IMG/VR virus record: IMGVR_UViG_3300030104_004813
Location: 1-25,446 of that record
DNA from: a virus
Length of the DNA stretch: 25,446 nucleotides
Reading direction: 5' to 3' (one strand)
The translations under genes were made by a program, and so were the position numbers. The notes beneath the pieces were generated by a model. The model saw only the letters and a list, made by a program, of their open reading frames with translations. It ran no database searches and was not told the origin of the DNA. Shown in pieces: positions 1 to 25,446 of the stretch; position 1 is the stretch's first letter, and the number at the start of each line of letters is the position of its first letter.

Positions 1-350
1 TGGGTGTGTTCTGGCAAATGAGACATTACCAAATCAAAGTCAAACTTTTTAGTCACATTTTTATAAAAATCAAAGGTGTTAAAATGAACCCTCATCGATG
101 GTATGTAAGATGGAAAATCCATGAAATGTTGACTCACATTTTTGAAATCTAAATCCTCAACGGGTTCAGGTAAAATCAGATAAAACCATAAGTCATCTCG
201 TATATCATTCAATACGGATATCTGACTTTTTATTGCCTGTATGTAACTATCTTTCTTTAAGTCCTTCAAATAAGTTATATTTGGATAGACTAATATCCTA
301 ATTGTTTTCTGTAATTTTACTTCTTTGTTATAACTAAAATAATCGTTCAT
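1..350 (-). CDS. Glycosyltransferase-like protein, N-terminal part (3' end outside window)
   Basis: The reading frame opens at an ATG at 348-350 and runs off the left edge without a stop, giving about 116 N-terminal residues. After a short charged start comes a strand of Rossmann type (IRILVYPNITY), then a helix. A later stretch, DFDLVMSHLPEHT, resembles the N-terminal half of GT-B glycosyltransferases of the kind annotated in marine T4-like phages. The start codon overlaps the TGA of the PLP enzyme gene (ATGA), so the two are probably translationally coupled. The donor and acceptor cannot be read from this fragment. The family call rests on recognition of the fold pattern, not on a catalytic motif. 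Confidence 0.6.
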   Translation of the reverse strand, partial: MNDYFSYNKEVKLQKTIRILVYPNITYLKDLKKDSYIQAIKSQISVLNDIRDDLWFYLILPEPVEDLDFKNVSQHFMDFPSYIPSMRVHFNTFDFYKNVTKKFDFDLVMSHLPEHT

Positions 351-1096
351 TTTCCTACGTTCCAAAATAAAGAGTTTTTACTTGCATGTTCATTCATAAA
401 TTTCCAAGCCTTACTATCGTAAGTTAATGAACTTGGAAATGGTGGTCTTTCTGGTTCTTTACATTCTTGTTGAAATTTATACTCAGAACGGAAACACTCA
501 GCTCTACCCATTTCATGTAATGTTGTGTTATGTCCTATTTGAACACCATAAATTTTTGCTTCAGGCCAAGCACCTTGTAAACCACGACTCAATACTCCAC
601 TACTCATAACAGTCCAAACTTCTTTTGGTCTAATACCAAGACTTAATGCTGTTCTTCTCATAGTCTCAACTATTATCGGATGGTCACCACCAAATGGAAT
701 TAGATGAGCATCATTATCTAAACAATACTTTTTAGCCTTTGCCTGTATGTTAGTTAGAAACCCCATTGGAACTTCTATTATATTACAACCCAACTCCTCA
801 GCCGCATCTGTTAACCAATATCTCTTTCCTTGTGGAACAGTTACCGTACACTTCCTACCCATATCTTTACAAGCATATGCTAGTGATAACTGAGCATATC
901 CTTGTCTTGGTGAAGCATAAACAAACTCCTCTACATCAGGTTTGTTTTTGACATAAACAGTAAATGCCCGTCTCTTCGTACCACCATCAAGTAGGTCATC
1001 ACGAACAACCCAAAAACCACCATGTTCTTTTACCACTGGTTTTGGTAAGTCTACCTCGTAATCTATCTCGTCTAATTTGTAATCTAATATATCCAC
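347..1096 (-). CDS. PLP-dependent fold-type II enzyme (ACC deaminase / D-cysteine desulfhydrase-like)
   Basis: This 249-residue protein resembles the tryptophan-synthase-beta fold family. The segment RDDLLDGGTKRRA (residues 32-44) matches the GGxKxR motif whose lysine, here K41, forms the Schiff base with PLP. SSGVLSRG (165-172) sits where the phosphate-binding loop is expected, and GGDHP (136-140) is also family-like. Classical ACC deaminases have about 330 residues, so this is a compact form. It begins with GTG, and that G is shared with the TAG stop of the methyltransferase upstream (TAGTG). Its stop overlaps the next start. The substrate is unknown. Coupling to a DNA methyltransferase makes a role in DNA base modification conceivable, but amino-acid metabolism is equally possible. 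Confidence 0.75.
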   Translation of the reverse strand: MDILDYKLDEIDYEVDLPKPVVKEHGGFWVVRDDLLDGGTKRRAFTVYVKNKPDVEEFVYASPRQGYAQLSLAYACKDMGRKCTVTVPQGKRYWLTDAAEELGCNIIEVPMGFLTNIQAKAKKYCLDNDAHLIPFGGDHPIIVETMRRTALSLGIRPKEVWTVMSSGVLSRGLQGAWPEAKIYGVQIGHNTTLHEMGRAECFRSEYKFQQECKEPERPPFPSSLTYDSKAWKFMNEHASKNSLFWNVGK

Positions 1097-2703
1097 TAAG
1101 GTTTATGAAAGATAAATATTGGTTCATATTTTACAGTAACTCCATTGACATCAACTTTGTTTTTGACGTTAGATTGGTCAACACCAACCATAGATGCCAT
1201 CAACATCTTCAACTTACCTTGATATTTACCACCAAGTGATTCAATAATATCAATAGAGTCTTGTTCCAATGGATGAAAGGTATCTTTACCTATCTTAATA
1301 TCAGCGATGTTCCAAAGTAAATATCTATCTGACCTTAGACTCTCGTAAGCATTTGTCAATGTTGGTTTAAGAAAGTTATCTCTCCAATCAGAGTACATCG
1401 GATAGGCCTTAAATGATTGTTCATCATCATCTGAATATTGTTCCCTATCAAAGTAAGGTGGTGAAGTAAATACCATATCTAACTTACCTTTATATTGTTG
1501 GTAGTCTGGATGGTCACCAACATGTTCAGAACCTATTTGGAAATAATGATAAGTGTTTTTCTGTTCTTCCCAAAACATATTTGTTTCTAATCCATGTTCA
1601 TTGAAAAAGTCAGCAACATATTCGTATCTTGACTTACCTATCTCATCTATGTAATTATCAGTATTCGGGTCTGTTCCGATATAATGTATTCTCTTCTTGG
1701 AAGCCATAGCACCAAGAATCCTACCACCCCAACCACTTGACGGGTCGTAAATGTTTAGTGGTTCGTCTTGTTTGATATGGTCTGTATATTTTTCATATAA
1801 TAATCTAGCAGTAAGTGGGGGGAAGTTAACTGCTGGTTGTGAGTTCAAACTCAATCTGAATATCTGAAATGCTGATGGGAATAGTTTCCTATGAATGTTA
1901 TAGTATCTAATCATAAAAACATTTCTCTTTAGTTTACCACCCTTCGTAGAAACATGGTCATCTAAATCTTCAACAGACATCAACTTTTTTAACGTGGGGC
2001 ACCATAAATTGGTAACCATCTCATCAGTAATTAATCCCTTATCATAAGCATACTTTATATCATCAGAAGATAAAGTCACATATTGTTTAAGATACTCTTC
2101 CTTATGAGACTTAGAAATCCATAAACGGATATCTTTAAATTTTAATTTATTGTCGTGATAATATTCTAACCACTCTAATGCTGACTCTTCGTTCCAATAT
2201 GGTAGTCCACCCTTATCATTTTCTTTTCTATCTAAAGATACAGATTTACTGAAACTATACATGGAATCTCTACGAACTCCCCTTCTCATAGACCTAAAGA
2301 AAAGGTCTTTATTTGAGTCCTCTTTAATTCTATCATAGATTGAGTTAAGTCCAACATCACCAGTATCTCCAATACGAGTTTTCATCATAGTTGGGAAGAA
2401 TTGGTTGACACCATTAGCAAACTTATTAAAGTTCTTAATTACATTCCTTTGACCATCGTCAGCTTTTTCTATGAAACCATGTATGTCATACTCTCTGAGT
2501 TTCTTGAATGAACTAATTATCTGGTCAATGTTCTGACCAACCATCGGTGGTGTACCACGCTCATCCCAATCCTCAATGATGAACTGACGAGCTTCTTCAA
2601 TCCACTCGTCAAGTTCTTCATCAGTTTTTAGGAACAACTCGTGATAAGTGATATTGATTTTAGAATCAATGATACCACTTTTCTCGTAGTAGTATTTACT
2701 CAT
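1096..2703 (-). CDS. DNA methyltransferase (N6-adenine or N4-cytosine type) with a long N-terminal extension
   Basis: The C-terminal half has the two signatures of an amino-methyltransferase: a SAM-binding motif I (DPSSGWGGRILGA, about residues 320-332) followed by a TDPN acidic loop, and the catalytic motif TSPPYFD (about 413-419). The SPPY form fits N4-cytosine or N6-adenine transfer. The first 290 residues match nothing I recognise; they are charged and helical and may carry target recognition or a protein-interaction domain. I chose the ATG at 2703 over the in-frame GTG one codon upstream because it forms an ATGAGTAA overlap with the preceding gene and has AAGG upstream. No restriction endonuclease is adjacent, so protection of phage DNA is the likelier role. 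Confidence 0.85.
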   Translation of the reverse strand: MSKYYYEKSGIIDSKINITYHELFLKTDEELDEWIEEARQFIIEDWDERGTPPMVGQNIDQIISSFKKLREYDIHGFIEKADDGQRNVIKNFNKFANGVNQFFPTMMKTRIGDTGDVGLNSIYDRIKEDSNKDLFFRSMRRGVRRDSMYSFSKSVSLDRKENDKGGLPYWNEESALEWLEYYHDNKLKFKDIRLWISKSHKEEYLKQYVTLSSDDIKYAYDKGLITDEMVTNLWCPTLKKLMSVEDLDDHVSTKGGKLKRNVFMIRYYNIHRKLFPSAFQIFRLSLNSQPAVNFPPLTARLLYEKYTDHIKQDEPLNIYDPSSGWGGRILGAMASKKRIHYIGTDPNTDNYIDEIGKSRYEYVADFFNEHGLETNMFWEEQKNTYHYFQIGSEHVGDHPDYQQYKGKLDMVFTSPPYFDREQYSDDDEQSFKAYPMYSDWRDNFLKPTLTNAYESLRSDRYLLWNIADIKIGKDTFHPLEQDSIDIIESLGGKYQGKLKMLMASMVGVDQSNVKNKVDVNGVTVKYEPIFIFHKP

Positions 2704-2887
2704 CACCTACCTTATCTAAGGTATCTGGTTTCATCCAAGAAGTTGCACCAACTTTCTTTACATATAGTTGTGCATCTTCATCATTTCGTGCTAAAAACTT
2801 TACAGGTTTAGCATCTTTACCTACACCCTCAAGGTATGTGTATTCACCATAACCTTTCCATTGAGTTTGATTTTTATTTTTCGGCAT
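2696..2887 (-). CDS. Small conserved-type hypothetical protein
   Basis: This 63-residue soluble, lysine-rich protein has no family I recognise. It is fairly rich in aromatics (WKGYGEYTYLEGVG near the start) and looks like a compact beta fold. Its start overlaps the end of the upstream 69-residue gene by 14 bases and its stop overlaps the methyltransferase start, so it belongs to the same transcript. Nothing shows its function. Confidence 0.6.
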   Translation of the reverse strand: MPKNKNQTQWKGYGEYTYLEGVGKDAKPVKFLARNDEDAQLYVKKVGATSWMKPDTLDKVGDE

Positions 2888-3083
2888 TATGTAACTCCTC
2901 TTGTTCTAAAATCCATTTCTCATAGATATCATCTACTTGTTCTTCGGTTAATCTTCGTTTATCGTAGGCATCTTCTCGTGTCATTATAGTCATTGGTACA
3001 TCAGATAGATTAAAATCCCTACCATATAAATCCACAGATATCTTTTGTTTTAACCAAGTTGGTTTATATTCTCGATATGTCAT
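2874..3083 (-). CDS. Small hypothetical protein
   Basis: This 69-residue charged protein has no recognised domain. The C-terminal half is strongly acidic and probably helical (RLTEEQVDDIYEKWILEQEE). Its ATG shares one base with the TAA of the membrane peptide gene upstream (TAATG), an arrangement seen repeatedly in this window. No function can be assigned. Confidence 0.6.
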   Translation of the reverse strand: MTYREYKPTWLKQKISVDLYGRDFNLSDVPMTIMTREDAYDKRRLTEEQVDDIYEKWILEQEELHNAEK

Positions 3084-3202
3084 TATCTTCCAGCCCTCTT
3101 TTTACCATCCTCGTAAATATACTTTACAAATGCGTAAAATACAAAAACGGTAAAAGCAATTGGTGGTAGATTGAAGTAAATAATCATTCCTATATCATTC
3201 AT
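3083..3202 (-). CDS. Small single-pass membrane protein (39 aa)
   Basis: ATG at 3202, preceded by AAAGGA at good Shine-Dalgarno spacing, opens a 39-residue frame. It holds one hydrophobic segment (about residues 6-27, IIYFNLPPIAFTVFVFYAFV) followed by a basic tail (KKRAGR), so the tail probably stays in the cytoplasm. The stop shares its last base with the next start (TAATG). Tiny membrane proteins like this are common in T4-like phages; a role at the host inner membrane is only a guess. Confidence 0.6.
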   Translation of the reverse strand: MNDIGMIIYFNLPPIAFTVFVFYAFVKYIYEDGKKRAGR

Positions 3203-3229
3203 GGTTTATCCTTTATTTTAATTGTAATT

Positions 3230-3258
3230 AATTTACGAAGATTTTGGTAAATAGTCAA
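3230..3258 (-). promoter_or_regulatory. Candidate sigma-70-like promoter (TTGACT-N17-TAAATT)
   Basis: The -35 hexamer TTGACT lies at 3253-3258 and a 4/6-match -10 box TAAATT at 3230-3235, with a 17-base spacer. It falls in the last codons of the nucleosidase gene and would serve the membrane peptide gene starting at 3202. Thirteen bases around the -35 (3253-3265) recur exactly at 11289-11301. Confidence 0.4.
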
Positions 3259-3916
3259 GCACTTTTTTCTTAAATTCTACAATACCTTTTCCAACATTCT
3301 CTTCCCAATCATTACTAGCATCTGGATCAGCTGTATCTGTAATATATTTAAACGATATAAATGGTACATCATATAACTTACATACTTTTGCTAGAGCATA
3401 AGATTCCATATCTACCACATCTCCCATAGTTTTATCTTGTACAAAAGAATCACCACTACCACATAGAGCCTTCTTACCTATAGGATTAAACTCTGATTCA
3501 CTCTGAACTATTATTGGAATGTCTTCTTCAAATGGTGTCTGACCTAACCTTAAACCAAGTGGAGTTACATCCATATCTCTCTGAACAAATCGTGTGCAAT
3601 CTACCAAGTCACCTTTTCTATATTCCCAATGTTGTGAACCAGCAGTTCCATAATTAATCACTAAATCATATGGTATATGTGAACCAAACTTACCAAATTT
3701 CTGTGTTAGTTTAAATGTGGCATTTACCTTACCAACTCCAGTATATAGAACATCATAGTCATCCAATTGTCCTTGAGTCTCTATTGGTAGAGCACAAACA
3801 ATAAGTGTTTTTTTCATGTTAGTGTTTCCCTTTATATGTTTTGGTTCGTATGGACACATCAAACAACCATGTCCGCAACAATAACCTCTTTCTGTTAAAA
3901 ACTCCCTTGATAACAT
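3233..3916 (-). CDS. MTA/SAH nucleosidase-like protein with a Cys-rich N-terminal motif
   Basis: From about residue 34 onward this is a nucleoside phosphorylase/MTAN-type domain. It has ALPIE near its start (E46), a glycine-rich TGVGKVNA loop (59-66), VDMES (168-172) with the nucleoside-binding glutamate E171, and ITDTAD (192-197) with the expected catalytic aspartate D194. It should cleave methylthioadenosine and/or S-adenosylhomocysteine to adenine. Residues 1-33 carry RGYCCGHGCLMCPYEPKH, a four-cysteine motif like the small bacterial DUF5522-type proteins, probably metal-binding. The frame is open through both parts. An internal ATG at 3817 with AAAGGG ten bases upstream could also give the nucleosidase alone. 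Its ATG overlaps the phoH stop (TAATG). Another purine nucleosidase specificity is possible. Confidence 0.8.
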   Translation of the reverse strand: MLSREFLTERGYCCGHGCLMCPYEPKHIKGNTNMKKTLIVCALPIETQGQLDDYDVLYTGVGKVNATFKLTQKFGKFGSHIPYDLVINYGTAGSQHWEYRKGDLVDCTRFVQRDMDVTPLGLRLGQTPFEEDIPIIVQSESEFNPIGKKALCGSGDSFVQDKTMGDVVDMESYALAKVCKLYDVPFISFKYITDTADPDASNDWEENVGKGIVEFKKKVLDYLPKSS

Positions 3917-4641
3917 TAGTCATGACTTAAATCTATTTCATGTTCATCCTCGTATGTCTTCAAGATTCTCTTAACCAACGGATGTCTAACACAATCTTCT
4001 CTATTAAATGCCATGTGATTAACACCCTCGACACCTTTTAATCTAAACCAAGCATCATAGAAACCACTCTTCTCGTATGCTGTAACTCTGTTAGCCTTGA
4101 ACTTATCACATTGTGACATGTCACCTTGTATAATCATCTTACAATTTTCAGATATTCTTGTCATCAAAGTCTTGATTTGCATAGGTGAAACATTCTGAGC
4201 CTCATCAAGTATCACATAACAATTCTCTAAGTTAACTCCCCTCAGAAAGTTTAACACTCCAATCTCTAATTTATTATCCGAAATCATCTTGGTTGCTCTA
4301 GCCTTACCAATAATCTTGTCTAATATCGTAAAGGTGGATTCATTATATTGTTGTATCTTTTGACTCAACTCACCTGGTAAGTATCCTAACTTATCTTCAT
4401 TACCAACGTCTACTGTAGGATTTATTATAATGAGTTTATGATAAGGTGTCCCTCTTCTTAACACATCTTGTAGAGCTCTATAGATGGACACATAAGTTTT
4501 ACCAGTCCCAGCTATCCCATGACACAATACAAGTTGAGTATCTTCCTCTCCTATTATATTGTAGAATATGTTTTGATTTGCTGTTCTCGGATTGAAATTG
4601 TTTACTATCTTTGGTATGGCACCGATTGTTTTTCTAGGCAT
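3916..4641 (-). CDS. phoH: PhoH-like P-loop ATPase
   Basis: This 241-residue protein has a Walker A motif (GIAGTGKT, residues 42-49) and a Walker B motif (VILDEAQN, 143-150). It also has the PhoH-typical segments NPTVDVGNEDKLGYLPG and IQGDMSQCDK. PhoH proteins are predicted RNA-binding ATPases or helicases and are almost universal in marine T4-like phages. Despite the name, a role in phosphate starvation is unproven in phage. It lies between apt, whose end it overlaps by 8 bases, and the nucleosidase gene. Confidence 0.93.
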   Translation of the reverse strand: MPRKTIGAIPKIVNNFNPRTANQNIFYNIIGEEDTQLVLCHGIAGTGKTYVSIYRALQDVLRRGTPYHKLIIINPTVDVGNEDKLGYLPGELSQKIQQYNESTFTILDKIIGKARATKMISDNKLEIGVLNFLRGVNLENCYVILDEAQNVSPMQIKTLMTRISENCKMIIQGDMSQCDKFKANRVTAYEKSGFYDAWFRLKGVEGVNHMAFNREDCVRHPLVKRILKTYEDEHEIDLSHD

Positions 4642-5125
4642 ATTTTACTACTGACCTCACATTTAAGTTAAAGTTATCGATTCTTGGAACATATTTCAAA
4701 TCAACTAAAACTAAATTACCTACCACTTCGTATCCAGCCTTTTCAGCCAAATTATTAGTTGCCTGTAATGTCCCACCTGTTGCTAATACATCATCAACTA
4801 TAACCACTTGACCATTACCTGGTTGTAATTCTAACGTAGCAGTTCCATACTCTAAATCATATGTCTCACTAACAAATTCGCCAGGTGTTTTACCTTGTTT
4901 TCTAGCACATACTACACCACCACCAAAATAAGTGGCAAGTGCTGAAGAAAAAAGATAACCACGAGAGTCTATCCCAATCCAATAATCTGGTAACCTAACT
5001 TGTCTACCCATATCTACAAGAGCAGACCTAAATGTCTCTTGGTCTGCAAGTAATGGTGATATGTCTTTAAAGTCAATTCCATCTATTGGAAAGTTCGGTA
5101 CTTCTTTTATAAATTCTTTATACAT
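4634..5125 (-). CDS. apt: Adenine phosphoribosyltransferase
   Basis: This 163-residue type I phosphoribosyltransferase makes AMP from adenine and PRPP. The N-terminus matches APRT (FPIDGIDFKDISPLLAD, residues 12-28), GIDSRGYLFS (51-60) is the family's substrate-binding region, and VVIVDDVLATGGTL (107-120) is the PRPP loop. The length is slightly below bacterial Apt (about 170-180). GAGG lies six bases before the ATG. Its stop overlaps the phoH start. With a nucleosidase two genes downstream, the pair forms an adenine-release and salvage route. Confidence 0.92.
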   Translation of the reverse strand: MYKEFIKEVPNFPIDGIDFKDISPLLADQETFRSALVDMGRQVRLPDYWIGIDSRGYLFSSALATYFGGGVVCARKQGKTPGEFVSETYDLEYGTATLELQPGNGQVVIVDDVLATGGTLQATNNLAEKAGYEVVGNLVLVDLKYVPRIDNFNLNVRSVVKYA

Positions 5126-5135
5126 TTTGTTCCTC

Positions 5136-5747
5136 TTATTTTAGTTTAGGTCCTGCCACCCACACGACCAACGATTTTCTTATCCCCTTAGTTACAGGAT
5201 GAACTCTGTGAAATGTATTTGATGGGAACATTATAGCTTCATTCTTTTTTGGTTTCAAAAACCCCCCACCAGGAATTAATAATTCAAGTTCACCACCATC
5301 AAAATCATCATTCAGTAAAATAGACAAACTTATCTTACGATGATTATGTCCAACCCCATTATCTTTATGCCACCCATAATGTGGTTTTTTATATTTTGAT
5401 GAATCATAAGTAGTATATTGACATAAATCAACAAATCCAGTTATGGTGTAGTTCCAACCATTTGTATTACAGGTAGCCGTCCAAATAGAATCATAAATCC
5501 ACTTTGTTTTGTGATTGTTTTCAAGCCATCTAATATCTGATGACCTCCATCCTTTGTCTGTGTTAGCTTCGTTAGACATTGTCCCATCTACCAATGGAAA
5601 ACTCTCACATAATTTAATTACTTCTTCTACTTGATTATCCCCAAAGAAGTTCGAAAAGGTATAAAATGGTACGTCAAAATCACTAGCCCCACCAAAACTC
5701 CACTCTTTAGGACCTCCCCAAACGTAATGTTTCTTATTCCCATCCAT
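5136..5747 (-). CDS. 2-oxoglutarate/Fe(II)-dependent oxygenase (prolyl-4-hydroxylase-like)
   Basis: This 203-residue P4H/PiuC-type oxygenase has an iron-binding facial triad: HKD gives H127 and D129, and FHRVHPV gives H180. R190 in GIRKSLVVW is the expected 2-oxoglutarate anchor. The double-stranded beta-helix segments DFDGGELELL and EAIMFPSN match the family. I chose the ATG at 5747 because GGAG stands eight bases upstream inside the end of thyX; the in-frame GTG at 5756 has no such site. It overlaps thyX by 14 bases. The substrate is unknown: protein side chains, nucleotides or a glycan are all possible. Confidence 0.87.
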   Translation of the reverse strand: MDGNKKHYVWGGPKEWSFGGASDFDVPFYTFSNFFGDNQVEEVIKLCESFPLVDGTMSNEANTDKGWRSSDIRWLENNHKTKWIYDSIWTATCNTNGWNYTITGFVDLCQYTTYDSSKYKKPHYGWHKDNGVGHNHRKISLSILLNDDFDGGELELLIPGGGFLKPKKNEAIMFPSNTFHRVHPVTKGIRKSLVVWVAGPKLK

Positions 5748-6438
5748 GAGCTTCACTCCATAATTCAGTTGTCATTGGAAATACCTCTTTCATCTGTTTC
5801 AACAAAACTCTAGCATAATCTTGTATCTCTATTTGTGCGGTCTTTTCGTTTCTCAACTCAATGAAGTTCATAACGGCTTGAAATGATGCTGTCCAATATA
5901 CCTCTGTATATAATGTTAGTGGTAATATACAACGGGCTTGTTCTTTAGCCATACCCATCTTTATTAGATTTTTATATGCCATCAAAGTCATATTATGAGC
6001 TTGATTCCAATTAGCTTTTACTGCTACCTCATCATCACCATCAAACTCACCTTCTGATGCTTGTTTGTTATCATCAGATTGTTTTCTATATATGGTTGGT
6101 TCATAGAACTCATCATACTCAACATACCTACCACTTATTTCATTCCAAGCGTGGTCTTTGGTAGAACTACTTGATGATGTCTCAATACCAACAACGTGTT
6201 TATACCATTGTCTCATCACAAACTCAGGTGCCTTAATATGAAACTGAACTTGTAAATGTCTAAATGGTGAATAGTGTTTGTGTTTAGCAAGATAACGAAC
6301 AAGTCTTTCATCTGACTTATCAAACTTTGTTTTTCTCTTACCAAATGATACACGAGCAGAGTTAACTACGGTTAAATCATTACCGAGTGAATCCACTACT
6401 TCTATAAATCCTTTATCTAGTACAGATGATTTAATCAC
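5734..6438 (-). CDS. thyX: Flavin-dependent thymidylate synthase ThyX
   Basis: ThyX makes dTMP from dUMP with FAD and methylenetetrahydrofolate. The C-terminal part is diagnostic (ILPLTLYTEVYWTASFQAVMNF), as is HYSPFRH (55-61). The ThyX signature RHRxxSxNExSxRY is present in altered form: RQWYKH (76-81) is separated by a serine-rich insertion (SSSSST, about 88-93) from WNEISGRY (98-105). The start codon is GTG, overlapping the TGA of the small basic protein (GTGA), with AAGG just upstream. No frd gene is needed with ThyX, and none is seen. Confidence 0.92.
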   Translation of the reverse strand: MIKSSVLDKGFIEVVDSLGNDLTVVNSARVSFGKRKTKFDKSDERLVRYLAKHKHYSPFRHLQVQFHIKAPEFVMRQWYKHVVGIETSSSSSTKDHAWNEISGRYVEYDEFYEPTIYRKQSDDNKQASEGEFDGDDEVAVKANWNQAHNMTLMAYKNLIKMGMAKEQARCILPLTLYTEVYWTASFQAVMNFIELRNEKTAQIEIQDYARVLLKQMKEVFPMTTELWSEAHGWE

Positions 6439-6584
6439 TTACCTTGTCCCCTATATTTCTTTTTGAATCGTTTTGAACCAACTCGTGTACTAAATTTTGT
6501 ACCACGGCCTTGTCCTTGTCTCGTTTTCTTCTTGGCTTTAGTCCCACCTACATCAGAACCAAAGTGTTGTTTTGCTTTTGCCAT
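6435..6584 (-). CDS. Small basic protein (49 aa)
   Basis: ATG at 6584 with AAGAGG upstream opens a 49-residue frame of strongly basic, glycine-rich sequence (TRQGQGRGTKFSTRVGSKR, ending KKKYRGQGK). I recognise the YRGQG-type ending from small conserved basic proteins of marine T4-like phages, but no function is known to me. Binding to nucleic acid is a reasonable guess from the charge. The stop overlaps the GTG start of thyX. Confidence 0.72.
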   Translation of the reverse strand: MAKAKQHFGSDVGGTKAKKKTRQGQGRGTKFSTRVGSKRFKKKYRGQGK

Positions 6585-6592
6585 ATAACCTC

Positions 6593-8320
6593 TTATTTCA
6601 TTATTAAATATTTACTGATTAGTAACCCATCGATGTCATTTTCTATAAATGTTTTTATTGCTTGGTCTGGTGAGTTAACTAATGGTTCATTCACATTAAA
6701 ACTTGTATTCATAAAAACAGGAACCTCTGTCTTTTGTCTAAATTTATGTAATGCATCATAGATAATTTTATTCTGACTTCGGTTTACTGTTTGTGGTCTA
6801 CAACTATTATCAACGTGAACAACTGCTGGTATCTTATTTCTCCACTCTTCTTTAACCTCACTAGCCATCAACATAAATGGTGATTTATGTTTAGCATTAG
6901 TTATCTCAAATAAAAACTCCTCAGGCATTACTGGTGCTAGTGGTCTCCACCATTCTCTCTTCTTGATTCTATTCACCCTCTGTAGATTTTCTAATTTGGT
7001 TGGATTTGCAAGTATACTTCTGTTACATAATGCCCTTGGACCCACTTCAGATTTCCCATTAAAATAACCCATCACACAATCCCACTCATATAAACAATGT
7101 GCCAATGCATCTGAAGGATCGACCACGTCATAAATCATACCATTTCTATCTAAAGCATCCAAAATCTCTTTGTCTGTATAGTAACTACCATGATAAGCGT
7201 TATTCATACTCAAGGATGGAAATTCATTGGTATGTTTTTTATGTGATAAAATAGCAGAACCAAAGGCTACACCAGAGTCGTGAGCAGCAGGTTGAATGAA
7301 TATATCACCCTTTACCTTTTTCTCTAATTTACCATTAGTAGTACAATTTAACATACTACCACCTGACAGACAAAGATTCTTACTATCGTTGTATTTAAGT
7401 AAATTTTCGTAATTATGAATCACAAGTGTCTCGAAAATATCTTGACCTGTAGCAGCTAAATTTAGGATTTTCTCTGATGGTAACTTACCCTCACCAGCTT
7501 CATGAAAATCTTTTAACTCTTTTTGAAAGTCATCATCATCTAATATATTGGCAACTATTTCATTATAATTATTGGTAAATGGATATCTGAAACCCAAATC
7601 ATCTTCTCTATACCTCATCGGAAGTAAATCATAATCAACTTTACCATAACAAGCAAGTCCCATAGTTTTACCCTCACATCCATGTGTATCAAAGGCAAGA
7701 GCATTAGTCACTTGTTCATAGAATAGACCAAAACTTGTTAAAGCATTTGAAAAAGAAACAGTCTTCATCTCAAGACCATCCCAAAAACCAAACAAACTTG
7801 ATATACCACCACCATCTCCATCTATAGACATGTAGTTAGTATCCGGAAAACCAGATGGTATGACACTACTTGCAACATGAGAAGTATGATGGTCGAACCA
7901 CTCTATTTTGTATGGTTTAAATCGAGCTCGATTATTTCCATCCAAATGTTCAATACTCCATTCATTCATCAACCAATTTATTGTACCATACTCCGAATCT
8001 AAAACGTCTTGTGGATAAGCACCACACCAATCAGTATCGTTGTAACCAGACTTTTTAGCGAAACGTGGACTATGCCTTCTACTTATCTCATCAAGTCTCG
8101 AAAACCCAACAGACACGAAATCTATATCCTCTGGTTTTAGATTAGCAACCCTCAGACAATTGGTTGCTGCGTTTTTTGGTGGTAAGATTTTATCACCATC
8201 TTTAGAGAATTTAAATCTATTGTATCTTTCCTCTTCTGACCAAGAAATCAAGTCACCATCAATCAACAAACATGCAGCTTGATTATATGACAAAAGAGGT
8301 GTTATTCCTAATATGACCAT
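6593..8320 (-). CDS. Carbamoyltransferase of the NodU/CmcH/TobZ family
   Basis: This 575-residue protein has both halves of the family. The Kae1-like N-terminal domain has EEERYNRFKF, the metal-binding FDHHTSHVASS (HxxxH), SIDGDGGG and SGGSMLNC with QPAAHDSGVAFGSA. The YrdC-like C-terminal part has GKSEVGPRALCNRSILANP and MNTSFNVNEPLV. These enzymes move the carbamoyl group of carbamoyl phosphate, through carbamoyl-AMP, to a hydroxyl of a sugar or natural product. The N-terminal segment where relatives carry a His-Asp pair (YHDSAAAL type) reads SYNQAACL, so the usual histidine appears to be tyrosine. No Shine-Dalgarno site is seen before the ATG. The acceptor might be a glycan made by the cluster to the right, or a modified base. 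Confidence 0.92.
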   Translation of the reverse strand: MVILGITPLLSYNQAACLLIDGDLISWSEEERYNRFKFSKDGDKILPPKNAATNCLRVANLKPEDIDFVSVGFSRLDEISRRHSPRFAKKSGYNDTDWCGAYPQDVLDSEYGTINWLMNEWSIEHLDGNNRARFKPYKIEWFDHHTSHVASSVIPSGFPDTNYMSIDGDGGGISSLFGFWDGLEMKTVSFSNALTSFGLFYEQVTNALAFDTHGCEGKTMGLACYGKVDYDLLPMRYREDDLGFRYPFTNNYNEIVANILDDDDFQKELKDFHEAGEGKLPSEKILNLAATGQDIFETLVIHNYENLLKYNDSKNLCLSGGSMLNCTTNGKLEKKVKGDIFIQPAAHDSGVAFGSAILSHKKHTNEFPSLSMNNAYHGSYYTDKEILDALDRNGMIYDVVDPSDALAHCLYEWDCVMGYFNGKSEVGPRALCNRSILANPTKLENLQRVNRIKKREWWRPLAPVMPEEFLFEITNAKHKSPFMLMASEVKEEWRNKIPAVVHVDNSCRPQTVNRSQNKIIYDALHKFRQKTEVPVFMNTSFNVNEPLVNSPDQAIKTFIENDIDGLLISKYLIMK

Positions 8321-8330
8321 ATTTTTTTAT

Positions 8331-8459
8331 TTATCTTTTTTTTCTGAAACTTATTTTGGGAGGACCAACTCGTCTCTTCAATTCTAATAATGATTCTTCG
8401 GTTAATTTTATATCAGGAACCAAAGACTTTTTTCTTTTCTCCGTGGTATTCGTAGGCAT
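8331..8459 (-). CDS. Small basic protein overlapping the nuclease gene (42 aa)
   Basis: The frame continues beyond the nuclease stop to a TAA at 8331-8333. The best start is the ATG at 8457-8459, with AAGGAG seven bases upstream; another in-frame ATG at 8465 sits only one base from that site. The product is 42 residues, basic at both ends, with an amphipathic middle (TEESLLELKRRVGPPK). It overlaps the end of the thermonuclease-like gene by 47 bases in another frame. I do not recognise it. Confidence 0.5.
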   Translation of the reverse strand: MPTNTTEKRKKSLVPDIKLTEESLLELKRRVGPPKISFRKKR

Positions 8460-8799
8460 GGCCATTCTCCTTGAGTAATTCATTAACTGACTTCTCGTGT
8501 CCCTTAACGAATAACTCACCAAGTACACGACCATATTTACCAGTACCATGTGATATGATACTGAATTTACCATCGTCTGAATTTTCCAAGAGGTCTTTTA
8601 CATATGCCTTTGCTTCTAAACCTTTGGCTTTTTCTTCTAAATCTCTTGTTCTTGATTCCCATGTATCCACACCATAGAATCTAATTCTTACCTTATGCCA
8701 TACATTAAATCCTAAATCAACCATCGCATCGCAGGTGTCCCCATCTACGACTCTATCTAATTTACAACTATAACCATGTTTTTTTACTTGTTTACCCAT
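8413..8799 (-). CDS. Staphylococcal-nuclease-like (thermonuclease) protein
   Basis: This 128-residue OB-fold nuclease domain has VVDGDT (17-22), RIRFYGVDTWE (38-48) and KYGRVLGELF, which line up with the SNase regions holding catalytic Arg35, Asp40/Glu43 and Arg87. NELLKENGHAYEY is the typical C-terminal helix and strand. There is no signal peptide, so it should act in the cytoplasm, where host DNA or RNA could be degraded for nucleotides. AGGAG precedes the ATG and overlaps the end of the upstream gene. Confidence 0.88.
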   Translation of the reverse strand: MGKQVKKHGYSCKLDRVVDGDTCDAMVDLGFNVWHKVRIRFYGVDTWESRTRDLEEKAKGLEAKAYVKDLLENSDDGKFSIISHGTGKYGRVLGELFVKGHEKSVNELLKENGHAYEYHGEKKKVFGS

Positions 8800-8801
8800 T
8801 G

Positions 8802-9095
8802 TTAATCTCCTGGTAATTTCCTATTACGTTTAAGAATACTTTTATACTCCCTCAACCTACCACACTTTTCACATACTATCGGCGTTATCGATTCAGTATT
8901 AGAATATTCTCTTAATCGAGTTTCTATATAATCCTCAATCAACAACCAATCATCTTCATTATTTGCATTGAGAATGTGTCGTTCTGTACCTTGACCACAG
9001 CAATCTGTCACATGTTTTTCGTCTTCTTTCTTTGGTCGGTCTTTGTATCTAAAGTAATCCCTATCAAGTGGCTTATTGCCGTTTAATTTTGTCAT
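8802..9095 (-). CDS. Hypothetical protein with paired cysteines
   Basis: This 97-residue charged protein has CC at about 32-33 (VTDCCGQ) and a CEKCGR knuckle near residue 75. The two pairs could bind one zinc ion. The stop sits in the Shine-Dalgarno region of the nuclease gene, and its start overlaps the upstream basic-protein gene by 23 bases. I do not recognise the family. Confidence 0.65.
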   Translation of the reverse strand: MTKLNGNKPLDRDYFRYKDRPKKEDEKHVTDCCGQGTERHILNANNEDDWLLIEDYIETRLREYSNTESITPIVCEKCGRLREYKSILKRNRKLPGD

Positions 9096-9480
9096 TCAAC
9101 TTCTTCTTAGCTTTCTTTAAAACTTTCTTCTTCTTTTCGTGTCTAGCCAAAAGTATCTCCTCTTTTGACCTACGTTTAGGTTTCTTTTTAGGTTTGATTT
9201 TGGTAGGTGGTAAAGTACCTTTCAATTTAGGTTGTTCTTTACCCTTATGAAAGACATTACCATCTTTATCTACGAACTCATTCATAAAGTGCCATCCAGC
9301 AGGACGACCAGTTGATACTCTTTTTGGTGTGTTTTCGATTGGGAACATTTTGTCCATTCTAGCCATAAATGCTCTACTACCTATAACGGATGTAGCTTCT
9401 GTACTTACATTCTTAACTGGTTCACCAGTAACTTTACAATCCATGTACGCTACACCATCTATGAAATAACCTCCATTCAT
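9073..9480 (-). CDS. Conserved phage protein with a lysine-rich C-terminus
   Basis: The 135-residue product has an ordered N-terminal part (YFIDGVAYMDCKVTGEPV, then FMARMDKMFPIEN and GRPAGWHFMNEFVDKDG) and a very basic tail from about residue 85 (KPKKKPKRRSKEE and onward). It resembles a hypothetical protein conserved in marine T4-like phages; no function is known to me. I chose the ATG at 9480 because AAAGGAG lies seven bases upstream. In-frame ATG 9519 and TTG 9555 fall in or right after the promoter and would add an unusual basic N-terminus. The tail suggests nucleic-acid binding. Confidence 0.75.
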   Translation of the reverse strand: MNGGYFIDGVAYMDCKVTGEPVKNVSTEATSVIGSRAFMARMDKMFPIENTPKRVSTGRPAGWHFMNEFVDKDGNVFHKGKEQPKLKGTLPPTKIKPKKKPKRRSKEEILLARHEKKKKVLKKAKKKLNDKIKRQ

Positions 9481-9525
9481 TTCAAAACTCCTTTGTTTGT
9501 TTTTTGGTTTTCGTTTCATAACAAT

Positions 9526-9555
9526 AATATACTTTAAAATAACTATTACTGTCAA
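9526..9555 (-). promoter_or_regulatory. Sigma-70-like promoter (TTGACA-N18-TATATT)
   Basis: A perfect -35 (TTGACA, 9550-9555) and a 5/6 -10 box (TATATT, 9526-9531) lie 18 bases apart, just upstream of the conserved basic-protein gene. Transcription would start near 9519, about 40 bases before the preferred ATG at 9480. The ten bases from the -10 onward resemble those of the deformylase promoter at 16227. Confidence 0.72.
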
Positions 9556-9558
9556 GCA

Positions 9559-9738
9559 TTAAAAATCATAAAATTCTGCATCTATTATTTCCATGCAGAT
9601 ATACCATTCATTGTTTTTTCTTAAAATAGTGTCGGCCAATCTCCATTGACTCTTTAATTCTTCTGTAGAAAACGAAGTATTGACCGACACAACACCGAGA
9701 ACGATATAACCAACGTCACCTATGGTGACTATTTTCAC
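9559..9738 (-). CDS. Small hypothetical protein (59 aa), GTG start
   Basis: A GTG at 9736-9738 overlaps the TGA of the Hsp20 gene (GTGA) and opens 59 codons ending in TAA at 9559-9561. The product has a hydrophobic N-terminal strand (IGDVGYIVLGVVSVN), a helix (TEELKSQWRLADTILRK) and an acidic C-terminus. It fills what would otherwise be a 180-base gap and probably depends on Hsp20 translation, because no clear ribosome site of its own is visible. I do not recognise it. Confidence 0.55.
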   Translation of the reverse strand: MKIVTIGDVGYIVLGVVSVNTSFSTEELKSQWRLADTILRKNNEWYICMEIIDAEFYDF

Positions 9739-10196
9739 TTGATTTTCACGATGTTCTTCTTCGGTAGTTCGGGTTCTACTTTCGGAATTTCTATAGAGAG
9801 GATTCCATCTTTAAAATTAGCACCAACACCATCCCCATCTAAGTGTTCACCTAATGTAAACGACCTTCTAAACGAGGAATGTTTTAACTCTCTTGTAATA
9901 CACTTACCACCATCGTCTTCAAAACCATGTTTGTCACCTGATATGGTTAGTACATTATCTTCTACTTCTACTGATACATTCTTCTTATCCAATCCAGGAA
10001 TCTCAGCTATGATACCAACTTTGTCATCGTATTCATATACATTTACTTTGGGATAAGAACCTTTATTGAAAGATACTCCAACTTCTTCTTTGAACGTTGG
10101 AAACTGCCTGTCTATCAGGTCATCAAATATCCTATCAAAAGGTGTTAAAAATTCATCTCGGCTGAGATGTTGTGGATTTACTATTATTCTATTCAT
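9735..10196 (-). CDS. Small heat-shock protein Hsp20 (alpha-crystallin family)
   Basis: This 153-residue protein has the alpha-crystallin domain from about residue 48 to 140: VNVYEYDDKVGIIAEIPGLDKKNVSV, then LTISGDKHG, and the A-x-x-x-(D/N)-G-I/V-L motif as ANFKDGILSIEIPK. The C-terminal IVKIK resembles the I-x-I oligomer anchor. It is an ATP-independent holdase and is common in marine T4-like phages, perhaps helping virion assembly. AGGAGA lies five bases before the ATG and is displayed in a hairpin loop of a structured leader. Confidence 0.93.
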   Translation of the reverse strand: MNRIIVNPQHLSRDEFLTPFDRIFDDLIDRQFPTFKEEVGVSFNKGSYPKVNVYEYDDKVGIIAEIPGLDKKNVSVEVEDNVLTISGDKHGFEDDGGKCITRELKHSSFRRSFTLGEHLDGDGVGANFKDGILSIEIPKVEPELPKKNIVKIK

Positions 10197-10254
10197 TGTA
10201 TTCTCCTATACAGTTATTCATTTGAACTAACGACATCCCACTTTGTGGCGATGT
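10197..10254 (-). promoter_or_regulatory. Structured 5' leader of the Hsp20 gene (three hairpins)
   Basis: Three adjacent inverted repeats fill the predicted leader. The first (10233-10254) has ACATC/GATGT and CCAC/GTGG stems with a one-base bulge and a three-base loop. The second (10213-10231) pairs GTTA/TAAC plus four more base pairs around a bulged G. The last (10197-10212) pairs TGTAT/ATACA around a six-base loop that is exactly AGGAGA, the ribosome site. The stems are short and AU-rich, so control by temperature is possible but unproven. Confidence 0.45.
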
Positions 10255-10264
10255 TCTTACCTAT

Positions 10265-10270
10265 ATTATA
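10265..10270 (-). promoter_or_regulatory. Perfect -10 box (TATAAT) upstream of Hsp20
   Basis: TATAAT on the minus strand would start transcription near 10258 and give a leader of about 60 bases. No hexamer resembling TTGACA is seen at 15-19 bases, so if it is active it probably needs an activator or a phage-modified polymerase; the TGACA repeats just upstream could be the site. Confidence 0.4.
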
Positions 10271-10293
10271 CAATGATTGTACCAAACTTTTTG

Positions 10294-10340
10294 TTGTGAC
10301 AATATGACAGATTAACTAATGACATGTGTGTCAATATTAC
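10294..10340. repeat. Cluster of TGACA/TGTCA repeats, possible operator
   Basis: Between the Hsp20 -10 box and the end of the upstream gene, TGACA occurs at 10297-10301, 10305-10309 and 10320-10324, and its inverse TGTCA at 10329-10333. The last two form an inverted repeat around a four-base gap. On the minus strand ATATTGACAC and ATATTGTCAC stand as near-identical copies. The longest intergenic gap of the window lies here. Confidence 0.35.
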
Positions 10341-10594
10341 TAATAATCAAACCCTTCGTCAGGATGTTTGGGTTCGTCTTTCCACCATTCATATTGTTTA
10401 CCTTCTCGGTTTGCCAATTCTCTTTGTCTGTCATAATCTGTTTCACTTAATACTTTCCATAACTTGTCAAATTCATTTTCTTCTATCTGTTTTCTACCTA
10501 CAAAATACATTTTTGCAGCATCTTTACCATATCCACTATGTAATTCTGCCTTACTAACTATATTATCATACTTGTCAACAAGAACCCATTTCAT
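10340..10594 (-). CDS. Conserved-type small acidic phage protein (84 aa)
   Basis: The sequence opens MKWVLVDKYDNIVSKAELHS and continues with AAKMYFVGRKQI and a tryptophan-rich, acidic end (YEWWKDEPKHPDEGFDY). It recalls small hypothetical proteins shared by marine T4-like phages; I know no function. GGGGA precedes the ATG at good spacing. There is no cysteine, signal or membrane segment. Confidence 0.68.
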   Translation of the reverse strand: MKWVLVDKYDNIVSKAELHSGYGKDAAKMYFVGRKQIEENEFDKLWKVLSETDYDRQRELANREGKQYEWWKDEPKHPDEGFDY

Positions 10595-10603
10595 GATTAT
10601 CCC

Positions 10604-11032
10604 CTATTCATTATCTACCACTTTCACTTTTATTGAATCCAAGAAATGATGTCCACACTCATCTGTGTAACCACCATATACAGTTATAGTTTTCTCTATG
10701 AACTCTTCCCAAACAGCAAACACAACTTGACCACCACCATTTTCATCTGTCATACTTGCTGGATTAACTAAACTTGTCCATTGACCAGGAACTATCTGAT
10801 ATTGATAATCAGAATCCCATTGGATATGTTGAGACCACCCACATTCTGTCTGACAACTCAATACAGTGTAGGTTTGTGCTAAAGAGGAATCATATTCTAA
10901 CTCATAAATACCATTTGATTGTGGTAGGTTTGATGATATTTCTAAACCACAATAACAATCTTCTTGTGGTCCTAATGAATTATCTGAACAACCTATAACT
11001 AATAAACTTAGAGTTAAAAATAACCTTTTCAT
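10604..11032 (-). CDS. Putative exported lipoprotein
   Basis: The 142-residue product begins with a lipoprotein signal peptide: KR, a hydrophobic stretch LFLTLSLLVIG, and the lipobox VIGC with Cys15 as the lipidated residue. The serine and aspartate after the cysteine (CSDNS) favour a start in the inner membrane or periplasm, but sorting rules vary by host. The mature part has further cysteines (DCYCG, CQTECGW, DECGHH) suited to disulfides, and reads like an Ig-like beta fold. Phage lipoproteins made during infection often block superinfection; that is an inference here. AAAGGA precedes the ATG. Confidence 0.75.
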   Translation of the reverse strand: MKRLFLTLSLLVIGCSDNSLGPQEDCYCGLEISSNLPQSNGIYELEYDSSLAQTYTVLSCQTECGWSQHIQWDSDYQYQIVPGQWTSLVNPASMTDENGGGQVVFAVWEEFIEKTITVYGGYTDECGHHFLDSIKVKVVDNE

Positions 11033-11035
11033 GTT

Positions 11036-11251
11036 TTATTCCTTTTCTATTTTAGTATCTTTCATTTTTATAATTTTTAGTTTAGTTTCTTCTAACCACT
11101 TTATCCACTCGTCTATTTGCGTGATAATTTTTATCTTATCAACATCGTGGTCTTCATTATCTAGTATCTTATCTACCCATTTCTTAATCATGGCAAGATA
11201 ACCTGATAACCAAGTGGCAATTTCTTTTCTTTCTGTATCCCATACACTCAT
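11036..11251 (-). CDS. Small hypothetical helical protein (71 aa)
   Basis: The preferred start at 11251 has AGGAG seven bases upstream and gives MSVWDTERKEIATWLSGYL and then a charged, probably helical chain (DKIKIITQIDEWIKWLEETK). In-frame ATGs at 11254 and at 11284 are alternatives; the latter overlaps the TAA of the upstream gene (TAATG) and adds eleven residues. The heptad-like spacing of hydrophobic residues suggests a coiled coil. I do not recognise the family. Confidence 0.62.
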   Translation of the reverse strand: MSVWDTERKEIATWLSGYLAMIKKWVDKILDNEDHDVDKIKIITQIDEWIKWLEETKLKIIKMKDTKIEKE

Positions 11252-11283
11252 CATATTACTCCTAAAGTTAACACTAAATAGCA

Positions 11284-11412
11284 TTATGAGTCAAGCACTT
11301 TATAAACTATTTTTATATCGTAAGATGTGGTTGTCGCCCACTCTTCTACTAACGGAGTAAAGGATTGATTGTCTGACTCTTTTATTTTCATTTCCTTACC
11401 TATAAATATCAT
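11284..11412 (-). CDS. Small hypothetical protein (42 aa)
   Basis: The ATG at 11410-11412 overlaps the TGA of the exported-protein gene (ATGA), and the TAA overlaps an ATG of the next frame (TAATG). The product, MIFIGKEMKIKESDNQ and onward to YKVLDS, has 42 residues with no recognised domain. Coupling on both sides is the main evidence that it is real. Confidence 0.5.
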   Translation of the reverse strand: MIFIGKEMKIKESDNQSFTPLVEEWATTTSYDIKIVYKVLDS

Positions 11413-12002
11413 AAAGAGTATTCAAAACCAATCTTGGCTTTGTAGAACTCTTTACCTTGTAACTTTGAAATCTCACCGAGGTTGTATACTCTTAGCTTGT
11501 CGGTAATCTTCCAACTAATTTTGAACTTGTCTTCGAACTCAAAGGTATCTCTTTCATCTTCTTGACTTGGTGGAAAGTAACCATCAAATGAAATATCGAC
11601 TTCTACTTTATCATCGTAATACTTTTTCTTTTTACTCATACCAAAAGAAAAGAATGTCTCAAAGTTTTTACTGAATACGTCATCACTACTATTACGACTC
11701 GTGAATCCATACGACCAATCTTTCCATTTATTACGCCAGTCCATTTTCAGATATTTTACACCTTGACTTTCCTTGTTCATGTATTCTGGTTTGAAGTAAA
11801 CACCATTTTCTAACTTAGCCCAAAACAAATCGTCTATGTAAAACTCTCCGAGTTCTCTTTCCCATTGACGATTGATATGAAAGTTACTGTGACTTAATCC
11901 AACACTAACCTCATAGTCATCAGGATTTGGTTGTACATTTGGTGTACGAGCAGCAAAAGAACTGAACAACATTACACCAGCTAAAAGACTATCCAACACC
12001 AT
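11409..12002 (-). CDS. Putative exported beta-rich protein
   Basis: This 197-residue protein has a hydrophobic N-terminal stretch (LLAGVMLFSSFAA, about residues 6-18) that looks like a signal peptide, although it lacks the usual basic residues before it. The rest alternates hydrophobic and polar residues in short strands (VSVGLSHSNF, YFKPEY, KVEVDISFDGYF) and ends KAKIGFEYSL, as in outer-membrane or periplasmic beta proteins. The stop of a basic small protein sits right at its ATG (TAAATG), and AGGAG lies ten bases upstream. The family is not recognised; a role in altering the host envelope is inference. Confidence 0.62.
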   Translation of the reverse strand: MVLDSLLAGVMLFSSFAARTPNVQPNPDDYEVSVGLSHSNFHINRQWERELGEFYIDDLFWAKLENGVYFKPEYMNKESQGVKYLKMDWRNKWKDWSYGFTSRNSSDDVFSKNFETFFSFGMSKKKKYYDDKVEVDISFDGYFPPSQEDERDTFEFEDKFKISWKITDKLRVYNLGEISKLQGKEFYKAKIGFEYSL

Positions 12003-12164
12003 TTATTTCTTTCTCCTAGTAGACTTAACACCAGCTTTTCTTTTCTCGTATTTTCTCTTGCGTGGTTTCTTGACTCTTCGGTCATCACCAGCACGTTTTT
12101 CTACTATTGACTTACCTAATATTGCGATAATCATATCGTCAATCACTTTTAAGAACTTGTTCAT
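12003..12164 (-). CDS. Small basic protein (53 aa)
   Basis: ATG at 12164 has AGGAG six bases upstream. The product starts with a hydrophobic helix (FLKVIDDMIIAILGKSI, 4-20) and ends in a highly basic tail (KKPRKRKYEKRKAG to STRRKK). Such a chain may bind nucleic acid or sit on the inner face of the membrane. The stop directly abuts the start of the exported-protein gene. No family is recognised. Confidence 0.6.
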   Translation of the reverse strand: MNKFLKVIDDMIIAILGKSIVEKRAGDDRRVKKPRKRKYEKRKAGVKSTRRKK

Positions 12165-12315
12165 TTTTCTCTCCTAACTTTGGTTTAATGTAAAGTTCAT
12201 TGTAACACTCAAGACATAATTGACCAGAACATTCTATATATCCTATCCTAAAATCAATGTGGTCTTCTTTATCATATGTGGTTTCTTTTTTACAAGTTAC
12301 ACATAATTCTTTCAT
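12139..12315 (-). CDS. Zinc-ribbon-like small protein (58 aa)
   Basis: Two CxxC knuckles, CVTC (5-8) and CLEC (34-37), with Cys29 before the second, indicate a zinc ribbon. The ATG at 12315 overlaps the TGA of the gene upstream (ATGA) with AAGGA just before it. The 3' end overlaps the basic-protein gene by 26 bases. A DNA- or protein-binding adaptor role is plausible; no target can be named. Confidence 0.62.
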   Translation of the reverse strand: MKELCVTCKKETTYDKEDHIDFRIGYIECSGQLCLECYNELYIKPKLGEKNEQVLKSD

Positions 12316-12449
12316 TCATCCTTTCCTTTTAGGTCGTACAATAAGACGGCCTCTATTTCTTTAGCCAACGATTTTCTTGCGGCTTCAGAACCTAAGTTAA
12401 CCTGTCTATCCTTATATCTCTTTAATACTGACTCTATTAACTTTCTCAT
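12312..12449 (-). CDS. Small hypothetical protein (45 aa)
   Basis: ATG at 12449 overlaps the stop of the membrane-protein gene upstream (ATGA), and its own TGA overlaps the next ATG. The product is a single amphipathic helical chain (MRKLIESVLKRYKDRQVN, then AARKSLAKEIEAVLLYDL). I do not recognise it. Confidence 0.52.
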   Translation of the reverse strand: MRKLIESVLKRYKDRQVNLGSEAARKSLAKEIEAVLLYDLKGKDE

Positions 12450-12679
12450 ATTCCTAATATATCCTCATCTTTCTTTTTTTTTGGGTATGTGATTGTCTTA
12501 GGTTTATAACCTATTGACTCTAATAAATATTTAGATACTTTGTTTATTCCTAAGGCAATATAATAAAATATACTACTGATAAAAAGGGATAATCCAATGT
12601 AAATAATCGACTCTTTAATCTGTTGTATTATTTTATCTATATTCTTCGCCAATTTTCCAGTAAGCTCTTTCATAATCAT
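12446..12679 (-). CDS. Small single-pass membrane protein (77 aa)
   Basis: A charged amphipathic N-terminus is followed by one long hydrophobic segment (about residues 25-45, IYIGLSLFISSIFYYIALGI) and a basic tail (PKKKKDEDILGI). The first ATG overlaps the end of the oxygenase gene by 47 bases; another ATG lies two codons inside, and neither has a clear ribosome site. It could be an accessory lysis or envelope protein, but nothing shows this. Confidence 0.58.
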   Translation of the reverse strand: MIMKELTGKLAKNIDKIIQQIKESIIYIGLSLFISSIFYYIALGINKVSKYLLESIGYKPKTITYPKKKKDEDILGI

Positions 12680-13376
12680 TTATTGTAGGTTCGGTTGAAT
12701 AATAATAAAATGCGAGGGATTTTCTAGCCACATCAGTTGGACACTTTATAGGATTTGGATATCCATGTGGAACACCATCAATAGCAAAAAGAATAGAATT
12801 GTTCCCCTTAAAAATTACCTCGTTTATCATATGTTTTAAATCATTTGACCATATCTGTAAATCACCACCCCATTCTGGTAACCACTCTTCGTTTACATAA
12901 ATTAATAAATTTAAATGTCTGTATAACTTCTGACCAGCTATATCTGGCATTCCATATTCATCAGCAACATCTTCCCATTTATCCATAAACGAATCAAAAT
13001 TTGTGTAATCGTGATGTACATTTAAAAAACCACCACTCAAAGTACGATGACATCCACCACCACTCAAACTATTATCTGATATTATATTTTTATATCCAGT
13101 TATATAAGATAAATAGTCTAAGAAATCTTTACTATTAAAATATTGACAAACCTTTTTTATCATCGGTGGCATAGAGTCCATGTCTTGAACATATTGCTTG
13201 TCTTTAGAATTATTATGGTCGTCACCCCACCAATTTAAATCATAATCCATCTCTTCTTCTATTTTTCTAATAACATTCTTTTTCAGAATATTATCCATAA
13301 TAACGTATCTTGGAGAAGAACCTTGAAAACTTCTTTTATAGTTCTCCACGTTTTCATATGTAACTCTATTTAACAT
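12633..13376 (-). CDS. 2-oxoglutarate/Fe(II)-dependent oxygenase (P4H-like, second copy type)
   Basis: The 247-residue product matches P4H-like oxygenases: FLNVHHDY gives the HxD pair (H121, D123), RRHLNLLIYVN-type and EWGGDLQIW strands follow (RHLNLLIYVNEEW here), then VPHGYPNP with H204 and ARKSLAFYYYS with R218 for 2-oxoglutarate. The frame stays open upstream to a GTG at 13433, but I prefer the ATG at 13376 because it shares its A with the TAA of the small membrane gene before it (TAATG). It is not closely similar to the oxygenase at 5136. In other bacteria this subtype often lies in glycan or natural-product clusters; the substrate here is unknown. Confidence 0.85.
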   Translation of the reverse strand: MLNRVTYENVENYKRSFQGSSPRYVIMDNILKKNVIRKIEEEMDYDLNWWGDDHNNSKDKQYVQDMDSMPPMIKKVCQYFNSKDFLDYLSYITGYKNIISDNSLSGGGCHRTLSGGFLNVHHDYTNFDSFMDKWEDVADEYGMPDIAGQKLYRHLNLLIYVNEEWLPEWGGDLQIWSNDLKHMINEVIFKGNNSILFAIDGVPHGYPNPIKCPTDVARKSLAFYYYSTEPTINDYERAYWKIGEEYR

Positions 13377-13516
13377 TAGAAATGCCAACCCATAACTACA
13401 AAATAAAAATATCCAATACCTGCTAAAATCCACATCACCATTTTAACATATTCCATTTGAATATCTTGATGAGTTGTTGCTCTTTTTTTCTTTTCTACTC
13501 TATCCCATTTATTCAT
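13376..13516 (-). CDS. Small single-pass membrane protein (46 aa)
   Basis: A basic, polar N-terminus (MNKWDRVEKKKRATTHQD) leads into one membrane segment (VMWILAGIGYFYFVVMGWHF) at the very C-terminus, so it is probably tail-anchored with the N-terminus in the cytoplasm. Its ATG and TAA both form TAATG overlaps with neighbours. The segment VKMVMWIL resembles YKLVMWIF at the end of the protein coded at 13623. Confidence 0.58.
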   Translation of the reverse strand: MNKWDRVEKKKRATTHQDIQMEYVKMVMWILAGIGYFYFVVMGWHF

Positions 13517-13611
13517 TACAAATACACCATCCACATCGCTATCATGTATCCTATACCCATACCTATAAATATACCCATGATAATGTAACTAACTTGTTCT
13601 TCGGTTTGCAT
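13516..13611 (-). CDS. Tiny membrane peptide (31 aa)
   Basis: MQTEEQVSY is followed by a hydrophobic glycine-patterned helix (IIMGIFIGMGIGYMIAMWMV), with GxxxG-like spacing suited to helix packing. The stop overlaps the next ATG (TAATG). The ribosome site is weak (AGAAG). Size and coupling fit a real phage membrane peptide, but a chance frame cannot be excluded. Confidence 0.45.
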   Translation of the reverse strand: MQTEEQVSYIIMGIFIGMGIGYMIAMWMVYL

Positions 13612-13622
13612 ATTTCTTCTCA

Positions 13623-13838
13623 CTAAAAAATCCACATCACTAATTTATAGAGCATATACCACATCAATACAGACATACTTGGTATAAAAATTAAATATAC
13701 AAATACTCTTAGAATCGTGTCTTTGAAATTAGCATCTGATTGTAGATGTTTTTTTCTGTTCATTTCCATGTGCATTCCTTCAATCCAATTCATCGGTTGA
13801 CTAGGCCATGGCCATTCTTTGTCTTTATTTTTTTCCAT
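13623..13838 (-). CDS. Small membrane protein with C-terminal segment (71 aa)
   Basis: A hydrophilic N-terminal half (tryptophan- and methionine-rich, EWPWPSQPMNWIEGMHMEMN) precedes one long hydrophobic region (about 45-71, VFVYLIFIPSMSVLMWYMLYKLVMWIF) that may cross the membrane once. The start at 13838 overlaps the upstream frame by 49 bases; third-position A/T use in the overlap favours this frame as coding. An ATG at 13793 that forms an ATGA overlap is the alternative. Confidence 0.58.
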   Translation of the reverse strand: MEKNKDKEWPWPSQPMNWIEGMHMEMNRKKHLQSDANFKDTILRVFVYLIFIPSMSVLMWYMLYKLVMWIF

Positions 13839-13936
13839 CCGTATTGTTCCCTAATATATTGTCTAATAAGTTCTCCTAATTGCATGTCATTAGGATTATC
13901 TTCAACTAATTTTCTGACTACTTTTATGGGTTTCAT
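13790..13936 (-). CDS. Small hypothetical protein (48 aa)
   Basis: ATG at 13936 has AGGAG five bases upstream and overlaps the TAA of the tiny gene before it (TAATG). The product begins MKPIKVVRKLVEDNPNDMQL and has a helix GELIRQYIREQYGW; the pattern resembles small phage helical proteins, but I do not recognise it. Its last sixteen or so codons overlap the membrane-protein frame. Confidence 0.55.
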   Translation of the reverse strand: MKPIKVVRKLVEDNPNDMQLGELIRQYIREQYGWKKIKTKNGHGLVNR

Positions 13937-14037
13937 TACCACTCCTCTCGTCTACCGAAGTTGTTTTTTTCTATTCTCTTTTTCAGATGTCGTTTGTACC
14001 ATACTAAGAATAAATATTTCTGTACTCTATCAACCAT
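13936..14037 (-). CDS. Tiny basic peptide (33 aa)
   Basis: An ATG at 14035-14037 overlaps the uvsE stop by eight bases, and its TAA overlaps the next ATG. The product is basic and aromatic (VQKYLFLVWYKRHLKKRIEK). Coupling on both sides is the only support. Confidence 0.4.
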   Translation of the reverse strand: MVDRVQKYLFLVWYKRHLKKRIEKNNFGRREEW

Positions 14038-14968
14038 GTAACTCAAGATACTTAGCAACAGCCAACTCCTTACGTTTAGCTTCAATCATAATATCAATAT
14101 CATGACCATAGTTATCAATATAATCGTACACATAATCAGAATGGGCTTGAGGTCTAATTGATTCGTCAAGTTGTTCGGCACTACGACTCTCGCTGTAGTG
14201 TACAACAGGTACAATATCCTCTGGCCAAGTTGATATAGCCATCTCCAAAGCTTCCTTCTCTGATAGTCCACCATCACAAAATCTGTGGTGATGATAATCG
14301 AAAACAATAGGTATCCCAATACGTTTGTATACTCCATAATATAAATCCTTTACTGAATACATTGATGCTTTGTCATCGTTCTCTACAGTCAAACGAGTTT
14401 TAACTGAGTCTGGTAACCTCTCAAAGTTCTTACAGAACCTTTCCATTGAGGTTTCCTTATCACCATACGCACCACCAATATGTATATTAATCTTGTTGAA
14501 TGGTGTACGAGTCAAACTCATCATGTCAAATGTCTCACCATGCATTGTCAAATCGACTACACAATTATCAACCACATGTTCGTGTGGTGATGTAAGAACA
14601 TTAAAAGGACCTGGATGACATGTGATTCTCATACCATGTGTATCTACCTTGACACCAGCAGAATGTAGGTACATCTGAATTTGTTTCAAATCTTTTAGGT
14701 CTTCCCATTCATACTCCGACTTCCAAGGTGCTAGTCCACTCGTGGTACGAAAGAACTTGTAACCATTCATTATGTTCCAATCAATAATCTTATCTAAATC
14801 CATAGCATTTGCCAGTGTAAGTTCACTAGCATAATCCAAACCTTTACTCTCAAAGGTTCTCTTAATCATACTACGACCTGTAGTGATTGGTTTAACTCCC
14901 TTTTCTTTACCACCATACTGCTGAGGATAACTCAACTGCATGTTGATACACGCATAACCTATATTCAT
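14030..14968 (-). CDS. uvsE: UV DNA damage endonuclease (UvsE/UVDE)
   Basis: This 312-residue TIM-barrel endonuclease nicks DNA 5' to UV photoproducts and starts repair without the UvrABC system. Family landmarks are in order: MNIGYACIN at the start, FFRTTSG (72-78), HPGPFNVL (118-125), NIHIGGAYGDK (161-171), TVENDD (194-199), DYHHHRFCDGG (224-234), VVHYSESR (256-262) and DIMIEAK (292-298), which supply the metal-binding His, Glu and Asp residues. The length is normal. Its ATG overlaps the mazG-like stop (ATGA). It is followed by tiny membrane genes on the same transcript. Confidence 0.93.
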   Translation of the reverse strand: MNIGYACINMQLSYPQQYGGKEKGVKPITTGRSMIKRTFESKGLDYASELTLANAMDLDKIIDWNIMNGYKFFRTTSGLAPWKSEYEWEDLKDLKQIQMYLHSAGVKVDTHGMRITCHPGPFNVLTSPHEHVVDNCVVDLTMHGETFDMMSLTRTPFNKINIHIGGAYGDKETSMERFCKNFERLPDSVKTRLTVENDDKASMYSVKDLYYGVYKRIGIPIVFDYHHHRFCDGGLSEKEALEMAISTWPEDIVPVVHYSESRSAEQLDESIRPQAHSDYVYDYIDNYGHDIDIMIEAKRKELAVAKYLELHG

Positions 14969-15240
14969 TTTATTAAATTACTCCATTGTAATAACTTAAG
15001 TTTCTTTATCTGAACTCTGTTGTTCAAATCTCTACTACTTAACATTCCTCGATTTTTCATTAACTCTATCATACATAGAACATCTCCCACTTCTTCTATA
15101 AGACGGTCATTGTCCTTGTAATCCTCACAACGAATAGCTTTACTACAGGCCTCAATCATCTCACCACATTCCTCCATAGTGATTATCAACAATTCAGTCT
15201 CATAGTCTAACTTTTTGTTTATTGACTTTTGTTTTGCCAT
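14965..15240 (-). CDS. MazG-like nucleotide pyrophosphohydrolase
   Basis: This 91-residue all-alpha NTP pyrophosphohydrolase domain has the metal-binding pattern EECGEMIEACSK (23-34) and EEVGDVLCMIE (49-59), which matches the MazG/iMazG ExxE...ExxD layout. Such proteins convert dNTPs or related nucleotides to monophosphates. Phage copies may clean the pool of damaged or host-type nucleotides or blunt the stringent response; the choice cannot be made from sequence. GGAG precedes the ATG, and the gene begins directly after the stop of the glycosylase gene. Confidence 0.82.
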   Translation of the reverse strand: MAKQKSINKKLDYETELLIITMEECGEMIEACSKAIRCEDYKDNDRLIEEVGDVLCMIELMKNRGMLSSRDLNNRVQIKKLKLLQWSNLIK

Positions 15241-15645
15241 TTAGACTCCTCTTTCTTGATACAAATATTCTAATAATACTTTGTCTGTTGGAGTGACACT
15301 CATGTTATTCATCTGAAATATCTCCCAAGAGTCACTCGCATATTGTCCAACTCCATGTAGTTCCATAACATCCGTAAACCCATTAACCCACATCCAACTA
15401 AACTTTATCAGAGTCTTAGCTCTCCTTCTATATAAACCCAATGGTCTTAGTATCTCTGATAGTTCATCTTCATCAGCTTCCATCATCTCATACTCGGTTG
15501 GATACTTGGTGAATAACTCATGTCTAACTCCATCCACTTGTTTTCGTTTGGTTAGGTTCAATAGGATACAACATACCAACATCTTCCAAGCATCATCTTG
15601 GTATATCTCTTGTAATAATGGTCTTTCTATTTCCCTATACAGCAT
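15241..15645 (-). CDS. MBD4-like HhH-GPD DNA glycosylase (mismatch T/U type)
   Basis: The 134-residue protein matches the catalytic domain of MBD4 rather than ordinary endonuclease III. It has [16 protein letters not shown], then [20 protein letters not shown], and the helix-hairpin-helix [16 protein letters not shown] (95-110) followed by [11 protein letters not shown]. Asp105 takes the position of the catalytic aspartate; the catalytic lysine of bifunctional relatives is not seen, and there is no iron-sulfur cluster motif. This predicts a monofunctional glycosylase removing T or U opposite G, or a damaged or modified pyrimidine. It overlaps the end of the deformylase gene by 19 bases and lies next to the repair gene uvsE. 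Confidence 0.82.
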
Positions 15646-16220
15646 TTCTTATATTTCTTTCCACTACCACAAGGACATGGTTCATTACGACCAACCTTTG
15701 CATCCTTAACAATAGTAGTATTTACCTTCCTATCCATACAGACAACACCATTTAGATGGTCAATTTCATGTTGTACACATACAGATTCTAATACCCTAAG
15801 TCTGGCATCTTCGTTATTAGATTGTTCTTTTTCCCAACTACCCTTAGTATCTTTAGGTGTATCTGCTCCACTAAAATACCAATCACTCTCGGATTGTTCT
15901 GTGGATATGATTACATCTCTGTATCGTTTGGTGTGTACTCCTTTGCCTGGATAAGATAGACAACCCTCATAAAAAGGAATCTCAGTTTCCTTCGATACAA
16001 TCTTCGGATTGATGAGTACCAAAGGTTCACGAACATTGACAACGGCCACTTGTGCATCAATTCCCACTTGATTAGCTGCCAACCCAATGCCGTCCCCTCT
16101 TTTGTTAAGTATCTGAAATAGTTCCGTTGCGATAGAAAGTCCTTCTTCAACTGATACCTCTCGTAATTTTTTATGTATTAATGGATTATCTTCTTTTGTA
16201 CAATTTATTACTTTGTTCAT
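15627..16220 (-). CDS. def: Peptide deformylase with a C-terminal SEC-C zinc motif
   Basis: The three deformylase motifs are intact: GIGLAANQ (44-51), EGCLS (85-89) with metal ligand Cys87, and HEIDH (151-155) with the catalytic glutamate. It should remove the formyl group from new proteins. After residue 177 comes [17 protein letters not shown], a SEC-C zinc motif (C182, C184, C193, C194) known from SecA and other proteins, which phage deformylases usually lack. An insertion of about 25 polar residues (110-138) lies between motifs 2 and 3. A strong promoter stands immediately upstream and no ribosome site is visible, so the mRNA may be leaderless. Confidence 0.93.
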
Positions 16221-16226
16221 AGTAAT

Positions 16227-16255
16227 AATATACGAAGAAAAAAGGAACTTGTCAA
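16227..16255 (-). promoter_or_regulatory. def: Sigma-70-like promoter (TTGACA-N17-TATATT), possible leaderless start
   Basis: A perfect -35 (TTGACA, 16250-16255) and -10 TATATT (16227-16232) with a 17-base spacer lie directly before the deformylase gene. Only six bases separate the -10 box from the ATG (16218-16220), so transcription should begin at or within a base of the start codon. The -35 overlaps the TGA of the upstream gene. Confidence 0.75.
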
Positions 16256-16422
16256 GGAATTAATTTAAGAATATGCCTTGGGATTATAAATATACCACCT
16301 GTTTCTGTACTGATTCTAACCAATCCATTACCAACTTTTTCCTCTATTACTACTTTCTCTTCTCGATGAAGAGCACCCTTGTCATTGTAAAAGTCTTTTA
16401 TTAATATTGCTTTTTGTTTCAT
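16252..16422 (-). CDS. Small hypothetical protein (56 aa)
   Basis: ATG at 16422 overlaps the TGA of the HNH-like gene (ATGA). The product reads as a small beta barrel: [44 protein letters not shown]. This pattern resembles SH3-like or translation-type barrels, but I do not recognise a family. The last codons lie in the -35 region of the deformylase promoter. Confidence 0.58.
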
Positions 16423-16925
16423 TTGTAAAACCTCTCTGATGACGGCATATGTCCGTTATGTGATAAATAACAATTTGGACACAATAGCCTCAGATTTTCT
16501 AATTTGTTATTAGTTACATCTCCATCTTCATAATCTAAACGAAGAGCAACTGATTCTTTTCCCATGACGATTTCATTATACCCACAAGAACTACATTCTT
16601 CTTCAACCCACTTTTCTTTTATGAGTCGATTCTTAATGTACCCAGCTCTCATACGATACTTCTTACTCCCATCAAGGATTTGGTCAAGTGACTTTATCCA
16701 CTTACCATAACCTTTTTTGATACCGACACCAGATGGATTCAGATGTTTTTCAAATAAACCATACGTTTTAGCATACTTACGATAGGTTAGGTAACTTACA
16801 CCTAACCATCTAGCGGCAGCCATGTTTGATTTAGTTTGAGATTGAGCATCTTCAATCATCTTTTTAGTAAGGACTAATCGATGTCCTTTTATTCGTATTG
16901 GTTTTTGAAAATTACGACTTGACAT
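16419..16925 (-). CDS. HNH-like protein with N-terminal helix-turn-helix and altered active site
   Basis: Residues 20-55 look like a helix-turn-helix (SNMAAARWLGVSYLTYRKYAK), as in phage HNH endonucleases. The C-terminal part has the zinc-finger layout of HNH nucleases: CSSCGYNE (C111, C114), then LRLDYEDGD and NNKLENLRLLCPNC (C149, C152). In active members the first histidine of the motif lies in LDHxDGD; here that position is Tyr132, and the common CPNCH is CPNCY. It may be a catalytically dead DNA-binding relative or a variant nuclease. It precedes small genes of unknown role. Confidence 0.75.
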   Translation of the reverse strand: MSSRNFQKPIRIKGHRLVLTKKMIEDAQSQTKSNMAAARWLGVSYLTYRKYAKTYGLFEKHLNPSGVGIKKGYGKWIKSLDQILDGSKKYRMRAGYIKNRLIKEKWVEEECSSCGYNEIVMGKESVALRLDYEDGDVTNNKLENLRLLCPNCYLSHNGHMPSSERFYK

Positions 16926-17133
16926 AGATTTCGTCTCTGTCTACTAATTGAATTTCTTTTGATTCTATAATATCAAAAGCAACTCCATCCTTAACTTTAC
17001 GAAATGCGTTAGCTTTACTATCTGGTTTAAGTCTGAATACCTCTCCGATATTCACGTCACCGAAATATTCTTTCTCCCAATCACTACCCACTTTTGGTGG
17101 ATCGTATCGGTCTTTAGCGTGGTCGTTTGCCAT
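16912..17133 (-). CDS. Small hypothetical protein (73 aa)
   Basis: A charged soluble protein (ending DIIESKEIQLVDRDEIYVKS) with a likely small beta domain in its second half (IGEVFRLKPDS). Start and upstream stop overlap as TAATG. I do not recognise it. Confidence 0.6.
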   Translation of the reverse strand: MANDHAKDRYDPPKVGSDWEKEYFGDVNIGEVFRLKPDSKANAFRKVKDGVAFDIIESKEIQLVDRDEIYVKS

Positions 17134-17342
17134 TATTCTTCTCCAGTTTGTAAATCTCTGATTATCTGTGAGATATATTCAAAGTTTTCTTGAACCGAAT
17201 CAAAAGGTTTAACCTCTTTATAGGATACTTTAGCAGCTACAACTTTATTGTACAAAGGTTTTTGTAACTTATCGTACATGTCGTCAAGTGCAGCTCTAAC
17301 TTTCCTTAACTCTACCAAGGCTTGATTACTTATTTTTGCCAT
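17133..17342 (-). CDS. Small hypothetical helical protein (69 aa)
   Basis: Mostly helical and charged (ALVELRKVRAALDDMYDKL at the start, ENFEYISQIIRDLQ at the end). It overlaps the next gene upstream by 17 bases. No domain is recognised. Confidence 0.6.
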   Translation of the reverse strand: MAKISNQALVELRKVRAALDDMYDKLQKPLYNKVVAAKVSYKEVKPFDSVQENFEYISQIIRDLQTGEE

Positions 17343-17559
17343 TTTTGTCTCCGAATTTAATTTCTATTTGGTCTTTGTCTTTTTCTTCAGTTGGTCTAGC
17401 AATCTTCTCTAACTCATCGTAATTTCTTAACACTTCGTTAATATTATTACTCAGAGAAGTCAATTCATTAAATGCTAGACTTCTGATAAAAAATCTTTCT
17501 TCTTTATCTACTATGGTGGTCATCAAATTATTGATGTAAGAACCTAATTTATTTTCCAT
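17326..17559 (-). CDS. Small hypothetical helical protein (77 aa)
   Basis: A helical chain (NNINEVLRNYDELEKI) with a lysine-rich, flexible C-terminus. AAGAGG and TTATA precede the ATG, nearly the same leader as that of the 49-residue basic gene at 6584. It starts 29 bases after the glycan cluster ends, so it opens the small-gene block. No function is recognised. Confidence 0.6.
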   Translation of the reverse strand: MENKLGSYINNLMTTIVDKEERFFIRSLAFNELTSLSNNINEVLRNYDELEKIARPTEEKDKDQIEIKFGDKNGKNK

Positions 17560-17587
17560 TATAACCTCTTATTACACTTATAAATAG

Positions 17588-18820
17588 TTAGTTAGTCTTA
17601 CAAACGACTAAGTTTTTTTCGTATGTTTCAAGTGATTTGATGTAAAACTTAAATATATCGTATTCCATCTCACCTATCTCTCCACTATCTTGTAGCATTT
17701 TTGATAAGTTAACTAGCACTTGAAAGTTTTCATTGTTCAATTGTTCAGCGTTGAACTCCACACAGATATCATGTAACTCTGATATTTTATTATGTCCATA
17801 TAGTTTTATTTTCTCATCCAAATCAAACTGAGTATTTGGTTGTTCTTCTTTTACATACTCACCCATAATATCTGAATCACTTAGGTCTAAATATATTTTA
17901 CTACACCAAGGCTCTAACTCATACAACATCTGTTTACTACAACGATAAACTACAAAAGCAACATCATATTTTGGTGGAACTATTGGTTTAAGATACTCAT
18001 CATGTTGAACCATATGTCCCCACTTACGAATGAAGTTACGAGTAGACCTTAGATTTTGAGCTAACCACTCTGATGATTCTCTACCCTTCATGAACACTTG
18101 ACCTGCTGGATTTCTCATAGCTCCATCTTTGAATCGTGAACCTCTACAAGTCATATGATAAACATAACCACTCCAAGTCTGTATTGTCTCATAACCAGCC
18201 AATTGGAATCTATTAAAGATATCAGAGTCTTCTTTTGATTGTGGAGCATATAAAGGATCATGACCACCTATCGCCAAAAAGTCGTCTTTGTATATTGCCC
18301 AAGGAGCAAAGATACCCTCAGTAGTTTTATCTTCTGGCATCCCTTCCCAAGTTTGATTTACAAAATCTATTAATCCTTGTTCATCAAACTCTTCTGGTTC
18401 TATACCAAAATCTTGTAATACCTTTTCAGGACCATCAGGATGTAGTGGTGGTTCTATCCTTGTAGCTGATACCACCTTACCTCTCTCTAAATGTTTTAGA
18501 ACTTCTACATCCATATTAGGACACGCATACATATCAGCGTGGTATATCATTACAATATCACTTGTCGCCATATCTACTAACGTATCATAAAGTATAGTGT
18601 GACCTAATCTTGTAGGACCTTCATTACGATGTATCTTTACATTCTTATCTTTTTCAGCAATCTCTTGCATCCACTCCCAAGTTCCATCATCAGAGAAATC
18701 ATCAGCCCAACATATCTCATGTCGGTATCCGAGATTCTTTCTGATACTATTGTAAGACCATTGTAGATACTTTAGATTGTTTCTACTTGGTTGTATAAAA
18801 CTAATTATTCTATCATCCAT
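17588..18820 (-). CDS. Family 2 (GT-A) glycosyltransferase
   Basis: The first 250 residues form a GT-A fold. SFIQPSRNNLKYL opens the domain, ICWADDFSDDGTWEWM is the GT2 nucleotide-binding acidic region, and DIVMIYHADMYA supplies a DxD-like metal site (HADM). WSGYVYHMTCRGSRF near residue 215 is typical of the GT2 acceptor side. The extra 150-residue C-terminal part (IVPPKYDVAFVVYRCSKQ and onward) is unassigned and may be a second domain. The gene begins with a TAATG overlap with the oxygenase gene. Confidence 0.83.
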   Translation of the reverse strand: MDDRIISFIQPSRNNLKYLQWSYNSIRKNLGYRHEICWADDFSDDGTWEWMQEIAEKDKNVKIHRNEGPTRLGHTILYDTLVDMATSDIVMIYHADMYACPNMDVEVLKHLERGKVVSATRIEPPLHPDGPEKVLQDFGIEPEEFDEQGLIDFVNQTWEGMPEDKTTEGIFAPWAIYKDDFLAIGGHDPLYAPQSKEDSDIFNRFQLAGYETIQTWSGYVYHMTCRGSRFKDGAMRNPAGQVFMKGRESSEWLAQNLRSTRNFIRKWGHMVQHDEYLKPIVPPKYDVAFVVYRCSKQMLYELEPWCSKIYLDLSDSDIMGEYVKEEQPNTQFDLDEKIKLYGHNKISELHDICVEFNAEQLNNENFQVLVNLSKMLQDSGEIGEMEYDIFKFYIKSLETYEKNLVVCKTN

Positions 18821-19482
18821 TATAAAACCTCATAATATCCACCAATACCAAACGGTATCTTGGTGTTAATTGTTAAATGTTCACTTTCTATATACCTTGA
18901 TTTAGGTATAACTCTAAAGTCAAAACTAACCCTAGTAATTGACGTTATGTTTTGTTTATTACCATGTGTTAATTTACTAGCACTCCACTCTATACAATCA
19001 CCATACTCAGCCTTCATTTCTTGATAGTCTCCCAAATCTTCTTCGGTCTCTGCCCATATCGTGTTAGTTCCATATGCCTTTGTTAATGGTACAAAGTAGT
19101 TTAACTCCTCTACTTTTTCAGCCCACTTCTCATCTCTGTAATGTTTATCTTTATGAAACTCTCCAACGGATACATTATTTGGTAAGTGAACTCTAAAAGT
19201 TGGTATTTTTTGATAGACTATTTCTTCTCCAAATCTTGGTTTAATTATGTCGTGTAAAAAATCTGTATATGAATCATCAAAACTTTTATCTTCTCTAATC
19301 ATTTCATAAAAACACTTATGCCATATTGTAGATTGGTCATGTTCTCTATCAAACAATTCATAGTCTCGTTCAGAGTGTAAACTCGGTAAACCAAAATAGG
19401 GTAAAATACCACGATTAAAAAACCATTGTGACACTATGTCTCTAAACAAATAATTCTCTATATCATAGGTTATTCTATCCAC
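18820..19482 (-). CDS. 2-oxoglutarate/Fe(II)-type oxygenase within the glycan cluster
   Basis: The 220-residue product carries the jelly-roll oxygenase pattern: VGEFHKDKHY gives HxD (H110, D112), LNYFVPLTKAYGTNTIWAE and GDCIEWSASKLTHGN follow with H173 as the distal ligand, and ITRVSFDFRVIP ends the core with R184 for 2-oxoglutarate. It resembles the StrG-like oxygenases of sugar and antibiotic clusters. The start is GTG with GGGAG seven bases upstream. It lies between glycosyltransferase genes, so a sugar or a glycan-linked group is the likely substrate. Confidence 0.72.
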   Translation of the reverse strand: MDRITYDIENYLFRDIVSQWFFNRGILPYFGLPSLHSERDYELFDREHDQSTIWHKCFYEMIREDKSFDDSYTDFLHDIIKPRFGEEIVYQKIPTFRVHLPNNVSVGEFHKDKHYRDEKWAEKVEELNYFVPLTKAYGTNTIWAETEEDLGDYQEMKAEYGDCIEWSASKLTHGNKQNITSITRVSFDFRVIPKSRYIESEHLTINTKIPFGIGGYYEVL

Positions 19483-20284
19483 CCCTTAACTCCCTCTGTC
19501 TTTTCCACTCTGGTATATCATTGGATATCTTATTGTAATTATCAAACACTTTAAAGGTAGATACGCCTTTGTAATGAAATACAAATGATGTCTTACATAA
19601 CATTGAAAAATCATCGTTTGTAATTAAATTATCCCAATTAAATTGGTCTTCATTTTTTGTCATGATTTTATCTGTCTTGAAAAGTTCATCTTCATTTTGC
19701 TCATAAATGGTTATATCACGATTCATCATAAAGAAAAACCCATTAAACATTTTCATTCTAGCAGGATCACACAAGTACAGATTATTAGAGTTTCTCATTT
19801 CCTCTTTTACTTTTAGTATTTCATCTTGAACATGTTGATAATCTTCTGGCTCATCAACCTCAAGACCATGATAATAGTTATTAACATTTTGTGTGAGATT
19901 GTGACCAACACCATATTCAGTAGACATTGGTACTACTAAACTTGAGTTCCATTTTTTAAAGGTAGAAACCAACTCTCCGATAGCACCTTTTGGAATTAAG
20001 ATATCATTATTAGCAAGTATAAAGTAGTCATAATCAGTACCTTCTTCAGTAGTCCCCAAAAACTCACGATATCCTATATTCCAAGAATCAGTTAAGCCCT
20101 TTGGTTCATCTTTTGTTATAACACGATAACCATATTCTTTACAAATATCAACAGTATCATCTGTACTATAATCATCAACAACCAAAACATCTATATTGTC
20201 GTCTAATTTTTTAAGTGATTCAAAACACAACTTCGTATAATGTGATTGATTGTATGTTGTTATAACTAATAAAATTTTACTCAT
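19475..20284 (-). CDS. Family 2 (GT-A) glycosyltransferase
   Basis: A textbook GT2 start, MSKILLVITTYNQSHYTKLCFESL, with the acidic LVVDDYSTDDT (34-44) and the metal site FILANNDILIPKG (about 88-100). It adds a sugar from a nucleotide donor. The ATGAGTAA overlap with the preceding gene suggests coupled translation. The sugar and acceptor are not known. Confidence 0.87.
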   Translation of the reverse strand: MSKILLVITTYNQSHYTKLCFESLKKLDDNIDVLVVDDYSTDDTVDICKEYGYRVITKDEPKGLTDSWNIGYREFLGTTEEGTDYDYFILANNDILIPKGAIGELVSTFKKWNSSLVVPMSTEYGVGHNLTQNVNNYYHGLEVDEPEDYQHVQDEILKVKEEMRNSNNLYLCDPARMKMFNGFFFMMNRDITIYEQNEDELFKTDKIMTKNEDQFNWDNLITNDDFSMLCKTSFVFHYKGVSTFKVFDNYNKISNDIPEWKRQRELRGG

Positions 20285-21170
20285 AGCTTTTCCACTCGAT
20301 TCTTGTAGGCACTTCTGTACCCTCGATTGGTACTACGAAAGTATCTTCATCTTCAATTGGTAATCTACCCCATTTATCTACCCATTTACGCATGTTAATT
20401 TCTTCTGCCTCTTGTTGTCTTTTTGACTTCATGTGAAACTTATCTTTAGCCTCATCTCTAAAATGACTACCACGAGCAGAGAAATGCCATACAACAGATT
20501 GTGGTATCATTTTAAATTCATACCCCTCTAACTGCATACGAATGAATAAATCTTTATCTTCCCACGAAGCTGGTCTAAACAAATCATCATTCCCACCTAT
20601 CCATTTATAGTCCTCGACTCTACAGAAGAACCCAGCACCACCACCTTTACGAACTTCTAACTCACCATTCATTTGTGAAAACTCTGTAGCCCATTTATCA
20701 AATGAATTAGAATCAAAATCTTCAGCATATGCTCCAAATTCATCCGTATCTACAAACACCGTGCCAGGTCTGTAATCAGGATCGTTGACAAATATTCTTG
20801 GTTGTATTCTAAATGATGAAGCAATTAATTTGGTATCTCCGATATCATCATACAACTTCAATAATTCCAAGTCTTGATTAGGAGCAATCCACATATCAGA
20901 ATGAATAATATTCACGAACTCGGTCTTAACTTTATCGACACAAAAGTTCATACCACCACCTATACCTTTCGGGTCATTGTTATTGTCTATATAATATTCT
21001 AAATCATATTTTGTGTAATTAGAATCTAACCAATTAATAGTACCATCATTACAATTTTCAGCGTGAACAATTATAGGCATGTCCTTGTGATAAGCATTTT
21101 GTCTTACCGACTTAATTGCTAGTTTTAAATAATCTAAATTATTATTTGTAGATATAGTGGTAGTTATCAT
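20277..21170 (-). CDS. Family 2 (GT-A) glycosyltransferase
   Basis: This GT2-type protein has TTTISTNNNLDYL at the start and NCNDGTINWL in the donor region. FVNIIHSDMWIAPNQDL holds a DxD-like site, and VWHFSARGSHFRDEAKD resembles the acceptor segment seen in the 17588 gene (YHMTCRGSRFKDGA). The two may be distant duplicates. The ATG overlaps the fkbM stop (ATGA). Confidence 0.84.
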   Translation of the reverse strand: MITTTISTNNNLDYLKLAIKSVRQNAYHKDMPIIVHAENCNDGTINWLDSNYTKYDLEYYIDNNNDPKGIGGGMNFCVDKVKTEFVNIIHSDMWIAPNQDLELLKLYDDIGDTKLIASSFRIQPRIFVNDPDYRPGTVFVDTDEFGAYAEDFDSNSFDKWATEFSQMNGELEVRKGGGAGFFCRVEDYKWIGGNDDLFRPASWEDKDLFIRMQLEGYEFKMIPQSVVWHFSARGSHFRDEAKDKFHMKSKRQQEAEEINMRKWVDKWGRLPIEDEDTFVVPIEGTEVPTRIEWKSYE

Positions 21171-21739
21171 GTTAATTTTATTCTCGTATTTAAAGAATCT
21201 ACCCCACTAAACGTATATCCAAGAGGTTCAAACTTTTCTTTCAAGATGTTCATTCCATATTTGCCTTTTCTAAGGTGATGATGTTCAAACATAATTTCTT
21301 TTATTATATACTTGTCCGTATCAATTGACATCAAAATTTCACCATCCAATCCTTCGGTGTCAACAAACAAATAGTCTAAGGTTGTAACTGAGTATTTTTC
21401 TAACAACTCATTTATGGTCATAGCATCAACCTCAAAACTCTTTACAGGATCTGGTTGGTCAAATGAACTTGTATGTTCTTTAAAAATAGAATTAAATGCC
21501 GTGTTTGGCCAATGATACCATATTGTGACCTTATCTTCTTTTCTATCTTCAGGAACTATAGCAATAGTCTCCGTACTTATATTTTTTTCTTGTAATAATG
21601 AACCATAACACTCTTTAGCCAATGTCATCATTTCACTCATAGGTTCAACTAACACACCAAATTCTATATCTTGGTCTTTCACAAAACGATAACAATGGTC
21701 GTGTGCATTAGATGTACCAATTTGTATAAAATTAATCAT
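21167..21739 (-). CDS. FkbM-type methyltransferase
   Basis: The 190-residue product has the FkbM hallmarks: FIQIGTSNAHDHC near the start, LVEPMSEM as the SAM acidic loop region, and TLDYLFVDTEGLDGEILMSID. FkbM enzymes O-methylate sugars or natural products. I prefer the ATG at 21739 with GGAG six bases upstream; the in-frame GTG at 21751 has no such site. It overlaps the neighbouring glycosyltransferase stop by eight bases. Its product SAH could be a substrate for the nucleosidase at 3233. Confidence 0.88.
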   Translation of the reverse strand: MINFIQIGTSNAHDHCYRFVKDQDIEFGVLVEPMSEMMTLAKECYGSLLQEKNISTETIAIVPEDRKEDKVTIWYHWPNTAFNSIFKEHTSSFDQPDPVKSFEVDAMTINELLEKYSVTTLDYLFVDTEGLDGEILMSIDTDKYIIKEIMFEHHHLRKGKYGMNILKEKFEPLGYTFSGVDSLNTRIKLT

Positions 21740-22766
21740 TTTCAACTCCACTTAAATTAGCAAAAAAATTATACCAATACATACAAAAATTATGAGCAGA
21801 ATATATCTCCTTGTACGTCTCTCTTGACTTACCTATAATATACTCAATTTTATCGTTATTGTCAAGCGTTTCCAAGACAACTTCGTTTAAATTTTTCCAA
21901 TCATAATCGACAGGAATATACGTCTCATTTTCTATGTAATAATTTGGTGTGGTTACAACATTTTCCATAGTTGGTTTTAACATAGCAACACCCAAATCAA
22001 GTATCTCAAAATCTCTGTAACAAACTTCTCCCATACCAAATGGTGACAATGCCAGTTTAGATTTATATAATGTATTCATATACTCATCAAATGGTAATTT
22101 ATCTTTTACAAAAGTATAGCCAGGATTATCACCTATGATATCCCACGCACCACCTCTATGTTTTGTATAGTACATATCATTTCTAATTAGATGTTCTGTA
22201 TTTTTCTTATGAAACCCTTGATATATAGCACACAAATCTATGGTTTTTTCTGTACACACTGGGTGTTCTTTATAAACATCAGGTCTAAATCTATCACCTT
22301 GAAAGTAACCAAGATTGAAACCAGATAATTTTATTCTATCCCAAACATCTTTTGGTATGTCATAACCTTTGTCCAAATCAGAACCATTTCCAAAAAACCA
22401 CTTGTTTAATACAGTCGGTTTTAAATAGTCCTCTCTATTTTTTAATAATTGATTTTTAAATAAAAATTTAGCATCACTTTGTTCAAATACTTCGTATGAG
22501 CCAATTAAAGATGTGGAGTCGCTTCCATCAAATAAAAAATAATCACCACTAATATCTTTACAACTCTCAAGACCATAGTCAATACTATCTTCTAAACTCA
22601 AACCCTTATTCAATATATTATGAGCACCAACAAATAGGTAATCATAATCATTAGAATCTGTTATTTCTATACTATAATCTCTTAACTGATTTTTAAGTGC
22701 ATAAAAACCAAAGAAAGAAATTCTATTTTTACCAACAAATGGTTCTCTTATTTTTATTTTTATCAT
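21732..22766 (-). CDS. Glycosyltransferase, exostosin-like (GT-B type)
   Basis: The 344-residue protein has SPFGMGEVCYRDFEILDLGVAML split over 241-263, the pattern SPFGxGExCxRDFE typical of exostosin/GT47-like transferases, where it binds the nucleotide sugar. Upstream parts (IDLCAIYQGF, then KHRGGAWDIIGDNPGY) fit the donor half. A promoter-like sequence lies inside its 3' part. The sugar is unknown. Confidence 0.72.
   Translation of the reverse strand: MIKIKIREPFVGKNRISFFGFYALKNQLRDYSIEITDSNDYDYLFVGAHNILNKGLSLEDSIDYGLESCKDISGDYFLFDGSDSTSLIGSYEVFEQSDAKFLFKNQLLKNREDYLKPTVLNKWFFGNGSDLDKGYDIPKDVWDRIKLSGFNLGYFQGDRFRPDVYKEHPVCTEKTIDLCAIYQGFHKKNTEHLIRNDMYYTKHRGGAWDIIGDNPGYTFVKDKLPFDEYMNTLYKSKLALSPFGMGEVCYRDFEILDLGVAMLKPTMENVVTTPNYYIENETYIPVDYDWKNLNEVVLETLDNNDKIEYIIGKSRETYKEIYSAHNFCMYWYNFFANLSGVEND
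21837..21865 (-). promoter_or_regulatory. Internal sigma-70-like promoter (TTGACA-N17-TATATT)
   Basis: TTGACA at 21860-21865 and TATATT at 21837-21842 with a 17-base spacer lie inside the 3' part of the exostosin-like gene. It could drive fkbM (start 21739) and the genes after it. It shares GCTTGAC with the promoters at 3253 and 9550. Coding constraint could produce such a match by chance, but the two boxes are near-perfect. Confidence 0.55.
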
Positions 22767-23725
22767 GACAATGAACCTATATCGTGGTCTACCATATTAT
22801 GTACCATCTGTTCAAAAGATGTTTCTGGTTTCCATCCTAAAACATCACGAGCTTTAGATGAATCACCACACAGAACAGCAACTTCTGCTGGTCTCATGTA
22901 CCTCTCGTCTTGTACAACATAGTTACTCCAATCATCTATACCAACTCGTTTAAAGGCGACATCTAAAAATTCTCCAATGGTATGTTCTACACCTGTAGCG
23001 ATAACATAATCATCAGGTTCATCTTGTTGTAACATCATCCACATTGACTTAACATAATCAGGTGAGTATCCCCAATCCCTTTTAGAATCTAAGTTACCTA
23101 ACCTTATGTGGTCTTCATATCCTAAGTATACTTTAGCAACACCATCAGTAATCTTTCTTGTTACAAATTCAATACCTCGTCTTTCTGACTCGTGATTAAA
23201 AAGAATACCACTAACATTAAACATATCATATGATTCCCTATAGTTCTTTGTAATCCAATGACCATATAATTTAGCAACTCCATAGGGTGAACGAGGATAG
23301 AAAGGTGTGTTCTCGTTTGCTGGATTTTCAATCATTCTACCATAAAGTTCAGAGGTTGACGCTTGGTAGAATCTTATATCTTTAATTCCTGACTCTCTTA
23401 CAGCCTCTAACATTCTTAAGGCACCAAGAGCAGTAACATCACCAGTTTGTTCAGGCGTGTTCCAACTCTCACCCACGAATGATTGAGCAGCAAGATTGTA
23501 AACCTCATGTGGATTTGATTTTACTAAACACCTAACCAATGAATTTTGGTCTGTCAAGTCACCATTTAAAAATGTTATCTTACCCTCTAAATGTCCAGTG
23601 TTGACTCTGTTTGGACTTGATGTCCTTCTCTCCATACCATAGACTTCATACCCCTTTCCCAAAAGAAAGTCAGCAAGGTGACTACCATCCATTCCGTTAA
23701 TACCTGTAATTAATACTCTCTTCAT
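22763..23725 (-). CDS. gmd: GDP-mannose 4,6-dehydratase
   Basis: This 320-residue short-chain dehydrogenase-type enzyme makes GDP-4-keto-6-deoxymannose, the precursor of fucose and related deoxysugars. TGINGMDGSHLADFL (7-21) is the NADP glycine motif, ASTSELYG (122-129) and SPYGVAK (146-152) supply the catalytic Thr/Glu and YxxxK (Y148, K152). LFNHESERRGIEFVTRKI is specific to Gmd. The length is slightly short of bacterial Gmd (about 345-370). No gmer/wcaG follows, so host enzymes may finish the sugar. The ATG overlaps the stop upstream (ATGA). Confidence 0.95.
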   Translation of the reverse strand: MKRVLITGINGMDGSHLADFLLGKGYEVYGMERRTSSPNRVNTGHLEGKITFLNGDLTDQNSLVRCLVKSNPHEVYNLAAQSFVGESWNTPEQTGDVTALGALRMLEAVRESGIKDIRFYQASTSELYGRMIENPANENTPFYPRSPYGVAKLYGHWITKNYRESYDMFNVSGILFNHESERRGIEFVTRKITDGVAKVYLGYEDHIRLGNLDSKRDWGYSPDYVKSMWMMLQQDEPDDYVIATGVEHTIGEFLDVAFKRVGIDDWSNYVVQDERYMRPAEVAVLCGDSSKARDVLGWKPETSFEQMVHNMVDHDIGSLS

Positions 23726-24729
23726 TTTGACTCCAATATTTTTTTCAAATCATCATACTCTTTAAACTTACCTTTACCTGATATTAATTTATCTATGTTC
23801 TCTTTTGATAGTTTTAAAAATTGTTGAAAACTATCGTTCTTTTGATTAATAAATGAATATGGATTATCCTCATTCTTTACATACATTCTCTTTTGTGGAT
23901 GTCTTCTAGCATGAACATGTAAGATATTCTGACACACAAATTGTAAATAGTCTTGTCCTAATAATTTATGAGACATGATTGATAATCCCTCATCATCATT
24001 ATACAATAAACAAGATGGAATGTTGATACCAGACTTAATAAAATCCGATGATAATACCAAACAAGCACCACTCAGTTTGGGATGGGTAATGTATGAAAAA
24101 TCAAAATCGTCTGCCCTACCATTTATCGTATTCATTTTTTCTATTGACATCGGTGACTTTGCTTGGTTAGGATTTAAATGTCCCTTATCATCATCAACAA
24201 ATTCTATATCACGATAGTCCACATGAACTAATGGATCCCAACTCGCATCCCACATTTTTCTATCCGAAAAACTTAATAAATATCTGTGAATATTTTGTTC
24301 GTCTGTATACTCTGCTAGTCTTTCTACTACTTGAAATGCCTCTCGTGGAAAAAAACTATCTGTTTCACCCCACATCACATAATCCACTTTTTTACAATAG
24401 TTGTAATTTAAATCTCTTCTGTAATCCGCATGAAAATAAAACTCATCGTCTTTGTCTTTTACTTCATAGTTAACAATGAAACCCATCTCTTCTAATGTAG
24501 CTACACCCCTTTTGAATTTTACATACAACTCATGTTTTTTTATTTTATCTTCATCAACTTTTTCAAAATGTTGCAACATATTAAAACATAAGTCTATAGT
24601 TACATTCTCTGTGTTTTCTACTGTCTCTAAAAGATTAACCATACCTTTTATAAAGTCAGCATACATTTCTATTTCGAACCACATCACATGAGTTCCAATT
24701 ACATACTTTCTTTTTAATATATTACTCAT
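23722..24729 (-). CDS. Putative glycosyltransferase (GT-A type)
   Basis: The 335-residue product has KKVDYVMWGETDSFFPREAF near residue 110-130 as a possible metal/donor region and HPKLSGACLVLSSDFI with YNDDEGLSIMSHKLLGQDYL in the acceptor half, a GT-A pattern. The first 100 residues diverge from standard GT2 starts. It sits between gmd and a GT8-like gene, with ATGAGTAA coupling to the latter. The assignment rests on context plus these motifs. Confidence 0.62.
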   Translation of the reverse strand: MSNILKRKYVIGTHVMWFEIEMYADFIKGMVNLLETVENTENVTIDLCFNMLQHFEKVDEDKIKKHELYVKFKRGVATLEEMGFIVNYEVKDKDDEFYFHADYRRDLNYNYCKKVDYVMWGETDSFFPREAFQVVERLAEYTDEQNIHRYLLSFSDRKMWDASWDPLVHVDYRDIEFVDDDKGHLNPNQAKSPMSIEKMNTINGRADDFDFSYITHPKLSGACLVLSSDFIKSGINIPSCLLYNDDEGLSIMSHKLLGQDYLQFVCQNILHVHARRHPQKRMYVKNEDNPYSFINQKNDSFQQFLKLSKENIDKLISGKGKFKEYDDLKKILESK

Positions 24730-25446
24730 AATTTTTTTTAACCTTTTCCCATAATTGTTTTATAAATCCATCTTGAAAATCTCTTGGTATACCATTGAAA
24801 TGCCAGAACCAACCCATGTCCATAAAATAATAATTTTGTAGTATCTCTTTTCTAGCCATGTGAACTAAATTAAACTTTTCTGACATGAAATGTATATCAG
24901 TATTATTGTAGGTATTAAAGTAGTTAAATGGCGTTTGGTCAAAACCCTTACGAACTTGTTTTTGAAAATCAAATATACTTTCAGAGTTATCAATATAAAA
25001 TTGTTTAAATGATTGATATAAATCCTTGTGACTTTGGTCAAATAATTGTACGCCTGAATTGAAATATCTTTCCCAATCTAAATCGATACCTTCAAATAAT
25101 TGTTTATAAGCATTTATACTTTCCCAAACCCAACTTAAACCAGAATTATCTCTGACTACATATAGTTTTTCCAACTCATTGTAATAATCAAATATATCAG
25201 GAGAATCCCAATGAACCATGACATCCGAATCTATGTAAAGATATCTATCATAGTCTGGTTTCAAATCAAAAATAAAGTATCTAAACCAATGTGGCGTACC
25301 CACATCGAATTGTGGTTTGTCAATCACATAAAAGTCTATGTCATATTTTTTACAATAATGTAACCAACTCTGTTTTGTAACTTCATGAATTCCAGCATCG
25401 TCCACCTCTCGTTTTTCTTTGTTAACTGCCAGAGTGTATATTAGTT
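24722..25446 (-). CDS. GT8-like glycosyltransferase (5' end outside window)
   Basis: The frame remains open to the right edge, reading LIYTLAVNKEKREVDDAG before the first internal GTG at 25405, so the start lies outside the window. The visible part has SWLHYCKKYDIDFYVID, WFRYFIFDLKPDYDRYLYIDSDVMV with the DSD metal site, and YFNSGVQLFDQ, all typical of GT8-like glycosyltransferases. The C-terminal WFWHFNGIPR is likely the acceptor-side histidine region. It is the first gene of the visible glycan cluster. Confidence 0.82.
   Translation of the reverse strand, partial: LIYTLAVNKEKREVDDAGIHEVTKQSWLHYCKKYDIDFYVIDKPQFDVGTPHWFRYFIFDLKPDYDRYLYIDSDVMVHWDSPDIFDYYNELEKLYVVRDNSGLSWVWESINAYKQLFEGIDLDWERYFNSGVQLFDQSHKDLYQSFKQFYIDNSESIFDFQKQVRKGFDQTPFNYFNTYNNTDIHFMSEKFNLVHMARKEILQNYYFMDMGWFWHFNGIPRDFQDGFIKQLWEKVKKNYE

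Follow-up and report, generated by a model that had tools for sequence, protein, structure and literature searches.

Hypermodified bases protect phage DNA against restriction. The PLP enzymes of Pseudomonas phage M6 and of ViI presumably decarboxylate amino acids that are attached to thymine derivatives in DNA, and gp52 of M6 is a protein that we take to be such a decarboxylase. In phage Mu, Com regulates the DNA-modification gene mom. Enzymes that transfer 3-amino-3-carboxypropyl (acp) or aminopropyl groups (TYW2, Tsr3, TapT, and SpeE) act on tRNA, rRNA or polyamines, and we know of no phage DNA hypermodification that is built by acp or aminopropyl transfer. A homologue of the PLP gene described here lies in phage SN1 within a cassette listed as M6-type thymidine modification genes (PMC9476957), and phage S-B43 encodes CmoX, a DNA transferase that uses carboxy-SAM and has CmoA genes in its neighbourhood (PMC12783734).

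The DNA that we analyzed (the window) is a virus record of 25,446 bases whose gene content resembles that of a marine T4-like phage. At one end of it, a gene for a PPY-type SAM-dependent DNA "methyltransferase" (MT1) is coupled to genes for a fold-type-II PLP enzyme and a GT-B-like protein. We consider it very probable that MT1 and the PLP enzyme act jointly on DNA. The best explanation that we can offer is that they constitute a two-step base-modifying unit, in which acp transfer is followed by processing on the DNA, and we give this explanation about an even chance of being right.

The MT1 and PLP genes of the window

The first-pass annotation had described three minus-strand genes linked by the stop/start overlaps TAGTG and ATGA, and the open reading frames and junctions proved to be as described. 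MT1 (536 aa; 1096..2706, minus strand, the start being 2703 instead of 2706 if ATG is used) shares one base of TAGTG, at 1096, with the PLP gene (249 aa; 347..1096, minus strand). The PLP gene is joined by ATGA, at 350-347, to the GT-B-like gene, which has its first ATG at 350 and runs off the window edge, so that the window holds its 5′ part (1..350, minus strand) of a gene encoding 456 aa in relatives. Relatives with as little as about 40% identity keep the MT1-PLP junction, which is thus far from what chance would give.

Pfam detected N6_N4_Mtase in MT1 at residues 410-535 only (E 4e-6), and about 290 N-terminal residues are therefore extra, as had been noted at first pass. PADLOC assigned the protein to MTase_II, and its AF2 model (pLDDT 84.7) contains a Rossmann methyltransferase core. 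In an alignment of 27 members (A3), we located motif I, IYDPSSGWGGRILGAMA (1702..1752, minus strand), whose R329 (1720-1722) is invariant in 27/27 sequences, and the exocyclic-amine PPY motif, motif IV, TSPPYFDREQYS (1432..1467, minus strand), in which T414-S415-P416-P417-Y418-F419, E422, and Y424 are invariant. A SAM motif I and a [DNST]PP[YFW] motif IV within a Rossmann core place MT1 among the PPY-type amino-methyltransferases (m6A/m4C). At first pass this protein had been called a DNA methyltransferase; comparison across the family suggests that the transferred group may be larger than methyl.

The N-terminal ~290 residues (1837..2706, minus strand) carry no recognised domain, although the 27-member alignment contains conserved residues there (e.g., N101, F104-P105-T106-M107, R142, D147, and Y150). 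This region occupies the place that a ParB-like domain has in relatives, and it is possibly involved in DNA recognition. A search of the PDB by sequence returned no match to it. Structure prediction of this N-terminus, a check proposed at first pass, gave an AF2 model whose best Foldseek matches were methyltransferase-fold proteins, with no distinctive solved structure among them.

The PLP protein matches PALP in Pfam (E 6e-10) and phrog_7093, "threonine dehydratase", in PHROGs (E 5e-35). Foldseek searches with its AF2 model (pLDDT 89.9) retrieved fold-type-II enzymes including D-cysteine desulfhydrase, threonine deaminase, and CysK. Membership in fold type II is further indicated by a conserved SSG loop and by K41 of GGTKRR (974..976, minus strand), the predicted Schiff-base lysine, which had been singled out from the window alone and turned out to be invariant in 26 aligned sequences. 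Near its C-terminus the protein carries PPFPSSLTYDSKAW...LFWNVGK (350..445, minus strand), to which APFPCNPFYDLKAW...VFWNIGE corresponds in M6 gp52, giving a signature PFPxxxxYDxKAW...FWNxG in both proteins. The two were also connected by tblastn (E 2e-7) and hhalign (98.3%, E 1e-14), and on these alignments the PLP enzyme and M6 gp52 are distant homologues. Searches of the window record and of eight marine relatives, which are fragment records, did not find M6 aGPT-Pplase1 or the P-loop kinase, while the M6 control was found. Since both enzymes are absent from these records, we rejected the assignment of the window to the M6 pathway.

Conservation of the pair and variability of its neighbours

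Among IMG/VR relatives of the PLP gene, MT1 immediately precedes it in 22 loci and stands one gene away in about 10 others, and the order is reversed, with PLP preceding MT1, in four more distant relatives. A further group of loci carries PLP without MT1; in seven of these, two to four genes downstream, there is a shorter methyltransferase that belongs to the MT1 family. Seen from the methyltransferase side, PLP occurs within 2.5 kb in 32 of the 73 MT1 loci with enough room to judge. The remaining 41 are without it, so MT1 must have a function without PLP, which could be methylation.

The pairing was extended to other viruses by a second scan that started from a broader alignment of PLP proteins: in the best 80 of at least 540 loci, a PPY-type methyltransferase gene stands immediately upstream of PLP in 76, and one of the four exceptions has <200 bases of upstream sequence. 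In phage Vincenzo, gp1, a ParB-MTase, overlaps gp2, the PLP gene, whose product is related to PLP proteins of ViI-like phages (Ackermannviridae). Five bacterial loci have a member of the PLP family that is not near a methyltransferase gene. More pairs were sought in a sample of 385 genomes from one bacterial class, where the family was found in the seed genome only; it is rare in chromosomes.

In three cultured phages the PLP domain lies inside the methyltransferase. The 812-residue protein of Erythrobacter phage ZS04 consists of a ParB-like N-terminus, motif I, a whole PLP domain and then motif IV; the methyltransferase match of its homologue in R6L is split in the same way; and in Pseudanabaena phage Pam4, motifs I and IV of the methyltransferase flank a nested PLP domain of another subfamily. 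In addition, three Mu-like prophages of Alphaproteobacteria have a gene for a Com zinc-ribbon protein followed by the methyltransferase-PLP pair. The literature that was in scope, which left out most subscription papers, described neither an MTase-PLP nor a ParB-MTase-SpeD pair.

The third gene of the window behaves differently from the first two. The full-length GT relative at L007:7732-9102 matches three sugar-transfer families weakly, including Glycos_transf_1 and Glyco_trans_1_2, with a best E of 1e-4 that is below the Pfam cut-off, and the GT-like protein had no sequence match in the PDB. Of the 53 marine loci in which any gene follows PLP, 31 have a GT-like gene in that position. These genes belong to family c9 in 17 cases and to family c17 in 14; treating the two as one GT family is unsupported, given that no homology between them is detectable. 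Other genes fill the slot in the remaining marine loci, and neither GT family was seen beside the pair in the wider set of 80 loci. Judging from gene order, then, conservation of the methyltransferase-PLP pair extends well outside the window, to many unrelated phages, and the GT is a local addition, a tailoring gene that we regard as optional. The first-pass suggestion that the three genes act together on DNA is accordingly narrowed: adjacency in either order, nested fusions, Com-controlled operons, and homology to M6 gp52 favor it for MT1 and PLP, but not for the GT as a fixed third member; a GT-like gene stands behind PLP in most marine relatives, with two unrelated families in this place.

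A fuller version of the two-step explanation, compatible with it, would have the pair install a side chain to which the GT-B-like protein, perhaps with a TAGT-like protein, adds a sugar. In close relatives, the gene that comes after the GT-like one has a match to the TET-associated glycosyltransferase (TAGT) family, and only this neighbour hints at a role of the GT-like gene in DNA modification; genes for Asp_Arg_Hydrox 2OG oxygenases also flank PLP or MT1 in other loci. Given the shifting occupancy of the slot, the missing match to a solved GT, and a separate GT-rich region of the window that could serve surface glycans, we consider this three-enzyme extension possible but doubtful, and sugar addition in the window's own phage plausible to a similarly limited degree. 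The GT-rich region in question spans 17588-25444.

Motif I and the partner gene

A scan for the wider methyltransferase family, with Croceibacter phage P2559S as the seed, retrieved 80 loci with a sister clade. In 35 of them, a SAM decarboxylase (SpeD) gene adjoins, and usually overlaps, the methyltransferase gene, and none of these 35 has PLP. Sixteen of the decarboxylases were compared with AdoMet_dc, and every one matched it, with the ESH processing site and the cysteine conserved. The methyltransferase-SpeD arrangement is present in two cultured phages, P2559S and ZRG1. The P2559S enzyme restored spermidine synthesis in E. coli and therefore makes decarboxylated SAM (PMC9992855). Spermidine synthase was absent from 15 sister-clade records (the complete P2559S and ZRG1 genomes and 13 related records). 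Conversely, no SAM decarboxylase was found in 11 PLP-partnered phages or in 29 MT1/PLP records of the marine branch.

Motif I differs between the two groups. With a decarboxylase partner it reads D[PC]FAGD[ST]VFG (DTFAGDTVFG in ZRG1), with Phe in 28/28 readable dereplicated sequences, and with a PLP partner it reads GGSVRG, with Arg in 35/36. Members of the SpeD clade that are without SpeD have Lys (L263, L264, and L271), Val (L261), Thr (L281) or a disrupted motif (L255) at this place, although L255 keeps a displaced Phe, and L258 has SpeD but Leu. A Fisher test (28/1 vs. 0/5) gave p = 2e-5, a value that is only indicative because the sequences are related, and the link between SpeD and Phe rests largely on one clade with a few losses. 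In these alignments, motif I covaries with the partner gene, Phe going with SpeD and Arg with PLP. The replacement of Arg by Phe, together with a gained Asp, would be expected if the donor had lost its carboxylate, the residue presumably facing the methionine moiety. Arg alone is no proof of acp transfer, since family members without a partner retain it. In the hhalign comparison with the ParB-MTase family (97.9%), R329 of MT1 is the counterpart of the Arg in GGSVRG; because MT1 is related to that family at the profile level only, we are less sure of the proposed chemistry in the window than in the ParB-type proteins.

A proposed two-step modification and its relation to known systems

According to the explanation that we favor, MT1 would flip out its target base and use SAM to modify an exocyclic amine, which the PPY motif suggests is N6 of adenine or N4 of cytosine. 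The transferred group would be acp instead of methyl, with methylthioadenosine (MTA) as the by-product. The PLP enzyme would then form a Schiff base with the alpha-amine of the acp side chain on the DNA and most likely decarboxylate it, leaving an aminopropyl arm. In the sister clade, SAM would be decarboxylated first, by the product of the overlapping gene, and aminopropyl transfer would lead to the same product. The arm, which may protect the DNA from nucleases, could be decorated further in some marine phages by GNAT, 2OG oxygenase, and GT-B/TAGT-like proteins encoded nearby; some of the MT1 loci that lack PLP encode a GNAT protein (c16). Neither a PLP amino-acid enzyme nor a GNAT can use a methyl group as its substrate, but both could use an acp or aminopropyl arm. 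We hold the acp/aminopropyl chemistry tentatively, at somewhat less than an even chance, and we are just as cautious about its generalization, namely that a widespread family of phage "DNA methyltransferases", instead of methylating, hangs acp or aminopropyl arms on bases by two routes, one through SAM and PLP and the other through decarboxylated SAM made by SpeD, with an Arg-to-Phe switch at the donor site.

Two further genes of the window have a possible part in by-product removal. An MTA/SAH-nucleosidase-like protein with a DUF5522-like N-terminus (3233..3916, minus strand; PF01048, E 7e-16, with NCBIfam MTA/SAH nucleosidase models below their cut-offs) is encoded in synteny with MT1 in many relatives, both with and without PLP, and may clear MTA or SAH; an adenine phosphoribosyltransferase (4634..5125, minus strand; NF002636 over its cut-off) may salvage the adenine. 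As the two could clear either by-product, they do not discriminate between the chemistries. Nuclease-like genes also lie near the locus, and a general restriction-modification reading of them was noted.

Other explanations would confine MT1 to ordinary chemistry or take the PLP enzyme off the DNA. MT1 might be an ordinary m6A or m4C methyltransferase, with the PLP enzyme working on a free metabolite, for example to produce an amine or amino acid for attachment to DNA by another enzyme. The PPY motif, the N6_N4_Mtase matches, the many MT1 relatives without PLP, and the motif I common to partnerless relatives are all as this alternative would have them, but the tight pairing, the nested fusions, and the parallel pairing with SAM decarboxylase are left unexplained by it, and the closest phage homologue of known context sits in a DNA-modification cassette; we therefore judge it unlikely. 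Less probable still is that the PLP enzyme modifies SAM itself, off the DNA, and so supplies MT1 with an altered donor, by analogy with SpeD and with carboxy-SAM and CmoX. PLP-partnered methyltransferases keep the Arg of motif I, whereas Phe appears where the predicted donor is decarboxylated SAM, and the M6 homologue belongs to a cassette described as acting in post-replicative modification. Finally, that PLP is an auxiliary metabolic gene, an amino-acid deaminase that merely happens to be packed beside a methyltransferase, is very improbable and disfavored as a candidate by the adjacency in 76 of the best 80 of at least 540 loci, the nested fusions, the Com-MT-PLP operons, and the family's absence from 384 of the 385 bacterial genomes, in spite of the threonine dehydratase, ACC deaminase or carboxylate deaminase names that its relatives have in public records and of distant bacterial relatives away from methyltransferases.

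If the two-step explanation and its SpeD counterpart are true, "DNA methyltransferase" annotations are misleading in many phages, and the SAM decarboxylase of phages like P2559S serves a purpose different from polyamine synthesis. The idea is directly testable in cultured phages that carry the gene pairs: Vincenzo (in M. smegmatis) and R6L for PLP, and P2559S and ZRG1 for SpeD.

Compared with known systems, the locus is closest in its PLP enzyme to the M6/SN1 cassette, a phage DNA-modification cassette with a homologous fold-II enzyme bearing the same C-terminal signature. Unlike the window, where PLP is partnered by a SAM-dependent PPY methyltransferase, M6-type cassettes begin at 5-hmdU with a kinase and aGPT-Pplase. 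The CmoX/CmoA system likewise combines a phage DNA "methyltransferase" that uses a non-methyl SAM-derived donor with a linked donor-making gene and later tailoring, and often has ParB-type genes nearby; CmoX, however, has an SPPC motif and acts with carboxy-SAM on C5 of cytosine, whereas the MT1-type family has PPY, a PLP or SAM decarboxylase partner, and a predicted acp or aminopropyl product on an exocyclic amine. The Mu-like prophages recall com-mom in placing a Com-like regulator ahead of the pair, but what stands behind Com is a methyltransferase and PLP, not Mom, and in the window a Com gene was not noted. The type II m6A/m4C methyltransferases CcrM, MboIIA, and TTHA0409 share the PPY motif and Rossmann core, and the wider family profile-matches these chains, but their motif I is GTGTT or GVGTT, in contrast to GGSVRG or GWGGR in the MT1-type family with its long N-terminal domain and PLP partner. 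With TYW2, Tsr3, TapT, and SpeE, likened here by proposed chemistry alone, the MT1 family would have in common the donor and the transferred group.

Genes near the methyltransferase-PLP operon

Near the window's operon of a DNA methyltransferase and a fold-type-II PLP enzyme lies a gene for a NodU/TobZ-type carbamoyltransferase (6593-8320), to which both Pfam domains were matched; none was seen in the matching stretch of the relative L007. The window also encodes an MTA/SAH-nucleosidase-like protein (3233-3916) with a DUF5522-like cysteine cluster at its N-terminus, a fusion of which we know no other instance. A dense region of GT2 and GT8 glycosyltransferases (17588-25444) includes a GDP-mannose-dehydratase-like gene and may serve to build either a surface glycan or a DNA sugar.

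Variable and candidate tailoring genes in relatives

One slot near the methyltransferase and PLP genes is variable, with nuclease-like genes that differ between relatives (L007:10000-11685, L009:9090-10679, L019:4924-6534, L039:7727-9961, and L033:4612-6150); the types found are HNH with a weak GmrSD_N match, GHKL ATPase, and AAA protein. GNAT and Asp/Arg-hydroxylase-type 2OG oxygenase genes accompany or replace the PLP gene in this neighborhood (L098:1267-2380, L095, L113:1633-2823, L140:1790-2932, and L323). PAPS-reductase-like genes occur near the pair in a Flavobacteriales contig (L140:3716-4396) and Erythrobacter phage ZS04 (L132:1-939). Downstream of the cassette in L007 are two more methyltransferases of the same family, MT2 and MT3 (L007:12426-14747), which are 47% identical to each other.

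SAM decarboxylase beside ParB-type methyltransferases

A gene for SAM decarboxylase (SpeD) overlaps that of a ParB-type DNA methyltransferase at 35 viral loci, and two cultured phages have the same arrangement (L244-L323, L238, L324). In two members of this SpeD clade, L263 (gene at 1960-3141) and L264, the place of SpeD is taken by an overlapping gene of unknown family encoding 384-394 residues, and both methyltransferases carry Lys in the SAM-binding motif I. The SAM decarboxylase of P2559S had earlier been read as an enzyme of polyamine synthesis.
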